Source: Streptomyces sp. NBC_00691
GTDB taxonomy: Bacteria; Actinomycetota; Actinomycetes; Streptomycetales; Streptomycetaceae
Direction: 5' to 3'
Assembly: GCF_036226665.1 (NCBI RefSeq)
Contig: NZ_CP109007.1
Location: 4,814,501 to 4,878,500, forward strand
DNA: 64,000 nt
The notes under the pieces: model-generated
The model's input: the letters and a program-made list of their open reading frames with translations, nothing else
Databases searched by the model: none
What the model was told of the DNA's origin: nothing
Translations under genes and position numbers: made by a program
Shown: positions 1 through 64,000 of the stretch, piece by piece
How the letters are laid out: each line of letters starts with the position of its first letter
Position numbering within the stretch: position 1 is the first letter of the stretch

Positions 1-29
1 TAACGGACGTAACAGAGAGAGGTAATCCA

Positions 30-632
30 ATGGCTGGACCCCAGCGCCGCGGAAGCGGTGCCGGTGGCGGCGAGCGGCGGGACCGGAAGGGCCGCGACGG
101 TGGCGCTGCCGCCGAGAAGACCGCGTACGTTGAGCGCGTTGTCGCGATCAACCGCGTCGCCAAGGTTGTCAAGGGTGGTCGCCGCTTCAGCTTCACCGCG
201 CTGGTCGTGGTGGGCGACGGTGACGGCACCGTAGGTGTCGGTTACGGCAAGGCCAAGGAAGTTCCCGCGGCCATCGCCAAGGGTGTCGAGGAAGCCAAGA
301 AGAACTTCTTCAAGGTTCCCCGCATCCAGGGCACCATCCCTCACCCGATCCAGGGCGAGAAGGCCGCGGGCGTCGTCCTGCTCAAGCCGGCTTCCCCCGG
401 TACCGGTGTTATCGCCGGTGGCCCGGTGCGCGCCGTGCTCGAGTGCGCCGGCGTTCACGACATCCTGTCGAAGTCGCTCGGCTCCGACAACGCGATCAAC
501 ATCGTGCACGCGACCGTGGCGGCCCTCAAGGGCCTGCAGCGTCCCGAGGAGATCGCGGCTCGCCGTGGTCTGCCCCTCGAGGACGTCGCCCCCGCGGCTC
601 TGCTCCGTGCACGTGCTGGGGCGGGTGCGTAA
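30..632 (+). CDS. rpsE: 30S ribosomal protein S5
   Basis: Small-subunit ribosomal protein S5, which acts in decoding fidelity and 30S assembly. The conserved S5 body starts near residue 33 ([24 protein letters not shown]), and the glycine-rich core [18 protein letters not shown] follows. At 200 aa it is longer than the E. coli protein (167 aa) because of a Gly/Arg-rich N-terminal extension (residues 1-30), as is usual in actinobacteria. The ATG has a GAGAGG ribosome site upstream. The TAA at 1-3 may be the stop of rplR, the usual preceding gene. The stop overlaps the rpmD start by one base (TAATG), so the two are translationally coupled in the spc operon. Confidence 0.98.
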
Positions 633-814
633 TGGCTCGCCTCAAGGTCACGCAGACGAAGTCGTACATCGGCAGCAAGCAGAACCACCGCGACACCCTG
701 CGTTCGCTCGGCCTCAAGAAGGTCAACGACGTGGTTGTCAAGGAGGACCGCCCCGAGTTCCGCGGAATGGTTCACACCGTCCGCCACCTCGTGACGGTCG
801 AGGAGGTTGACTGA
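632..814 (+). CDS. rpmD: 50S ribosomal protein L30
   Basis: Large-subunit protein L30, 60 aa, the usual bacterial size. The sequence begins [20 protein letters not shown] and contains the L30 signature [14 protein letters not shown]. The ATG shares its A with the rpsE stop, and rplO starts one base after this gene's TGA. The three genes are therefore read as a tightly coupled block of the spc operon. The start is fixed by this overlap and by the conserved N-terminus. Confidence 0.98.
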
Positions 815-815
815 C

Positions 816-1271
816 ATGGCGGAGACCAACCCGCTGAAGGCCCACAACCTCCGTCCCGCCCCCGGTGCCAAGACCGCGAAGACCCGTGTGGGCCGTGGTG
901 AGGCGTCGAAGGGTAAGACGGCCGGTCGTGGTACCAAGGGCACCAAGGCCCGTTACCAGGTTCCGCAGCGCTTCGAGGGTGGGCAGATGCCCCTCCACAT
1001 GCGTCTGCCGAAGCTCAAGGGCTTCAAGAACCCGTTCCGCACCGAGTACCAGGTCGTGAACCTGGACAAGCTCACCGCGCTCTACCCGCAGGGTGGCGAG
1101 GTCACGGTGGCCGATCTGGTCGCCAAGGGTGCGGTTCGCAAGAACCAGCTCGTCAAGGTGCTCGGCACCGGCGAGATCACCGTGGCGCTGCAGGTGACGG
1201 TTGACGCCGTCTCCGGCTCCGCCAAGGAGAAGATCGCCGCCGCTGGTGGTACCGTCACCGAGCTCGTCTAA
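816..1271 (+). CDS. rplO: 50S ribosomal protein L15
   Basis: Large-subunit protein L15, 151 aa. It shows the Gly/Lys-rich N-terminal tail ([19 protein letters not shown]), the [18 protein letters not shown] core and a C-terminal domain ending [12 protein letters not shown], all typical of L15. The chosen ATG at 816 gives [14 protein letters not shown]; an in-frame ATG at 807 lies inside rpmD and lacks its own ribosome site. This is the last ribosomal gene before secY, and a hairpin follows at 1297-1330. Confidence 0.97.
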
Positions 1272-1296
1272 GACGACTCGATGGCTTGAACATCCG

Positions 1297-1330
1297 ATCG
1301 GGGATGCCTCCCAAAAGGGGCATCCCCGAT
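1297..1330 (+). promoter_or_regulatory. 12-bp hairpin in the rplO-secY gap
   Basis: ATCGGGGATGCC (1297-1308) pairs perfectly with GGCATCCCCGAT (1319-1330) across a 10-nt loop. No T-run follows, so it may be a factor-dependent terminator, an attenuator or an RNA-processing site that lowers read-through from the ribosomal genes into secY. The 213-bp gap also contains a TAGACT hexamer (1380-1385) that could be the -10 of a secondary secY promoter, although no good -35 is visible. Confidence 0.6.
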
Positions 1331-1484
1331 TGGTCGTTCCTAGGGGGGCATGGTCGCCGGTAAGGTGGCGTGCACTGTCTAGACTCCGTGCGCTATGCCT
1401 GCACGGATTTGATGACCGATACCTATTCGTCGAACCTCAAGACCGTCACCCTTGACGCCTAGCGCGGGGGTCGCAGGAGGCACC

Positions 1485-2804
1485 GTGCTCACCGCGTTCG
1501 CCCGGGCGTTCAAGACGCCCGACCTGCGCAAGAAGCTGCTCTTCACGCTCGCCATCATCGTGCTGTACCGCCTCGGGGCCCATATCCCGGTCCCCGGCGT
1601 CAGCTACGAGGCCGTCCAGCAGTGTGTGAAGCAGGCCAGTGAGGGCAACAACAGCCTCTTCGGCCTGGTCAACATGTTCAGTGGCGGAGCGCTGCTGCAG
1701 ATCACCATCTTCGCGCTCGGCATCATGCCGTACATCACGGCCAGCATCATCCTGCAGCTGCTGACCGTCGTGATCCCGCGTCTGGAAGCCCTCAAGAAGG
1801 AGGGTCAGTCCGGTACCGCCAAGATCACGCAGTACACCCGGTACCTGACGGTCGCCCTCGCCATCCTTCAGGGCACCGGTCTCGTGGCCACCGCCAAGAG
1901 TGGTGCGCTGTTCAGCGGCTGCCGCGTCGCGGACCAGGTCGTGCCCGACCCGTCGATCTTCAAGATCGCCACCATGGTCATCACGATGACCGCCGGTACC
2001 TGCATCGTCATGTGGCTCGGTGAGCTGATCACCGACCGCGGCATCGGCAACGGCATGTCGATCCTGATGTTCATCTCGATCGCGGCCGGCTTCCCGGGCG
2101 CCCTCTGGGCCATCAAGGAGAGCGGCAAGCTCGCCAAGGGCTGGATCGAGTTCGGCACCGTCATCCTCATCGGCTTCGTGATGGTGGCCCTCGTGGTCTT
2201 CGTCGAGCAGGCCCAGCGCCGGATCCCGGTGCAGTACGCGAAGCGCATGATCGGCCGGCGCTCCTACGGCGGTACGTCCACGTACATCCCGCTGAAGGTG
2301 AACCAGGCAGGTGTGATTCCTGTCATCTTCGCGTCGTCGCTGCTCTACATCCCGGCCTTGATCGCCCAGTTCTCGAACTCCACCGCAGGGTGGAAGACCT
2401 GGATCGAAGCCCACTTCGTCAAGGGTGACCACCCCTACTACATCGCGACGTACTTCCTCCTGATCGTGTTCTTCGCCTTCTTCTATGTGGCGATCTCGTT
2501 CAACCCCGAGGAAGTCGCGGACAACATGAAGAAGTATGGTGGCTTCATCCCGGGTATCCGGGCTGGTCGACCTACTGCCGAGTATCTGAGCTACGTGCTC
2601 AACCGGATCACTTGGCCGGGCTCGCTGTACTTGGGTCTGATCGCTCTTGTGCCGACGATGGCGTTGGCAGGCTTCGGTGGCGCCAATGCCAACTTCCCCT
2701 TCGGTGGGACGAGCATCCTCATCATCGTGGGTGTGGGGCTGGAGACCGTGAAGCAGATCGAGAGCCAGCTCCAGCAGCGCAATTACGAAGGGTTCCTCCG
2801 CTGA
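1485..2804 (+). CDS. secY: SecY, core subunit of the Sec translocon
   Basis: Ten-helix membrane channel of SecYEG, which moves unfolded proteins across and into the plasma membrane. The start is the GTG at 1485, preceded by AGGAGG (1475-1480), giving MLTAFARAFKTPDLRKKLLFT; an upstream in-frame TTG at 1452 has no ribosome site. The protein is 439 aa, normal for the family. Recognisable parts are the YRLGAHIPVPGV plug region, the ALGIMPYITASII helix and the KKYGGFIPGIRAGRPT cytosolic loop before helix 9. The stop overlaps the adk start by one base (TGATG), so the two genes are coupled. Confidence 0.98.
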   Translation: MLTAFARAFKTPDLRKKLLFTLAIIVLYRLGAHIPVPGVSYEAVQQCVKQASEGNNSLFGLVNMFSGGALLQITIFALGIMPYITASIILQLLTVVIPRLEALKKEGQSGTAKITQYTRYLTVALAILQGTGLVATAKSGALFSGCRVADQVVPDPSIFKIATMVITMTAGTCIVMWLGELITDRGIGNGMSILMFISIAAGFPGALWAIKESGKLAKGWIEFGTVILIGFVMVALVVFVEQAQRRIPVQYAKRMIGRRSYGGTSTYIPLKVNQAGVIPVIFASSLLYIPALIAQFSNSTAGWKTWIEAHFVKGDHPYYIATYFLLIVFFAFFYVAISFNPEEVADNMKKYGGFIPGIRAGRPTAEYLSYVLNRITWPGSLYLGLIALVPTMALAGFGGANANFPFGGTSILIIVGVGLETVKQIESQLQQRNYEGFLR

Positions 2805-3451
2805 TGCGAATCGTCCTCGTCGGACCGCCCGGTGCCGGCAAGGGAACGCAGGCTGCGTTCCTTGCCAAGAACCTGGACATCCCGCACATCTCCACGGGCG
2901 ACCTGTTCCGCGCCAACATCTCTCAGGGCACGGAGCTGGGTCTCAAGGCCAAGGCGTTCATGGACGCCGGCGACCTGGTACCCGACGAGGTGACCATCGG
3001 GATGGCCAAGGACCGGATGGAGCAGCCGGACGCCGTCAACGGCTTCCTGCTGGACGGGTTCCCCCGCAACGTGGCGCAGGCCGAGGCCCTGGACGTGGTC
3101 CTGAAGGCCGAGGACATGCAGCTCGACGCGGTGCTGGACCTCGAGGTCCCCGAGGACGAGGTCGTGAAGCGGATCGCGGGTCGCCGCATCTGCCGCAACG
3201 ACAGCGCGCACGTCTTCCACGTGGAGTACAACGCGCCGAAGACCGCGGGCGTCTGCGACGCCTGCGGCGGTGAGCTGTACCAGCGTGCGGACGACTCCGA
3301 GGAGACGGTCCGCAAGCGCCTGGAGGTCTACCACACGCAGACCGAGCCGATCATCGACTACTACCGGGCGCAGAACCTGGTCGTGACGATCTCGGCGCTC
3401 GGCAAGGTGGACGAGGTCACGGCGAAGGCGATGGCCGCGCTCAAGAAGTAA
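2804..3451 (+). CDS. adk: Adenylate kinase
   Basis: Cytosolic enzyme interconverting ATP + AMP and 2 ADP. The 215-aa sequence has the P-loop GPPGAGKGT at residues 7-15, the AMP-binding segment DIPHISTGDLFRANI, the LLDGFPRN motif and a long-form LID. The LID contains CRN and CDAC cysteines of the zinc-ribbon type, but the spacing suggests that not all four ligands are present. It is coupled to secY by a TGATG overlap, the conserved secY-adk-map order of the actinobacterial spc operon. A strong hairpin follows at 3464-3504. Confidence 0.98.
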   Translation: MRIVLVGPPGAGKGTQAAFLAKNLDIPHISTGDLFRANISQGTELGLKAKAFMDAGDLVPDEVTIGMAKDRMEQPDAVNGFLLDGFPRNVAQAEALDVVLKAEDMQLDAVLDLEVPEDEVVKRIAGRRICRNDSAHVFHVEYNAPKTAGVCDACGGELYQRADDSEETVRKRLEVYHTQTEPIIDYYRAQNLVVTISALGKVDEVTAKAMAALKK

Positions 3452-3463
3452 CCCTGGCTCGTC

Positions 3464-3504
3464 GATACGGCCGCGGTGCCCCTCAGGGGCGTCGCGGCCG
3501 TATC
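3464..3504 (+). terminator. Strong hairpin after adk
   Basis: GATACGGCCGCG and CGCGGCCGTATC form a perfect 12-bp stem. The loop contains a second small stem (CCCC-tca-GGGG). The sequence GTTGTTCTGTTCC follows. It is probably a terminator or attenuator between adk and map. Confidence 0.75.
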
Positions 3505-3546
3505 GTTGTTCTGTTCCCCGTACTCGATGGAAAGGCCGCGGCCACG

Positions 3547-4398
3547 ATGGTGCAGATCAAGACCCCCGAGCAGATCGCGAAGATGCGCGAGGCGGGGCTG
3601 GTCGTCGCCGCCATTCACGCGGCGACGCGTGAGGCCGCCGTGCCGGGCGCCACGACGAAGGACCTGGACGAGGTCGCGCGGAAGGTCATCGCCGACCACG
3701 GGGCGAAGTCGAACTTCCTCGGGTACGGCGGGTTCCCCGCGACGATCTGCACCTCGGTCAACGAGGTCGTCGTCCACGGCATCCCCGACGACGGGACCGT
3801 CCTCAAGGACGGCGACATCATCTCCATCGACGCGGGCGCGATCGTGGACGGCTGGCACGGTGACGCGGCCTTCACGGCCTTCGTGGGCACCGGGCACGCG
3901 CCCGAGCTCGTGGAGCTCTCCCGTGTCACGGAGGAGTCGATGTGGGCCGGCATCGCGGCCATGCGGCTCGGCAACCGCCTGGTCGACATCTCGAAGGCGA
4001 TCGAGACGTACATCAAGCGCCAGCCGCGTCCGGCCGTGGGCGACCACAGCCTCGGTCGGTACGGGATCATCGAGGACTACGGCGGCCACGGCATCGGCAC
4101 CGAGATGCACATGGACCCGCACCTGCTGAACTACGTCTCCCGCAAGCGCGGCAAGGGCCCGAAGCTGGTCCCCGGCCTGTGCCTCGCGATCGAGCCGATG
4201 GTCTCCCTGGGCACCCCGCAGACGGAGGTCCTGAAGGACGACTGGACCGTCATCACGACGGACGGCACCTGGTCCTCCCACTGGGAGCACTCGATCGCCC
4301 TGACCGAGGAGGGCCCCCTGGTCCTGACGGCGGTCGACGGAGGCAAGGCGAAGCTGGCGGAGCTGGGCGTGACGGCGGCGCCGGACCCGCTGGCGTAG
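3547..4398 (+). CDS. map: Type I methionine aminopeptidase
   Basis: Removes the initiator methionine from nascent proteins. The 283-aa pita-bread metalloprotease has all five metal ligands in their usual motifs: IDAG and GDAAF (two Asp), GHGIG (His), AIEPM (Glu) and WEHSIAL (Glu). The active-site TSVNEVVVHGIP segment is also present. GGAAAGG lies about 10 nt before the ATG. Its place after secY-adk follows the usual spc-operon order, where early-acting protein-processing genes sit with ribosomal genes. There is no N-terminal zinc-finger extension. Confidence 0.97.
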   Translation: MVQIKTPEQIAKMREAGLVVAAIHAATREAAVPGATTKDLDEVARKVIADHGAKSNFLGYGGFPATICTSVNEVVVHGIPDDGTVLKDGDIISIDAGAIVDGWHGDAAFTAFVGTGHAPELVELSRVTEESMWAGIAAMRLGNRLVDISKAIETYIKRQPRPAVGDHSLGRYGIIEDYGGHGIGTEMHMDPHLLNYVSRKRGKGPKLVPGLCLAIEPMVSLGTPQTEVLKDDWTVITTDGTWSSHWEHSIALTEEGPLVLTAVDGGKAKLAELGVTAAPDPLA

Positions 4399-4519
4399 CG
4401 GCGGGGCTTCCGCGGCTGCCGGCCGGCCCGGGGTGTTCGCTCGCCGGCAGGAGTAGCTTTGAAGTTTCTACGGCGTGGTGCCTTGCGTAAGGATCAGTCC
4501 GGGTGGGCAGACTTCCCGA

Positions 4520-4549
4520 TTCGTCTTTTCCTGGGGCCTGACGTAGACT
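4520..4549 (+). promoter_or_regulatory. Candidate infA promoter
   Basis: The -10 hexamer TAGACT (4544-4549) is a strong match to the main vegetative promoter type of Streptomyces. The -35 is poor (TTCGTC at 4520-4525, 18-bp spacer). The 231-bp gap between map and infA also contains CTCTCGT and ACGAGAG arms (about 4560-4600) that could fold in the leader. Independent transcription of infA is plausible but rests mainly on the -10. Confidence 0.4.
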
Positions 4550-4629
4550 GATGCGTCGGCTCTCGTGTACCCGTGTGTCCGCATACGGCGACGAGAGTCG
4601 ATCAAGGTAGCCGATTCGAAAGGCGAAGC

Positions 4630-4851
4630 GTGGCCAAGAAGCAAGGTGCCATCGAAATCGAGGGCACCGTGATCGAGTCTCTCCCGAACGCCATGTTCAA
4701 GGTGGAGCTCCAGAACGGTCACAAGGTCCTCGCGCACATCTCCGGCAAGATGCGGATGCACTACATCCGAATCCTTCCGGACGACCGGGTCGTGGTGGAG
4801 CTCTCTCCGTACGACCTGACGCGTGGCCGGATCGTCTACCGGTACAAGTAG
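4630..4851 (+). CDS. infA: Translation initiation factor IF-1
   Basis: S1-fold factor that binds the 30S A site during initiation. Starting at the GTG at 4630 (GAAAGG 7 nt upstream) gives exactly 73 aa, the family length, beginning [20 protein letters not shown]. The conserved [28 protein letters not shown] core is complete. Earlier in-frame ATGs would add a foreign-looking N-terminus. rpmJ follows 62 nt later, the usual infA-rpmJ-rpsM-rpsK order. Confidence 0.97.
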
Positions 4852-4913
4852 ATCTTGCCCGCACCCCGCCTTCACGCGCGGGTGATGGCACTGACCCGGA
4901 GAACCTCACACCC

Positions 4914-5027
4914 ATGAAGGTCAAGCCGAGCGTCAAGAAGATCTGCGACAAGTGCAAGGTGATCCGCCGTCACGGCCGGGTCATGGTCATCTGCGACAAC
5001 CTGCGCCACAAGCAGCGCCAGGGCTGA
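4914..5027 (+). CDS. rpmJ: 50S ribosomal protein L36
   Basis: A 37-aa ribosomal protein beginning [20 protein letters not shown]. The zinc-ribbon ligands Cys11, Cys14, Cys27 and His32 are all present, so this is the zinc-binding (C+) form. In many Streptomyces a second, zinc-free paralog replaces it under zinc limitation; none is in this window. The gene is short and easily missed. It sits between infA and rpsM in conserved order. Confidence 0.96.
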
Positions 5028-5217
5028 CGCACGCCGACCGACCTGCATTTCGCAGTTCTTCGCGCGACGCATAGCAATACGTACATACGCAGAGCCCGTC
5101 GGGCCGTGTTCGCACGGTTGACGGCACCTCCGGCGGGGGCCGGGGACCCGACCTGTACCTCATACGGCAGCCGGGAACGGTTCTGCAGCAGACCCCCGAG
5201 AACACAGGAGCCATTGA

Positions 5218-5598
5218 ATGGCACGCGTTTCCGGTGTTGACATCCCGCGCGAAAAGCGTGTGGTGGTCGCACTCACCTACGTCTTCGGCATCGGGCGTAC
5301 CCGGTCCGAGGAGATTCTCGCCGCGACCGGCGTGAACCCGTCCACCCGTGTCCGCGACCTTGCCGAGGAAGACCTCGTCAAGATCCGCGAGTACGTGGAC
5401 GCCAACCTCCAGACCGAGGGTGACCTCCGTCGCGAGATCGCCGCCGACATCCGCCGCAAGGTCGAGATCGGCTGCTACCAGGGCCTCCGCCACCGTCGTG
5501 GCCTGCCCGTCCGCGGCCAGCGCACCAGCACGAACGCTCGTACCCGCAAGGGCCCGCGTCGCGCCATCGCCGGCAAGAAGAAGCCGGGCAAGAAGTAG
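5218..5598 (+). CDS. rpsM: 30S ribosomal protein S13
   Basis: Head protein of the 30S subunit that contacts the P-site tRNA and the 50S subunit. The sequence starts [21 protein letters not shown] and has the [14 protein letters not shown] helix-turn-helix and the basic tail [20 protein letters not shown], 126 aa in all. ACAGGAG lies upstream of the ATG. The 190-bp gap from rpmJ has no convincing promoter, though it is where the alpha operon begins in other bacteria. rpsK follows after 66 nt. Confidence 0.98.
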
Positions 5599-5664
5599 TC
5601 CTCAGCGGACGCTTGACCAAGCGGTCTTCGCTGTAGGACCGACCACCTCCCGTAGGAGTTATAG

Positions 5665-6069
5665 ATGCCCCCCAAGGGTCGTCAGGGCGCTGCCAAGAAG
5701 GTGCGCCGCAAGGAAAAGAAGAACGTCGCTCACGGCCACGCGCACATCAAGAGCACGTTCAACAACACCATCGTCTCGATCACGGACCCCGCGGGCAACG
5801 TGATCTCCTGGGCCTCCGCCGGCCACGTCGGCTTCAAGGGCTCGCGCAAGTCGACCCCGTTCGCCGCGCAGATGGCCGCCGAGTCGGCCGCTCGCCGCGC
5901 GCAGGAGCACGGCATGCGCAAGGTTGACGTCTTCGTCAAGGGTCCGGGCTCCGGCCGCGAGACCGCGATCCGCTCCCTCCAGGCCACGGGCCTCGAGGTC
6001 GGTTCGATCCAGGACGTCACCCCCACGCCGCACAACGGCTGCCGTCCCCCCAAGCGCCGCCGCGTCTGA
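5665..6069 (+). CDS. rpsK: 30S ribosomal protein S11
   Basis: 30S platform protein near the mRNA exit. The 134-aa sequence contains the [19 protein letters not shown] core, the [20 protein letters not shown] segment and the universal C-terminus [16 protein letters not shown]. The ribosome site TAGGAG precedes the ATG. It lies between rpsM and rpoA; rpsD, which is often present here in other phyla, is absent, as is normal in actinobacteria. Confidence 0.98.
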
Positions 6070-6095
6070 CGCACGGCTGCTTGATCCAGGACTTC

Positions 6096-6126
6096 GGGCG
6101 GTACGGCTCTTCGGACCGTGCCGCCC
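6096..6126 (+). promoter_or_regulatory. Hairpin in the rpsK-rpoA gap
   Basis: GGGCGGTACGG (6096-6106) pairs with CCGTGCCGCCC (6116-6126) over an 11-bp stem with one T-G wobble and a 9-nt loop. No T-run follows. It may be a processing or attenuation structure adjusting the ratio of S11 to RNA polymerase alpha. Confidence 0.5.
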
Positions 6127-6196
6127 GTACCCTTGCAGTACGCAGCACTCCGTCGGGCGTCAAATAGTGGGCGTCCACGACTGAAGGATTGAACAC

Positions 6197-7219
6197 ATGC
6201 TTATCGCTCAGCGTCCTTCGCTGACCGAAGAGGTCGTCGACGAGTTCCGCTCCCGGTTCGTGATCGAGCCGCTGGAGCCGGGCTTCGGCTACACCCTCGG
6301 CAACTCCCTCCGCCGTACCCTCCTCTCCTCGATCCCGGGTGCCGCTGTCACCAGCATCCGCATCGACGGTGTCCTGCACGAGTTCACCACCGTGCCGGGC
6401 GTCAAGGAGGACGTGACCGACCTCATCCTCAACATCAAGCAGCTGGTCGTCTCCTCGGAGCACGACGAGCCGGTCGTGATGTACCTGCGCAAGCAGGGCC
6501 CGGGTCTGGTCACCGCCGCCGACATCGCGCCCCCGGCCGGTGTCGAGGTGCACAACCCCGACCTCGTCCTCGCCACGCTCAACGGCAAGGGCAAGCTGGA
6601 GATGGAGCTGACCGTCGAGCGCGGTCGCGGCTACGTCTCCGCCGTGCAGAACAAGCAGGTGGGCCAGGAGATCGGCCGTATTCCGGTCGACTCCATCTAC
6701 TCCCCGGTGCTCAAGGTCACGTACAAGGTCGAGGCGACCCGTGTCGAGCAGCGCACCGACTTCGACAAGCTGATCGTCGACGTCGAGACCAAGCAGGCCA
6801 TGCGCCCGCGTGACGCCATGGCGTCCGCCGGCAAGACCCTGGTCGAGCTGTTCGGTCTGGCGCGCGAGCTCAACATCGACGCCGAGGGCATCGACATGGG
6901 CCCGTCCCCCACGGACGCCGCCCTCGCCGCCGACCTGGCGCTGCCGATCGAGGAGCTCGAGCTCACCGTTCGTTCGTACAACTGCCTCAAGCGCGAGGGC
7001 ATCCACTCCGTGGGTGAGCTCGTGGCGCGCTCCGAGGCCGACCTGCTCGACATCCGCAACTTCGGTGCGAAGTCGATCGACGAGGTCAAGGCGAAGCTGG
7101 CCGGTATGGGCCTCGCGCTGAAGGACTCGCCGCCCGGATTCGACCCGACCGCCGCCGCCGACGCCTTCGGCGCCGACGACGACGCGGACGCCGGTTTCGT
7201 GGAGACCGAGCAGTACTAG
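6197..7219 (+). CDS. rpoA: DNA-directed RNA polymerase alpha subunit
   Basis: Alpha subunit that nucleates RNA polymerase assembly and contacts activators and UP elements. The N-terminal assembly domain carries [21 protein letters not shown] (about residues 25-45). A linker leads to the C-terminal DNA-binding domain with [23 protein letters not shown] and [19 protein letters not shown]. Length is 340 aa with an acidic tail, typical for Streptomyces. GAAGGA lies 8 nt before the ATG. Confidence 0.98.
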
Positions 7220-7259
7220 CAGATCGTCTGCGGGCCGGCTTCGGCCGGTCGCGCAGTTC

Positions 7260-7283
7260 CCCGCGCCCCTGACGGGGCGCGGG
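7260..7283 (+). repeat. GC-rich hairpin of a common Streptomyces intergenic type
   Basis: CCCGCGCCCC (7260-7269), loop TGAC, GGGGCGCGGG (7274-7283): a perfect 10-bp stem preceded by GCGCAGTT. From general familiarity, this GCGCAGTTCCCCGCGCCCC-type sequence recurs between genes in many Streptomyces genomes; I could not count copies here. It separates rpoA from rplQ and may act as a transcription or processing signal. Confidence 0.6.
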
Positions 7284-7361
7284 TCTTCGACGGGCGACCG
7301 CCCGCTCGGATACTGACCCCGGTACCTGATACGGCCGAGGCAGATCACAAGGAGAAACACC

Positions 7362-7826
7362 ATGCCGCGTCCCGCGAAGGGTGCCCGCCTCGGCGGTTCC
7401 GCCGCGCACGAGAAGCTGCTCCTCGCCAACCTGGCGAAGTCGCTCTTCGAGCACGGCCGCATCACCACCACCGAGGCCAAGGCCCGTCGCCTGCGTCCGG
7501 TCGCCGAGCGCCTGATCACCAAGGCGAAGAAGGGCGACATCCACAACCGTCGCCTGGTGCTGCAGACGATCACCGACAAGGGCATCGTCCACACCCTCTT
7601 CACCGAGATCGCCCCGCGTTACACGGAGCGCCCCGGTGGCTACACCCGCATCACCAAGATCGGCAACCGTCGTGGCGACAACGCCCCGATGGCCGTGATC
7701 GAGCTGGTCGAGGGCGAGATCGCCAAGAAGGCGACCGTCGCCGAGGCCGAGGCCGCCACCGTGCGCGCCGTCAAGGAGGCCGACGCGGCCGCCGAGGCTC
7801 CGGCCGAGGAGTCGAAGGACGCGTAA
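7362..7826 (+). CDS. rplQ: 50S ribosomal protein L17
   Basis: Large-subunit protein L17 near the peptide exit tunnel. The conserved body is [28 protein letters not shown] to [24 protein letters not shown]. An Ala/Glu-rich C-terminal tail (about residues 125-154) makes it longer than the E. coli protein (127 aa), as in other actinobacteria. AAGGAG lies 8 nt before the ATG. It is the last gene of the alpha operon; a strong terminator follows at 7849-7880. Confidence 0.97.
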
Positions 7827-7848
7827 GCGTTCCGACGTTTCTCGTGTG

Positions 7849-7880
7849 CGGGCCCGTACCCCCTGGGGGGTACGGGCCCG
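7849..7880 (+). terminator. Terminator after rplQ
   Basis: CGGGCCCGTACCCCC (7849-7863) and GGGGGTACGGGCCCG (7866-7880) form an almost loopless 15-bp perfect palindrome, followed by TTCCCGTCTGTTT. It is the strongest hairpin in this part of the window and probably ends the alpha operon, limiting read-through into truA. Confidence 0.85.
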
Positions 7881-7907
7881 TTCCCGTCTGTTTGAGAGGA
7901 TTTCCGC

Positions 7908-8765
7908 GTGAGCGATGACGTGCAGGACGGGTTCGTACGGGTTCGGCTTGACCTGTCGTACGACGGCAAGGACTTCTCCGGGTGGGCCAAGCAGTCCCAG
8001 GGGCAGCGGACCGTGCAGGGGGACATCGAGGCCGCGCTGCGGACCGTGACCCGGTCCACGGAGACGTACGAGCTGACCGTGGCCGGCCGGACCGACTCCG
8101 GGGTGCACGCGCGCGGCCAGGTCGCGCATGTCGACCTGCCCGTCGAGCTGTGGTCCGAGCACCGCGACAAGCTGCTCAGGCGGCTCGCGGGGCGCCTCTC
8201 GCACGATGTCAGGGTCTGGTCCCTGACCGAGGCCCCCAGCGGCTTCAACGCCCGTTTCTCCGCCATCTGGCGCCGTTACGCGTACCGCGTCACCGACAAC
8301 CCCGGCGGCGTCGACCCGCTGCAGCGCGGGCACGTCCTGTGGCACGACTGGGCCCTCGACATGGACGCCATGAACGAGGCCGCCACCGCCCTCGTCGGCG
8401 AGCACGACTTCGCCGCCTACTGCAAGCGGCGCGAGGGAGCCACCACCATCCGCACGCTCCAGGAGCTGCGCTGGGACCGGCGTCCCGACGGGGTGATGGA
8501 AGCCACCGTGAAGGCGGACGCCTTCTGCCACAACATGGTCCGCTCGCTGGTCGGCGCCCTGCTCTTCGTCGGCGACGGGCACCGGCCCGTGGACTGGCCG
8601 GGCAAGGTGCTCGCCGCCGGTGTGCGGGACTCGGCCGTGCACGTCGTACGGCCGCACGGCCTCACCCTGGAAGAGGTCGGCTACCCGGCCGACGAGCTCC
8701 TGGCCGCCCGCAACCGGGAGGCCAGGAACAAGCGGTCACTCCCCGGGAGCGCCGGCTGCTGCTGA
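7908..8765 (+). CDS. truA: tRNA pseudouridine(38-40) synthase
   Basis: Converts uridines 38-40 of the tRNA anticodon stem to pseudouridine. The 285-aa sequence has [17 protein letters not shown] near the N-terminus, the catalytic motif [18 protein letters not shown] with its nucleophilic Asp, and the [14 protein letters not shown] segment. Translation starts at a GTG preceded by AGAGGA. The 3' end overlaps the end of the convergent minus-strand gene by 30 bp. In Streptomyces truA regularly follows rplQ. Confidence 0.97.
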
Positions 8766-9719
8766 GGCCTGGGCGCGGCCGCGGGCGTAGATCTGGTTGA
8801 AGGCGAAGGTGCCGAGGTCGTCGCTGGCCTGGAAGATCGGCTTGTCGGCCTTGGTGACCTTCTTGCCGTTGGCGAAGCCGGCCTGGGTGAAGTAGGCGTA
8901 GCGCCCGACCGAGTTCGAGCGGCGCAGACAGACCGTGGCGTGGCAGAAGTCACGTACGCCCGCGCCGACGAGCGGGGCGATGCCGCCGGTGGCCTGGCTC
9001 TTCGCCTTCAGGGCCGCGGCCTCCGAGGGGAAGACGGCGACGCCGACGGTGATCGCCATGCCGTCCTTCACATAGGTGGCGCGGAGCACCCGCTGGCAGC
9101 CGTTCTTCTTGAGGACGGCGCCGAGGCCGCCCTGGGTGACGGCCGCGCAGTCGGTCGTCGCCGAGGTCGCGCCCTTGGTGTACGGGCGCTTGTTCATCGT
9201 CAGCTTCCTGCCCGGGAAGAGGCCCTCCGCGGAGAGCGGGGCCTTGTCCTTCTTCGGGTCCGAGATGTAGTCCTTCGGGTTCGGCGGGGGCGGCGGCGCC
9301 ACCGAGGAGAAGGTCGGCTCGGGGGTCGGCGTCGCGGTGGAGGAGACCGTGCCGGTGGGCACCCCGCCGTTCTTGGCCTCGTCGTTCTTCTTGCCGGAGG
9401 CCACCACGGCGGTGGCGACGATCGCGCCGACGACCAGCGCGGCCACCGCGCCGCCGCCGATGATCAGCCAGCGCTTGCGGCGGTTACGGGAGGCCGAGGC
9501 GTCGGCCAGGGCGCCCCAGTCGGGGGTCGGCCCGCCGCCCTGGGCGCCCGGGAAGGGGTCGGGCGCCTGCCCCTGGCCAGGCTGCTGCCCGTACCCGTGC
9601 TGTCCGTATCCCTGGGGCTGTCCGTAGCCCTGCCCGTACCCCTGCTGCGGCTGCTGCCCGTGCCCCTGCTGCCCGCCCTGCTGCGGCTCTTGCGGCCACT
9701 GCGGTCCCCCAAAGCTCAT
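8736..9719 (-). CDS. Gln/Gly-rich single-pass membrane protein of unknown function
   Basis: The 327-aa product is not recognised by function. Residues 1-65 are low complexity, rich in Gln, Gly, Pro and Tyr ([10 protein letters not shown]-type repeats). A basic stretch (RNRRKR) and one transmembrane segment ([24 protein letters not shown], about 85-107) follow, then a Thr/Pro-rich stalk and an extracellular domain of about 190 residues with four cysteines (DCAAV, NGCQR, FCHATVC) that could form two disulfides. A cytosolic Q/G/P-rich tail with an external sensor-like domain is a frequent layout of actinobacterial surface proteins. The start at 9719 has AGGA upstream; a slightly earlier ATG is possible. 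Confidence 0.8.
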
Positions 9720-9775
9720 GCCGCGCATCCTAAACCGGTTGGGCTCCGGCGACGCGGGCGGCGACAATGCACCTC

Positions 9776-11398
9776 ATGGGACATGTCGAGGCCGCGCATC
9801 TTGAGTACTACCTGCCCGACGGGAGGATCCTGCTCGGGGACGCCTCCTTCCGGGTCGGGGAGGGCGCCGTCGTCGCCCTCGTCGGGGCCAACGGCGCCGG
9901 CAAGACCACACTGCTCCGACTGATCGCCGGAGAGCTCCAGCCGCACGGCGGCACCGTCAGGGTCAGCGGCGGCCTCGGCGTGATGCCGCAGTTCGTCGGC
10001 TCCGTGCGTGACGCGTCCACCGTCCGTGACCTGCTGGTCTCGGTGGCGCAGCCCCGGATCCGGGAGGCCGCGAAGGCCGTCGACGCGGCCGAGCACCTGA
10101 TCATGACCGTCGACGACGAGGCCGCGCAGATGACGTACGCGCAGGCCCTCAGCGACTGGGCCGAGGTGCAGGGGTACGAGGCGGAGACCCTCTGGGACAT
10201 GTGCACGATGGCCGCGCTCGGCGTCCCGTACGAGAAGGCGCAGTTCCGGGAGGTCCGGACGCTCTCCGGCGGTGAGCAGAAGCGGCTCGTCCTGGAGTCG
10301 CTGCTGCGCGGCTCCGACGAGGTGCTGCTGCTCGACGAGCCGGACAACTACCTCGACGTCCCCGGCAAGCGGTGGCTGGAGGAGCGGCTGCGGGAGACCC
10401 GTAAGACCGTGTTGTTCATCTCTCACGACCGGGAGCTGCTGTCCCGTGGCGCGCAGAAGATCGTCGCGGTCGAGCCCGGCCCGGCCGGCTCGGACGTCTG
10501 GGTGCACGGCGGCGGGTTCGACACCTTCCACGAGGCGCGCCGGGAGCGGTTCGCGCGCTTCGAGGAGCTCAAGCGGCGCTGGGAGGAGAAGCACGCCCAG
10601 CTGAAGAAGCTCGTCGTCAACCTGCGGCAGGCTGCCGCGGTCAGCCACGACATGGCCTCGCGGTACGCGGCGGCGCAGACCCGGCTGCGGAAGTTCGAGG
10701 AGGCGGGGCCGCCGCCGGAGCCGCCGCGCGAGCAGGACATCAAGATGCGACTGCGCGGTGGGCGTACCGGCGTGCGTGCGGTGACCTGCGAGAACCTCGA
10801 ACTGACGGGGCTGATGAAGCCCTTCTCGCTGGAGATCTTCTACGGGGAGCGGGTCGGCGTCCTCGGGTCGAACGGTTCGGGCAAGTCGCACTTCCTGCGG
10901 CTGCTCGCGGGGGACCCGTCCGTCGCCCACACCGGTGACTGGAAGCTGGGCGCGCGGGTGGTGCCGGGGCACTTCGCCCAGACCCACGCCCACCCGGAGC
11001 TGACCGGCCGGCCACTCGTCGACATCCTGTGGACGGAGCACGCCAAGGACCGGGGCGGGGCGATGTCGATGCTGCGGCGGTACGAGCTGGAGCGGCAGGG
11101 CGACCAGCCGTTCGACAAGCTCTCCGGCGGGCAGCAGGCGCGGTTCCAGATCCTGCTGATGGAGCTGGCGGGCACCACGGCGCTGCTCCTGGACGAGCCG
11201 ACGGACAACCTGGACCTGGAGTCGGCGGAGGCCCTCCAGGACGGGCTCGAGTCGTACGACGGGACGGTGCTGGCCGTGACCCACGACCGGTGGTTCGCGA
11301 AGAGCTTCGACCGCTTCCTGGTCTTCGGCTCCGACGGAGTGGTGCGCGAGACCACGGAGCCGGTGTGGGACGAGCGGCGCGTCGAGCGGGCGCGGTGA
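9776..11398 (+). CDS. ABC-F family ATPase
   Basis: Soluble protein with two ABC domains and no membrane segment, the layout of ABC-F factors that act on the ribosome (translation rescue or antibiotic resistance). Domain 1 has Walker A GANGAGKT (37-44), signature LSGGEQKRL and Walker B LLLDEPDNYLD. The charged linker, about 80 residues, contains ELKRRWEEKHAQLKKLVVNL. Domain 2 has GSNGSGKSH, LSGGQQARF and LLLDEPTDNLD. Both Walker B glutamates are present, but the usual DEPTNHLD is altered in both halves. The ATG at 9776 is preferred over 9767 because GACAAT lies 7 nt before it, like other leaderless genes here. Substrate is unknown. Confidence 0.88.
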   Translation: MGHVEAAHLEYYLPDGRILLGDASFRVGEGAVVALVGANGAGKTTLLRLIAGELQPHGGTVRVSGGLGVMPQFVGSVRDASTVRDLLVSVAQPRIREAAKAVDAAEHLIMTVDDEAAQMTYAQALSDWAEVQGYEAETLWDMCTMAALGVPYEKAQFREVRTLSGGEQKRLVLESLLRGSDEVLLLDEPDNYLDVPGKRWLEERLRETRKTVLFISHDRELLSRGAQKIVAVEPGPAGSDVWVHGGGFDTFHEARRERFARFEELKRRWEEKHAQLKKLVVNLRQAAAVSHDMASRYAAAQTRLRKFEEAGPPPEPPREQDIKMRLRGGRTGVRAVTCENLELTGLMKPFSLEIFYGERVGVLGSNGSGKSHFLRLLAGDPSVAHTGDWKLGARVVPGHFAQTHAHPELTGRPLVDILWTEHAKDRGGAMSMLRRYELERQGDQPFDKLSGGQQARFQILLMELAGTTALLLDEPTDNLDLESAEALQDGLESYDGTVLAVTHDRWFAKSFDRFLVFGSDGVVRETTEPVWDERRVERAR

Positions 11399-11452
11399 CC
11401 TGGGAGGAACGGCGGGTCGGGCCGGGGCGGTGACCTGCGGGCCCACGGCGTT

Positions 11453-11482
11453 TTGACCCGTCGGGGGCAGCGCGGGTAGTGT
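11453..11482 (+). promoter_or_regulatory. Vegetative promoter for rplM-rpsI
   Basis: TTGACC (11453-11458), an 18-bp spacer and TAGTGT (11477-11482) make a near-consensus promoter for the principal sigma factor. Transcription would start near 11489, leaving a leader of about 170 nt before rplM. The leader is long enough for autoregulation by L13 or S9, but no specific fold could be verified by eye. Confidence 0.7.
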
Positions 11483-11659
11483 TGCGGTTTGTTATGCGTA
11501 GTGGCTTCGTCGTTTCACGCGAAGAACCCTTACGCAGGTTCCCTGGAGCAGTTACCAGTGGCTCGCATACGGGCGATGTTCCCGGCAGTGCAGGCCCCAG
11601 CTGCATGATCGCTTCAGGTGTGTCTGGACTCCATCCACTGAAGAAGCGAAGGCTACGAA

Positions 11660-12103
11660 GTGCGTACGTACAGCCCCAAGCCCGGCGATGTCACTCGCCA
11701 GTGGCACATCATCGACGCGCAGGACATCGTCCTGGGCCGTCTGGCGACCACGGCTGCGAACCTCCTGCGAGGCAAGCACAAGCCGGTCTACGCCCCCCAC
11801 ATGGACATGGGCGACTTCGTCATCATCATCAACGCTGACAAGGTCCACCTGTCCGGCAACAAGAAGACCCAGAAGCTGGCGTACCGCCACTCCGGCTTCC
11901 CGGGTGGTCTGCGCTCGGTCCGTTACGACGAGCTGCTCTCCAAGAACCCGGAGAAGGCCGTCGAGAAGGCCATCAAGGGCATGATCCCCAAGAACACCCT
12001 GGGCCGTCAGATGATCTCGAAGCTGAAGGTCTACGCGGGCGAGAACCACCCGCACGCTGCGCAGCAGCCGGTTCCGTTCGAGATCACCCAGGTCGCGCAG
12101 TAG
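11660..12103 (+). CDS. rplM: 50S ribosomal protein L13
   Basis: Early-assembly 50S protein, 147 aa, beginning at GTG with [20 protein letters not shown]. It contains [18 protein letters not shown], the [14 protein letters not shown] strand and [13 protein letters not shown]. It is transcribed from the promoter at 11453-11482 and forms a two-gene operon with rpsI (44-nt gap), the universal L13-S9 pair. GAAGGCTACGAA lies upstream of the start. Confidence 0.98.
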
Positions 12104-12147
12104 TTCCGGCCACACCCCCTAAGAACGAAAGAAATCTGAGGAGCATC

Positions 12148-12660
12148 GTGGCCGAGACCACCCCCGAGACCCCCGTCGACGAGTTCGAGGGCGTTGAGGA
12201 GTACACCACCGAGACCGAGCTCGTCGAGGGTGAGTACACCTCCGAGTCGCTCGCGTCCCGCTTCGGCGACCCGCAGCCGGCCGCCGGCCTGGGCCGTCGC
12301 AAGAACGCCATCGCCCGCGTCCGGATCGTTCCGGGCACCGGCAAGTGGAAGATCAACGGTCGCACCCTTGAGGACTACTTCCCCAACAAGGTGCACCAGC
12401 AGGAAGTCAACGAGCCCTTCAAGGTGCTCGAGCTCGACAACCGCTACGACGTCATCGCCCGCATCGCGGGTGGCGGTGTCTCCGGCCAGGCCGGCGCCCT
12501 GCGCCTCGGCGTGGCCCGTGCGCTGAACGAGGCGGACGTCGAGAACAACCGCCCGGCGCTGAAGAAGGCCGGCTTCCTCTCCCGCGACGACCGTGCGGTC
12601 GAGCGCAAGAAGGCCGGTCTCAAGAAGGCCCGTAAGGCTCCGCAGTACAGCAAGCGTTAA
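12148..12660 (+). CDS. rpsI: 30S ribosomal protein S9
   Basis: 30S head protein whose C-terminal tail reaches the P-site tRNA. The body runs from [25 protein letters not shown] to the basic end RKAPQYSKR, and the terminal Lys-Arg is present. The 170-aa length includes an acidic N-terminal extension of about 50 residues ([21 protein letters not shown]) absent from E. coli S9 but usual in actinobacteria. The start is a GTG preceded by GAGGAG. A terminator follows at 12681-12727. Confidence 0.98.
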
Positions 12661-12680
12661 TCGCCTGCTCGGTCTGCTTT

Positions 12681-12727
12681 CGTACGCCCCGGCGGCACTG
12701 CCCGTGCCGTCGGGGCGTACGTTTTTT
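12681..12727 (+). terminator. Intrinsic terminator after rpsI
   Basis: CGTACGCCCCG pairs with CGGGGCGTACG, and six T follow at once (12722-12727). It is the only hairpin in the window with a classical full T-run. A second T-run (CTTTTTTC-like) comes a few bases later. It ends the rplM-rpsI operon 52 nt before glmM. Confidence 0.9.
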
Positions 12728-12779
12728 CATAACCTTTTTTCTTTCATCAGCTTGGGCACGTATTTCTCGGAGGACAGCT

Positions 12780-14138
12780 GTGGGACGACTCTTCGGCACG
12801 GACGGCGTGCGCGGTGTGGCCAACGCGGACCTGACGGCGGAGCTCGCGCTCGGTCTGTCGGTCGCGGCGGCACACGTGCTCGCCGAGGCGGGCACCTTCG
12901 AGGGCCATCGGCCGACCGCGGTGGTCGGACGTGACCCCCGCGCGTCCGGAGAGTTCCTCGAAGCCGCCGTCGTGGCCGGCCTCGCCAGCGCCGGCGTCGA
13001 CGTGCTGCGCGTCGGCGTGCTGCCCACCCCGGCCGTGGCGCACCTCACCGGCGTCCTCGGCGCCGACCTCGGCGTGATGCTCTCCGCCAGCCACAACGCC
13101 ATGCCCGACAACGGCATCAAGTTCTTCGCGCGCGGCGGCCACAAGCTGGCCGACGAGCTCGAGGACAAGATCGAGTCCGTGTACGAGGAGCACCGCACGG
13201 GCGCTCCCTGGGAGCGTCCGACCGGTTCCGGCGTCGGCCGGGTCCGTGACTACGACGAGGGCTTCGACACCTACGTCGCCCACCTCCTCGCCGTCCTCCC
13301 GAACCGTCTCGACGGTCTCAAGGTCGTCCTCGACGAGGCCCACGGCGCCGCCGCCCGCGTCTCGCCCGCCGCCTTCGCCCGGGCCGGTGCCACGGTCGTC
13401 ACCATCGGTGCCGAGCCCGACGGTCTCAACATCAACGACGGCTGCGGCTCCACCCACCTCGGGCTGCTCAAGGCCGCCGTCGTCGAGCACGGCGCCGACC
13501 TGGGCATCGCGCACGACGGCGACGCCGACCGCTGCCTCGCGGTGGACGCCGCGGGCAACGAGGTCGACGGCGACCAGATCCTCGCCGTGCTCGCCCTCGC
13601 CATGCGCGAGGCCGGTGCGCTGCGCGGGGACACCGTCGTCGCGACCGTCATGTCCAACCTGGGCTTCAAGCTCGCCATGGAGCGCGAGGGCCTGAACCTC
13701 GTCCAGACCGCGGTCGGCGACCGCTACGTCCTGGAGTCCATGAAGGAGCACGGCTACGCGCTCGGTGGCGAGCAGTCCGGGCACGTCATCGTGCTCGACC
13801 ACGCCACCACCGGCGACGGCACCCTCACCGGTCTGATGCTGGCCGCCCGGATCGCCGCCACCGGCAAGTCGCTCGCGGACCTGGCCGGGGTGATGGAGCG
13901 GCTGCCGCAGATCCTCATCAACGTCCCCGACGTCGACAAGTCCCGGGTGAAGACCTCCGGCGACCTTGCCGCCGCGGTCACCGCCGCCGAGCAGGAGCTC
14001 GGCTCCACCGGCCGCGTCCTGCTGCGCTCCTCCGGCACCGAGCCGCTGGTCCGCGTCATGGTCGAGGCCGCGGACATCGAGCAGGCGCGCGCGGTGGCGC
14101 AGCGTCTCGCGGATGTCGTGAAGTCGGCACTGGGCTAG
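12780..14138 (+). CDS. glmM: Phosphoglucosamine mutase
   Basis: Interconverts glucosamine-6-phosphate and glucosamine-1-phosphate in UDP-GlcNAc synthesis, feeding peptidoglycan. The 452-aa alpha-D-phosphohexomutase has the catalytic phosphoserine (Ser104 in SASHN), the metal loop DGDADRC, the sugar-binding GGEQSGHV and the phosphate-binding [15 protein letters not shown] start preceded by GGAGGA. With glmS (30196) the window holds two of the three bacterial enzymes of this pathway. Placement after rpsI is the normal Streptomyces order. Confidence 0.97.
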
Positions 14139-14163
14139 GCTTTCTGAGGCGCCGTCATGCGTT

Positions 14164-14203
14164 GAGGGCCTCGTCGCACCCGTAGCGGTGCGGCGAGGCC
14201 CTC
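14164..14203. terminator. Bidirectional terminator between glmM and the DUF389 gene
   Basis: GAGGGCCTCG-T-CGCACC and GGTGCG-G-CGAGGCCCTC form a long stem with one mismatch and a 6-nt loop. It lies exactly between the two convergent stops and can serve both strands. Confidence 0.8.
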
Positions 14204-15163
14204 TCAGCTTCCCTTCCGGGCCCCGGGCGTGCGGCGCCAGCGGCCGCGCTGGGTGCGCCAGAGGAGCTTCTGCGCGTAGAGGGTCAGGATCCCGGCCAGC
14301 ATGATGCCGAAGAGGTTCAGCAGGAGCTGCTCGGTCGAGCCCCACATCTGGCCGAACTCGCCGTAGCTGAGGGCGACGGCCGCGTTCGCGCCCGCCGGGA
14401 CCGTCGTCACCGAGATCGCCACGCCCACCAGGGCGCCGGACTTCGCCGAGGTCAGCGAGAGCGTGCCCGCGATGCCCGCGAGCAGCGCCACGACGAACGA
14501 GAACGGGTCCGGCTGCCAGATGAAACTGGTGTTGGGCCGGGGCGCGTCCAGCCGGTCCCGGCTGAACAGGTCGAGCGCGTCCATGCCCAGGCTGAACACC
14601 GTCGTCGCCACGATCGCCACCGCGAAGCCGACGAGCAGCGCGAGCAGCGAGCGCGCCGCGAGCTTCGGGGCGCGCCGCACCACCGCCGTACTGACGCCGG
14701 CGAGGGGGCCGAACTCCGGGCCGACCGCCATCGCGCCCACGATCAGGACCGCGTTGTCCAGGACGACACCGCAGGCCGCGATCATCGTCGCCAGGATCAT
14801 GAACGCGCTGTACGTGATGGAGAGCGTCGACTCCTCGTGGGTCGCGCCCGTCAGCTGCTCCCAGATCACCGCGTCCGCCGGCTCGCCCGGGGCCTCCTCC
14901 TCGGCGCGGTCCGCGCGCGTGGAGAGGGAGAGGTCGATGTTCTCGACGGCGATCGAGCCGTCCTGATCGATCCTCAGGCCGCGCAGCTCCTTGAGGAGTT
15001 CATCGCCCGCCTCACGGGCGACGTCGCACATGACGACGTCGCCGGAGGGCTCCCGGGCGGCGCCGGGCAGCACCACGACGTGCGTGGTGCCGACCGTGGA
15101 CTCGATCACCTCGACAGCGGCCCGGGTGCGGTCGGGCGGAACGATCATCCGGAGATGCAGCAT
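14204..15163 (-). CDS. DUF389 family membrane protein
   Basis: Integral membrane protein of 319 aa. Residues 1-85 form a soluble ferredoxin-like domain (MLHLRMIVPPDRTRAAVEVIESTVG). Five to six transmembrane segments follow, including SAFMILATMIAACGVVLDNAVLIVGAMAVGPEFGPL and FVVALLAGIAGTLSLTSAKSGALVGVAISVTTVPAGANA. This matches DUF389 proteins (TIGR00341-like), whose transport or channel role is unproven. The start lies 2 nt behind the coaA stop, so the two genes should be one transcription unit; why a permease-like protein travels with pantothenate kinase is unclear. Confidence 0.85.
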   Translation of the reverse strand: MLHLRMIVPPDRTRAAVEVIESTVGTTHVVVLPGAAREPSGDVVMCDVAREAGDELLKELRGLRIDQDGSIAVENIDLSLSTRADRAEEEAPGEPADAVIWEQLTGATHEESTLSITYSAFMILATMIAACGVVLDNAVLIVGAMAVGPEFGPLAGVSTAVVRRAPKLAARSLLALLVGFAVAIVATTVFSLGMDALDLFSRDRLDAPRPNTSFIWQPDPFSFVVALLAGIAGTLSLTSAKSGALVGVAISVTTVPAGANAAVALSYGEFGQMWGSTEQLLLNLFGIMLAGILTLYAQKLLWRTQRGRWRRTPGARKGS

Positions 15164-15165
15164 CC

Positions 15166-16134
15166 TCAGAGCTTACGGAGGCTCAGCCGCTGCACCTTGT
15201 GGTCCTGGCCCTTGCGGACGACGAGAGTCGCCCGGCCACGCGTCGGGGCCACGTTCTCCAGGAGGTTCACCTTGTTGATGGTCCGCCACATCGTGCGCGC
15301 GTAGTCGAGGGCCTCGTCCTCGGAGACCCGGGTGTACCGCTGGAAGTACGAGTCGGGGTCCTGGAAGGCGGTGTCGCGCAGCTTGCGGAACCGGTTGAGG
15401 TACCAGCGCTCGATGTCCTCCGGGCGCGCGTCCACGTACACCGAGAAGTCGAAGTAGTCGGCGAGGCCGACGCGGGTGCGGCCGTCCTTGCCGGGCAGGG
15501 CCGGCTGGAGGACGTTCAGGCCCTCGACGATGAGGATGTCCGGGCGGCGGACGACGAGGCGCTCGCCGGGGACGCGGTCGTAGATGAGGTGCGAGTAGAC
15601 CGGGGCGGTCACCTCGTCCTTGCCCGCCTTGATGTCCGCGACGAAGCGGGTCAGGGCCCGGCGGTCGTACGACTCGGGGAAACCCTTCCGGGACATGAGG
15701 CCGCGGGCCTTCAGCTCCTCCATCGGGTAGAGGAAGGCGTCCGTGGTGACCAGCTCCACGCGCGGGTGCTCCGGCCAGCGGGCGAGCAGGGCCTGGAGGA
15801 GACGGGACACCGTCGACTTCCCGACGGCGACCGAACCGGCGACCCCTATGACGAAGGGTGTGCCGCGCTGCTCGGCGCTCTCGCCGAGGAAGGTGTTGAG
15901 GGCGCCGCGCAGTCCGCTGGTGGCCTGCACGTACAGGTTGAGCAGCCGGGACAGGGGGAGGTAGATGTCCCGTACCTCGTCGAGGTCGATGACGTCCCCG
16001 AAACCGCGGAGCCGCTCGACCTCGTCGGCGGTGAGAGGGAGCGGAGTCTTGTCGCGCAGGGCGCTCCACTCGGCGCGGGTGAGGTCGACGTAGGGCGTCG
16101 TGCCGTTGGCGCTTCGTGGCGGCGAAGAGATCAC
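15166..16134 (-). CDS. coaA: Type I pantothenate kinase
   Basis: Phosphorylates pantothenate, the first committed step of coenzyme A synthesis. The P-loop [21 protein letters not shown] and the segments [32 protein letters not shown] and [12 protein letters not shown] are typical of CoaA, and the length (322 aa) is close to E. coli CoaA (316). The chosen GTG (16134) gives [23 protein letters not shown]; a longer frame upstream has a Pro/His-rich, non-conserved N-terminus. It is cotranscribed with the DUF389 gene. Confidence 0.95.
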
Positions 16135-16217
16135 GCTGCCATTGTCCCGGGTCGGGGGGTGGTGTGGGGGGTGGGGTGGGTCACGTGGCGTTCCGAGAGC
16201 CGCGCCATGGGATGCAT

Positions 16218-16248
16218 GTGCCCCCCGCCGGAGACCGGCGAGGGGCAC
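16218..16248 (-). terminator. Hairpin after the immunity gene
   Basis: GTGCCCC-CCGCCGG and CCGGCG-AGGGGCAC make a 13-14-bp stem with a 3-nt loop just beyond the stop of the minus-strand DUF5959-like gene. It probably ends the toxin-immunity transcript. Confidence 0.75.
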
Positions 16249-16258
16249 ACGCGGAGCT

Positions 16259-16663
16259 CTAGCTTGGACCTGGCGAGCCTTGGATGAACTGCCGAAGACG
16301 TTCTCGGTGGTCGTTGATCCAATCGCCTTCCAGGGCGATCGGGACGCGCACGGTGACCATGGAAATGGACTCGTCCTCCACGAGAATGTCCGGGCAACCG
16401 CGATCGCCGTCGAGCTCGATGGTCATGGTCGGTCCGTTGTTGTCTGACATCCAGGTAATGTCTCGGCCCTCAGTCAATGAGTCGAGTGCCTGTGCCCATG
16501 CTTCCAGTTTCGAACTGTGGAGAACGAGCAGAGTTGTTCCCGTGACGAAGAGGCTGGTGATTCTGATCTCAGCCTCCCACATTCCGCTCTCCATGGGTTC
16601 GAGCACGGTGACTTTAACTTCGTTCTCTTCATCCGTCAATTGGATGAGATCGAAAGGGAGCAT
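16259..16663 (-). CDS. Probable immunity protein for the RHS toxin (DUF5959-like)
   Basis: A 134-aa acidic soluble protein beginning [20 protein letters not shown]. The opening D-x-I-x-L, the TSLFVTG-like strand and the [16 protein letters not shown] segment recall DUF5959 proteins of Streptomyces; this family assignment is from memory. It has no signal peptide, so it would act in the cytosol. It lies 13 nt downstream of the RHS toxin stop, on the same strand, the standard place for a polymorphic-toxin immunity gene. Its GC is low for this genome (one 60-base stretch counted at 53%), like the adjoining nuclease tip. The immunity role is inferred from position. Confidence 0.7.
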
Positions 16664-16676
16664 GGATGTCAGTCTT

Positions 16677-19600
16677 TCAGTCGATGAGGAATTGGGCGGC
16701 CGTTGACCAGCCGTTGTCGTCGAATGCGCTGATGTCCAATCTGAACGGGACGTTCGAGCCCGGCAGGTAGCGGGGAATTGCCTGGTATAGGACGGTGTTT
16801 CCTTCTGCTACGTGGCTTCGGATTGAGTCCTGAAATGCTTCGATGGCGCCGTTATCGGTCTTGGTTTTCGTTCGCACGAGGTTCGATGGAGTGAGTCCGT
16901 CACCCCCCATCGATCTGGGGAGAAGATGGCCCCTGGTGTGACCAGGCGAGTTCTTTACGAAACCTGGCGGTAGAATTCTGCGGCCGGGACGGGTTCCCTT
17001 ACCGTGGCCCGGTTCCACTATGGCAGTCACGCCGGTTCGTCGTCCGTCAGGCAGCACTGTGCCATAGTCGGCGTCAACGCCTTGACAGTTGTGAACGAGA
17101 ACCGGAGCCGGGCCCGCCAGTACGTAGTACGTGTGGAAGTCCGCGACCGTCAGGTTGCGGACGTTCGCCGGCTGGGTCCAGGCCTGGACCGCGGTGATCT
17201 GGACGTGGGTGCCGGCGCTCGTGCGGAGCCACTGGCCCGGCTTCAGGTCCTTCGCGTCGATCCACTTGCGGAGCGACGGGACCCAGAACGGGTGGCCGTC
17301 CGTGGCCGTGATCGGGGCCGTCTTCGTGCCCTTGGCGCCGTCGATGTCGATCGTGACGCGGACGAGGTGCTTCTCGCCCTTTCCGATGATCGTCGCGGCG
17401 ACGTTCTTTCCGGTGGTCTCGCCGGTCTTCTCGTCCGTCGCGAGGACCTTGTCGCCCGGCTTCAGGTCCTTGATCGGCTTCGTGGAACCGTCGGCGAGGA
17501 GGACCTTCGTCTCCGGGGTGAAGCTGTTTCTGATGGGGCAGGAACCGGCGTCACCTCCTCCGCCGTCGGCTTTCTTCGCCGCGTCCGCCGCCGCCTCGTC
17601 GGCCTTTTTCGCCGCCGCCTTCGCCGCGTCCGCTTCCTTCTTCCAGTCGGCCATGTCCTCGGCGTACTTCGCCATGGCCGCGGCCTCGTCGTCCGCCCGC
17701 CTCAGGAGTCCGGTGGCCCAGCGGACCTCGTCGCTCCAGCGGTTGTACATCTTCCACGCGGTCTTGAGCGCCTTGAGGGTGCGTTTGGCCTTTGCCGCGA
17801 AGGGCATTGCGGCGTCCAGCGCGAGCGCCCCGCAGGCCCAGACATCGCCGCCGAGGCAGGCCTGGATGTCGTCGAATCCGCTGATGCCCTTGGCGACCTC
17901 CCACGCGATCTCGAGGATCACGTCCGCCTTGGACTTCTGCCGGATGTTCGACGCCTTCTTGACGTCGTCCTCGCTGACGGTCGTCGTCGGCTTCGTCGGC
18001 GGCGGTGCCACATATCCGGGAGCGTCGTTGCCGTCGCGTCCGCCGCCACTGCCGACCTGGGAGGGCGACTTGCCTTCGGTCTGGATCTTCCTCGTGCACT
18101 TCTCGTCGATGCAGAACGCCTCGCCCGACGGATCCGCGAAGGTGACCGGGCTGTTGTTCCCGTAGGTGTACGGGTTCATCGTCTGCGATTCGGCGATGTC
18201 CATCTTCGGGTCGACCGAGATGAACCGGCCCAGCGTCGGGTCGTACTCGCGTGCGCCCAGGTGGGTGAGGCCCGTCGACGCGTCCTTTGAACCGCCGAGG
18301 TAGCCCTTGTCATCCGGCCACATCGACGGGGCCGTGCCGCGGTCCTCGCCGTACGGGGTGAGTTTGCGGCGCGTCACCGCCTTCGTCGCCGCGTCGACCG
18401 AGGTCGTCGCGGTGCCGTTGCGGTCGGCGAGCAGGTACGACTTCTTGATCGTGCCGCCCTGGGCGACCTTGACCATGACCGGGCCGGCGGGGTGGGCGTA
18501 GTACCGGGTCGTCTTGGCGACCGCGCCCGCGGTGTCGAGCTGGAGCTCGGTGCCGGGCAGGTACAGCGTCGTGCCGCTCGGGTCGCGCTTGATGAGCCGG
18601 TTGCCGCCCGCGTCGTAGACGTAGGAGGTCTCCTGGCTGCCGGCGGTCACCTTCTCGAGGTGGCCCTCCACGTCCCACAGCAGGCTCTTCGTGTCGCCCT
18701 GGACCGTCCGCGACGTGGTGTTGCCTGCGTCGTCGTAGCCGAAGGTCTCCTCACGCGCGCCCTGCGGGCCCGTCGTGTCGACCTTCGCCAGCCGGCTCTT
18801 CGTGGGCAGTCCGGTCGCGTAGGTGTACGCGCGCTGGACGTTCTTCGTGGTGTCGCCGAGCGGGTCGTGCTTCGTCTCGCTGAGGCGGTTGCCGACGGCG
18901 TCGAAGGTGTACGAGTGCCAGTAGGCGTCCGGGCCGCCGACCTTCGGCGCCGTGCCGGGGCCGGACGCGCCGGGCTTGAGCGCGCAGGCGTCGCTTCCCG
19001 TCCAGGCGTCCGTCATGCGGCGGAGGTGGTCGTAGGCGAAGCACTGGACGTCGGTGGTGGCCGGCGTCGGGTTGTCGCCTGTCGTCTCCGTGATCCGCTG
19101 GATGTTGCCGACGGCGTCGTAGTCGGTCACCACGTCGTTGAGCGTGACCGTGTCGACGGTGCCGACTTCCTGGTGGTTCGTCGTGCGGGTGACCCGGCGG
19201 GTCTGCTCGTCGAACACGTTGCTGGTGATCAGCGCCTTGCCGGCCGAGTCGACCCGGGTGCGCACCACGTCACCGAGCGAGGTGTACTCGGTCGCCGCGA
19301 CGAAGGTGCTGGTCCCGACCGCCATGGTGGAGACGGCGTCGAGCGCGTTGTACCCGACCGACACCGTTTCCGTGGGGAGCCCGCCGACCGCGGGATGCGT
19401 CGTGGACTCCGGCAGGCCGGTGCGCGAGCTGTACGTGTTGGTGTACTTGTACGTGCCGGCGAGCTTGCCCTCGGCGGCCGGGATCGTCACCGTGGTGCTC
19501 TTGGGCCGGTACTCGGCGTCGTACGCGGTGACGGCCTGGGTGTAGGCGTTCGTGCCCGTGTCCGTGGTGACGTAGCGGGTCGAGGAGGCCGGGAGGCCCA

Positions 19601-22600
19601 GGGCGCCCGGAACCGTGTCGTAGGTCTGCGACGTCAGCATCGGCCCGGCGAGCGAGCCCTCGTGCGTGGCGGTGACACGGCCCAGCGCGTCGTACGCCAT
19701 CGCGATGGTCCGGGCGGGCGTCCGCCCGTCCGTCAGGGAGACGACGCGGTCACCCTTGTCGTACGCGAGGGAGGTCGTGCCCTTGTCGGGGTCGGAGGTC
19801 GACTTCACGCGGCCGCGGAGGTCGTAGGTCTGCGACCACTTGTTGCCGGCCTGGTCGGTGACCGTGTCCAGCTGTCCCTTGCGGGTGTACGAGTAGCTGA
19901 TCTTGTCGTAGGCGCCGGAGGGGCCGCTGCCCTTGTACTGCCGCAGCTCGGTCTTCCGGCCCTGCGCGTCGAGGAGCGCCATCGTCGGCGTCTCGCCGGC
20001 CGGCGGGTCGACCGCCGTCCAGTCACCGCCGTACGTGGTGCTCGTCCGCCAGGTCTCCAGGCCCTTGGACCGGGCGATGGTGTCGGTCGGCCGTCCGACG
20101 CCGTCGTACAGCGTCACCGTGGAGGCGGGAACGGTGTTGTCGGTGGGCGGGAACATCGTCGCGGTCGGGCCGCTGGCGCTGTTGTAGTAGCCGCCGTTCT
20201 CCTTCCAGACCCGCCCGAGGCTGTCGTAGAAGGTGTCCGTGACGACCCGGCCGCCGTTCATCGCCGGGTTCTGGGTCTGCCGCAGGCGCAGCGCGCCGTC
20301 GTAGAAGTCGTAGCTGACCCGGTAGGTGCCGTTCTCGAGGAGCCGCTTGTTGGTGATGACGACCGGGGCGTTCTGGCCGACGGTGTAGTCGAACTCCGCG
20401 TCCGGCGTGGTGGTGGTCGGGTTCCGGTCGGGGGACCAGACCTTCTTCATCCGGCCGAGGGCGTCGTACTCCATGACGGTCTTGCGGCCGTTGGTGTCGG
20501 TCTGCGAGAGCGGCAGGCCGCGGCCGGGGTCGACCTCGGTGGTGGCCGTGTGGCCGAGGGTGTTCGTCGTGACGGTCTTGGTCACGACCGAGCCGGCGGC
20601 GGGTGTGTAGGCCGTCGACGTGGTCTTGCCGTAGACGTCGGTCGCGGAGGTGATGCGGCCATACCCGTCGAAGGTCGAGGTGCCCGACAGGGTGTACTGC
20701 GGGACGTCGTCGACGTAGCCGGAGAGCGACTCGCTCTTCACGACGTTGCCGACGGCGTCGTACGCGACCTTGGCGTCGGAGACGACGTCGGCGGGGCGTG
20801 CGGGCGTGGCGTCGCACGCCTTGGCGACCGTCTCCACGCGGGTCTGCTGGGACTTGAACCACTTGGCGGTGTCGTCGAGGTACTCGAACCGCGTGCACTG
20901 GTCGTCGCCCGCGTCGGTGGTGTCGCCCTTGGTCCAGGTCCAGGTGACGCGACCGCTGTCGTCGTAGCCGTGCTCGACGGCGGTGCGGCGTTCGCCGCGG
21001 CCGCCCGACAGGATCGTGCGGGAGGAGGTGGACTTCTGGCCCTGGACCCAGGCCTCCATGGGCGCGGCGCCGGTGGCGGAGCGGTTCCGTGTGGCGACCG
21101 GGCCGTGCAGCCACGGGGTGTTGATCGTCGCGGAGTGCAGGGAACCCGAGACGCCGTCGAAGTACTGGGTCTCCCGGACCTGGCCGGCGAGCATCGGGTG
21201 GTCGTCGACGGAGGTGTTCTCGGAGTCCGTCACCTGGACCGAGCGGCGGGTGCCGTCGGCCTTGAGGTCGCCGTCGAGGCCCCGGTAGAAGAGGCTCTCC
21301 GTGCGGGTGCGCACGTCGGGCAGGACGCCGTTGAGGACGCGGACCCTGGAGTAGCCGCGGTACACCGACCAGGTGCGGGCGGGCTTGTTCGTCAGCTCGC
21401 TCGCGTCGTCGTACGCCCAGGCGGGCGTGCCGATGTACTCGTAGTTGGCCTCGCGGGTCGGCGAGGTGCCGTTCTTGTCCTCTTCCCGGACCTGGTCGAC
21501 GCGGTGCTTGTGGAACCAGTCGGTGGAGTAGACCTTCTTGAGACCCGTCGGATCCGTCGGGTCGTTGGTCTCGTTGACGACGGGGTAGCAGCGCAGGGTG
21601 TTGCTGTCCGGTGCGGACGGCAGCTTGACGGAGCCCGGGACGGTGGAGCACTCCGTGGGCGCGTACACGACGACCGTGCGCGCACCCGTCTCGGTCTGCA
21701 CCTGCTGGACGCGCCAGCGCAGGTACGGCGGGTTTCCGTCGGTGTTGTTGTCGACGCGGTTGGGCAGCTGGATGCCCGTGAAGGTCACGGCGGGCAGGCT
21801 GATGGCCGTGCCGTTCTGCCCGGTGCGCTGGATGCTCTTCAGCCAGAGCGGGTACTCGCCGTTGACGGAGCCGTCACCCGTGGACTGGAAGTCCTGGTCC
21901 AGGGTCCAGGTGTCGACCGGGGTCGGGACACCGTTCTTGAGGACCTTGGTGGTGATGCTCCTCAGCAGCTTGCGGGTGAAGAACGCGGGCGAGTAGCGGT
22001 CCGTACAGGTCTCGCCGGAGGCGCAGAGCTGGTCGGCGGGTACGTCCGGCCAGTTCCTCGCGACCTCGGTCGAGGACTTCGAGGTGAGCTTGGACTCGGC
22101 GCAGTCGAAGGTCTGCGTGACGACGCAGCGCTCGCGGGCGTCGTAGGCCACCTCGGCGGGTGCCGCCGCGAAGAGGTCGTCGGAACGGAGGCCGTACGCG
22201 GCCCGCTTGAGCCAGCTGCCGCGGTCGTAGGCGCGGGCGGTCGACGTGCCGGTGGAGGTGACGTTGGAGCCGTAGTAGTTGGACTCCTTGCCGTACCAGT
22301 ACGTCAGGGCGTTGCCGCGCGGGTCGACGACGTAGTCGAGGTTCCAGCGGTAGGTCTGGTCACAGACCGAGGCGGCGTAGCCGGTGGCGTGGCAGGGCTC
22401 TCCCTCGTGGTTGCCGTAGACGGGCACGTTGAGGGCCGAGTTGGTCTCGGGCTTTCCGGCCGCCCAGCCGGGGAGGTGGTTGAGGCCGAAGTGGTACTTG
22501 ACGCCCTCGGAGTTGGTGACGACCCAGTACTCGCCCTCCTTGTCGCCGTTCGTGGCGCCCGTCTCCAGTTCGACCTTGGAGCCGTCCTGGTTGGCGGGGT

Positions 22601-23819
22601 ACCACTTCTTGTCGGCGTCGTTGAGTACGAGCGCGGTGGAGGACCCGTTCAGGGAGAGGGTGACCATCGGAGGGCCGTGACAGAGGTCGCCCGTCGGGTG
22701 GGTCGTCGGGTTGTTGAACCCGCTGTCCTTCGCACGGTCCTCGGCACAGGCCACGTAGGTGCGCTCGATGAAGCTGGATCCGGTGTCCCAGCCGTCGCCG
22801 ACCCAGGACGGCTGCTGCGAGGTCGCGAGGGTGCGGCCGTCGATGCTGCCCGAGTTGTAGCCGATGGAGAGGGCCGGACCGGGGCCGCCGAGGGAGGAGG
22901 GGATCTCCATCGGGTAGGTCCAGGAGAAGTCACCCGTGGAACCGCCCGCCGACCAGGTGCCGGTGGGGCTGAGCGAGGTCGCCTTGTAGGTGCCCTTGGA
23001 GCCGGAGGCGCTCGCGGTGGCGGCGAGGACCATGGCCCCGGAGCCGGCCGCGGCGGAGCGTGCGGCGTAGGTGCCGGTCAGCGTGCCCGTCGCGGTGTCG
23101 TTGACGGTCGGCACGGGGACGGACGCCTGGCACTCCGGCTTCTGCGGCGTCGTCAGTGCGCAGCCGGGCATCGCGCTGAAGCGCAGGCGGGAGCCCCAGT
23201 CGCCGCCGTAGGCGTGGGCGAAGGCGCGGTAGTCCAGTTCGACGGAGACAGGGTTGGTGCCCTTGCCCTTGTCGGTGCGCTGGACGGAGAGGAGCAGGCC
23301 GCGGATTCCGGCCTTGCGGGCCGCCTCCTCGGTGTGGACGGAGACCTTCGCCGTGACGGCGGGGGCGTCGGCGGCGGGGGCGGTGGCGCCCTTGGCCGCG
23401 GCCGGGTTGCCGGCCGCGAGCCGGACCGGGAGCGATCCCGCGCGGGCCGAGGGGCCGACGGGGGCGGCCTTGTCCTGCTGGCCCGTGGCGACGCGCAGCG
23501 CGGACCGGGCGGTCCGGTCCGCCGCCGGGACGGTGGTCTCGGCGGTGGCCGGGGCCGGCCACTTCACGCCGGGGGCCGTCTTGAGGGCCGCGGCGCTGCT
23601 CTGGTCCTGCGGAGCGCGGGGCGGCTTGGTGGTCCCCCGCGCCGCCGGGACGTCGGTGACCTTCTGGAGTTCGGGGAGGCCCTTCCCTCCTGTGGTCTGC
23701 GCGGCCACGGGGGACAGGGACGCCCCTGAGGCCAGGAGGGCCAGGGCGAGTGCGGAAATTCCGGATCGCCATGTCCGTGACGTATGTCTGAAATGTTTTT
23801 TTGCATGCCGAAGTGGCAC
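16677..23819 (-). CDS. Secreted RHS/YD-repeat polymorphic toxin with HINT and nuclease tip
   Basis: A 2380-aa contact- or diffusion-type toxin. In order: basic n-region and Sec signal (SGISALALALLASGASLSPVAAQ, to about residue 42); an Ala/Pro-rich region; a SpvB-like N-part; many YD repeats (YDALGRM, YDAVGNIQ, YDAGGNRL); an RHS core ending GAREYDPTLGRFISVDP to TYGNNSPVTFADPSG (about 1800-1900); a pretoxin segment with DIQACLGGDVWACGALALDAA and an Ala/Lys/Asp coiled coil; a HINT domain (about 2091-2245) ending in VLVHNC; and a tip of about 135 residues with GHTRGHLLPRSMGGDG-x-TPSNLV. The RGH and Asn match DNA/RNA non-specific endonucleases (Endonuclea_NS_2 type), so the tip is probably a nuclease released by HINT cleavage. 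Start chosen at GTG 23819 (GGGTGGGGA upstream); GTG 23831 is possible. Confidence 0.88.
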   Translation of the reverse strand: MPLRHAKKHFRHTSRTWRSGISALALALLASGASLSPVAAQTTGGKGLPELQKVTDVPAARGTTKPPRAPQDQSSAAALKTAPGVKWPAPATAETTVPAADRTARSALRVATGQQDKAAPVGPSARAGSLPVRLAAGNPAAAKGATAPAADAPAVTAKVSVHTEEAARKAGIRGLLLSVQRTDKGKGTNPVSVELDYRAFAHAYGGDWGSRLRFSAMPGCALTTPQKPECQASVPVPTVNDTATGTLTGTYAARSAAAGSGAMVLAATASASGSKGTYKATSLSPTGTWSAGGSTGDFSWTYPMEIPSSLGGPGPALSIGYNSGSIDGRTLATSQQPSWVGDGWDTGSSFIERTYVACAEDRAKDSGFNNPTTHPTGDLCHGPPMVTLSLNGSSTALVLNDADKKWYPANQDGSKVELETGATNGDKEGEYWVVTNSEGVKYHFGLNHLPGWAAGKPETNSALNVPVYGNHEGEPCHATGYAASVCDQTYRWNLDYVVDPRGNALTYWYGKESNYYGSNVTSTGTSTARAYDRGSWLKRAAYGLRSDDLFAAAPAEVAYDARERCVVTQTFDCAESKLTSKSSTEVARNWPDVPADQLCASGETCTDRYSPAFFTRKLLRSITTKVLKNGVPTPVDTWTLDQDFQSTGDGSVNGEYPLWLKSIQRTGQNGTAISLPAVTFTGIQLPNRVDNNTDGNPPYLRWRVQQVQTETGARTVVVYAPTECSTVPGSVKLPSAPDSNTLRCYPVVNETNDPTDPTGLKKVYSTDWFHKHRVDQVREEDKNGTSPTREANYEYIGTPAWAYDDASELTNKPARTWSVYRGYSRVRVLNGVLPDVRTRTESLFYRGLDGDLKADGTRRSVQVTDSENTSVDDHPMLAGQVRETQYFDGVSGSLHSATINTPWLHGPVATRNRSATGAAPMEAWVQGQKSTSSRTILSGGRGERRTAVEHGYDDSGRVTWTWTKGDTTDAGDDQCTRFEYLDDTAKWFKSQQTRVETVAKACDATPARPADVVSDAKVAYDAVGNVVKSESLSGYVDDVPQYTLSGTSTFDGYGRITSATDVYGKTTSTAYTPAAGSVVTKTVTTNTLGHTATTEVDPGRGLPLSQTDTNGRKTVMEYDALGRMKKVWSPDRNPTTTTPDAEFDYTVGQNAPVVITNKRLLENGTYRVSYDFYDGALRLRQTQNPAMNGGRVVTDTFYDSLGRVWKENGGYYNSASGPTATMFPPTDNTVPASTVTLYDGVGRPTDTIARSKGLETWRTSTTYGGDWTAVDPPAGETPTMALLDAQGRKTELRQYKGSGPSGAYDKISYSYTRKGQLDTVTDQAGNKWSQTYDLRGRVKSTSDPDKGTTSLAYDKGDRVVSLTDGRTPARTIAMAYDALGRVTATHEGSLAGPMLTSQTYDTVPGALGLPASSTRYVTTDTGTNAYTQAVTAYDAEYRPKSTTVTIPAAEGKLAGTYKYTNTYSSRTGLPESTTHPAVGGLPTETVSVGYNALDAVSTMAVGTSTFVAATEYTSLGDVVRTRVDSAGKALITSNVFDEQTRRVTRTTNHQEVGTVDTVTLNDVVTDYDAVGNIQRITETTGDNPTPATTDVQCFAYDHLRRMTDAWTGSDACALKPGASGPGTAPKVGGPDAYWHSYTFDAVGNRLSETKHDPLGDTTKNVQRAYTYATGLPTKSRLAKVDTTGPQGAREETFGYDDAGNTTSRTVQGDTKSLLWDVEGHLEKVTAGSQETSYVYDAGGNRLIKRDPSGTTLYLPGTELQLDTAGAVAKTTRYYAHPAGPVMVKVAQGGTIKKSYLLADRNGTATTSVDAATKAVTRRKLTPYGEDRGTAPSMWPDDKGYLGGSKDASTGLTHLGAREYDPTLGRFISVDPKMDIAESQTMNPYTYGNNSPVTFADPSGEAFCIDEKCTRKIQTEGKSPSQVGSGGGRDGNDAPGYVAPPPTKPTTTVSEDDVKKASNIRQKSKADVILEIAWEVAKGISGFDDIQACLGGDVWACGALALDAAMPFAAKAKRTLKALKTAWKMYNRWSDEVRWATGLLRRADDEAAAMAKYAEDMADWKKEADAAKAAAKKADEAAADAAKKADGGGGDAGSCPIRNSFTPETKVLLADGSTKPIKDLKPGDKVLATDEKTGETTGKNVAATIIGKGEKHLVRVTIDIDGAKGTKTAPITATDGHPFWVPSLRKWIDAKDLKPGQWLRTSAGTHVQITAVQAWTQPANVRNLTVADFHTYYVLAGPAPVLVHNCQGVDADYGTVLPDGRRTGVTAIVEPGHGKGTRPGRRILPPGFVKNSPGHTRGHLLPRSMGGDGLTPSNLVRTKTKTDNGAIEAFQDSIRSHVAEGNTVLYQAIPRYLPGSNVPFRLDISAFDDNGWSTAAQFLID

Positions 23820-23862
23820 GTTGATCCCCACCCCTAATTCGTTGATCGAACGATTGGGGCGC

Positions 23863-23892
23863 AGGTTATGTGCGGCAGAGAACGGCAAACAA
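23863..23892 (-). promoter_or_regulatory. Candidate promoter of the RHS toxin gene
   Basis: Read on the minus strand: TTGTTT, 18-bp spacer, TAACCT, fitting the TTGNNN/TANNNT vegetative pattern. The transcript would start near 23856, giving a leader of about 37 nt to the GTG at 23819. The TGTGCG cluster overlaps it. Confidence 0.45.
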
Positions 23893-23930
23893 GGAGTATC
23901 TGTGCGCAGCCTATGTGCGGCCTGTGCGCA
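23867..23930. repeat. Cluster of TGTGCG motifs over the RHS promoter
   Basis: TATGTGCGGC occurs twice (23867-23876 and 23912-23921) and CTGTGCGCA twice (23900-23908 and 23922-23930), so TGTGCG appears four times in 64 bases. The copies overlap and flank the -10/-35 candidate of the toxin gene. Spacing is irregular (33, 11 and 10 bp). They may be binding sites of an unknown regulator. Confidence 0.5.
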
Positions 23931-24211
23931 AAAAGGGAGTGTCACGGCTATTTGCGTACACGTCGCGGGCAAGATCACTTGGAATATGTCAGGTCGTCCG
24001 AGATGCCATGGCCCGATGTCGGAGGCGCCTGCTACAAAGCAGCCTGAACCACTCCGTTCGGCCTCTGGGTGATCGCGCAAGGGGGACGCTTCCACCGGAT
24101 GACAGGGGAAGGCCGCGCCGTCCTGGGGGAACGGAATTAACCATCGAGAATGGGGACGGAACCCACTTCATGTCAGTTTTCAGATCGAGAACTTCCGACC
24201 CCGGGGGGGTC

Positions 24212-27200
24212 ATGAGGAGAGGGCTCTCGGCAGTCGTCGTCGCGACGATGTCCGCAGGGCTCCTTTCCGCGGCACCGACCGGGAGCGCCACCGCGGCGAC
24301 ACCGGCGAGCGAGAACGCTCCCGCCTCCACGCAGGCGGAGCGGGAGACCCGGGCGACGGCGCAGGCCCTCAAGGAGGCCAAGCGCACCGGCGACCCCGTG
24401 GAGATCGCGTCCCGGCGCACCGAGACCGACGAGGTGTACATCAACCCCGACGGCACGGTCCGTGTCGACCGGGCGATCCTCCCGGTCCGGGTCCGCCAGG
24501 GCGGCAAGCTCGTCGACATCGACCCCGTGCTCGCGCAGCGCTCCGACGGCCGCGTCGCCCCCAAGGCGTCGGCGATGTCCGTCACCTTCTCCGGCGGCGG
24601 CGACGACGTCTTCGCGACCATGCTCCGCGAGGGCCGCACCGTCACCCTCACCTGGCCGCACGGCAAGCTGCCCAAGCCCACGGTGAGCGGCCGGACCGCC
24701 ACCTACGCGAACGTGCTGCCGGGCGTCGACCTCACCGCCACCGCGGACGACGTCTCCTTCTCGCACGCCCTGGTCGTCAAGACGCCGGCGGCCGCGAAGA
24801 ACAAGGCCGTCAGGTCCGTCGACTTCGGCGTGAAGACGAAGGGGCTCCAGCTCGCCTCGGACGCCACGGGCGGGATAGCCGCCAGGACCCCCTCGCTCAA
24901 CTCCGTGTTCTCCGCTCCGCAGCCGCAGATGTGGGACTCCGCCGGCACCGAGGCGGCGACCCCGGTCGACACGAAGACCCCCAAGAGCGCCCGGCCGGCC
25001 GCCCGGTCCCTCCAGGACACCCTCGACGGCGCCACCGAAGGCAGCCGGACGGCCAAGCTGGGCGTGAAGCTCGGAGCGGGCAGGATCACCCTCACTCCCG
25101 ACACCGCGCTCCTCGACGACCCCAAGACCGTGTTCCCGGTCGTCATCGACCCGACGTGGATGCCGGTCGCCTGGAAGAACGCCTGGTCGATCGCGTACAA
25201 GCACACCGCGGTCTCCAACTCCGAGAACACCGTCTACTACAACGGCGGCACCATCTCGGACTCCGCGCGTGTCGGTTACGCCAACGACACGACCAGGGGC
25301 GGCACCGTCCGCGCCAACACGTACTTCAACATCCCCGTCGCGAACCTCTGGAACAAGGACGTCATCGAGTCGACGCTCCGCATCCAGCAGACGCACGCCG
25401 GCTCCTGGTCCTGCAAGTCCGGTGACGTACTCGTGCGGACGATCGGCAAGAGCCTGCCGAAGAACATCACCTACAACAACCAGCCCGCCTGGGGCGCGAT
25501 CGTCGACTACTCCGGCAAGTCGTTCGGCGGGCGCAACTGCCCGTCGGACACCGCCGGCCTCGTGGAGTTCGACGTCACGGACGCGATCACCGACGCCGCC
25601 GCCTCCGGCTGGGGCAACTGGGCGTTCGTCCTGACCTCGAAGTCCAACGCCATCGACACCTCGTGGCGCAAGTTCGACCCCAGCTCGGCGCGGGTCTCCA
25701 CCAGGTACAACACCGACCCGGGCCGGCCGAAGACGTCGATCGACCCGTCGCTCCCGTGCGCGGGCGGTGTCATCGGCACGACCGACGAGATCGTCCTGAA
25801 GGCCACCGGCCTCAGGGACGACGAGGACACCAACCTGACGGTCGAGTTCCGGTACGCGCTGAACGGCGCCAAGACCTCCACGCCCAGGCCCGTCGCCGCC
25901 ACCAGGGGCGGCACCGCCATGCTGCGCATCGTGGCGGGAACGACCCTCCCGGCCGGCACGTACTGGTACGACGCCATCGTCAAGGACGGCACGGGCAGCG
26001 GCGACTGGGCCGGCCGCTGCTACTTCACGTACGACTGGAAGCCGCCGAAGTACGCGCCGAAGGTCACCTCGTACCAGTTCCCCGAGCACACCCTGACGAC
26101 CAAGCCCCCGGCGTGCGTCGGCGGTGTGGCCACCGGCGCGTGCAACATGCCGGCGCGGACGGACGGCACCTTCGTCTTCTCGATGGACTCCCGTGAGCCC
26201 GTCAAGGACGTCGTCGAGTACGTCTACTGGACGGACTTCGACACCAAGGAGAGGCCGGTGAAGCCCGCCGCCGCGGGCGGCTCGGTCAGCATCAAGGTCA
26301 AGCCGCTGAACGCCGGCCCCCAGTACCTGTACGTACGCGGCGAGGACACGGCCAACAACCGCTCCCCGGTGAAGTCGTACATGCTTCTGCCCACCCGCTC
26401 CGCGTCGCGCGACCGGCTGGGCGACCTGAACGGCGACACCATGGTCGACCTGGTCACCGTGGACCCCGGAACGGGAACCCTCTGGACGTACCCGGGCCGT
26501 GGTGACGGCACGTTCGGTGCGGGCGTGGCGGCCGACGACGCCTCCTTCGCCGCAGGTCCGGTGACGAACGGCGGCAGCTGGGACGACGTCGACTACTACG
26601 AGGACATCCTCGTCCTGCAGCCCGCGCCCGACAAGGCGGGCGTGTCCGAACTCTGGGCCTACCGGGGCGACGGCAGCGGCAGGCTGGCGGCCGCCAAGCC
26701 CGACGAGGACGCGAGCCGTCGTCTGAAGACCATCGACGAGGACGAGACCAACTGGGACGGATCCTCGGCGTCGGAGAACGCCCACTGGCGGACCGGAGCC
26801 GAGATCCTCTCCATCCCCAGCGTCAACGACGACGACGAGAACGGCGCGATCGACGACGGGGACAACCCCGATCTGCTGGTCAAGGAAGGCGCCTCGCTCT
26901 GGCTCTACCTGGGCAGCCGCGGTGGCAACATCCTCGGGGCCCCGATCGCCCTCGGCAACGCCGACTGGCAGGACATGACCGTCATGACCCCCGGTGACCT
27001 CGACAAGGACGGCCTGCCGGAGATCTGGGCCCGGGACAAGGTCAAGGGCACCGTCCACGAGTACCGGAGCAGGAAGCCGGCGACGCCCGACCCGAGCGGC
27101 GTCGCCATCGACCTCGCACTGTTCAGCGACGCGACGGTCCGGTCGACCTCCATCGACACCGGCTTCACCGGCACCGCCTACCCGCACCTCGCCACCACCG

Positions 27201-29146
27201 GAGACTTCGAGAACGACGGCCGCGCCGACCTCTGGTCGCGCAACGGAGCGGGCCGCACCGTCGAGTTCCCGGGCCGAGCGGCCACCGAGGCGGACCCCAC
27301 CGCCTTCGGAGCGGAGCGCTACGTGGCCACCACCGGGTACGACTGGGCGGACTGCGAGACCTTCCCCGCCGCGTCGGGCACCGGAACCTTCCCCGTGTGC
27401 GGACCGATCCTCGGCAAGTACAAGGCGCTCGGAGGCCCGGCCGGCTACGGCAAGCCCACGAGCGGTGTCACCAACGTCAGCGACGGCGGCCGGTTCGTCA
27501 ACTTCGCCCAGGTCGGCACGTCGGCCACCGACCGGACCATCTCCTGGAGCAAGTCGACCGGCGCCTGGGCCGTCTCCAACGGCGTCTTCAGCAAGTGGAA
27601 CAGCACCGGGCGTGAGACCGGTGTCCTCGGCTACCCGACCTCGGACGAGCGGCTGACGCACGTCCTGGGCGGTTCGGTCATCACCTTCAGCAAGGCGGGC
27701 AAGGCCGGAGCCGTCTACTGGCGGGACGGCATCGGATCGCAGATGATCCGCGGCGCCGTCTACAGCCAGTACCTGGCGCTCGGCGGCGTCGCCGTGTTCG
27801 GCTACCCCACGGGTGACGAGACGGCGACGGCGACCAAGCCGGGATCGGTTCAGCACTTCCGCCAGGGGACCTCCGCGACGGACAACGTCTCCTTCTACTG
27901 GAGCAGCGCGACCGGCGCCTGGCCGGTGTTCGGAGCCATCCGCACCCACTGGCTGAGCCAGGGCGGTCACAACGGAACCCTCGGGTTCCCGAAGTCCACC
28001 GAGAAGTCGGTGTACGGCGGCCGGCGCACGGACTTCCAGAACGGCTACATCCGCTGGAACCGGGAGAGCTACCAGGTCGCCTCGCACGCCTGGACGGACC
28101 GGACCGCGCACCTGCGGACGGACCTGGGGGGTGACTACGACGGCGACGGCAAGACCGACGTCTTCACCGTCTACGACTACGAGAAGGACAGCATCGGTCT
28201 GTACGTCGCCAAGGCCAACAGCGACGGCGGGCACAACCCGCCGCTGGAGTACTCCTCCGAGGACCCGGGCGACTGGAACAACAGCCACAGCAAGTGGGCC
28301 GCCGGCGACTTCGACGGCGACGGCCGGGACGACCTCATGGGCTTCTACGGGTACTCGGACGGCCACGTCACCGCGTTCTCGTTCCTGAGCCAGGCGGCGG
28401 GCACGCCGATCCACCGCAGCAGCATCAACCTCGCCACGGGCTGGGACTGGAACCGGAGCACGCCGATGGCCGGCGACTTCAACGGTGACGGCCGCGACGA
28501 CCTCGCCTTCGTCTACGACTACGGCGACGGCGTCATGGGCGTCCACACGGCCCTGGCGCGTGCCGACGGCACCTTCGCCAAACCGGTCCTCTCGTACAAG
28601 ACGGCGCCGGGCTACTGGTACGCGGCGAGCGCCAGTTACACCGTCGGGGACACGAACGGTGACGGCCGCGACGACCTCGTCGGCTTCTACGGCTACGCCT
28701 CGGGAGAGGCGCGGCTCTTCACCTTCACGGCGAAGGCCGACGGCACCCTCGCCTACCACGTGGGCTCGTGGAACGTGCCCGCCGGAACCTGGGAGCGTTC
28801 GCGGGTCAAGATGACCATGGCCGACTTCGACAAGGACGGCCGCGAGGACCTCGCGGTGATGTACGGGTACGACGACGGCCGGACCGAGATCCGGATCTTC
28901 CACGCCCGTGCCGACGGAGGCTTCGACACCTTCGTCACCCCGTACAAGAGCGAGCCCGGCGACTGGTACGCCACGAGCACGGGGAACCTCGTCGCGGGCG
29001 ACGTGAACGGCGACGCGCGCCCCGACATCACCGTGTCGTACAACTACGGGGACGGAAAGACGAGGGTGTTCACCTTCTACGGCAACGAATCGGGAACCGT
29101 CGACTGGCCCACGCGCAAGTGGTACGCGGACGCCGGAACCTGGTGA
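24212..29146 (+). CDS. Giant secreted multi-domain protein (DNRLRE, FG-GAP/VCBS, LGFP)
   Basis: A 1644-aa extracellular protein of unknown function. A signal peptide (MRRGLSAVVVATMSAGLLSAAPTGSATA) leads into a region of about 270 residues, then a DNRLRE-like beta domain (about 309-500, FPVVIDPTWMPVAW to SSARVSTRYN). A first FG-GAP/VCBS block follows (about 737-1025, GDLNGDTMVDLVTVDPGTG), then three LGFP-type repeats (about 1063-1283, VLGYPTSDE, VFGYPTGDE, TLGFPKSTE) and six C-terminal D-G-D-G-x-x-D repeats (1307-1644). The DxDxDG loops should bind calcium; LGFP repeats are associated with cell-wall binding. An ATG at 24170 would add 14 residues. It is divergent from the RHS toxin, so it may be a surface partner or adhesin. 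Confidence 0.85.
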   Translation: MRRGLSAVVVATMSAGLLSAAPTGSATAATPASENAPASTQAERETRATAQALKEAKRTGDPVEIASRRTETDEVYINPDGTVRVDRAILPVRVRQGGKLVDIDPVLAQRSDGRVAPKASAMSVTFSGGGDDVFATMLREGRTVTLTWPHGKLPKPTVSGRTATYANVLPGVDLTATADDVSFSHALVVKTPAAAKNKAVRSVDFGVKTKGLQLASDATGGIAARTPSLNSVFSAPQPQMWDSAGTEAATPVDTKTPKSARPAARSLQDTLDGATEGSRTAKLGVKLGAGRITLTPDTALLDDPKTVFPVVIDPTWMPVAWKNAWSIAYKHTAVSNSENTVYYNGGTISDSARVGYANDTTRGGTVRANTYFNIPVANLWNKDVIESTLRIQQTHAGSWSCKSGDVLVRTIGKSLPKNITYNNQPAWGAIVDYSGKSFGGRNCPSDTAGLVEFDVTDAITDAAASGWGNWAFVLTSKSNAIDTSWRKFDPSSARVSTRYNTDPGRPKTSIDPSLPCAGGVIGTTDEIVLKATGLRDDEDTNLTVEFRYALNGAKTSTPRPVAATRGGTAMLRIVAGTTLPAGTYWYDAIVKDGTGSGDWAGRCYFTYDWKPPKYAPKVTSYQFPEHTLTTKPPACVGGVATGACNMPARTDGTFVFSMDSREPVKDVVEYVYWTDFDTKERPVKPAAAGGSVSIKVKPLNAGPQYLYVRGEDTANNRSPVKSYMLLPTRSASRDRLGDLNGDTMVDLVTVDPGTGTLWTYPGRGDGTFGAGVAADDASFAAGPVTNGGSWDDVDYYEDILVLQPAPDKAGVSELWAYRGDGSGRLAAAKPDEDASRRLKTIDEDETNWDGSSASENAHWRTGAEILSIPSVNDDDENGAIDDGDNPDLLVKEGASLWLYLGSRGGNILGAPIALGNADWQDMTVMTPGDLDKDGLPEIWARDKVKGTVHEYRSRKPATPDPSGVAIDLALFSDATVRSTSIDTGFTGTAYPHLATTGDFENDGRADLWSRNGAGRTVEFPGRAATEADPTAFGAERYVATTGYDWADCETFPAASGTGTFPVCGPILGKYKALGGPAGYGKPTSGVTNVSDGGRFVNFAQVGTSATDRTISWSKSTGAWAVSNGVFSKWNSTGRETGVLGYPTSDERLTHVLGGSVITFSKAGKAGAVYWRDGIGSQMIRGAVYSQYLALGGVAVFGYPTGDETATATKPGSVQHFRQGTSATDNVSFYWSSATGAWPVFGAIRTHWLSQGGHNGTLGFPKSTEKSVYGGRRTDFQNGYIRWNRESYQVASHAWTDRTAHLRTDLGGDYDGDGKTDVFTVYDYEKDSIGLYVAKANSDGGHNPPLEYSSEDPGDWNNSHSKWAAGDFDGDGRDDLMGFYGYSDGHVTAFSFLSQAAGTPIHRSSINLATGWDWNRSTPMAGDFNGDGRDDLAFVYDYGDGVMGVHTALARADGTFAKPVLSYKTAPGYWYAASASYTVGDTNGDGRDDLVGFYGYASGEARLFTFTAKADGTLAYHVGSWNVPAGTWERSRVKMTMADFDKDGREDLAVMYGYDDGRTEIRIFHARADGGFDTFVTPYKSEPGDWYATSTGNLVAGDVNGDARPDITVSYNYGDGKTRVFTFYGNESGTVDWPTRKWYADAGTW

Positions 29147-29184
29147 CGTGACACGGAAGGACCACCCGCCCGGGTGACACCGTC

Positions 29185-29215
29185 AGGGCCGCACCCCAGC
29201 CAGGGGTGCGGCCCT
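29185..29215 (+). terminator. Terminator after the giant secreted protein
   Basis: AGGGCCGCACCCC and GGGGTGCGGCCCT form a perfect 13-bp stem with a 5-nt loop, 38 nt after the stop codon. Confidence 0.8.
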
Positions 29216-29388
29216 CCGCTTTCCGGCATGTCCGGGGCCGCCCGGGAAAGGCGTTGTCCGACCGGCCGCCTAGAGTGATCCTCTGATGCCGCGTGGGCTC
29301 CTGGATTCGCTGTCTCACGATTTCACGCGGGGGGAGCCGTCCTTTTGGGCGGCATGTGAACTCGAAGAGAAACAGAGAGCCGCCTCAG

Positions 29389-30156
29389 ATGCGTACGTCC
29401 ATGAGAAGCGCCGTCGTCGCCGCCACCGCCGTGTCCCTCGCCCTGCTCGTCACCGCGTGCGGCGGCGGGGAGAAGAGCGGCGACAAGGGTGACAAGGGCG
29501 GCACCGGTGCGCCCAGCGCCTCCGCCAGCAGCGCGCCCGCGGCCAAGGCGCTGTCGGCCGCCGAGCTGGACAAGCTGATCGTGACGACGGCCGACGTCAA
29601 GGGCCACCAGGTGACGAAGACCGACGACGGGGACGTCGTCCCCGCGGCCCAGGTCACCGCCGACAAGGCCGACTGCGCGCCGATCGCCCACGCCATGTCC
29701 TTCATCTCGCCCGGCTCGCCCGCCGCGTCGGCCCAGCGCAAGGTTCTCGAGGTGCCGAAGAAGGACGCGTCGGCCTCGCCGGAGGAGGCCGTGCTCGGCG
29801 GGCTCGGCGTCCAGGTCACGGCGGTGACGCTCGGCTCGTACGACGGACAGGGCGCCCAGGAGGCCTTCGCCTCGGTGAAGAAGGCCGGCACGGAGTGCGC
29901 CGCCGGCTTCCAGGTCGTCCACCTCAAGGAGAAGTCGAAGGTCGCCAAGGTCGCTCCGGAGACCGTCACCGCCGGCGACGAGGCGGTCGCCTTCACCGTC
30001 ACCAGCGAGATGGAGGGCGAGCCCTTCGTCAGCAAGCTCGTCGTCTTCCGCAAGGGCAACACCCTCGCGTCGTTCTCGACCATCAGCCTCGCTCCCGGTG
30101 GCGTCAAGACCCTCCCGCAGGCCGTCGTCGACGCGCAGGCCGCCAAGCTGTCCTGA
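29389..30156 (+). CDS. Secreted lipoprotein of unknown function
   Basis: The 255-aa product has a lipoprotein signal peptide (RSAVVAATAVSLALLVTAC) with the lipidated Cys in VTAC, then a Gly/Lys/Ser-rich linker and one globular domain with two further cysteines (DCAP, ECAAG) that could pair. It is not assigned to a known enzyme family. The domain size and pattern (DADVKGHQV, FRKGNTLASFSTI) resemble small mycobacterial LpqN- or sensor-type lipoproteins, but this is only an impression. The ATG at 29389 is preferred because earlier starts put a non-signal-like extension in front. It is not clearly operonic with glmS. Confidence 0.8.
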   Translation: MRTSMRSAVVAATAVSLALLVTACGGGEKSGDKGDKGGTGAPSASASSAPAAKALSAAELDKLIVTTADVKGHQVTKTDDGDVVPAAQVTADKADCAPIAHAMSFISPGSPAASAQRKVLEVPKKDASASPEEAVLGGLGVQVTAVTLGSYDGQGAQEAFASVKKAGTECAAGFQVVHLKEKSKVAKVAPETVTAGDEAVAFTVTSEMEGEPFVSKLVVFRKGNTLASFSTISLAPGGVKTLPQAVVDAQAAKLS

Positions 30157-30183
30157 CTCCGGCCCTTCGGGCGCCCGCCGCCG

Positions 30184-30189
30184 TAGGCT
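30184..30189 (+). promoter_or_regulatory. -10 hexamer of leaderless glmS
   Basis: TAGGCT ends 6 nt before the glmS ATG and no ribosome site is present. This fits a transcript that begins at or next to the start codon. No good -35 is seen. Confidence 0.5.
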
Positions 30190-30195
30190 GCCGTC

Positions 30196-32043
30196 ATGTG
30201 CGGAATCGTGGGATACGTCGGCGGGCAGTCGGCGCTTGATGTGGTGGTCGCGGGCCTCAAGAGGCTCGAATACCGGGGCTACGACTCGGCTGGTGTCGCG
30301 GTGCTCTCCGACGGAGGGCTGGCCGCGGCCAAGAAGGCGGGCAAGCTCGTCAACCTGGAGAAGGAACTCGTGGACCGGCCGCTCGCCGGCGGGTCCGTGG
30401 GCATCGGTCACACTCGCTGGGCCACCCACGGCGGGCCGACCGACGCCAACGCGCACCCGCATCTGGACAACGCGGGGCGCGTCGCCGTCGTCCACAACGG
30501 CATCATCGAGAACTTCGCCGCCCTCCGGGGCGAGCTGGCCGAGCGCGGCCACGACCTGCTCTCCGAGACGGACACCGAGGTCGTGGCCCATCTCCTCGCC
30601 GAGGAGTTCTCCTCCGCCGGGGACCTCGCGGAGGCCATGCGGCTGGTGTGCCGTCGGCTCGACGGGGCCTTCACCCTGGTCGCCGTGCACGCCGACCAGC
30701 CGGACGTGGTCGTCGGCGCCCGCCGCAACTCGCCGCTCGTCGTCGGTGTCGGCGAGGGCGAGAACTTCCTCGCCTCCGACGTGTCCGCGTTCATCGCGCA
30801 CACCCGGTCGGCCATCGAACTCGGCCAGGACCAGGTCGTCGAGCTGACCCGGGACGGCGTCACCGTCACCGACTTCGACGGGGCGCCCGCCGACGTACGG
30901 GCCTTCCACGTGGACTGGGACGCCTCCGCCGCCGAGAAGGGCGGCTACGACTACTTCATGCTCAAGGAGATCGCCGAGCAGCCCAAGGCGGTCGCCGACA
31001 CCCTGCTCGGCCGGATCGACGGCGCCGGCCGGCTCACCCTCGACGAGGTGCGCATCCCCGACGCCGTGCTCCGCGAGGCCGACAAGATCGTCATCATCGC
31101 GTGCGGCACCGCGTTCCACGCCGGTCTCATCGCCAAGTACGCCATCGAGCACTGGACCCGCATCCCCTGCGAGGTCGAGCTCGCCAGCGAGTTCCGCTAC
31201 CGCGACCCGATCCTCGGCCAGCGCACCCTCGTCATCGCCATCTCGCAGTCGGGCGAGACGATGGACACGCTGATGGCGCTGCGGCACGCACGGGAGCAGG
31301 GCGCGAAGGTGCTCGCCGTCTGCAACACCAACGGATCGACGATTCCGCGCGAGTCCGACGCCGTGCTGTACACCCACGCGGGGCCCGAGGTCGCCGTCGC
31401 CTCCACGAAGGCCTTCCTCACCCAGCTGGTGGCCTGCTACCTCCTCGCGCTCTACCTCGGTCAGGTGCGCGGCACCAAGTGGGGCGACGAGATCCACGCC
31501 GTGGTCCGCGAGCTCGCCCGGATCGGCGACGAGGTCGAGCGGGTCCTGGAGACGATGGAGCCCGTCCGGGCCCTCGCCCGGTCCCTCTCCCACAAGGACA
31601 CCGTCCTCTTCCTCGGCCGGCACGTCGGCTACCCGGTCGCCCTCGAAGGCGCCCTGAAGCTCAAGGAACTGGCGTACATGCACGCCGAGGGGTTCGCCGC
31701 CGGAGAGCTCAAGCACGGGCCGATCGCGCTGATCGAGGAGGACATGCCGGTCGTCGTGGTCGTGCCCTCGCCCAGGGGCCGCTCCGTCCTCCACGACAAG
31801 ATCGTCTCCAACATCCAGGAGATCCGGGCCCGCGGCGCCCGCACCATCGTGATCGCCGAAGAGGGCGACGAGGCCGTCGTCCCGTACGCCGACCACCTCG
31901 TCCGCATCCCGGCCACGCCTACGCTGCTCCAGCCGCTGGTCTCCACGGTGCCGCTCCAGGTCTTCGCCTGCGAGCTCGCCACCGCGCGGGGCAACGAGGT
32001 CGACCAGCCGCGCAATCTGGCCAAGTCCGTGACCGTGGAGTGA
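30196..32043 (+). CDS. glmS: Glutamine-fructose-6-phosphate aminotransferase (isomerising)
   Basis: Makes glucosamine-6-phosphate from fructose-6-phosphate and glutamine, the entry step to UDP-GlcNAc. The N-terminal glutaminase starts MCGIVGYVGG, exposing the nucleophilic Cys after Met removal, and continues with RLEYRGYDSAGVA and HTRWATHG. Two SIS sugar-isomerase domains follow (IACGTAFHAGLIAKY, SQSGETMDTL, THAGPEVAVASTKAF, ELKHGPIALI), ending in the conserved KSVTVE tail. Length 615 aa. A TAGGCT 6 nt before the ATG and no ribosome site suggest a leaderless mRNA. acpS follows after 24 nt. Confidence 0.98.
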   Translation: MCGIVGYVGGQSALDVVVAGLKRLEYRGYDSAGVAVLSDGGLAAAKKAGKLVNLEKELVDRPLAGGSVGIGHTRWATHGGPTDANAHPHLDNAGRVAVVHNGIIENFAALRGELAERGHDLLSETDTEVVAHLLAEEFSSAGDLAEAMRLVCRRLDGAFTLVAVHADQPDVVVGARRNSPLVVGVGEGENFLASDVSAFIAHTRSAIELGQDQVVELTRDGVTVTDFDGAPADVRAFHVDWDASAAEKGGYDYFMLKEIAEQPKAVADTLLGRIDGAGRLTLDEVRIPDAVLREADKIVIIACGTAFHAGLIAKYAIEHWTRIPCEVELASEFRYRDPILGQRTLVIAISQSGETMDTLMALRHAREQGAKVLAVCNTNGSTIPRESDAVLYTHAGPEVAVASTKAFLTQLVACYLLALYLGQVRGTKWGDEIHAVVRELARIGDEVERVLETMEPVRALARSLSHKDTVLFLGRHVGYPVALEGALKLKELAYMHAEGFAAGELKHGPIALIEEDMPVVVVVPSPRGRSVLHDKIVSNIQEIRARGARTIVIAEEGDEAVVPYADHLVRIPATPTLLQPLVSTVPLQVFACELATARGNEVDQPRNLAKSVTVE

Positions 32044-32067
32044 GTGTGTGCGTGTGAAGGTGAGCAG

Positions 32068-32436
32068 ATGATCATCGGGGTGGGGATCGACGTGGCGGAG
32101 ATCGACCGGTTCGCCGCGTCGATCGAGCGGACGCCGGGGCTGCTCCAGCGCCTCTTCGTCGAGCGTGAACTGCTGCTCCCCAGCGGCGAACGGCGCGGGC
32201 CCGCCTCCCTCGCGGTGCGGTTCGCCGCGAAGGAGGCCCTCGCGAAGGCGCTCGGCGCGCCGGGCGGGCTGCACTGGACGGACGCCGAGGTGTACGTCGA
32301 GGGCACAGGGCAGCCACGGCTGCGGGTGCGCGGGACGGTGGCGGCGCGGGCGGCCGAGCTGGGCGTCAAGCACTGGCACGTGTCGCTGAGCCATGACGCG
32401 GGAGTGGCGTCCGCCGTGGTGATCGCGGAGGCGTAG
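32068..32436 (+). CDS. acpS: Holo-[acyl-carrier-protein] synthase
   Basis: Transfers 4'-phosphopantetheine from CoA to acyl carrier proteins, so it activates fatty-acid and many polyketide carriers. The 122-aa sequence has the two AcpS signatures: [12 protein letters not shown] near the N-terminus (Mg-binding Asp) and [17 protein letters not shown] 32068 is chosen over an earlier in-frame start because AAGGTGA lies just upstream and MIIGVGID is the conserved beginning. It closely follows glmS and precedes the NAD(P)H-hydrate repair gene, a normal order in Streptomyces. Confidence 0.95.
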
Positions 32437-32585
32437 GCGCCGGCGGGGGAGTGGACGGGGGACGGTGTACGGACCAGGGGCCCGGTCGTCGGACGACCGG
32501 GCCCCAGGTCGTGTGCGCGCGGCTGCCAGGGCCGGCGTCGGGTGCGCGGCGGGCAGCCGCGCCGGGGCTGCGGCAGACTGCGACC

Positions 32586-34049
32586 ATGCGTACCGCTCAC
32601 CGCGTGGAGACCGTCCGGGCCGCCGAAGCCGCCCTCATGGCCCGACTCCCCGAAGGCGCGCTCATGCAACGCGCCGCCGCCGGACTGGCCGCCGCCTGCT
32701 GCTCCCTCCTCGGCAGGGGACGGGTGTACGGGGCGAGGGTCGTCCTCCTCGTCGGCAGCGGCGACAACGGCGGCGACGCCCTCCACGCCGGCGCCCGGCT
32801 CGCCCGGCGCGGCGCCGGAGTCACCGCCGTCCTCCTCGGCGACCGTGCGCACGACGGCGGGCTCGCCGCACTGCGGGCGGCGGGGGGCCGGGTCGTGGAC
32901 AGCGCCCACGACGACCCGTTCGAACCGCTCGCCGCCGCCGACCTCGTCCTCGACGGCATCACCGGCATCGGCGGCCGCGGCGGGCTCCGGCCCGACGCCG
33001 TGCCCGTCGCCCGCGCCGCGCGCGGCTCCGACGCCGTCGTCGTCGCCGTCGACCTGCCGAGCGGCGTCGACGCGGACACGGGAGAGGTGGCGGGGGAGGC
33101 CCTGCGGGCGGACGTGACGGTCACCTTCGGTACGTACAAGCCGGGCCTGCTCGTCGATCCGGCGCGGTCCTACGCGGGCGCGCTGCGGCTCGTCGACATC
33201 GGGCTCGGCGGCGAACTGCCGGGCGTGGCCGATCTGGAGGCGCTCCAGCACCAGGACGTGGCGCGCCTGCTGCCCGTACCGGGTGCCGAGACCGACAAGT
33301 ACCGGCGCGGGGTCCTCGGCATCGTCGCCGGGTCCGCACGCTATCCGGGCGCGGCGGTGCTCGCCGTCGAGGGCGCCCTGCGGGGCGGCGCGGGGGCGGT
33401 GCGGTACGTCGGACCGGCGGCGGACGCGGTGATCGCGGCGCACCCGGAGACCCTGGTCCACCCGGGTCCGCCGGACCGCGCCGGGCGGGTGCAGGCATGG
33501 GTGGTCGGGCCGGGCCTCGGCGACGAGCCGGGCGTCGCGGAGGTCCTCGCCTCGGACGTGCCGGTGCTCGTGGACGCGGACGGACTACGCGGGCTCGACC
33601 CCGCGCTCGTACGGGCCCGCAGCGCGCCGACCGTGCTCACCCCGCACGCGGGGGAGGCGGCGGCGCTGCTCGGCGCGACCCGGGAGGAGGTCGAGACGGG
33701 CCGGCTCACGGCGGTACGGGAGCTGGCGGCCCGGTTCGGGGCGACGGTGCTGCTCAAGGGGTCGACGACGCTGGTGTGCGGGGCGGGGACGGCCGCGGCC
33801 GAGGGGGGCGCGGTGCGGGTGAACCCGACCGGCACGGGGTGGCTGGCGACGGCGGGCAGCGGGGACGTCCTGTCGGGCCTCGCGGGCTCGCTGCTCGCGG
33901 CGGGTCTGCGCCCGGTGGACGCGGCGTCGTGCGCGGCGTATCTGCACGGCCTCGCGGCGCGGCGCGCCGCGGGCGGCGGTCCGGTGACGGCGGGGGAGGT
34001 GGCGGGAGCGCTGGGCGGCGCGTGGCGGGACGTGACGGCGGGGCTGTAG
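32586..34049 (+). CDS. nnr: Bifunctional NAD(P)H-hydrate epimerase/dehydratase
   Basis: Repairs hydrated NADH and NADPH. The N-terminal YjeF_N epimerase domain (about residues 1-215) has GSGDNGGDALHAGARLARRGA and AVDLPSGVDADTGEV. The C-terminal ADP-dependent dehydratase domain has GSARYPGAAVLAVEGALRGGAG, LTPHAGEAAALLG and the ribokinase-like GTGWLATAGSGDVLSG with its catalytic Asp. This two-domain fusion is the common bacterial form; 487 aa. Start at ATG 32586 gives MRTAHRVETVRAAEAALMARLPEG; CAGACT 6 nt upstream suggests a leaderless mRNA. It probably follows acpS as a separate unit. Confidence 0.95.
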   Translation: MRTAHRVETVRAAEAALMARLPEGALMQRAAAGLAAACCSLLGRGRVYGARVVLLVGSGDNGGDALHAGARLARRGAGVTAVLLGDRAHDGGLAALRAAGGRVVDSAHDDPFEPLAAADLVLDGITGIGGRGGLRPDAVPVARAARGSDAVVVAVDLPSGVDADTGEVAGEALRADVTVTFGTYKPGLLVDPARSYAGALRLVDIGLGGELPGVADLEALQHQDVARLLPVPGAETDKYRRGVLGIVAGSARYPGAAVLAVEGALRGGAGAVRYVGPAADAVIAAHPETLVHPGPPDRAGRVQAWVVGPGLGDEPGVAEVLASDVPVLVDADGLRGLDPALVRARSAPTVLTPHAGEAAALLGATREEVETGRLTAVRELAARFGATVLLKGSTTLVCGAGTAAAEGGAVRVNPTGTGWLATAGSGDVLSGLAGSLLAAGLRPVDAASCAAYLHGLAARRAAGGGPVTAGEVAGALGGAWRDVTAGL

Positions 34050-34242
34050 GGACGTGGCGGCGGGGCTGGGGTGAGGGAAGGACGGCGCGGCCGTAGTCGG
34101 CGAAGCACGGCGCGGTCGTGGTGAGGGAGGGGTGCTTCGCCCTCGTCCGGGTGGGGGCGCTTCGCCTCCACTCGGGCTAACCCGCTCCCCCGGGCGCCTC
34201 TCCCGGCGCGCTCCCCCGGGTCGCGGGGGATTGGGTGGGCAG
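34050..34242. other. Intergenic stretch with short direct repeats
   Basis: This 193-bp gap holds an imperfect direct repeat, ACGGCGCGGCCGTAGT (34082-34097) and ACGGCGCGGTCGTGGT (34107-34122), 14 of 16 identical, and two GTGAGGG- and GCTTCGCC-containing copies around it. No gene or clear promoter is visible. It may be a degenerate tandem duplication. Confidence 0.5.
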
Positions 34243-35100
34243 GTGATCAGATCGAGAAGTCGCCTCGTGTCGTTGTTCGTTCTTCTGGGGGTCCTGCTCG
34301 TGCCCGTGGCCCCGGGCGGGGCCGTCGCCGACGTTCCCGAGCCCGGGGAGGCGCTCGTGCCCGGGGTGGCCGGGGCAGGGCGGGCCGAGTACCCGATGGA
34401 TACGCCCGACCAGGTGCTGCCGCCCCTGCAACCCGAGGGCGAGGTGCCCGTGCCCGTGCCGGAGGAGGACGTCGACGAGCTGGTCGAGTACCTCCCCCGG
34501 AGCGCCGTGGCGGCCTCCTGCACCGCCACCACCGGACCCCACCAGCGGCGGGTCGAGCGGCTGCTCGGGCTCAGGGCCGACGGGAGGCAGTCCGCCGCCG
34601 ACTGCCGGGCCATCCGCGCCTTCCAGGTCAGGGAGAGGATCAAGCCCGCCGTCGGCTACGCCGGCCCCGTCACCTGGGCCCGGGCCGAACTGCTCGCCGC
34701 CCGGAAGAACCTGGACCCGGGGCGCCGCTGCCCCGTGAAGAAGTACGCCGTCGCCTGTGTCGATCTCGACCGCCAGCTCATGTGGGTGCGGAAGGACAAG
34801 AAGGTCACCTTCCCCGTCGTCACCATGCGCAGCGGGCGCGCGGGGTACGCGACCCGGACCGGGTGGCACACCGTCTACTGGCGTCACAAGGACCACTGGT
34901 CCACCATCTACAACACCCCCATGCCCTACTCCCAGTTCTTCAGCGGCGGCCAGGCCTTCCACGCCGTCTACGGGCAGCTCGCCACGCCCACCGGCAGTCG
35001 GGGCTGCGTCAATCTCAGCTACCGCCACGCCCAGAAACTCTGGGACGTGCTGCGCAAGGGTGACCGGGTCTACATCTGGGGAAAGCGGCCCGGGAGCTGA
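34243..35100 (+). CDS. Secreted L,D-transpeptidase with peptidoglycan-binding domain
   Basis: Probable cell-wall enzyme making or editing 3-3 cross-links. A signal peptide (LVSLFVLLGVLLVPVAPGGAVA) is followed by a Pro/Glu-rich stretch, a PG_binding_1-like helical domain (about 98-150, RRVERLLGLRADGRQSAAD) and a YkuD domain (about 168-282). The catalytic motif is His240 in AFHAVYG and Cys255 in SRGCVNLS, both intact. Length 285 aa. Start chosen at GTG 34243 after GGGTGGGCAG; TTG 34231 is an alternative. The gene precedes alr, which also serves peptidoglycan precursor supply. Confidence 0.9.
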   Translation: MIRSRSRLVSLFVLLGVLLVPVAPGGAVADVPEPGEALVPGVAGAGRAEYPMDTPDQVLPPLQPEGEVPVPVPEEDVDELVEYLPRSAVAASCTATTGPHQRRVERLLGLRADGRQSAADCRAIRAFQVRERIKPAVGYAGPVTWARAELLAARKNLDPGRRCPVKKYAVACVDLDRQLMWVRKDKKVTFPVVTMRSGRAGYATRTGWHTVYWRHKDHWSTIYNTPMPYSQFFSGGQAFHAVYGQLATPTGSRGCVNLSYRHAQKLWDVLRKGDRVYIWGKRPGS

Positions 35101-35120
35101 CACCTGAGAGACTGGGCGCG

Positions 35121-36269
35121 ATGACTGAGACACCGCCGCCCCGCAGAGCCCGCGCCGAGATCGACCTCGGTGCGCTGCGTGCGAACGTCCGCACGCTGCG
35201 CGCCCGTGTCGCCCCCCACGTCCGGATCATGGCCGTGGTCAAGGCCGACGCGTACGGACACGGCGCGGTGCGCTGTGCCCGCGCCGCCCTGGACGCGGGC
35301 GCGGACTGGCTCGGCACGGCCACCCCGCACGAGGCCCTCGCGCTGCGCGCCGCCGGGATCACCGACGTCCCCGTCATGTGCTGGCTCTGGACCCCCGGCG
35401 ATCCCTGGGACCAGGGCATCGAGGCCGGTCTCGACATGTCCGTGAGCGGGATGTGGGCCCTGGAGGAGGTCGTCGAGGCGGCGCGGAGGACCGGCGGCAC
35501 CGCGCGGGTACAGCTCAAGGCGGACACCGGGCTCGGGCGCAACGGGTGCCAGCCCGCCGACTGGCCCGAGCTGGTCGGCGCGGCCCTGAAGGCCGAGGTC
35601 GACGGGCTCGTCAAGGTCACCGGGCTCTGGTCGCACTTCGCCTGCGCCGACGAGCCGCACCACCCCTCCATCGCGGCGCAGCTCGACGTCTTCCGCTCGA
35701 TGCTCGATCATGCCGAGCAGGCCGGGGTCCGGCCCGAGGTCCGGCACATCGCCAACTCGCCGGCCACTCTCACCCTTCCCGAGTCCCATTTCGACCTGGT
35801 CCGTCCCGGTATCGCCCTGTACGGCGTGTCGCCGAGCCCGGAGCTGGGCACCTCCGCCGAGCTGGGGCTGCGGCCGGTGATGTCGCTCAAGGCGAGCGTC
35901 GCCCTCGTCAAGCGGGTCCCGGCCGGCCACGGCGTCAGCTACGGACACCACTACGTCACCGACGCGGAGACGACCCTCGGGCTCGTCCCGCTCGGCTACG
36001 CCGACGGCGTCCCCCGGCACGCCTCGGGCCGCGGCCCCGTCCTCGTCGACGGCACCGTCCGTACCGTCGCCGGGCGCGTCGCCATGGACCAGTTCGTGAT
36101 CGACCTGGGCGGGGACGACCCCGCGCCGGGCACCGAGGCCGTGCTGTTCGGACCCGGCGACCGGGGCGAACCGACCGCCGAGGACTGGGCGGTGGCCGCC
36201 GACACCATCGCGTACGAGATCGTCACCCGGATCGGCGCGCGCGTCCCGCGCGTGTACCTGGGCGGATAG
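35121..36269 (+). CDS. alr: Alanine racemase
   Basis: PLP enzyme producing D-alanine for peptidoglycan. The PLP lysine lies in MAVVKADAYGHGAVRCARAAL; the second catalytic residue, Tyr, lies in GHGVSYGHHYVTD. The barrel parts LKADTGLGRNGCQ, HIANSPATL and VRPGIALYGVSP and the C-terminal VDGTVRTVAGRVAMDQFVIDLGGDD are all in place. The 382-aa length is usual. GAGACT 7 nt before the ATG fits the leaderless pattern seen in several neighbours. The hydrolase gene starts 11 nt after the stop, so the two are likely cotranscribed. Confidence 0.97.
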   Translation: MTETPPPRRARAEIDLGALRANVRTLRARVAPHVRIMAVVKADAYGHGAVRCARAALDAGADWLGTATPHEALALRAAGITDVPVMCWLWTPGDPWDQGIEAGLDMSVSGMWALEEVVEAARRTGGTARVQLKADTGLGRNGCQPADWPELVGAALKAEVDGLVKVTGLWSHFACADEPHHPSIAAQLDVFRSMLDHAEQAGVRPEVRHIANSPATLTLPESHFDLVRPGIALYGVSPSPELGTSAELGLRPVMSLKASVALVKRVPAGHGVSYGHHYVTDAETTLGLVPLGYADGVPRHASGRGPVLVDGTVRTVAGRVAMDQFVIDLGGDDPAPGTEAVLFGPGDRGEPTAEDWAVAADTIAYEIVTRIGARVPRVYLGG

Positions 36270-36279
36270 AGGGGGGCCC

Positions 36280-37452
36280 GTGGGCGAGTCCAGCAGCACC
36301 GGTACGTGGCGCCGCGCCGGATTCGCCGGCGCCGCGATAGGCGTTCTCGCGGCGGGAGCCGCCGCCGGGGTGGCCGTCGAGCGCCTGACGGTCGGCCGGT
36401 CCGTACGGCAGAAGGCGCGGCTCGCCCTCGATTCCACCGGACCGTACGGCGGGCTGCGGGGGACGCCCGGCCGGGCCCTCGCCGACGACTCGACCGTCCT
36501 GTACTACGAGGTCGACGAAGTGGCGGCGGACACCCCGCCCGCCCGCCGTCGGCGGCTCTTCGGGCGCAAGGAGCCCGCCCCCGTGACCGTGGTCTTCAGC
36601 CACGGCTACTGCCTCAACCAGGACTCCTGGCACTTCCAGCGGGCCGCGCTGCGCGGTCTCGTCCGCACCGTCCACTGGGACCAGCGCAGTCACGGCCGCT
36701 CGGGTCAGGGTGTCGCCCAGTCCGGTGCCGACGCCGTGCCCGTCACCATCGACCAGCTGGGCCGCGACCTCAAGGCCGTCCTCGACGTCGCCGCGCCCGA
36801 GGGGCCGCTCGTCCTCGTCGGGCACTCGATGGGCGGCATGACGATCATGGCGCTCGCGGACCGGTACCCCGAGTTCGTCCGGGACCGGGTCGTCGGTGTC
36901 GCCTTCGTCGGTACGTCCGCCGGGAAGCTCGGGGAGGTCACGTACGGCCTTCCGATCGCCGGCGTCAACGCCGTCCGGCGGGTCCTGCCCGGGGTGCTGC
37001 GGGCGCTCGGCTCCCAGGCCGAGCTGGTCGAGCGGGGCCGGCGGGCGACCGCGGACCTGTTCGCCGGGCTGATCAAGAAGTACTCGTTCGCCTCCCGGGA
37101 CGTGGACCCCGCGGTCGCCCGCTTCGCCGAGCGGATGATCGAGTCCACCCCGATCGACGTCGTCGCCGCCTTCTACCCGGCCTTCGCCGAGCACGACAAG
37201 GCCGCCGCGCTGCCCGTCCTCCGCGAGCTCCCGGTCCTCGCGCTCGCGGGCGACCACGACCTGGTCACCCCCAGCTCCCACACCGAGGCCATCGCCGATC
37301 TCCTCCCGGACGCGGAACTCGTCATCGTGCCGGACGGCGGGCACCTGGTGATGCTGGAGCACCCGGAGGCGGTCACGGACCGCCTCGCCGACCTGCTCGT
37401 CCGGGTGGGAGCCGTCCCGGAGCCGGAGACGGCGGGGCGGCCGTCGCGGTGA
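36280..37452 (+). CDS. Membrane-anchored alpha/beta hydrolase
   Basis: An alpha/beta-fold hydrolase (390 aa) with an N-terminal hydrophobic segment (FAGAAIGVLAAGAAAGVAVERL, about 13-34), probably a membrane anchor. The core has the oxyanion region VFSHGYCLNQDSWHFQ, the nucleophile elbow VLVGHSMGGMTIMAL (catalytic Ser), the acid in ALAGDHDLVTP and the His in VPDGGHLVMLEHPEAV. The substrate is unknown. GTG start preceded by GAGGGGGG. The gene lies between alr and tsaE, a conserved order in Streptomyces, probably in one transcript with alr. Confidence 0.88.
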   Translation: MGESSSTGTWRRAGFAGAAIGVLAAGAAAGVAVERLTVGRSVRQKARLALDSTGPYGGLRGTPGRALADDSTVLYYEVDEVAADTPPARRRRLFGRKEPAPVTVVFSHGYCLNQDSWHFQRAALRGLVRTVHWDQRSHGRSGQGVAQSGADAVPVTIDQLGRDLKAVLDVAAPEGPLVLVGHSMGGMTIMALADRYPEFVRDRVVGVAFVGTSAGKLGEVTYGLPIAGVNAVRRVLPGVLRALGSQAELVERGRRATADLFAGLIKKYSFASRDVDPAVARFAERMIESTPIDVVAAFYPAFAEHDKAAALPVLRELPVLALAGDHDLVTPSSHTEAIADLLPDAELVIVPDGGHLVMLEHPEAVTDRLADLLVRVGAVPEPETAGRPSR

Positions 37453-37472
37453 GACCGGGGAGTCGCAACGGT

Positions 37473-37478
37473 TAAGTT
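37473..37478 (+). promoter_or_regulatory. -10 hexamer of leaderless tsaE
   Basis: TAAGTT ends 7 nt before the tsaE ATG and there is no ribosome site between them, as expected of a leaderless transcript. Confidence 0.45.
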
Positions 37479-37485
37479 GGCGGGT

Positions 37486-37986
37486 ATGGAAGCAGCGCAC
37501 CCGCCCGTCTCCGGCGCGACCCTGGACATCGACTCCCCCCAGCAGATGCAGGAGCTCGGCCGCCGCCTCGCGAAGATCCTCCGCCCCGGCGACCTCGTCA
37601 TGCTCACCGGTGAACTCGGCGCCGGGAAGACCACCCTCACCCGGGGCCTGGGTGAGGGCCTCGGCGTCCGGGGCGCCGTCACCTCCCCGACCTTCGTCAT
37701 CGCCCGTGTCCATCCGTCCCTGGTCGGCGGCCCCGCGCTGGTGCACGTCGACGCGTACCGCCTCGGGGGCGGGCTGGACGAGATGGAGGACCTCGATCTG
37801 GACGTCTCGCTGCCCGAGTCGGTCGTGGTCGTCGAGTGGGGGGACGGGAAGGTCGAGGAGCTGACGGACGACCGGCTGCACCTGCTGATCCACCGGGTGA
37901 CCGGTGACACCGACGACGACCGGCGCACGGTCGTGCTGCGCGGGATCGGCCCGCGCTGGGCCGGCGAGGACCTGGGCGTGCTCTGA
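37486..37986 (+). CDS. tsaE: tRNA t6A-modification ATPase TsaE
   Basis: P-loop ATPase that drives turnover of the TsaB-TsaD complex making t6A at position 37 of ANN-decoding tRNAs. Motifs: GELGAGKTTLTRGLGEGLG (Walker A), the SPTFVIARVHP switch segment, HVDAYRL (Asp) and VVEWGDG. Length 166 aa. Its partners tsaB and tsaD are about 1.1 and 2.2 kb downstream, with rimI between them. ATG 37486 is chosen over a TTG 9 nt earlier. Confidence 0.95.
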   Translation: MEAAHPPVSGATLDIDSPQQMQELGRRLAKILRPGDLVMLTGELGAGKTTLTRGLGEGLGVRGAVTSPTFVIARVHPSLVGGPALVHVDAYRLGGGLDEMEDLDLDVSLPESVVVVEWGDGKVEELTDDRLHLLIHRVTGDTDDDRRTVVLRGIGPRWAGEDLGVL

Positions 37987-38090
37987 CCGGCGGTACGGGG
38001 AGCCCCACGGTCGTACGTAGTTTCCGACAACGTGTCGGGAAGGTGTTGCGTCGTTCGCACGTGCCGTGGTGACATGGATGCACGAGCTGG

Positions 38091-38109
38091 TTAGGTGAAC
38101 CTAACCTAC
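38091..38109. promoter_or_regulatory. Iron box (DmdR/IdeR-type operator)
   Basis: TTAGGTGAACCTAACCTAC agrees with 16 of the 18 defined positions of TTAGGTTAGNCTAACCTAA, the box bound by iron-loaded DmdR/IdeR in actinobacteria. It also contains a perfect 18-bp palindrome, GGTTAGGTGAACCTAACC (38089-38106). The 63-codon gene starts 12 nt downstream, so iron repression of that gene is predicted. Confidence 0.75.
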
Positions 38110-38120
38110 GGGAGGCATGC

Positions 38121-38312
38121 ATGGCGACGCCGAAGCGCGCGGAACCCGTCCGGGACCACGTCTCGATGAGTGAGCTGCTGGCATCCTGCGCGGCCGCCCG
38201 CGCCGTGTCGACCCCGCCGGGCGGACGCCCGGACCGGGCGGACGAGGGGCACGGGGCGAGGGCCGGGCAGGTCGAGCGGATCGTGCGGGTCGTCCGCGGC
38301 AGAGCGGCGTAG
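38121..38312 (+). CDS. Small protein of unknown function behind an iron box
   Basis: A 63-aa basic, soluble protein beginning MATPKRAEPVRDHVSMSELL. It has no signal peptide, membrane segment or metal motif; the centre is Pro/Gly/Arg-rich and the end is VERIVRVVRGRAA. The ribosome site GGGAGG lies 6 nt before the ATG, and the iron box at 38091-38109 lies directly upstream, both of which support real expression. It follows tsaE by 134 nt but should be separately regulated. No function can be assigned. Confidence 0.7.
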   Translation: MATPKRAEPVRDHVSMSELLASCAAARAVSTPPGGRPDRADEGHGARAGQVERIVRVVRGRAA

Positions 38313-38423
38313 CCCGGGGGGCCGGGCCGCTGTGGTCCGGGGGTGCGGCCGAGCCGTGCGGCCCCCGAGGGCCGGCCGGTGAAGGGCTGGGTCCGGAGCG
38401 GCCCGCCCTGTGCGCGCACGCGC

Positions 38424-38990
38424 CTACGCGACGACGACGACCTTCGCGCCGATCACCGCGAACGTCCACAGCGCGTCCCCGTCGACCCGCTTCATGCGGA
38501 TGCCGCCGGTCTTCTTCGCCGGGTCCGGGCTCGGCGTCGAGCCGTCGACCGCCGCGCTGAAGCCGATCGCCACGTCCTGGGCCGTCGCGAACCGCACCAC
38601 GTGCTCGATCTGCACGCCGTCCGAGCCGCGGACCGAGCCCGAGCGGGAGGTCACGCTGTACGCGCCCGGCGCCGGGTGCACCGTGCTCGGCATCACCACG
38701 AACGTGCGGGTGGCCCTGTTCTTCGCGTCGACCAGCCACACCCGGCGGTCGGCGAGGGAGTACACGACGCGCTCGCCGCTGCCGGAGGCCGCCGGCACCG
38801 CGAGGGGGTTCTTCGCCGGCTGCTTCGGCCCGCCGCTCGGCGAGACCGCCGGGACGGAGGCGCCGGGAGTGCGGGGCTCGGCCGACAGATCGGCGGGGGC
38901 GTTCGCCGAAGCCTGGTAGGCCAGGAAGCAGACCGCGGCGACGGCCGCCGCCGTCAGCCCGGCCACGAATCCCGAGCTGCTCCGTGCCAC
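38424..38990 (-). CDS. Membrane-anchored YkuD-like protein lacking the catalytic cysteine
   Basis: A 188-aa protein with an N-terminal membrane anchor (VAGLTAAAVAAVCFLAYQ, about 9-26), a Pro/Ser-rich linker and a domain of about 115 residues. VYSLADRRVWLVDAKNRATRTF-like strands, PAPGAYSV, IGFSA and TGGIRMKRVDGDALW followed by GAKVVVV line up with the L,D-transpeptidase (YkuD) fold, but the SHGCIRM motif reads TGGIRM here: Gly163 replaces Cys. It is therefore probably catalytically inactive, perhaps a wall-binding or regulatory relative. The fold call is by eye. GTG 38990 is chosen because GAGAGG lies 8 nt upstream. Confidence 0.8.
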   Translation of the reverse strand: MARSSSGFVAGLTAAAVAAVCFLAYQASANAPADLSAEPRTPGASVPAVSPSGGPKQPAKNPLAVPAASGSGERVVYSLADRRVWLVDAKNRATRTFVVMPSTVHPAPGAYSVTSRSGSVRGSDGVQIEHVVRFATAQDVAIGFSAAVDGSTPSPDPAKKTGGIRMKRVDGDALWTFAVIGAKVVVVA

Positions 38991-39074
38991 CGTGCCCACC
39001 TCTCGTACGAACGTATCGAAGGGTGACGGTAGCAGCCGGGGGAGCGAGGGGCGGGGCACCGTGCCCGGGAGCCG

Positions 39075-39080
39075 TAGGCT
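39075..39080 (+). promoter_or_regulatory. -10 hexamer of leaderless tsaB
   Basis: TAGGCT ends 6 nt before the GTG of tsaB, the same arrangement and hexamer as glmS. No ribosome site is present. Confidence 0.5.
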
Positions 39081-39086
39081 GTTCGC

Positions 39087-39743
39087 GTGCTGTTGCTCGC
39101 CATGGATACCGCCACCCCCGCCGTCACCGTCGCCCTCCACGACGGCGAGGCCGTCGTCGCCTCGTCGAGTCAGGTCGACGCCCGCCGTCACGGGGAGCTG
39201 CTGCTGCCCGCCGTCGACCGGGTCCTCAAGGAGGCCGGGCTGAAGCTCGACGCGGTCACCGGGATCGTCGTCGGCGTCGGCCCCGGGCCGTACACCGGCC
39301 TCCGGGTCGGACTCGTCACGGCCGCCGCCTTCTCCTCCGCGCTCGGCGTGCCGGTGCACGGCCTGTGCACCCTCGACGGCCTCGCGTACGCCTCCGGGCT
39401 CGACGAGCCCTTCGCCGTCGCCACGGACGCGCGCCGCAAGGAGGTCTACTGGGCGCGGTACGAGGACTCCCGTACGCGCGTGACCGACGCGGCCGTCGAC
39501 CGGCCCGCCGAGATCGCCGAGCGGCTCGCCGGACTCCCCGTCGTCGGCGCGGGCGCCCGTCTCTACCCCGAGGCCTTCCCCGACGCCCGCGACCCCGAGC
39601 ACCAGTCGGCGGCCGCGCTCGCCGCGCTCGCCGCGGAGAGGCTGGCGGCCGGCGAGGGCGGCTTCCTCGACCCGCTGCCGATGTACCTGCGCCGCCCCGA
39701 CGCGCAGGTGCCGAAGAACTACAAGGTGGTCACCCCCAAGTGA
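39087..39743 (+). CDS. tsaB: tRNA t6A-modification scaffold TsaB
   Basis: Non-catalytic ASKHA-fold partner of TsaD in t6A synthesis. The 218-aa sequence begins MLLLAMDTATPAVTVALHDG and has HGELLLPAVDRVLKEAGL, the GVGPGPYTGLRVGLVTA signature and ATDARRKEVYWARY. GTG start with TAGGCT 6 nt upstream, suggesting a leaderless mRNA. The stop overlaps the rimI start (GTGA), so tsaB, rimI, tsaD and the small gene at 41339 are read as one coupled operon. Confidence 0.96.
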   Translation: MLLLAMDTATPAVTVALHDGEAVVASSSQVDARRHGELLLPAVDRVLKEAGLKLDAVTGIVVGVGPGPYTGLRVGLVTAAAFSSALGVPVHGLCTLDGLAYASGLDEPFAVATDARRKEVYWARYEDSRTRVTDAAVDRPAEIAERLAGLPVVGAGARLYPEAFPDARDPEHQSAAALAALAAERLAAGEGGFLDPLPMYLRRPDAQVPKNYKVVTPK

Positions 39744-40237
39744 CCGGCGCCGTGGAACTGCGCGAGATGCGCTGGTGGGACATCGCACCGGTGCTGGCCC
39801 TCGAGGACGAGCTGTTCCCCGAGGACGCCTGGTCGGCCGGAATGTTCTGGTCGGAGCTCGCGCACGCGCGCGGCCCGCGGGCCACCCGCCGCTACGTCGT
39901 GGCGGAGACCGCCGGGGGAGGGCTCGTCGGGTACGCCGGGCTCGCCGCGGCCGGCGGACTCGGCGACGTGCAGACGATCGCCGTCGCCCGTGACCAGTGG
40001 GGTACGGGGCTCGGCGCCCGGCTCCTCACCGACCTGCTCCACCACGCCACCGCCTTCGAGTGCGAAGAGGTGCTCCTCGAAGTGCGCGTGGACAACACCC
40101 GGGCCCAGAAGCTCTACGAGCGCTTCGGCTTCGAGCCCATCGGTTTCCGGCGCGGCTACTACCAGCCCGGAAACGTGGACGCGCTCGTGATGCGACTGAC
40201 CGTTCAAGGAACTGAGACTGATTCTGATGGCTGCTGA
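39740..40237 (+). CDS. rimI: Ribosomal protein S18-alanine N-acetyltransferase
   Basis: GNAT acetyltransferase that acetylates the N-terminus of ribosomal protein S18. The 165-aa protein has [21 protein letters not shown], the acetyl-CoA loop [19 protein letters not shown] (Q/RxxGxG/A type) and [29 protein letters not shown]. It starts at GTG 39740, overlapping the tsaB TGA, and runs 11 bp into tsaD. Its position between tsaB and tsaD is common in bacteria. Confidence 0.94.
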
Positions 40238-41342
40238 CGAACCGCTCGTACTCGGCATCGAGACCTCCTGCGACGAGACCGGCGTCGGCATCGTCCACGG
40301 GACCACGCTCCTCGCGGACGCCGTCGCGTCCAGCGTCGACACCCACGCCCGCTTCGGCGGCGTCGTGCCCGAGATCGCCTCCCGCGCCCACCTGGAGGCG
40401 ATGGTCCCGACGATCGAGCGCGCCCTCAAGACGGCCGGGATCTCCGCCAGGGACCTCGACGGCATCGCCGTCACGGCCGGCCCCGGCCTCGCGGGCGCGC
40501 TGCTCGTCGGCGTCTCGGCCGCCAAGGCCTACGCGTACGCCCTCGGCAAGCCGCTCTACGGCGTCAACCACCTCGCCTCGCACATCTGCGTCGACCAGCT
40601 GGAGCACGGCAAGCTGCCCGAGCCGACGATGGCACTGCTCGTCTCCGGCGGCCACTCCTCGCTGCTGCTCTCCGCCGACATCACCTCCGACGTGCGCCCG
40701 CTGGGCGCCACCATCGACGACGCGGCCGGTGAGGCCTTCGACAAGATCGCCCGCGTCCTCGACCTGGGCTTCCCCGGCGGACCGGTCATCGACCGGCTCG
40801 CCAAGGAGGGCGACCCGGCCGCCATCGCGTTCCCGCGCGGTCTGAGCGGCTCCCGTGACCCCGCGTACGACTTCTCCTTCTCCGGTCTCAAGACCGCCGT
40901 GGCCCGCTGGATCGAGGCCAAGCGGGCGGCCGGCGAGGACGTGCCGGTCCGGGACGTCGCCGCGTCCTTCCAGGAGGCGGTCGTGGACGTCCTCACCCGC
41001 AAGGCCGTCCGGGCCTGCAAGGACGAGGGCGTCGACCACCTGATGATCGGCGGCGGCGTCGCCGCCAACTCGCGGCTCCGGGCGCTCGCCCAGGAGCGCT
41101 GCGAGCGGGCCGGCATCCGGCTGCGGGTGCCCCGGCCGGGTCTGTGCACGGACAACGGCGCCATGGTCGCGGCCCTCGGCTCCGAGATGGTCTCCCGCAA
41201 CCGGCCCGCCTCCGACCTGGAGCTGTCGGCGGACTCGTCGCTGCCGGTGACGGACCCGCACGTGCCGGGCGCGCACGCGCACGGCCACTCCCACGACCAC
41301 GATCATGTGCACGAGGTCAGCAAGGAGAACCTGTACTCATGA
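40227..41342 (+). CDS. tsaD: tRNA N6-adenosine threonylcarbamoyltransferase TsaD
   Basis: Catalytic subunit that transfers threonylcarbamoyl to A37 of tRNA. It begins [17 protein letters not shown], has the metal-binding NHLASH motif, the [12 protein letters not shown] nucleotide site, the [19 protein letters not shown] segment and [11 protein letters not shown], and the third metal ligand in [10 protein letters not shown]. At 371 aa it is longer than E. coli TsaD (337 aa) because of a C-terminal tail with a dense His run ([14 protein letters not shown]). Start ATG lies inside rimI; stop overlaps the next ATG (ATGA). Confidence 0.97.
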
Positions 41343-41593
41343 GGCTCACCCTCATGTGGGAGGCGCGGGCCGCGCAGGGCCGGGGCGCCGAGCTCCTGGA
41401 GTGGGCCCGGGCACGGGTCCTCGCCCGTGAACCGGTCCGCCGGGAGGTCCTCCGGGCCCCGCAGGACCGGGTCCTCGTGCTGACCTGGTGGGAGGCGGAG
41501 ACCTTCGACGCCGAACTGCCCGAGCTGCCGGAGCCGGACGCGGAGCTGATCACCCGTCCGGTCCACCGCTGGCGCTTCGAATCGGTCGAATAG
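41339..41593 (+). CDS. Small protein of unknown function, coupled to tsaD
   Basis: An 84-aa soluble protein whose ATG overlaps the tsaD stop (ATGA). It begins [22 protein letters not shown] and contains [22 protein letters not shown]. The pattern of strand, helix ([11 protein letters not shown]), strand ([10 protein letters not shown]) resembles a small ABM-type dimeric alpha/beta barrel, but no catalytic residue can be named. Tight coupling to the t6A operon suggests constant expression with it; a role in tRNA modification is not shown. Confidence 0.75.
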
Positions 41594-41659
41594 CCGGACA
41601 GGGCGACACCCGACCGAAAATAGAGCAACCTTTCGATCGAATCAGGCATCCCACAGCGC

Positions 41660-42508
41660 GTGAAGAAGACGATCGCGCTGTGGGCGGCACTGACCGCTGC
41701 CGCCCTCCTGGTGACCGGCTGCGCGGCGGAGCAGCCCGGTCCCGCCGCCGCCACCGCGAAGACGAACGCACCCACGGCCGACCCGTCCGCCGGGCGCAAG
41801 GCACCGGAGGCCGCCGAGGCCGCGACCGCCGCCGCTTACCGCCGCTGGGGGCTCAAGCCCTTCCCGGCCCCGCCCGCCCCGCCGGCGGTCAAGCCGGTGA
41901 AGCGCCGGCCGGGCGGCCCGGTCCCCGTCATCAGCGACATCCCGACCACCGAGAAGATCGTCTTCATCACGATCGACGACGGAGCCGAGAAGGACCCCGC
42001 GTTCGTGCGGATGATGAAGGACCTCAGGGTCCCGGTCACGATGTTCCTCACGGACTCGGCCGTCCGCGCCGACTACGCGTACTTCACCCCGCTCGTCGCG
42101 CAGGGCCACGGACTCGCCAACCACACGCTCACCCACCCCAACCTGCGCACCCTCTCCCAGGACGCCCAGCGCCGGGAGATATGCGGCCAGCAGACGAGGC
42201 TCGCGCAGCGGTACGGCACGACGCCGCGCCTCTTCCGTCCGCCCTACGGCAACTGGAACGAGGCCACGCGGGCGGCGGCGGGCACCTGCGGCGTCGACGC
42301 GATCGTGCTGTGGCGCGAGTCCATGCAGATCAAGAACATGCAGTACCAGCGCGCCGACAGGAAGCTGCACCCCGGCGACATCATCCTGGCCCACTTCCGG
42401 GGACCGTCCGAGCTCAAGGGCCGGACGATGACCGAGATGACGGCGACGATGCTGCGCCGCATACAGGAGCAGGGCTTCACGGTGGCGCGCCTGGAGGACT
42501 ACGTCTAG
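41660..42508 (+). CDS. Polysaccharide deacetylase lipoprotein (copy 1)
   Basis: A NodB-fold deacetylase of 282 aa, probably removing N-acetyl groups from a cell-wall or extracellular glycan. The lipoprotein signal is KKTIALWAALTAAALLVTGC. The catalytic parts are VFITIDDGAEKD (general base and metal Asp), ANHTLTHPN (two metal His), FRPPYGNWNE and IILAHF (His). All residues for metal-dependent catalysis appear present. A paralog lies at 46300-47217, with the same domain plan and shared DDGAEKD and RPPYGN segments. The GTG start lacks a clear ribosome site. Confidence 0.88.
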   Translation: MKKTIALWAALTAAALLVTGCAAEQPGPAAATAKTNAPTADPSAGRKAPEAAEAATAAAYRRWGLKPFPAPPAPPAVKPVKRRPGGPVPVISDIPTTEKIVFITIDDGAEKDPAFVRMMKDLRVPVTMFLTDSAVRADYAYFTPLVAQGHGLANHTLTHPNLRTLSQDAQRREICGQQTRLAQRYGTTPRLFRPPYGNWNEATRAAAGTCGVDAIVLWRESMQIKNMQYQRADRKLHPGDIILAHFRGPSELKGRTMTEMTATMLRRIQEQGFTVARLEDYV

Positions 42509-42606
42509 AAGAAACCTCTCGCGAGTCGTCGATGCGGACCGGTCCCGTTCGACGTAGGAGTGGAAGGCGGGGAACGGCCCCGCCACCGCACCATCGAGGA
42601 GTCGTC

Positions 42607-42972
42607 ATGCCCCGCTTCCTGTCCCTCGTCCGCATCGAGGAGAACACCATCGACATGGAGAGCGCCGACCCCGGCTTCGAGGAGCGGATGGGCGCGCTCT
42701 TCGAGGAGATCACCAAGGCCGGGGCCATGGTGGACACCGCCGGGCTCAGGCCGACCTCCGAGTCCACCCGGATCACCTGGTCGGACGGGAAGCTGTCGTT
42801 CACCGACGGACCGTTCACCGAGACCAAGGAGGTCGTCGGCGGCTACGCGATGCTCCAGTGCAAGGACATGGCCGAGGCCGTCGAGTGGGGGAAGCGGTTC
42901 CTCGCCGTGCACCCGCCGCAGTGGAAGGTCGGGCTGGAGGTCCGCGAGGTCGAGGAGATGCCGGAAGGCTGA
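42607..42972 (+). CDS. DGPF/YCII-like protein linked to the ECF sigma factor
   Basis: A 121-aa protein of the YCII/DGPF family, with the name-giving motif in FTDGPFTETKEVVGGYAML. These small dimeric alpha/beta-barrel proteins are the standard genomic partners of ECF42 sigma factors, and the sigma gene follows 48 nt later. Biochemical function is unknown; a signalling or enzymatic role upstream of the sigma factor has been proposed. GAGGAG lies 6 nt before the ATG. The gap to the sigma gene consists mostly of three 11-bp tandem repeats. Confidence 0.9.
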   Translation: MPRFLSLVRIEENTIDMESADPGFEERMGALFEEITKAGAMVDTAGLRPTSESTRITWSDGKLSFTDGPFTETKEVVGGYAMLQCKDMAEAVEWGKRFLAVHPPQWKVGLEVREVEEMPEG

Positions 42973-43003
42973 GCCGTTCCGGAGCCGTTCCGGAGCCGTT
43001 CCT
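42971..43003 (+). repeat. Three tandem 11-bp repeats between the DGPF and sigma genes
   Basis: GAGCCGTTCCG (42971-42981), GAGCCGTTCCG (42982-42992) and GAGCCGTTCCT (42993-43003): exact except for the last base. They start within the DGPF stop codon and end 17 nt before the sigma-factor GTG. The 11-bp period would place copies on one face of the helix. Confidence 0.9.
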
Positions 43004-43020
43004 GTGCTGTCATGTGAGAC

Positions 43021-44271
43021 GTGACGGCACAGACGGTCGAGGAGACACTGGAGACGGTCTTCCGGATGGAGTCGGCGCGGATCATCGCCACGGTGGCGCG
43101 GATCGTCCGCGACGTCGGCATCGCCGAGGAGATCGCCCAGGACGCGCTCGTCGCCGCGCTCGAACAGTGGCCGCGGTCAGGCGCCCCGGAGCGTCCGGGA
43201 GCCTGGCTGACGGCCGCCGCCAAGCACCGGGCCGTCGATCTGGTGCGACGGCGAGAGACCTACGCGCGCAAGCTCGCGGAGGTGGGCCGGACGCTCACGG
43301 AGGAGTCGTACGACCCCGAGCCCCCGGGGCCCGGGGACATCGACGACGACGTGCTGCGGCTGATCTTCACCGCCTGCCACCCGGTGCTCTCCGCCGAGGC
43401 CCGCGCCGCCCTCACCCTGCGGCTCGTCGGCGGGCTCCGGACGGACGAGATCGCCCGCGCGTTCCTCGTGCCGGAGGCGACCGTCGCGGCCCGGATCACC
43501 CGGGCCAAGCGGGCGCTCGCGAAGGCGGGCGTGGAGTTCGAGGTGCCCTACGGGGCGGACCGGGCGGCCCGGCTCGGTTCCGTCCTCGAGGTCGTCTACC
43601 TGATCTTCAACGAGGGGTACGCGGCGACCGCCGGCGACGACCTGCTGCGGCCGGGCCTCTGCGAGGACGCGCTGCGGCTCGCCCGGGTCCTCGCCGCGCT
43701 CGTCCCGCGGGAGGGCGAGGCGCAGGGGCTCGTCGCCCTGCTGGAGCTGCAGGCCTCCCGGACGGCGGCCAGGACCGGGCCCGACGGGCGGCCGGTGCTG
43801 CTCGCCGCGCAGGACCGGCGGCGCTGGAACCGGCTCCTCATCCGGCGCGGGTACGCCGCGCTCGAACGCGCCGGGGACGGACGCTCGTACGGTCCGTACG
43901 CCCTCCAGGCCGCGATCGCCGCCCTTCACGCGCGGGCCGCCTCCTACGAGGAGACGGACTGGACGACGATCGCCGCGCTGTACGGGAAGCTGGGCGTCCT
44001 GGCCCCCTCGCCGGTCGTCGAGCTGAACCGCGCGGTCGCCGTGTCCATGGCCGAGGGCGCCGCGGCGGCCCTCCCGATCGTCGACGCCCTCGCCGCCGAA
44101 CCCGGTCTGGCCCGCTACCACCTGCTGCCGAGCGTCCGCGGCGACCTGCTGGCCCGGCTCGGACGCACGGAGGAGGCGCGGGCTGAGTTCGAGCGGGCGG
44201 CGGGCCTCACCCGCAACGAGAGCGAACGGGGGCTGCTGCGGGGGAAGGCGCGGGAGTTGGACGGGCCGTGA
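43021..44271 (+). CDS. ECF42-type RNA polymerase sigma factor with C-terminal TPR domain
   Basis: A 416-aa extracytoplasmic-function sigma factor, twice the usual ECF length. Region 2 holds GIAEEIAQDALVAALEQWPRSG and AWLTAAAKHRAVDLVRRR. Region 4 holds DEIARAFLVPEATVAARITRAKRAL. The C-terminal 230 residues are the helical TPR-like domain of the ECF42 group (LIFNEGYAAT, ALHARAASYEETDWTTIAALYG, SVRGDLLARLGRTEEARAEFERAA). This group has no anti-sigma factor; the extra domain is thought to control activity. The neighbouring DGPF gene is the expected target or partner. GTG start. Confidence 0.93.
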   Translation: MTAQTVEETLETVFRMESARIIATVARIVRDVGIAEEIAQDALVAALEQWPRSGAPERPGAWLTAAAKHRAVDLVRRRETYARKLAEVGRTLTEESYDPEPPGPGDIDDDVLRLIFTACHPVLSAEARAALTLRLVGGLRTDEIARAFLVPEATVAARITRAKRALAKAGVEFEVPYGADRAARLGSVLEVVYLIFNEGYAATAGDDLLRPGLCEDALRLARVLAALVPREGEAQGLVALLELQASRTAARTGPDGRPVLLAAQDRRRWNRLLIRRGYAALERAGDGRSYGPYALQAAIAALHARAASYEETDWTTIAALYGKLGVLAPSPVVELNRAVAVSMAEGAAAALPIVDALAAEPGLARYHLLPSVRGDLLARLGRTEEARAEFERAAGLTRNESERGLLRGKARELDGP

Positions 44272-44279
44272 CGCCCCCT

Positions 44280-44285
44280 TAGGGT
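44280..44285 (+). promoter_or_regulatory. -10 hexamer of a leaderless membrane-protein gene
   Basis: TAGGGT ends 7 nt before the ATG at 44293, without a ribosome site between them. Confidence 0.45.
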
Positions 44286-44292
44286 GCTTGGC

Positions 44293-44928
44293 ATGTCCCC
44301 GCGCAACCCCTTGCCCCCGCCGCCCCCGCCCGCCGAGATCCGGAGCTGGCCCGACCGGGAGGCGCGGCTCGCCGACCGGGCGCGCGCGTTGGACGAGCTC
44401 GGCAGGCGGCTGCTCGGGGGCGGGCGGCTCGCCATGTTCCTGCTCTGGTTCCTCCTGCTCCAGCTGGGCTGGGGCCTGGTCGGCGTGCTGCTCATCGCGA
44501 TCGGACAGCCCGTCCTGGACCCGCTGATGGTGATGACCGGGCTCGTCACGTCGCTTCTCGGCATCGGCGTCCTCGTCCCGGCCGTGTGGCTGACGGTCCG
44601 AGGCCTGCGGCTCGACCGTACGGTCCGCGAGCGCCTTGCCCAGTGGGCGGTCCTGGACCGGCACGGTCCGACGGACGCCCGGCTGCGCGCCCCCGTCCTC
44701 AGCGCCTCCTGGCTGCTGCTGTCCTTCGCGATGTCCGGGTTCGGGCTCTGGATGGGCTTCGCGGTCCCGGCGGGCGTCAGCCGCGACGACGGCTACGGCC
44801 TGGTCGCCTACGGCATGGGCGTCGCCATGATCTTCTGGGTCACCGGCCTGACGGGCCTGGTGAAGGCCGTCGGCCACTACCGCTTCGCGGTGCGGCTGAC
44901 GGGCCGCGGACCGGCGGAGGCGTCCTGA
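44293..44928 (+). CDS. Four-helix membrane protein of unknown function
   Basis: A 211-aa integral membrane protein. A Pro-rich N-terminus (NPLPPPPPPAE) and an amphipathic helix precede four predicted transmembrane segments: LAMFLLWFLLLQLGWGLVGV, MTGLVTSLLGIGVLVPAVWL, LSASWLLLSFAMSGFGLWMGF and YGMGVAMIFWVTGLTGLVKA. A charged loop (LDRTVRERLAQWAVLDRHG) separates the two pairs. No family is recognised. TAGGGT 7 nt before the ATG suggests a leaderless mRNA. Confidence 0.8.
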   Translation: MSPRNPLPPPPPPAEIRSWPDREARLADRARALDELGRRLLGGGRLAMFLLWFLLLQLGWGLVGVLLIAIGQPVLDPLMVMTGLVTSLLGIGVLVPAVWLTVRGLRLDRTVRERLAQWAVLDRHGPTDARLRAPVLSASWLLLSFAMSGFGLWMGFAVPAGVSRDDGYGLVAYGMGVAMIFWVTGLTGLVKAVGHYRFAVRLTGRGPAEAS

Positions 44929-44979
44929 GAGGGGCCGCCGGCCCGCGGGTCCGGGCCCATGCGCGGGCAGGCCCCGGGG

Positions 44980-46170
44980 TCAGCGGCCGCCGCCCGCCGG
45001 GCGGCCGATCAGCATCGTCGGTGCTCCCGCGACGCGCGTGAGCAGGACCGTCGCCGCGTTCGGGCCCTTCGGCTTCACCCTGCGGCGGATCTCCTCGGGC
45101 TCGACCGCCGAGCCGCGCTTCTTCACCGTCAGGGTGCCGACCTCGCGCTCCCTCAGCAGGGCCTTCAGCTTCTTGAGGTTGAAGGGCAGTTCGTCGGTGA
45201 TCTCGTACGCGGCGGCATACGGCGTCGGGACCAGCGCGTCCGCCGTGATGTAGGCGATCGTCTCGTCGATCAGGCCGCCGGCCAGCTCCTCCGCCACCTC
45301 GGCGACGAGGTGCGCGCGGATGACCGCGCCGTCCGGCTCGTAGAGGTAGCGGCCGACGGGGCGGACCGCCGGATCGGGGAGGCCGCGGCCGGTGAGCCCG
45401 GCGCCCGAGGGGAGCAGGGTGGCGCGGCGGGCGCCCGGTTCCGTGCCGAACCAGAGGACGGCCTCCTTGACGTCCCCGCCGTCCGAGATCCACTCGGCCT
45501 CGGCCTCCGCGGGGACCGCCTCGTGCGGGATCCCCGGGGCCACCTTGAGCGCCGCGTGCGGGGCCCTGCGGGCCGCCTCGACCGCCCAGGACAGCGGCGG
45601 GGAGTAGGACTCGGGATCGAAGATCCGGCCCCGGCCGCCGCGTCGCGCCGGGTCGACGAAGACGGCGTCGAACGGGGCGGTGTCGATCTCGGTGACGTCC
45701 GCGCACCGCACCTCGATGAGCTCCGCGAGGCTGAGTGCCTCGGCGTTGGCGCGGGCGACCTCCGCGGTGAGCGGGTCGCGGTCCACGGCGAGCACCGAGA
45801 TCCCGGCGCGCGCCAGCGCGATCGCGTCGCCGCCGATCCCGGAGCAGAGGTCCGCGACGCTCCGGATCCCGAGCGCCTTCATCCGGCCGGCCCGGTACGA
45901 ACCGACCGAGGCGCGGGTCGACTGCTCGACGCCGTTCGGCGTGAAGTACATCCGGTACGCGTCCTCCGCGCCGAACTTCGCCACCGCCCGCTGCCGCAGC
46001 CGGGCCTGTCCGACAGCCGCCGTGACCAGCTCGGCGGGGTGGTCACGGCGCAGCCGGGAGACGGCCGCCAGCTCCTGGGCGGGGTCGTGGTCGCGCAGGG
46101 CCGCGAGGAGCGTCTGCCCCTCGGGGGCGAGCAGCGGGGCGAAGGAGGCGAGGTCGGTCACCCGTCCCAT
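44980..46170 (-). CDS. Class I SAM-dependent methyltransferase with THUMP-like domain
   Basis: A 396-aa methyltransferase. Residues 1-85 are helical, then a Rossmann methyltransferase follows with SVADLCSGIGGDAIALARAG (SAM motif I), VDRDP (motif II acid), CADVTE and FDAVFVDPARRGGRGRIFD (motif IV, here DPAR). The C-terminal 90 residues (EVGTLTVKKRGSAVEPEEIRRRV) match the THUMP-like domain found with these enzymes. The RNA or other substrate is unknown. A GTG 9 nt inside (VTDLASF) is an alternative start. Divergent from the second deacetylase. Confidence 0.88.
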   Translation of the reverse strand: MGRVTDLASFAPLLAPEGQTLLAALRDHDPAQELAAVSRLRRDHPAELVTAAVGQARLRQRAVAKFGAEDAYRMYFTPNGVEQSTRASVGSYRAGRMKALGIRSVADLCSGIGGDAIALARAGISVLAVDRDPLTAEVARANAEALSLAELIEVRCADVTEIDTAPFDAVFVDPARRGGRGRIFDPESYSPPLSWAVEAARRAPHAALKVAPGIPHEAVPAEAEAEWISDGGDVKEAVLWFGTEPGARRATLLPSGAGLTGRGLPDPAVRPVGRYLYEPDGAVIRAHLVAEVAEELAGGLIDETIAYITADALVPTPYAAAYEITDELPFNLKKLKALLREREVGTLTVKKRGSAVEPEEIRRRVKPKGPNAATVLLTRVAGAPTMLIGRPAGGGR

Positions 46171-46299
46171 TGTGGGCCCTGTGACGCTGTGGGCCGGCCG
46201 GGGGACCGAGGGCGCCTACGGCGGTGTCGTACCCGGGAAGTGGCGTCCGCGCTGACAGGATGCGGCGCCATACGACTCGTACGACAAAAGGAATAAACG

Positions 46300-47217
46300 A
46301 TGGCAAAAGGTGTGCACGCTTCCGCTCGGGCGCTCGGGGCGGTGCTCGTCGTCGCCGCCCTCGCCTCCGCCGCCACCGGCTGCTCCGAGAGCGCCCAGCC
46401 GGACCGCGGCACACCCGGCCCCGCCGCCGGGCAGCAGGCGCGGGCCCGGGAGCAGGGTGCGGCCGGTGCGCTCAGCGCGTACGTCGAGAAGGTCCGCGAG
46501 CGGCGCGCCGCCCGGGTGCTCGCGGCCAGGAAGTGGGGCCTCGCCAAACCCCCGCTCGAAGCCCCGGCCCCGCCCGTGGCCAAGCCGGAGATCACCACCC
46601 GCAAGGGCTTCGAGACCGACGGCGAAGGGCTGCCGCCCGTCTTCACCACCGTCCCGACCAAGCAGAAGATCGTCTTCCTGACGATCGACGACGGCGCGGA
46701 GAAGGACCCCGAACTGCTGCGGATGATGAAGGAGCTGCGGATCCCCTACAGCGCCTTCCTCAGCGACTACGTCGTCAAGGACGACTACGGCTACTTCGCC
46801 CGGATGCAGAAGGAGGGGGTGTCCCTGCACAACCACACCCTCAACCACCGCTACCTGCCCGGACTCTCGTACCAGCAGCAGAAGCGCGAGATCTGCGGCA
46901 TGCAGGACGTCATCGAGAAACGATTCGGCAAGCGGCCCCCGCTGTTCCGCCCGCCGTACGGCAACTACAACGAGGACACCCTGCGCGCCGCCCGGTCCTG
47001 CGGCGTCAAGGCCGTCCCGCTCTGGGCGTCCGAGGCCTTCCCCGACCACATGGAGTGGCGCGAGTGGGACCGGGACCTGCACCCCGGCGACATCGTCCTC
47101 ACCCACTTCCGGGGCAAGGAGGACTGGAAGGGCTCCATGGCCGACATGGTCCGCCGGGTGATGAACGTGATCACGGCCAAGGGATACGCGGTCGCCAAGC
47201 TCGAGGACTACGTGTGA
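46300..47217 (+). CDS. Polysaccharide deacetylase lipoprotein (copy 2)
   Basis: A NodB-fold deacetylase (305 aa) with a lipoprotein signal ending AATGC. The domain carries VFLTIDDGAEKDPELLRMMKELRIP, LHNHTLNHRYLPGLSYQQQ, FRPPYGNYNEDTLRAARSCGV and IVLTHFRGKEDW, so the catalytic Asp, both metal His and the C-terminal His are intact. It closely resembles the product of 41660-42508 through the whole domain, pointing to a duplication. AAAAGGA lies about 8 nt before the ATG. The stop overlaps the next small lipoprotein start. Confidence 0.9.
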   Translation: MAKGVHASARALGAVLVVAALASAATGCSESAQPDRGTPGPAAGQQARAREQGAAGALSAYVEKVRERRAARVLAARKWGLAKPPLEAPAPPVAKPEITTRKGFETDGEGLPPVFTTVPTKQKIVFLTIDDGAEKDPELLRMMKELRIPYSAFLSDYVVKDDYGYFARMQKEGVSLHNHTLNHRYLPGLSYQQQKREICGMQDVIEKRFGKRPPLFRPPYGNYNEDTLRAARSCGVKAVPLWASEAFPDHMEWREWDRDLHPGDIVLTHFRGKEDWKGSMADMVRRVMNVITAKGYAVAKLEDYV

Positions 47218-47486
47218 GCGGGCGGCGGGAACCACGGGTGAGCGGACGGCCGGGACCACGGACCGGCGGACGCCGGACGCGGGGCGCGAGCGGACGGCGG
47301 ATGCTGCCCCTCCTGGCAGCCGTACTCGTGCTGGGACTCACCGGCTGCGCCTCGACCGTGGACTCGATCGAGCGGCTCGGCCGGAAGGCGGCGGAACGCG
47401 TCGGCCCCCACGACACGAAGCCGGCGCCCCGGTCCGACCGCGCCTCGACGGAGCTGTCGCCGGCGCCGGGCGTCCCGGCCCGGTGA
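47214..47486 (+). CDS. Small lipoprotein coupled to the deacetylase
   Basis: Up to 90 aa. A long Arg/Gly/Pro-rich N-region is followed by a lipoprotein signal (MLPLLAAVLVLGLTGC), and the mature part is only about 43 residues (ASTVDSIERLGRKAAERVG, then a Pro/Ser/Ala tail). The GTG at 47214 overlaps the deacetylase stop (GTGA), suggesting coupling. An internal ATG at 47301 would give a more ordinary signal peptide, so the start is uncertain. Function unknown; it may help the deacetylase. Confidence 0.6.
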   Translation: MSGRREPRVSGRPGPRTGGRRTRGASGRRMLPLLAAVLVLGLTGCASTVDSIERLGRKAAERVGPHDTKPAPRSDRASTELSPAPGVPAR

Positions 47487-47526
47487 GGCCCGAACTCGTC
47501 GCGACGGCACCGCCACGAGTGAGGAA

Positions 47527-47553
47527 TTGGCACTCCGCTTGACCGAGTGCTAA
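47527..47553. promoter_or_regulatory. CIRCE operator 1 (HrcA site)
   Basis: TTGGCACTC, 9-nt spacer, GAGTGCTAA: one mismatch from the CIRCE consensus TTAGCACTC-N9-GAGTGCTAA. The -35 of the groES promoter (TTGACC) lies inside its spacer, so HrcA binding would block the polymerase directly. Confidence 0.92.
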
Positions 47554-47568
47554 TCGCGGTCATAGTCT
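47539..47568 (+). promoter_or_regulatory. groES-groEL promoter
   Basis: TTGACC (47539-47544), 18-bp spacer, TAGTCT (47563-47568); CATAGT (47561-47566) with a 16-bp spacer is an alternative -10. The element starts inside CIRCE 1 and ends just before CIRCE 2, so transcription would begin at about the second operator. Confidence 0.75.
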
Positions 47569-47573
47569 CGGCT

Positions 47574-47600
47574 CTGGCACTCACCACTGGAGAGTGCCAA
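47574..47600. promoter_or_regulatory. CIRCE operator 2 (HrcA site)
   Basis: CTGGCACTC, 9-nt spacer, GAGTGCCAA; the core inverted repeat TGGCACTC/GAGTGCCA is perfect. Centre-to-centre distance to CIRCE 1 is 47 bp. It lies at the expected transcription start of the groES transcript. Confidence 0.9.
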
Positions 47601-47697
47601 CAGAGCGACGGGCAGGTCCGGCACCCGCGACGACGGATCCACCTGGTCGCCACCTCAGACAGTTAACCCCGAGATCTCCGAAGGGGGAGGTCGGATC

Positions 47698-48006
47698 GTG
47701 ACGACCACCAGCTCCAAGGTTGCCATCAAGCCGCTCGAGGACCGCATTGTGGTCCAGCCGCTCGACGCCGAGCAGACCACCGCCTCTGGCCTGGTCATCC
47801 CGGACACCGCCAAGGAGAAGCCCCAGGAGGGCGTCGTCCTGGCCGTGGGCCCGGGTCGCTTCGAGAACGGCGAGCGTCTGCCGCTCGACGTCAAGACCGG
47901 CGACATCGTGCTGTACAGCAAGTACGGCGGCACCGAGGTGAAGTACAACGGCGAGGAGTACCTCGTCCTCTCGGCTCGCGACGTGCTCGCGATCGTCGAG
48001 AAGTAA
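47698..48006 (+). CDS. groES: Co-chaperonin GroES
   Basis: Ten-kilodalton lid of the chaperonin. The 102-aa protein has [37 protein letters not shown] (roof and mobile loop) and [35 protein letters not shown] start preceded by GGGGGAGG. It is expressed from the promoter embedded between the two CIRCE operators, so it is heat-inducible through HrcA. groEL follows after 132 nt containing a strong hairpin. Confidence 0.98.
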
Positions 48007-48062
48007 TTCACCGACGTACCGAAGTACCTGAAGTACCGAGCACCCAGCAGATGCTCAGAGCT

Positions 48063-48097
48063 GCGCCCCGAGGCCCCTTCCAGGCGCCCCGGGGCGC
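48063..48097 (+). promoter_or_regulatory. Hairpin between groES and groEL
   Basis: GCGCCCCG (48063-48070) pairs with CGGGGCGC (48090-48097). The right side is itself the 14-bp palindrome GCGCCCCGGGGCGC (48084-48097), so two alternative folds are possible. It may act as a partial terminator or cleavage site setting the GroES to GroEL ratio. Confidence 0.5.
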
Positions 48098-48129
48098 GGT
48101 TCGTTCCACCCCGATTCCGAGAGGGCTGA

Positions 48130-49767
<1,638 letters not shown>

Positions 49768-49796
49768 GGCGTGTCCTAGCTCGTAGCTGATCCACC

Positions 49797-49833
49797 GAGG
49801 CCCGGTGCCCCCGTCGCGGGGGCACCGGGCCTC
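49797..49833. terminator. Terminator after groEL
   Basis: GAGGCCCGGTGCCCCC and GGGGGCACCGGGCCTC form a perfect 16-bp stem with a 5-nt loop. It lies between the convergent groEL and ABM-SnoaL genes and can serve both strands. Confidence 0.88.
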
Positions 49834-49844
49834 AGTGTCTCCCG

Positions 49845-50543
49845 CTAGCCTTCCACGGCGCCCAGCTGTGCCATCAGCCCGAGGAGGTCGTACTGCCACC
49901 ACCCCTCGACGATCTTCCCGTCGTCCCGGAAGCGGTGGATGACCGCCCCCGTCATCGTCACGGCGATGCCGGACGGCTGGAGCCCCATGAAGTCGCCGGA
50001 ATGGGTGCCGTTCCAGGTCCAGCGGGTGCAGACCCGGTCGCCCTCGGCGATCTGGTCGTCGACGGTGAAGGCGAAGTCGAAGCCGGACCGCCACATCTCC
50101 ACCTCGCGCCGGACCGCGTCCATGCCCATGACGTCCTGTTCATTGGCCGGATCATGGTCGTGGTACCCCTCGGCCAGCACCTCGTCGAGGAGCGCGAGCT
50201 CCGGCTCGGTGGCGATCATCTCCAGCAGCCGCCGGGCGTTGGCCTTGTACATCGCCTCGTCCCGGACCACGTCCAGATCGGTGAAGGTCGGCATCTCGTC
50301 ACAGAGCGCGACCATCTCCCGGAAGATCCGGTCGGTCTCGGGAAGCTGCGAGTTCCGCATGGCCACGTCGTAGGACGGGAACTCCACGATCTCCACGAGA
50401 TGCGTGGAATCGGCCCGGTCCTTCCCGAGAACACTGTGCGTGGCGGTCCGCTTGCCCTTCGTCTGCTCGATCCACCGGTCCATGAGCCGGCTCATGTCGT
50501 CGACCCGGCTGGTCTTGAAGTCGATGATCTGCGTGAACGTCAT
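49845..50543 (-). CDS. ABM-SnoaL two-domain protein
   Basis: A 232-aa protein with two alpha/beta-barrel-type halves. Residues 1-95 resemble an ABM-like ferredoxin-fold domain (FTQIIDFKTSRVDDMSRLMDRW, STHLVEIVEFPSYDVAM). Residues 105-225 are a SnoaL-like ester-cyclase/NTF2 domain (LLDEVLAEGYHDHDPANEQ, FAFTVDDQIAEGDRVCTRWTWNGTHSGDFMGLQPSG, VIHRFRDDGKIVEGWWQYD). SnoaL relatives include polyketide cyclases, but many are general hydrolases or of unknown role, and no polyketide genes are nearby. It is divergent from the STAND-like gene with only a 46-bp gap. Confidence 0.85.
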   Translation of the reverse strand: MTFTQIIDFKTSRVDDMSRLMDRWIEQTKGKRTATHSVLGKDRADSTHLVEIVEFPSYDVAMRNSQLPETDRIFREMVALCDEMPTFTDLDVVRDEAMYKANARRLLEMIATEPELALLDEVLAEGYHDHDPANEQDVMGMDAVRREVEMWRSGFDFAFTVDDQIAEGDRVCTRWTWNGTHSGDFMGLQPSGIAVTMTGAVIHRFRDDGKIVEGWWQYDLLGLMAQLGAVEG

Positions 50544-50577
50544 GACGCCTCCCGACCCAGGTGGGATCTCTCCAGTC

Positions 50578-50583
50578 TAGGTT
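50578..50583 (+). promoter_or_regulatory. -10 hexamer of the leaderless STAND-like gene
   Basis: TAGGTT ends 6 nt before the ATG at 50590; the region also has to serve the divergent gene starting at 50543. Confidence 0.5.
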
Positions 50584-50589
50584 GGGCGC

Positions 50590-53500
50590 ATGGAGCGGGC
50601 AGGGGGAGAGCGGCCGGTCACGGTCGACAACGAGGCGGGCGTCGTCGTGATCGGCGACGGCAACCAGGTCGGATTCGGAACGGGAACGGTGGTCCGCTCG
50701 GCCTACCGGGAACAGGTCCGACGGATCGCCCCGCCGGAACTCATCGGCCGGGAGGAGGAGTTGGCCGAACTCGCCGCGTTCTGCCGGACCGGGGCCGGCT
50801 ACCGGTGGTGGCGGGCGGACGCCTGGGCGGGCAAGACGGCGCTCATGGCCTGGTTCGCGCTCAACCCGCCCGCCGGGGTGCGGATCGTGCCGTTCTTCAT
50901 CACGGCCCGGCTCGGCTCGCAGAACGACGTCGTCGCGTACGTGGACGTGGTCCTGGAACAGCTCGCGGAGCTGGCCGGCGAGGGCCTTCCGGCCCATCTG
51001 ACCGCCGCCACCAAGGAGGCCCACCTCTTCCGTCTCTACGGCGAGGCCGACCGGGCCTGCGCCGCGCGCGGCGAACGGCTGGTCCTGCTCGTCGACGGCC
51101 TCGACGAGGACCGTGGCGTGACGACGGGCCCGGAGGCCCGCTCGATCGCGAGCCTGCTGCCCTCCGACGGGCGCGTCATCGTCTCCGGCCGGCTGAACCC
51201 GCCGCTCCCGGCGGACGTACGGGCGGACCATCCGCTCCGGAACCCGCGGGCCGTACGCATCCTGCCGCCGTCCCCACGGGCGCGTGCGATCAGAGCGGAG
51301 GCGGAACGCGAGCTCAAGCACCTCCTGGCGGCGGGCGGCCTCCCGTACGAACTCCTGGGCCTGGTCACCACCTCGGGCGGGGGGCTCACGGCGGACGACC
51401 TCGCGGAGCTGACCGGAGACGTGCCCTACCGGGTGCGGGACCTGCTGCGCACCGGCCCCGGGCGGACGTTCGCCCTGCGCGGCGGAGGGTACCTCCTCGC
51501 CCACGAGGAACTGGTCGTGCAGGCGGGGGAGATGCTCGGTCCGCGCGAGCGGGAGCGGTGGCGCGGGGTGCTGCGCGACTGGGCGGAGCGCCTGCGGGTC
51601 CGGGGCTGGCCCGCCGACACCCCCGCCTACCTGCTGCACGGCCGGTTCCCCATGCTGCGCGCGGCCGGTGACCGGGACGGGATGGTGGAGTACGCGCTCG
51701 ACGCGGTACGGCACGACCGGCTGCTCGCGGCCACCGGGGGCGACGGGGCGGCGCTCGCCGAGATCGGTGCGGCGGGGGAGGCGGTGCTCGCCCGGGGCGA
51801 CGGTCCCGGCCTGGTCACCACGCTGCTGCGGCTCGCCCTGCGGCGGGCCGCGCTGCGGGACCGCAACGGCCAGGTGCCCGCCGAACTGCCGGTCGCCTGG
51901 GCGGAACTCGGTGAGCGCGACCGCGCGTCGGCGCTGGCCAGGGGACTCGAACCGGCGAGCCGCGTCCCGGCGCTGTGCGCCGTCGCGGAACTGCTGCACA
52001 CCGAGGGCCACATGGCGCGGGCCCACGACCTCCTGGGCGAGGCCGACGCCCTGGCCCGGGCGGAACACCGCACGCAGGAAAGACCTTTCGTGCTCTGGGC
52101 CGTCGGCGACTCCTGGCTCGCGGTCGGGGAGGCGGACCGGGCGGAGTCGGTCATGAACGCCCTTCCGGGGGTGATCCTGCGCCGCCGGCCACTGCTGGCC
52201 CTGATCGCCTTCCGGTGCCGCGCGGGCGAGTCCGAGCGCGCGCTCGACGCGGTGCGCGAGGTACGCGAGCCCCGGACCCGCGCCCTCGGCCACGCGATCG
52301 TCTGCGGTGCGCTGGCAGCCTCGGACCGCACGCCCGAGGCCCTCGCCCTGGCCCGTTCCGAGCAGGGCTTCGGACGGGCACTGGGGCTGCTGCGGATCGC
52401 CGAAGCCCTTCGGGCCGGAGCCGCCGGGACGGGCGAGGCTGCCGGGCTCGTCGAGGAGGCCCTCGCCGTCCTCGCGGACGAGGAGCCCGCCGGTGGCAGC
52501 GAACTCGCCGCCGAGCTGATCACCGCCCTCGTCGCGGCCGGGGCCGCCGGGCGGGCCGAGGCGCTCGCCGTCGAGCCCGGGACCTCGCGGCACGGGGAGG
52601 CGATGCGTCTCGCCCTGGTCAAGGCGCTGGCACGGCAGGGCGACCGGGACCGGGCCGAGGCACTGTCACCCCTGCTCCTCTCGGAGAGCAGCCGGAGCCA
52701 CGCCCGGGCCGCGCTCGTCGAGGCCTGGGCCGGGGCGGACGACGTCGACCGGCTTCTTCCCGTCCTCGCCGCGCTGACCGACCGGTTCAGCCGCCCGCGG
52801 GCCGTGCGCGCGGCGATCGGGGCCCTCGTCCGGGCGGGCTCGGTGGAGGAGGCCGAGGCCCTCGCGTCGAGCGAACCGGAGGTGGCCGATCCGTGGGGAT
52901 GGGGCCTGAAGGTGGCGCTCGTCCGGGCCCTCACCGCGGCCGGGCACCGCGAGCGGGCCGCCGCGCTCCTCGCCCGGGTGGAACAGGCGAGCCGCGCTCC
53001 CCGGCGCGAGGACGCCGCCCCCGTGCTCGCCGCCGTGGCCGAGGCGCTGGCGCTGGCGGGGCACCTCGCGCCTGCCCGGCTCCTCACGGACGGACTGGAG
53101 GCGGGGACGGACCGGGCGCCGGGGCTGCTCCGGGTCGTCCGGGCCCTCCTCGCGACGGGCCGTTTCGAGGAGGCGGAGCGGCAGGCCGGGGGCGCCCGCG
53201 GCAACCAGCGGGAGTATCTGGACGGGCTGATCGCCCGCGGCCGGGCGGTGGCGGGGCCCGACGCGCTGAGCCGGGAGTTCGACAGGCCGGTCGCGCAGCG
53301 CGGCTGTGTGCGGCTGAGCGGCGACGGCGTCCCGCGCCCCCTGCTGCCCGCGCCCGAGACGGCGGTCCCGGTCGCGGAGGTGGAGCGGCGGGCCGAGCGC
53401 GCCCTTGCCCTGTCCGGGGAGGGCCGGGGCGACGAGGCGGCGCGGGAGCTGGACCGCGCGGTGGCCGCAGCGCGCGGCACGCTGCGGTACACGGCGGTGC

Positions 53501-53994
53501 CGCTCGCTGCCGTGGTGCGGGCGCAGGCGGTCCTGGGCAGGCGGGCCCAGGCCGCCGAGCTGCTGGCCGAGGCGTCGGCGTACCTGCGGCTCGCCGACGG
53601 ACGCCGCGAGGTGTCGTTCGTGGCCCACGCGTTCGTCGCGGCGGGGCTCCACGACGAGGCGGAGTCGCTGGTGGCGACGGCGACCGAGGAAGCGAACGAG
53701 GAGACCGCCACGCTCCGGCTCGACCTCGCGGAGGCGCTGGCCCGCGCGGGTGAGCACGGCCGCGCGGAGGCTCTGCTCGACGGGCTCGCGCGCCTCGGTC
53801 TCGCCCGGGCCAGGGCCTACACGGTGCTGGCCCTGACGCACCCCGACCCGGTCCGCGCCCGGGAGACCACCGCGCTCGCGCTGCACGTCGGGCCCTGGTA
53901 CGAGGCGCTGCCCGGCGTGCTGCGCCACGAGCCCGCCGCCCTTCCCCTCGTCCTCGAGGAGGCCGGGCGGCTACGCCGAGCGCTGGAGGTCTGA
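50590..53994 (+). CDS. STAND-like NTPase with long helical-repeat tail
   Basis: A 1134-aa soluble protein. A short N-terminal strand motif (VDNEAGVVVIGDGNQVGFGTG, about 12-32) precedes an AAA/STAND-type NTPase. In it IGREEELAELAAF is the entry helix, the P-loop is ADAWAGKT (first Gly replaced by Ala), VPFFITARLGSQNDVVAYVDVVLEQL follows, Walker B is LVLLVDGLDED, and VIVSGR is the sensor region. A winged-helix-like part (LTADDLAELTGDVPYRVRDLL) leads to about 750 residues of alpha-solenoid repeats (ALARGLEPASRVPALCAVAELL, ALARAGEHGRAEALLDGLARLG). STAND ATPases act as signal or defence switches; no effector domain is recognised. Its role is unknown. The 3' end overlaps the convergent dehydrogenase by 24 bp. 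Confidence 0.82.
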   Translation: MERAGGERPVTVDNEAGVVVIGDGNQVGFGTGTVVRSAYREQVRRIAPPELIGREEELAELAAFCRTGAGYRWWRADAWAGKTALMAWFALNPPAGVRIVPFFITARLGSQNDVVAYVDVVLEQLAELAGEGLPAHLTAATKEAHLFRLYGEADRACAARGERLVLLVDGLDEDRGVTTGPEARSIASLLPSDGRVIVSGRLNPPLPADVRADHPLRNPRAVRILPPSPRARAIRAEAERELKHLLAAGGLPYELLGLVTTSGGGLTADDLAELTGDVPYRVRDLLRTGPGRTFALRGGGYLLAHEELVVQAGEMLGPRERERWRGVLRDWAERLRVRGWPADTPAYLLHGRFPMLRAAGDRDGMVEYALDAVRHDRLLAATGGDGAALAEIGAAGEAVLARGDGPGLVTTLLRLALRRAALRDRNGQVPAELPVAWAELGERDRASALARGLEPASRVPALCAVAELLHTEGHMARAHDLLGEADALARAEHRTQERPFVLWAVGDSWLAVGEADRAESVMNALPGVILRRRPLLALIAFRCRAGESERALDAVREVREPRTRALGHAIVCGALAASDRTPEALALARSEQGFGRALGLLRIAEALRAGAAGTGEAAGLVEEALAVLADEEPAGGSELAAELITALVAAGAAGRAEALAVEPGTSRHGEAMRLALVKALARQGDRDRAEALSPLLLSESSRSHARAALVEAWAGADDVDRLLPVLAALTDRFSRPRAVRAAIGALVRAGSVEEAEALASSEPEVADPWGWGLKVALVRALTAAGHRERAAALLARVEQASRAPRREDAAPVLAAVAEALALAGHLAPARLLTDGLEAGTDRAPGLLRVVRALLATGRFEEAERQAGGARGNQREYLDGLIARGRAVAGPDALSREFDRPVAQRGCVRLSGDGVPRPLLPAPETAVPVAEVERRAERALALSGEGRGDEAARELDRAVAAARGTLRYTAVPLAAVVRAQAVLGRRAQAAELLAEASAYLRLADGRREVSFVAHAFVAAGLHDEAESLVATATEEANEETATLRLDLAEALARAGEHGRAEALLDGLARLGLARARAYTVLALTHPDPVRARETTALALHVGPWYEALPGVLRHEPAALPLVLEEAGRLRRALEV

Positions 53995-54993
53995 CGCCCT
54001 GACCTCGTCCGCGAACGGCTCGCCCCGGTTGTACCGCGCCACCTCCTCCAGCGCCTGGTCCGTCATCCGGTGCAGTTCGTTGCCCAGGGAGCCGGCGACG
54101 TGCGGGGTGAGGAGGACGTTGGGGAGGGTGTAGAGCGGGGAGTCCGGGGGCGGGAGTTCCGGGTCCGTGACGTCCAGGGTCGCGTGGAGGCGGCCCGAGA
54201 TGAGGTGGGGGAGGAGGGCCCGTTCGTCGATGAGCGAGCCCCGGGACGTGTTGATCAGCGTCGTCCCGTCGCGCATCGCCGCCAGTTGGGGCGCGCCGAT
54301 CATGTGGGTCGTGGACGGGAGCTGGGGGGCGTGGACCGAGACGACCGTGCTGCGGGCGCACAGGGCGTCGAGGTCGGTCACCAGTTCCACGCCGGGGGGC
54401 GGGACGTCGACGTAGGGGTCGTACAGGAGGATCTCGATGTCGAAGGGGCGCAGCAGGTCGATCACCCTGCGGCCGATCCGGGAGGCGCCCACGATGCCGA
54501 CCGTGCGGCGGTAGTTGCCCCAGGTGGCGGACTCGGTGAGCCAGGAGTGGTCGGCGCGGAGCGCGGCGTACCGCTGGGCCGAGCCGAGGACCCGCTTCCC
54601 GGCGAAGAGGATCGCGGCGAGCGTGTACTCGGCCACCGGCAGCGCGTTGGCCGCGGCGGCCGAGGTGACGCGCAGGCCGCGGTCCCAGCAGGCCTCGGTG
54701 ATGTGGTGCTTGACCGAGCCGGCCGCGTGGACGACGGCCCGCAGGCGCGGTGCGCGGTCCAGGACGTCGCCGGTCAGCGGGGTCGCTCCCCAGCAGGTGA
54801 GGAGGATCTCGGCCTCGGCGAGCGCGGTGGTGATCCGGGGGTCCCGGGACGTCAGGTCGTGGGCGACCAGGTGCGGGTCCGTGCGGGTGAGGCTGCCGAG
54901 GCGGGTGCGGTGGGTGTCGGTGAGGAGGCGGTCGGCGACGCCTTCGCCCATCGCGAGCAGGAGGGACGGGCGGTTGTCGGTGGTCGGGTGCAT
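53971..54993 (-). CDS. D-2-hydroxyacid dehydrogenase family protein
   Basis: A 340-aa NAD(P)-dependent dehydrogenase of the SerA/PdxB-like group. The N-terminal catalytic half has LTCWGATPLTGDVLDRAPRLRAVVHAAGSVKH; the NAD-binding half has TVGIVGASRIGRRVIDLLRPFDIEILLYDPY (GxGxxG here GASRIG), the RGSLIDERAL catalytic Arg region and NVLLTPHVAGSLG with the catalytic His. Its gene is the last of the minus-strand sugar-uptake operon (17 nt after the permease), so it probably oxidises or reduces an acid derived from the imported sugar. Start ATG 54993; a longer frame has an Arg/Pro-rich, non-conserved N-terminus. Confidence 0.9.
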   Translation of the reverse strand: MHPTTDNRPSLLLAMGEGVADRLLTDTHRTRLGSLTRTDPHLVAHDLTSRDPRITTALAEAEILLTCWGATPLTGDVLDRAPRLRAVVHAAGSVKHHITEACWDRGLRVTSAAAANALPVAEYTLAAILFAGKRVLGSAQRYAALRADHSWLTESATWGNYRRTVGIVGASRIGRRVIDLLRPFDIEILLYDPYVDVPPPGVELVTDLDALCARSTVVSVHAPQLPSTTHMIGAPQLAAMRDGTTLINTSRGSLIDERALLPHLISGRLHATLDVTDPELPPPDSPLYTLPNVLLTPHVAGSLGNELHRMTDQALEEVARYNRGEPFADEVRASDLQRSA

Positions 54994-55010
54994 CGTGGTA
55001 CCTGAGTTCC

Positions 55011-55865
55011 TCACTTGACGCTGCCGGCCGTCAGACCGGCCTTCCAGTGGCGCTGGAGGGAGACGAAGGCGACGACGAGGGGGACGACGGCGAGCAGGGA
55101 TCCGGTGACGACGAGGGGGTAGAAGTCGGGTTCGGCGTGGGCGTTGCTGTTCCACGCGTACAGGCCGAGGCTCAGCGGGTAGAGCTTCTGGTCCGACAGC
55201 ATCACCAGGGGGAGGAAGAAGTTGTTCCAGACGGCGGTGAACTGGAAGAGGAAGACGGTCACGAAGCCGGGCATCACCATGCGCAGGCCGATGGACCAGA
55301 AGACGCGCAGTTCGCCCGCCCCGTCGATCCGGGCCGCCTCCAGGGCCTCGTCGGGGATGTAGCCGGCGCAGAAGACCCGGGACAGGTAGACGCCGAAGGG
55401 GTTGACGAGGACGGGGATCAGGACGGCCCAGTAGGTGTTGACGACGCCGATCTCGCTGGCGAGGAGGTACATCGGCAGGGCGAGCGCGGTGGTGGGGACG
55501 AGCACGCCCAGGAGCACGAGGCCGAAGAGCTTCTCCTTGCCGCGGAAGTCGTAGACGTGGAAGGCGTATCCGGCGGCGACGCTGACGAACGAGCAGGCGA
55601 GGGCGCCGAGTCCGGCGTAGAGCAGGCTGTTGGCGTACCAGTGGAAGTAGATGCCGTCGTTGTACTCGGCGAGCCGGGTGAGGTTGCCGCCCAGGTCGAA
55701 GCCCTCGAAGGAGAAGGCGTTCCCGGCGAGGAGGCCGCCGGCGTCCTTCGTGGCCGCGGTCAGCAGCCAGACGAGCGGGAAGAGCATGTAGACGACGGCG
55801 AGGACGAGGGCGCCGTTGACCGCGGCCTTGGAGAGCCAGACGGAGCCGGTCGTGGGCTTGCTCAT
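55011..55865 (-). CDS. Carbohydrate ABC transporter permease (MalG type)
   Basis: Second membrane subunit of the sugar importer, 284 aa with six transmembrane segments. The cytosolic EAA loop that contacts the ATPase is EALEAARIDGAGELRVFWSIGLRMVMPG. The length and the short N-terminus place it with MalG/LacG proteins. Its ATG overlaps the end of the MalF-type permease by 4 bp (ATGA). No ATPase gene is in the operon, so it presumably uses a shared MsiK-like ATPase, as is usual in Streptomyces. Confidence 0.93.
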   Translation of the reverse strand: MSKPTTGSVWLSKAAVNGALVLAVVYMLFPLVWLLTAATKDAGGLLAGNAFSFEGFDLGGNLTRLAEYNDGIYFHWYANSLLYAGLGALACSFVSVAAGYAFHVYDFRGKEKLFGLVLLGVLVPTTALALPMYLLASEIGVVNTYWAVLIPVLVNPFGVYLSRVFCAGYIPDEALEAARIDGAGELRVFWSIGLRMVMPGFVTVFLFQFTAVWNNFFLPLVMLSDQKLYPLSLGLYAWNSNAHAEPDFYPLVVTGSLLAVVPLVVAFVSLQRHWKAGLTAGSVK

Positions 55866-56761
55866 GCCGTGCGCCCCTTCCCGGCCTTGCGGCGGCCGGT
55901 CATCCGCGTGACCGCGAACGACAGCAGCGCCGCCGTCAGGGCGAGGAGTACGGAGGCCGCCGCGGCGAGTCCGTAGTCGTTGCGGTCGAAGGCCGCGGTG
56001 TAGGCGTACATGTTCGGCGTCCAGGTGGAGGTGACGGCGGAGCCCGTGCCCTTGTTGAGGATCAGCGGCTCGGTGAAGAGCTGGAGGGAGCCGATGATCG
56101 TGAAGAGGGCGACCATGGCGAGCGAGGCCTTGACGAGCGGGACCTTGACGGAGAAGGCGATGCGCCAGGCGCCGGCCCCGTCGACGGTGGCCGCTTCGAG
56201 GACGGAGCGGTCGATGGCCTGGAGGGCCGCGTAGAAGATGACCATGTTGTAGCCGAGCCACTCCCACAGCGCGATGTTGACGACGGAGGGCAGGGCGCCT
56301 TCGGGGGAGAAGAAGTCGAAGCCGATGCCTCCGGCCTCCATGGCCTGGACGACCGGGCTGAGCTGGGGCGTGTAGAGGTAGACCCAGATCAGCGCGGCGA
56401 TGATGCCGGGGACGGCGTGCGGCAGGAAGAGCGCGAGCTGGAAGAAGCGGCGGGCGCGGGCGAGCGCCGAGTCGAGCAGGAGGGCGAGGCCGAGGGCTCC
56501 GCCGAGCAGCAGTGGGATGTAGAGCAGGCAGTATCCGAGCAGGACGCCGAAGCCCTCGCGGAAGGCCCGGTCACCCAGCGCCGCGGTGTAGTTGTCGAGG
56601 CCGGTGAAGACGGTCTCGGTGCCGCCGAAGCCCAGTCCGGACTGCTTCTCGGTGAAGAGGCTGAGCCAGACCGCGTATCCGATCGGCACCACCATCACCG
56701 CGGTGAACAGCAGGAAGAAGGGGGTCAGCAGGACCGTGGCGGCGCGGGTGCGGGCCTTCAT
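55862..56761 (-). CDS. Carbohydrate ABC transporter permease (MalF type)
   Basis: First membrane subunit of the importer, 299 aa. It begins MKARTRAATVLLTPFFLLFTAVMVVPIGYAVWLSLF, has six transmembrane segments and the EAA motif VLEAATVDGAGAWRIAFSVKVPLVKASLAM. It lies 4 nt after the binding-protein gene and overlaps the MalG-type gene by 4 bp, so all are translationally coupled. Confidence 0.93.
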   Translation of the reverse strand: MKARTRAATVLLTPFFLLFTAVMVVPIGYAVWLSLFTEKQSGLGFGGTETVFTGLDNYTAALGDRAFREGFGVLLGYCLLYIPLLLGGALGLALLLDSALARARRFFQLALFLPHAVPGIIAALIWVYLYTPQLSPVVQAMEAGGIGFDFFSPEGALPSVVNIALWEWLGYNMVIFYAALQAIDRSVLEAATVDGAGAWRIAFSVKVPLVKASLAMVALFTIIGSLQLFTEPLILNKGTGSAVTSTWTPNMYAYTAAFDRNDYGLAAAASVLLALTAALLSFAVTRMTGRRKAGKGRTA

Positions 56762-56765
56762 CCGG

Positions 56766-58094
56766 TCAGCCCTCGACCTTCAGGCCGCGCTTGGTGAGTT
56801 CGGCGACGGTGGCGTCGTGACCGGCCTTGACGGCGTCGGCGATGCCGGGGCCGCCCTGGGTGATCTTGCCGAAGTGGTCCTTGATGGTGGTGTTGGTGGT
56901 GCCGGTGGTCGGTCCCCAGGCCCAGTTCGGGCTGATGGAGGCGCCCGCGGCCTCGAAGAGGGCGTAGATGTCCTGGCCGCCGTAGTAGCTCGCGTCGAAG
57001 GCCTTCTTGGCGACGGGGCGGAGCGCGGTGGCGGCGGGGAAGGCGGAGGAGGTTCCGGAGGCGATCCGGGCCTTCACGCCGGCCTCGGTGGTGGACATCC
57101 ACTCGGCGAAGGTGACGGCGGCGGCCTGCTGCTTGCTGTCCTTGGTCACGGCGAAGGAGGTGCCGCCGAGCATGCCGCTGGCGGGCTTGCCGTCCCAGCT
57201 GGGCATCGGGGCGACGCCCCACTTGCCGTCCTGCTCGGGCAGGGTGCCCTTGAGGACGCCGGCGCCCCAGGAGGCGCCGAGGTAGCCGATGGTGGTGCCG
57301 TTCTTGAGGGAGCCGGTCCACTCGGGGCTGAAGGAGGCGTTCTTGTGGACGAGCCCGGCGTCGAGGAGGCCCTGCCAGTAGCCGGTGACCTTGGTGGTGG
57401 CCGCGTCGGTGGTGTCGATCTTCCAGCTGTCGTTCCCGGCCTTGAACCACTGGGCGCCGGCCTGCCAGGCCATCGCCTCGAAGGTCGTCGGGTCGTCGGG
57501 GAAGAAGGTGGCGATACGGGCCTTGGCGTCGGCCTTCTTGACCTGCTCGGCGGCCTTCTTGAACTCGTCCCAGGTGGTGGGGACCTGGACCTTGTACTTC
57601 GCGAAGAGGTCCTTGCGGTAGAAGAAGGCCTGCGGGGCGGCGTCGAAGGGGACGGCCCAGGTCTTGCCGCCGAGGGTGGTGAGCTCGACGGTCTGCGGGA
57701 GCAGCTTGGCGCGGTCGGCCTCGGTGAACTCGCCGCCGATGTCCTTGAGGGCGCCGGAACTGACGAACTCGGGGAGCGAGGAGTACTCGATGGAGACCAG
57801 GTCGGGGGCGTTGCCGGCCTTCACGGCGTTGGAGATCTTGGCGTAGCCGCCGGCGGTGCCGGAGGGGATCTCCTCGAACTTCACCTGGATGTCGGTGTGG
57901 GAGGCGTTGAAGGCGTCGACGACGTCCTTGGAGCCCTTGGCCCAGCCCCAGAAGGTGATGGTCACGGGCCCGTTCGGCTTGTTCGCCGTGCTGTTCGCTG
58001 TGTCGTCACCGCTGCCGCCGCAGGCCGTGAGAACGGCGAGGGCGGTGGCGGTGCCGGCTATGACACGGGACGTTCTGCTCCAACTACGGGTCAC
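56766..58094 (-). CDS. Sugar-binding lipoprotein of the ABC importer
   Basis: Extracellular solute-binding protein (family 1, MalE-like), 442 aa. The lipoprotein signal is RTSRVIAGTATALAVLTAC, lipidated at the Cys before GGSGDD. The mature part opens GPVTITFWGWAKGSKDVVDAFNASHTDIQVKFEEIPSG and has the usual KAGNAPDLVSIEYSSLPEFV hinge segment. GTG 58094 is chosen because AGGAG lies 8 nt upstream. It is the first gene of the operon and is preceded by a TTGACT-N17-CAGGAT promoter with an operator-like element 12 nt above the -35. The ligand is unknown. Confidence 0.92.
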   Translation of the reverse strand: MTRSWSRTSRVIAGTATALAVLTACGGSGDDTANSTANKPNGPVTITFWGWAKGSKDVVDAFNASHTDIQVKFEEIPSGTAGGYAKISNAVKAGNAPDLVSIEYSSLPEFVSSGALKDIGGEFTEADRAKLLPQTVELTTLGGKTWAVPFDAAPQAFFYRKDLFAKYKVQVPTTWDEFKKAAEQVKKADAKARIATFFPDDPTTFEAMAWQAGAQWFKAGNDSWKIDTTDAATTKVTGYWQGLLDAGLVHKNASFSPEWTGSLKNGTTIGYLGASWGAGVLKGTLPEQDGKWGVAPMPSWDGKPASGMLGGTSFAVTKDSKQQAAAVTFAEWMSTTEAGVKARIASGTSSAFPAATALRPVAKKAFDASYYGGQDIYALFEAAGASISPNWAWGPTTGTTNTTIKDHFGKITQGGPGIADAVKAGHDATVAELTKRGLKVEG

Positions 58095-58137
58095 GGCACG
58101 ACTCCTGAAGGGCGGCGGCGGGGAGGTTGTGGCCGTG

Positions 58138-58166
58138 ATCCTGTGACCGTTCATGACCGAAGTCAA
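58138..58166 (-). promoter_or_regulatory. Promoter of the sugar-uptake operon
   Basis: On the minus strand: TTGACT (58166-58161), 17-bp spacer, CAGGAT (58143-58138). The same layout with TTGACC and CAGGAT stands before the divergent DUF2264 gene, showing common control. Confidence 0.75.
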
Positions 58167-58178
58167 GAGCGAAAGATT

Positions 58179-58190
58179 GATTGATCGAAA
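58179..58190 (-). promoter_or_regulatory. Operator element upstream of the sugar operon promoter
   Basis: TTTCGATCAATC on the minus strand, exactly 12 nt above the -35 box. It also makes a short inverted repeat (TGATC-N7-GATCA, 58182-58198). The twin element TTTCGATCATTC stands at the same 12-nt distance from the DUF2264 promoter. It is probably bound by the regulator encoded between them. Confidence 0.65.
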
Positions 58191-58216
58191 AAAGATCAGA
58201 ACGGAGCCGCTGGAAC

Positions 58217-59314
58217 TCAGCCGGACGCCGTCGCACGCGCCCCGCACGACTCCCGGACCCGCAGCCGCGGCAGCAGCCCCAGATGACGCCGCGCCGCGTC
58301 CTCGTCCGCGCTCTCCGTCAGCCGCTCCACGAGGAGTTCGGTGGCGTGCCGCCCCACCTGCCGCTTCGGCGGCGCGACCGCCGTCAGCGGGGTGTCGGCC
58401 AGCGCGGCGACCTCGTCGTCGTACGCGATCAGGGCCAGGTCCTGCGGCACCCGCACGCCCAGCTCGGCGAGGCGCTGCACGATCTCGATCGCGTCCACGT
58501 CGTTGTGCACCAGGGCCGCGCTCGCCAGTCCGGACCCGACCGCCTCGTACAGCGCCCGTACCGCCCGCTCGAAGCCCTCCGGGTCCGCCTCCGCGGGGAC
58601 GGAGTCGATGACCGGCCGGGGCTCCGCGAGGCCCAGGGTGCTCAGCGCCTCGGCGTACCCGGCACGCACCGCGAGCGCGGTCGGCGAGTCCCCGCGCGCC
58701 ACGAGCAGCGGGGTCGCGTGGCCGAGGCCGAGCAGGTGGCGCAGGGCGAGCAGGACGCCGTGGCCGTGGTCGGAGGCGACCCGGTCGAGGCCGTCCAGCG
58801 GGCTGCCGGGCTCGGCCCGGCGCTCCAGGAGCACCGCCGGCACGGAGAGTTCGGCCAGCCAGTCCCCGTACGCGCGCCGATCCTCGGGGCCACGCCAGCC
58901 GGGCGCGACGAGGACGCCCTCGGCGCCGGCCGCGAGGAGTCCCTCCGTGCGCGCCCGGTCCTCCTCCGGCCGGTAGTCCGAGACCCGCAGGACGAGCCGG
59001 GCGCCGGCCCGGGCCGCCGCCTCGTGCGCGCCCCGGATGACCTCGGCGAAGTAGTAGGTGGCGGACGGCGCGAGCAGGCCGAGGACCAGGCCCTCGCCGG
59101 TCCGCGCGCCGCCCGGGGCGCCCCGCCGCTCGGGCCAGGACACCTGGCCGTGCACCCGGTCGAGCAGGCCGCGGCCGGCCAGCAGCTCGACGTCCCGGCG
59201 GGCGGTGACGGGGGAGACCCCGAGCCGCTCGGCCAGTTCGGCGACGCGGGCGGTGCCGCGCTCGCGCACCAGGGCCAGCAGTCGGTCGTGTCGTTCGGCA
59301 GCACTCTCGCGCAC
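58217..59314 (-). CDS. Sugar-responsive regulator with DeoR-type HTH and LacI-type sensor
   Basis: A 365-aa transcription factor. Residues 1-55 are a DeoR-type winged helix (RHDRLLALVRERGTARVAELAERLGVSPVTARRDVELLAGRGLLDRVHG), not the LacI headpiece. From about residue 75 it is a periplasmic-binding-like sensor of the LacI/GalR group (LVLGLLAPSATYYFAEVIRGAHEAA, VLVAPGWRGPEDR, ALVHNDVDAIEIVQRLAELGVRVPQDLALIAYDDEVAAL, TAVAPPKRQVGRHA). It stands between the two transcription units that share an operator element and most likely controls both, with a sugar as signal. GTG start. Confidence 0.92.
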   Translation of the reverse strand: MRESAAERHDRLLALVRERGTARVAELAERLGVSPVTARRDVELLAGRGLLDRVHGQVSWPERRGAPGGARTGEGLVLGLLAPSATYYFAEVIRGAHEAAARAGARLVLRVSDYRPEEDRARTEGLLAAGAEGVLVAPGWRGPEDRRAYGDWLAELSVPAVLLERRAEPGSPLDGLDRVASDHGHGVLLALRHLLGLGHATPLLVARGDSPTALAVRAGYAEALSTLGLAEPRPVIDSVPAEADPEGFERAVRALYEAVGSGLASAALVHNDVDAIEIVQRLAELGVRVPQDLALIAYDDEVAALADTPLTAVAPPKRQVGRHATELLVERLTESADEDAARRHLGLLPRLRVRESCGARATASG

Positions 59315-59373
59315 GGCGCAGTTCCCCCTCGCGGTGGTGGTGGTTCCCCGACCTTAGATCACAGGCGCCCTCT

Positions 59374-59405
59374 GAATGATCGAACGGAAGAAATTTCGAT
59401 CATTC
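59374..59405. promoter_or_regulatory. Palindromic operator between the regulator and the DUF2264 gene
   Basis: GAATGATCGAA (59374-59384) and TTCGATCATTC (59395-59405) are perfect 11-bp inverted repeats around 10 nt. The right half (TTTCGATCATTC, 59394-59405) lies 12 nt above the TTGACC -35 of the DUF2264 gene, the same distance as the related element in front of the sugar operon. Confidence 0.75.
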
Positions 59406-59417
59406 GCTCGGAATCTC

Positions 59418-59446
59418 TTGACCTCCGATCGGAGCCTGTCCAGGAT
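59418..59446 (+). promoter_or_regulatory. Promoter of the DUF2264 gene
   Basis: TTGACC (59418-59423), 17-bp spacer, CAGGAT (59441-59446). It matches the promoter of the sugar operon in -10, spacer length and distance to the operator. The start codon is 66 nt downstream of the -10. Confidence 0.75.
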
Positions 59447-59512
59447 TCCCGGCGACGCAGTCGTCGCCGCAGGGAGCCCGGGGAAGCTCCCGGGGAAAGC
59501 CCAGGGAGCATC

Positions 59513-61327
59513 ATGCCCACGCCGCCCGAGAACCGTGAGCTCAGCCCGTACACCGGCTGGACCCGTGCCCACTGGGAGGACGCGGCCGACCGACTCCTCC
59601 TGGCGGTACGCCCGTTCGCCTCCCCGCGGCACGGACTGATCGGCCTTCCGGGGCCCCGGCCCAGCTGGTCCGGAACCCGATCCGACGGCCTGGAGGGCTG
59701 GGCCCGCACCTTCCTCCTCGCGGCGCTCCGGGTCGCGGGCGCGCGCGGCGAGGACCCGCACGGACATCTCGGCCGGTACGCCGAAGGCCTCGCGGCCGGA
59801 ACCGCGAAGCCGGGACGGTCGGACGAGGAGTCCTGGCCTCTCACCACCGACACCCGTCAGGCGATCGTCGAGGCCGCCTCCGTCGCCCTCGGCCTCCGCC
59901 TCACCCGCCCCTGGCTCTGGGACCGGCTCGACGACCGCACCCGCGAGCAGGTCGTCGACTGGCTCCGCCCCGCCCTCGGCCCGTCACCCGTCGACAACAA
60001 CTGGTGGCTCTTCGGCCTCACGGTCGCCGGATTCCTCCAGGACGCCGGCATCGACACCGACCGGGCCGCCGTCACCGTCGACCGCTCCCTCTCCCGGATC
60101 GAGGACTGGTACCTCGGCGACGGCTGGTACAGCGACGGCGACAACCGCGCCTTCGACCACTACAACGCCTGGGCCCTGCACTTCTATCCGGTCCTCCACG
60201 CCCACCTCGCAGGAGACCGGGACCTCCTCGACCGGTACGGGCCGCGCCTGCGGGCCCATCTCGACGACTACGTCCACCTCTTCGACGCCGACGGCGCGCC
60301 CCTCCCGTACGGACGCTCCCTGATCTACCGTTTCGCCGCGGCCGCCGCCCCGTGGCTCGGCACCCTGACCGGGCACACCCCGCTCACCCCGGGTGCCACC
60401 CGCCGCCTCGCCTCCGGCACCCTGAGGTACTTCCTCGACCGCGGCGCCACCGAACCGGACGGGCTTCTCACCCTCGGCTGGCACGGCCCGTACGCGCCCC
60501 TGGTCCAGGAGTACTCCGGCCCCGGCTCCCCGTACTGGGCGTCCAAGGGCTTCCTCGGCCTCCTGCTGCCCCCCGGCCACCCCGCCTGGACCGACCACGA
60601 GGAACCCCTGCCGGCCGAACGCGCCGACACCGTCCGCCCCTTCGCCCCGGCCGGACTGCTCGTCCAGACCACCGCCGCCGACGGACTCGTACGCCTCCAC
60701 AACCACGGCAGCAACCATGTGCACAGCGCCGAGGCGGGCGAGGACGACCCCGGCTACGCCCGACACGCCTACGCCACCCGTACGGGACCCACCACCGGCC
60801 CCGCCCCCGCCGACAACCACTTCGCACTGCTCGTCGAGGGGAGGCTCACCACCCGGGGCCCCGCCGCACCCGCCGGCACCGGCCCCGGCTGGGCCGCCTC
60901 CCGGCACACCCCGTACCCCGGCGTCCGGGTCGTCTCCGCGACCCTCGCCCACGGCCGCGCGGAGGTCCGCGCCCACCTCGTCCTCGGCGCCCCCGAGGGG
61001 ACGCCCGTACGGCAGACCGGCTGGGCGACCACCCCCGACGGGCCGCACGCGCAGCTGCACCCGGTCCACGGCTACCCCGCCGGCCGCGAGGCCACCGAAC
61101 TCCCCACCGGGGAGACCCTCCAGGGGCCCGGCAGCCGCACCCTCGCCCTGCACGGCGCCACGAGCGGACCGGCCGCCCTCTTCGTCGCGCTCGCCTCGCT
61201 CACCGCCGAGCCCGCCCCGGGCCCCGTCGCGGACCTCGCGGCCGTCCGGGTCACCGGCCACACCCTCCGGGTGACCTGGCAGGACGGCACCACCGCGGAA
61301 CTGGACCTCGACGCACGGGCCGGGTGA
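59513..61327 (+). CDS. DUF2264 family protein, probable carbohydrate-active enzyme
   Basis: A 604-aa cytosolic protein. The N-terminal 370 residues look like an (alpha/alpha)6 barrel (YTGWTRAHWEDAADRLLLAV, DNNWWLFGLTVAGFLQDAGI, WYLGDGWYSDGDNRAFDHYNAWALHFYPVLH, GYWASKGFLGLL-like KGFLGLLLPPGHP). A beta-rich C-terminal part follows. These features match DUF2264, often found with sugar transporters and thought to be glycoside hydrolase- or lyase-like; activity is not established. There is no signal peptide, so an imported oligosaccharide is the likely substrate. ATG 59513 has GGGAG upstream; longer upstream frames lack conserved sequence. Confidence 0.88.
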   Translation: MPTPPENRELSPYTGWTRAHWEDAADRLLLAVRPFASPRHGLIGLPGPRPSWSGTRSDGLEGWARTFLLAALRVAGARGEDPHGHLGRYAEGLAAGTAKPGRSDEESWPLTTDTRQAIVEAASVALGLRLTRPWLWDRLDDRTREQVVDWLRPALGPSPVDNNWWLFGLTVAGFLQDAGIDTDRAAVTVDRSLSRIEDWYLGDGWYSDGDNRAFDHYNAWALHFYPVLHAHLAGDRDLLDRYGPRLRAHLDDYVHLFDADGAPLPYGRSLIYRFAAAAAPWLGTLTGHTPLTPGATRRLASGTLRYFLDRGATEPDGLLTLGWHGPYAPLVQEYSGPGSPYWASKGFLGLLLPPGHPAWTDHEEPLPAERADTVRPFAPAGLLVQTTAADGLVRLHNHGSNHVHSAEAGEDDPGYARHAYATRTGPTTGPAPADNHFALLVEGRLTTRGPAAPAGTGPGWAASRHTPYPGVRVVSATLAHGRAEVRAHLVLGAPEGTPVRQTGWATTPDGPHAQLHPVHGYPAGREATELPTGETLQGPGSRTLALHGATSGPAALFVALASLTAEPAPGPVADLAAVRVTGHTLRVTWQDGTTAELDLDARAG

Positions 61328-61332
61328 GCGGG

Positions 61333-62106
61333 TCACTCCGGTCCGTACTTCCGCCCCGCCTTGGAGGAGACCCCGCCGAGCAGCCCGCGCGGTGCCAGCT
61401 TCACCACACCCATGAGCGCTTTGTAGCGGGGGTCGGGGATGGACAGCGACTTCCCCCGGTCCAGATCCGCGAGCGCCGCCGTCACCAGCTTGTCCGCGTC
61501 GAGCCACATCCAGCCCGGGATGTTGTCCGTCCCCATCCCGGCCCGCTCGTGGAACTCGGTCCGTACGAAGCCGGGGCAGAGCGCCATCAGCCGTACGCCG
61601 CTGCCCGTCAGGTCCCGCGCCGCGCCCTGGGTGAACTGCACGACCCAGGCCTTCGACGCCCCGTACGTGCCGCGGGGCAGGAAGGCCGCCACCGAGGCGA
61701 CGTTGACCACGGAGCCCCGCCGGCGCTCCTTCATCGAGGCGGCGGCCGCCGAGGTCAGCCGCAGCACCGCCTCGCAGTGCACCGTGAGCATCTTCAGCTC
61801 GTCGGCCATGGACACCTCGAGGAAGCGGCCCTTGTTGCCGAAGCCGGCGTTGTTCACGAGCATGTCCACCGGCTGCTTCGGGTCCGAGAGCCGGGCCTCG
61901 ACGGCGGCGATGCCCTTCTCCTCGGCGAGGTCCGCCGCGAGCACCTCGGCCTCGATGCCGTGGCGGTCGTGCAGCTCCGTCGCCTGCTCCCGGAGCCGCT
62001 TCACGTCCCGGGCCACGAGCACGACATCGTGGCCGTCCGCGGCGAGCCTCCGTGCGAAAGCGGCCCCGATGCCCGCGGTGGCGCCCGTAATCAGTGCAGT
62101 CGTCAT
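61333..62106 (-). CDS. Short-chain dehydrogenase/reductase
   Basis: A 257-aa classical-type SDR. The cofactor loop is ALITGATAGIGAAFARRLA (TGxxxGIG), the structural motif is LVNNAGFG, the catalytic Ser lies in VVNVASVAAFLPRG and the Tyr/Lys in TYGASKAW. R32-type residues after strand 2 (LVARD) suggest NADP preference. The substrate is unknown. It lies 61 nt downstream of the MOSC gene on the same strand and ends 5 nt from the convergent DUF2264 gene. Confidence 0.92.
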   Translation of the reverse strand: MTTALITGATAGIGAAFARRLAADGHDVVLVARDVKRLREQATELHDRHGIEAEVLAADLAEEKGIAAVEARLSDPKQPVDMLVNNAGFGNKGRFLEVSMADELKMLTVHCEAVLRLTSAAAASMKERRRGSVVNVASVAAFLPRGTYGASKAWVVQFTQGAARDLTGSGVRLMALCPGFVRTEFHERAGMGTDNIPGWMWLDADKLVTAALADLDRGKSLSIPDPRYKALMGVVKLAPRGLLGGVSSKAGRKYGPE

Positions 62107-62167
62107 ACGGGCACGGTAGTGCCACGGCGGAGGCGTTCTTGTCCGCGTACCGCCGACCAGACGCGGA

Positions 62168-62842
62168 CTACGCGCGCGCGTACTTCTCCGCGTACTGGCG
62201 TGCGAGCGCGAGGAGTCCGGACTCCATCCACTCGGCGGCGACCAACGTGCCGGGGAGGAGGGCGCGTTCGGTGGTCGCGGCCCGGTGGAGCAGCGCGACG
62301 GTGACGTCGTGGTCGGGCCGGTGGACGACCGTGATCGGGTCGCCGGCGCGGATCTCGCCCGGCACGATCACCCGCAGCAGCGCGCCCGGACCGGCCTCGG
62401 ACCGGGTGAACCGCTTGACCCAGCCCTTCTCCTCCAGGAATCCCGCGAACGTCCGGCAGGGGATGCGGCCGCCGGTGACCTCCAGGACGACCTCCTCGCC
62501 GATCCGCCAGCGCTCGCCGATCAGGGCGCCGTTCACGTCGAGGCCGGCCGTCGTGAGGTTCTCGCCGAAGGAGCCGTTGGCGAGCGGGCGGCCGAGTTCG
62601 CGCTCCCAGTGGTCCAGGTCCTCGCGCGCGAAGGCGTACGCGGCCCGGTCGTCGCCGCCGTGGAAGCGCAGGTCGCAGACCGTGTCCCCGGCGAGGCCGC
62701 TGGTGCCGACGCCGGGCGCCCCGGGTGCCTCGATCCGGACCGGCCCCTCGACGGGGCGCTTGTCGATGGCGGTCAGGCCGGACGCGGCCTCGGTGTAGTC
62801 CACGGCCTTCGCGCGGCCCACATTCACACTCAGCAAGGTCAT
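62168..62842 (-). CDS. MOSC-domain protein
   Basis: A 224-aa MOSC protein of the YiiM type, a family that uses a molybdenum cofactor, for example to reduce N-hydroxylated compounds. Seen: VGTSGLAGDTVCDLRFHGGDDRAAYAFAREDLDHWERELG, NGSFGENLTTAGLDVNGALIGERWRIG and the conserved Cys in RIPCRTFAGFLEEKGWVKRF. Length and domain order match YiiM. It is divergent from the LysR gene and probably cotranscribed with the SDR. Confidence 0.92.
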   Translation of the reverse strand: MTLLSVNVGRAKAVDYTEAASGLTAIDKRPVEGPVRIEAPGAPGVGTSGLAGDTVCDLRFHGGDDRAAYAFAREDLDHWERELGRPLANGSFGENLTTAGLDVNGALIGERWRIGEEVVLEVTGGRIPCRTFAGFLEEKGWVKRFTRSEAGPGALLRVIVPGEIRAGDPITVVHRPDHDVTVALLHRAATTERALLPGTLVAAEWMESGLLALARQYAEKYARA

Positions 62843-62910
62843 GTGGGCACTTTACGGGCACCCGTCTCAAAGCTGTAGGCGAAAAAGTGGGACTCCACCC
62901 AAGATTCGCT

Positions 62911-62916
62911 TATGCT
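62911..62916 (+). promoter_or_regulatory. -10 hexamer before the LysR gene
   Basis: TATGCT ends 7 nt before the ATG at 62924. Here a GGAG also lies between, so leaderless and leadered translation both remain possible. Confidence 0.4.
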
Positions 62917-62923
62917 GGAGTGC

Positions 62924-63841
62924 ATGATCGAGGCTCGTCATCTCCGCGTCCTGCGCGCCGTCGCCGCCACCGGCTCCTTCTCGGCCGCCGCGCGCGAGCT
63001 GGGCTGTACGCAGCCGGCCGTCAGTCAGCAGATGAAGGCCCTCGAAGGCTCCGCCGGCACGCCGCTGCTGATCCGTACGGGCCGCGAGATGCGCCTCACC
63101 GAGGCCGGTGAGGTCCTGGTCCGCCACGCCTCCGGCATCCTCGCCGGGCTGACCGCCGCCGAGGAGGAGGTCGCCGCGATCGCCGGGCTCCGCGCGGGCC
63201 GGGTCCGGCTGGTCTCCTTCCCCAGCGGCAGCTCCACGCTCGTCCCCACCGCGCTGGCCGCGCTGCGGGCCGCGCACCCCGGCACCCGTGTCTCGCTCGT
63301 CGAGGCCGAGCCGCCGCGCTCGATCGAGATGTTGCGCGAGGGCGACTGCGACGTGGCCCTCGCCTTCCGCTACGGCGGGGGGCCGGCCGGCCGGCAGGCC
63401 GACGGGCAGGCGGAGTGGGACGACCTGGTGGTCCGCCCGATCCTGGCCGACCGCCTGGTGGGTCTGGTCCCCGAGGGTCACCGGCTCGCCGGTGCCGGGT
63501 CCGTGGGGATCGCCGAACTGGCCGACGAGTCCTGGATCGCGGGCTGCCCCCGCTGCCGCCGTCAGCTCGTGGACGTGTGCGAGGAGGCGGGCTTCACCCC
63601 CCGTATCGACTTCGCCACCGACGACTACCCGGCCGTGGTGGGCCTGGTCGGCGCCGGTCTCGGCGTGGCCGTCCTGCCGGAGCTGGCCATCGAGTCCGTA
63701 CGGCCCAGGGGCGCGCGGACCGTGGCCGTGGAGCCCGCCGTGGAGCGGGAGATCGTGGCCCTGACGCTGCCCGACCTGGCGCAGGTCCCGGCCGTCGCCG
63801 CCACGCTCGACGAACTGACCCGGGCCGCCACGCGCGCGTAG
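62924..63841 (+). CDS. LysR-family transcriptional regulator
   Basis: A 305-aa LysR regulator. The N-terminal winged helix is IEARHLRVLRAVAATGSFSAAARELGCTQPAVSQQMKALEGSAGTPLLIRTGREMRLTEAG; the effector domain (about 90-295) has LRAGRVRLVSFPSGSSTLVPTALAAL, DCDVALAFRY and LVGAGLGVAVLPELAI. ATG 62924 is chosen over 62912 because MIEARHLRVL is the conserved beginning and GGAG lies just upstream. It is divergent from the MOSC gene, which is the likeliest target, with 81 bp between. Confidence 0.93.
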   Translation: MIEARHLRVLRAVAATGSFSAAARELGCTQPAVSQQMKALEGSAGTPLLIRTGREMRLTEAGEVLVRHASGILAGLTAAEEEVAAIAGLRAGRVRLVSFPSGSSTLVPTALAALRAAHPGTRVSLVEAEPPRSIEMLREGDCDVALAFRYGGGPAGRQADGQAEWDDLVVRPILADRLVGLVPEGHRLAGAGSVGIAELADESWIAGCPRCRRQLVDVCEEAGFTPRIDFATDDYPAVVGLVGAGLGVAVLPELAIESVRPRGARTVAVEPAVEREIVALTLPDLAQVPAVAATLDELTRAATRA

Positions 63842-63922
63842 GACGCCGCCTCGCACGCGTGGGCGCGGATCGGGGTGTCGGGTGCTCAGATGCGTCGCTT
63901 AGTTGAGGAAACGTTCCTTCAC

Positions 63923-64000
63923 ATGCGCTCCACAATCGGCCGGCCTGCTGCCGACGCCGATGTCGTCATGGATGTCACGGAAGCCGCGGACGCGACCGAC
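63923..64000 (+). CDS. Possible 5' end of a gene running out of the window
   Basis: An open frame from ATG 63923 stays open to the window edge and begins MRSTIGRPAADADVVMDVTE. GAGGAAA lies about 12 nt upstream. An in-frame ATG at 63890 would add 11 residues including a Leu encoded by the rare TTA codon. Too little is present to identify it. Confidence 0.35.
   Translation, partial: MRSTIGRPAADADVVMDVTEAADATD

What the first reader, a model, noticed from the sequence alone, without database searches (positions are those of the whole stretch)
16677..17085. RGH-motif nuclease as the toxin warhead with an unstudied immunity family
The last 135 residues contain GHTRGHLLPRSMGGDG and a following Asn, as in beta-beta-alpha-metal DNA/RNA non-specific endonucleases. 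The neighbouring DUF5959-like protein would be its inhibitor. If so, a large family of unknown-function Streptomyces proteins would gain a function.
Basis: partly seen in the sequence, partly recalled or inferred. Interest (0 to 1): 0.6.

Follow-up and report, generated by a model that had tools for sequence, protein, structure and literature searches.

The report
Nuclease-tipped RHS toxin with DUF5959 immunity
This Streptomyces stretch encodes the DNA-cutting tip of a large secreted RHS weapon protein, and ten of ten related tips in different species sit beside a small DUF5959 gene that evolves in step with the tip, so DUF5959 is very probably the self-protection protein for this kind of tip, although most DUF5959 genes elsewhere stand alone.

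Summary
The last 136 residues of a ~2,400-aa RHS/PT-HINT protein match Pfam Endonuclea_NS_2 above its cut-off, with R, H and N invariant in 27 related tips; a model of a related tip matches NucA, Sda1 and EsaD. The neighbour, 13 nt downstream, is DUF5959 (129 bits). All 10 distinct close relatives of the tip, in Streptomyces and Kitasatospora, have DUF5959 at the 3' side: five tandem, five tail-to-tail. None of 17 more distant Endonuclea_NS_2 tips does; five of their neighbours tested look like SUKH proteins. Tip and DUF5959 distances correlate (r = 0.92, 0 of 20,000 permutations) while tip and RHS body do not (r = -0.11), so the pair moves as a cassette. DUF5959 is predicted confidently (pLDDT 94) as two beta-beta-beta-beta-alpha units, PUR/Whirly-like, unlike the described EsaG fold. 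The wider claim is only partly supported: 67 of 77 DUF5959 proteins examined have no such toxin nearby, and a linked tip-DUF5959 model gave no confident interface. Toxicity and inhibition are untested. The toxin kind is known (EsaD, YeeF, Dickeya RhsA); the immunity family appears new (no paper in the library names DUF5959). New variant of a known kind.

The parts
16677..17087 (-). C-terminal toxin tip: Endonuclea_NS_2 / NucA-type beta-beta-alpha-metal nuclease (136 aa after the HINT His-Asn)
   Evidence: PF13930 31.1 bits over cut-off 27; profile matches to streptodornase D and a DNA-entry nuclease; R, H, N invariant in 27/27 tips; fold of the L142 homologue matches NucA, Sda1, EsaD
17088..17546 (-). 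Pretoxin HINT domain expected to cut off the tip at ...VLVHN|C
   Evidence: PF07591 79.2 bits, residues 2201-2336; absent in L177, where the tip joins the RHS core directly
17547..23831 (-). RHS/YD-repeat body with a hydrophobic, signal-peptide-like N-terminus; likely start at GTG 23831 or 23819
   Evidence: Rhs_assc_core 64.5 bits and YD repeats; RHS_repeat; candidate starts listed; signal peptide judged by eye only
16259..16663 (-). DUF5959 protein, 134 aa, proposed cognate immunity protein, 13 nt after the toxin stop
   Evidence: PF19384 129 bits; adjacent in 10/10 close tips; r = 0.92 with the tip; AF2 pLDDT 94

Best explanation
The locus is a polymorphic toxin-immunity pair. A large exported RHS protein carries, after a self-cleaving HINT domain, a metal-dependent NucA-type nuclease tip meant to cut nucleic acid in a competitor cell. 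The DUF5959 protein encoded right after it stays in the producer's cytosol, binds this particular tip clade and blocks it. Tip and DUF5959 travel together as a cassette swapped onto different RHS bodies. Shown: nuclease family membership, catalytic residues, constant linkage, co-evolution independent of the body, atypical base composition of the cassette. Inferred: nuclease activity and its target, processing by HINT, export, binding and inhibition by DUF5959. DUF5959 is strongly acidic (net -16 here), so covering the DNA-binding face or active site of the tip is the mode I consider most likely, but nothing here tests it.
For: Pfam PF13930 and PF19384 hits. 10 of 10 distinct close tips have DUF5959 as the 3' neighbour, 5 tandem and 5 convergent; roughly 1e-4 expected per tip from the DUF5959 density. 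0 of 17 more distant tips has one; five of their neighbours tested look like SUKH proteins, three of them over a Pfam cut-off. Mantel r = 0.92, 0 of 20,000 permutations, n = 10; tip-body r = -0.11, n = 8. Cassette GC 56-59% and GC3 64-69% against 70% and 96% in the RHS body. Homologous tips EsaD and YeeF are neutralised by a small adjacent gene product (PMC9616950, PMC7033585). DUF5959 AF2 model pLDDT 94, with chain B of the CdiA-CT/CdiI complex 4ntq among the weaker structural matches, Z 5.9.
Against: 67 of 77 DUF5959 proteins in the tree are not beside this tip, so the family is not tied to it. In five loci the gene is convergent, unusual for immunity genes. A linked tip-DUF5959 model gave pTM 0.57 and no interface evidence, with an unpaired alignment of 53 rows. 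The best structural matches of DUF5959 are nucleic-acid-binding PUR/Whirly proteins at Z 7.1 or less, which the tool says may be only a common arrangement. No experiment.
Confidence: 0.85

Rival explanations
1. DUF5959 is a general nucleic-acid-binding (PUR/Whirly-like) house protein of Streptomycetaceae that is carried in the cassette for another reason, for example protecting DNA or regulating the toxin gene, rather than binding the toxin.
For: Best fold matches are PUR-alpha, Whirly and MRP1/2 proteins, Z 6-7; most DUF5959 genes stand alone.
Against: Strong pairwise co-evolution with the tip and not with the RHS body, replacement by other proteins beside related tips and net charge -9 to -19 in toxin-linked copies fit a tip inhibitor better; an acidic protein is a poor nucleic-acid binder.
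Confidence: 0.1
2. The pair is a real toxin-immunity cassette in other species but the window copy is inactive, for instance no longer expressed or exported.
For: The RHS start is unclear (GTG or TTG candidates only), and the tip has the lowest PF13930 score of the four scanned.
Against: The reading frame is open from RHS to tip, the catalytic R, H, N residues are intact and the 13-nt coupling to DUF5959 is kept.
Confidence: 0.1
3. The adjacency is chance and DUF5959 has no relation to the tip.
For: Only that DUF5959 is common, in about a third of Streptomycetaceae genomes sampled.
Against: 10 of 10 close tips against 0 of 17 distant tips, in two arrangements, across two genera, and r = 0.92.
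Confidence: 0.01

Closest known systems
Dickeya dadantii RhsA (RHS_repeat + Endonuclea_NS_2)
   Same: RHS body with a C-terminal Endonuclea_NS_2 DNase tip (PMC9990079)
   Different: Gram-negative system listed with T6SS effectors; its immunity gene was not compared here
EsaD/EsaG of Staphylococcus aureus and YeeF/YezG of Bacillus subtilis
   Same: Endonuclea_NS_2 nuclease tip with a small adjacent inhibitor; the L142 tip model matches EsaD 8gun with 21% identity
   Different: T7SS-exported; EsaG is described as a four-stranded sheet between helices, related to BH3703 (PMC9616950), whereas DUF5959 is predicted as two beta-beta-beta-beta-alpha units
Tox-NucA class of Zhang et al. 2012 (PMC3482391)
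   Same: GH/N nuclease tips of polymorphic toxins, RHS repeats included
   Different: Listed immunity partners are Imm36 (DUF600), Imm-SUKH and Imm-NTF2; DUF5959 is not among them
CdiI of Enterobacter cloacae (complex 4ntq)
   Same: An immunity protein whose chain is among the structural matches of DUF5959, Z 5.9 over 101 residues; chain B taken to be CdiI from the entry title
   Different: Inhibits a different toxin, a 16S rRNA nuclease (PMC9086364); no sequence relation shown
SsgA-like sporulation proteins of Streptomyces (SsgB)
   Same: Similar alpha+beta arrangement, weak match Z 4.3
   Different: Profile comparison finds no relation, probability 0.3%

Membership tests
Endonuclea_NS_2 (PF13930) / Tox-NucA nuclease | Profile score above the curated cut-off | tested here: met
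   31.1 bits against 27 for the isolated tip; 37-51 for three relatives
Endonuclea_NS_2 (PF13930) / Tox-NucA nuclease | Catalytic His (RGH) and conserved Asn residues | tested here: met
   R, H and the NLV Asn invariant in 27/27 aligned tips; DNG Asn in 10/10 close tips
Endonuclea_NS_2 (PF13930) / Tox-NucA nuclease | Beta-beta-alpha-metal nuclease fold | tested here: met
   Model of the L142 tip matches NucA 4qh0 (E 8.9e-4), Sda1 5fgw and EsaD 8gun; the window tip itself was not folded
Endonuclea_NS_2 (PF13930) / Tox-NucA nuclease | Metal-dependent nuclease activity | not testable with these tools
   Needs an assay
Polymorphic RHS toxin system | RHS/YD body, processing domain, variable C-terminal toxin tip | tested here: met
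   Rhs core, YD repeats, PT-HINT; same tip clade on bodies of 27-64% identity
Polymorphic RHS toxin system | Immunity gene candidate constantly next to the tip | tested here: met
   DUF5959 adjacent in 10/10 close tips and co-evolving; neutralisation itself not tested
Polymorphic RHS toxin system | The neighbour neutralises the tip | not testable with these tools
   Needs co-expression; the linked model was not decisive
DUF5959 (PF19384) | Profile score above the curated cut-off | tested here: met
   129 bits against 26.5
Imm36/EsaG (DUF600) immunity family | DUF600 profile or EsaG-like fold | tested here: inconclusive
   No DUF600 hit among Pfam matches up to E = 1; EsaG not among the structural matches listed, which does not exclude it
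PUR/Whirly fold | Two beta-beta-beta-beta-alpha units and a clear structural match | tested here: inconclusive
   Element order fits; Z up to 7.1, below the level the tool treats as clear

The most novel reading that the evidence does not exclude
DUF5959 is as a whole a large, previously unrecognised Streptomycetaceae immunity family with a nucleic-acid-binding-like (PUR/Whirly) fold: the many stand-alone copies are orphan immunity genes that protect against the nuclease tips of neighbours, and at least two branches are paired with NucA-type tips in either orientation.
Probability: 0.3. Interest if true: 0.6.

Novelty: new variant of a known kind. Interest (0 to 1): 0.45.

Why it matters
It gives a family of unknown function, found in about a third of the Streptomycetaceae genomes sampled, a concrete and easily tested role in at least two of its branches, and adds a new kind of inhibitor to the known partners of NucA-type toxins. 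It also shows an immunity gene that can lie tail-to-tail with its toxin, which a search for same-strand downstream genes would miss.

Tried and rejected
A link of DUF5959 to the SsgA-like sporulation proteins of similar shape was tested by profile comparison and not found. A solved relative of DUF5959 by sequence was sought and not found; the best hit had E = 0.28. A general association of DUF5959 with toxins was tested: the 3'-side neighbours of the other DUF5959 genes show no toxin family among the commonest Pfam matches, though singletons were not listed, and tblastn finds no relative of this RHS body or tip around most of them (up to 9 kb upstream and 4 kb downstream fetched; L049 has a HINT-like stretch about 7 kb away). 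A complex was sought by folding the L142 tip and DUF5959 as one read-through chain with an unpaired alignment; both domains fold but pTM is 0.57 and no interface can be claimed. EsaG was not among the structural matches listed for DUF5959. No paper in the library names DUF5959 or PF19384. A tip-like fragment in S. lanatus (L146) covers only the last ~30 residues and was not counted.

Full report
Observation. The ORF 16677-24095 (-) reads as an RHS protein whose last 136 residues follow a pretoxin HINT domain ending ...VLVHN|C. The HINT domain scores 79.2 bits (PF07591), the RHS core 64.5 bits (TIGR03696). Scanned alone, the tip matches Endonuclea_NS_2 (PF13930) at 31.1 bits, cut-off 27. Three of its relatives score 37-51 bits. 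A four-row tip profile finds streptodornase D and a competence nuclease in the PDB, weakly (E 0.009-0.03). In 27 aligned tips the Arg and His of RGH and the Asn of NLV are invariant. The neighbour, 13 nt after the toxin stop, is DUF5959 (PF19384, 129 bits).

Linkage from the toxin side. A search of 395 Streptomycetaceae genomes and 393 Streptomyces genomes with the tip profile, plus the GTDB contigs, gives ten distinct close tips, counting duplicates once: the window; L141 = L072 (K. xanthocidica); L142 = G133 (S. sp. WAC06614); L148 = G277; L177 = G859; L143 = L040 (K. purpeofusca); L144 = L046 (K. aureofaciens); L145 = G801 (S. sp. MnatMP-M17); L147 = G275; L175 = G1002. All ten have DUF5959 as the gene at the 3' side. 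In five it follows on the same strand (window, L141, L142, L148, L177), with a gap of only 10-13 nt in the window, L141 and L148. In the other five it is convergent, with an inverted repeat such as GGGCAGAGCTT...AAGCTCTGCCC between the two stops in L143 and L147. Of 17 loci with more distant Endonuclea_NS_2 tips, none has DUF5959. Of their downstream neighbours, five tested resemble SUKH proteins, three of them above a Pfam cut-off; SUKH is a partner already listed for Tox-NucA by Zhang et al. 2012 (PMC3482391). One of these distant pairs lies in the window's own genome (L165).

Co-evolution. Distances between tips and between their DUF5959 partners correlate at r = 0.92 over ten pairs, reached by 0 of 20,000 permutations; for the eight with a long RHS body in hand, tip-body r is -0.11 and DUF5959-body r 0.05. 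Tips are 46-89% identical while RHS body segments are 27-64%, and in L177 the tip is attached directly after the RHS core without HINT. Tip and DUF5959 in the window have GC 59% and 56% (GC3 64% and 69%), against 70% (96%) in the RHS body and about 70% in the next genes. This is what a swapped toxin-immunity cassette looks like.

Linkage from the DUF5959 side. DUF5959 occurs in 71 of 200 Streptomycetaceae genomes but in only 9 of 396 genomes drawn from the phylum, seven of those of the window's own genus. Of the 80 loci fetched around it, only three carry this tip by tblastn, and G133:C457 adds a fourth. The remaining neighbours are diverse: transposases, transporters, AfsA, methyltransferases. 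Three annotated plasmid copies are also alone. In a tree of 77 DUF5959 proteins the ten toxin-linked ones need three changes of state and fall in two regions. So the toxin link is firm for those branches and unproven for the family; the stand-alone copies may be orphan immunity genes or may do something else.

Structure. DUF5959 of the window is predicted at pLDDT 94.2, pTM 0.89, as two beta-beta-beta-beta-alpha units. Its best structural matches are PUR-alpha, Whirly and MRP1/2 proteins, Z 6-7.1, with chain B of the E. cloacae CdiA-CT/CdiI complex at Z 5.9. These Z values can reflect only a common arrangement. The protein is acidic (net -16; toxin-linked copies -9 to -19, stand-alone mean -10.5), so acidity is a family trait and not special to the toxin-linked copies. 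EsaG, the inhibitor of the homologous EsaD, has a different described fold and works by pulling the nuclease apart (PMC9616950). A read-through chain of the L142 tip and its DUF5959 folds into two good domains but with pTM 0.57, so no interface can be claimed. The tip part matches NucA, Sda1 and EsaD.

Verdict. Very probably an RHS toxin with a NucA-type nuclease tip and DUF5959 as its immunity protein. The toxin kind is known (Dickeya RhsA, EsaD, YeeF; PMC9990079); the pairing with DUF5959 appears unreported in the library searched. Activity and inhibition remain to be shown at the bench.

Noticed in passing
window 14204-24095: The RHS/DUF5959 module lies in an otherwise core-looking region (ribosomal protein genes, a glmM-like gene, a pantothenate-kinase-like gene 15166-16134, groEL-like genes further on; names by eye); whether this spot is an insertion site in other Streptomyces was not checked.
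   Followed up: no
window 24248-29146 (+): A 1,632-aa protein with LGFP and FG-GAP repeats, divergent from the RHS gene; probably a cell-surface or secreted protein of unknown role.
   Followed up: partly
L165 (own genome, 7.81 Mb): A second large protein with a distant Endonuclea_NS_2-like tip in the same genome, followed by a SUKH-like gene just under the Pfam cut-offs.
   Followed up: partly
L143, L144, L145, L147, L175: DUF5959 genes lie tail-to-tail with the toxin gene instead of downstream on the same strand; searches for same-strand partners would miss them.
   Followed up: yes
L036 and L048, DUF5959 at 9000-9402 of the locus read in the direction of the gene: Stand-alone DUF5959 genes start 3 nt after a gene whose product resembles one two genes downstream of the L148 cassette (shared VRVFCGP motif), perhaps a shared insertion neighbourhood.
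   Followed up: no
L146:9809-10258: S. lanatus has only a fragment resembling the last ~30 residues of the tip and no DUF5959 nearby.
   Followed up: partly
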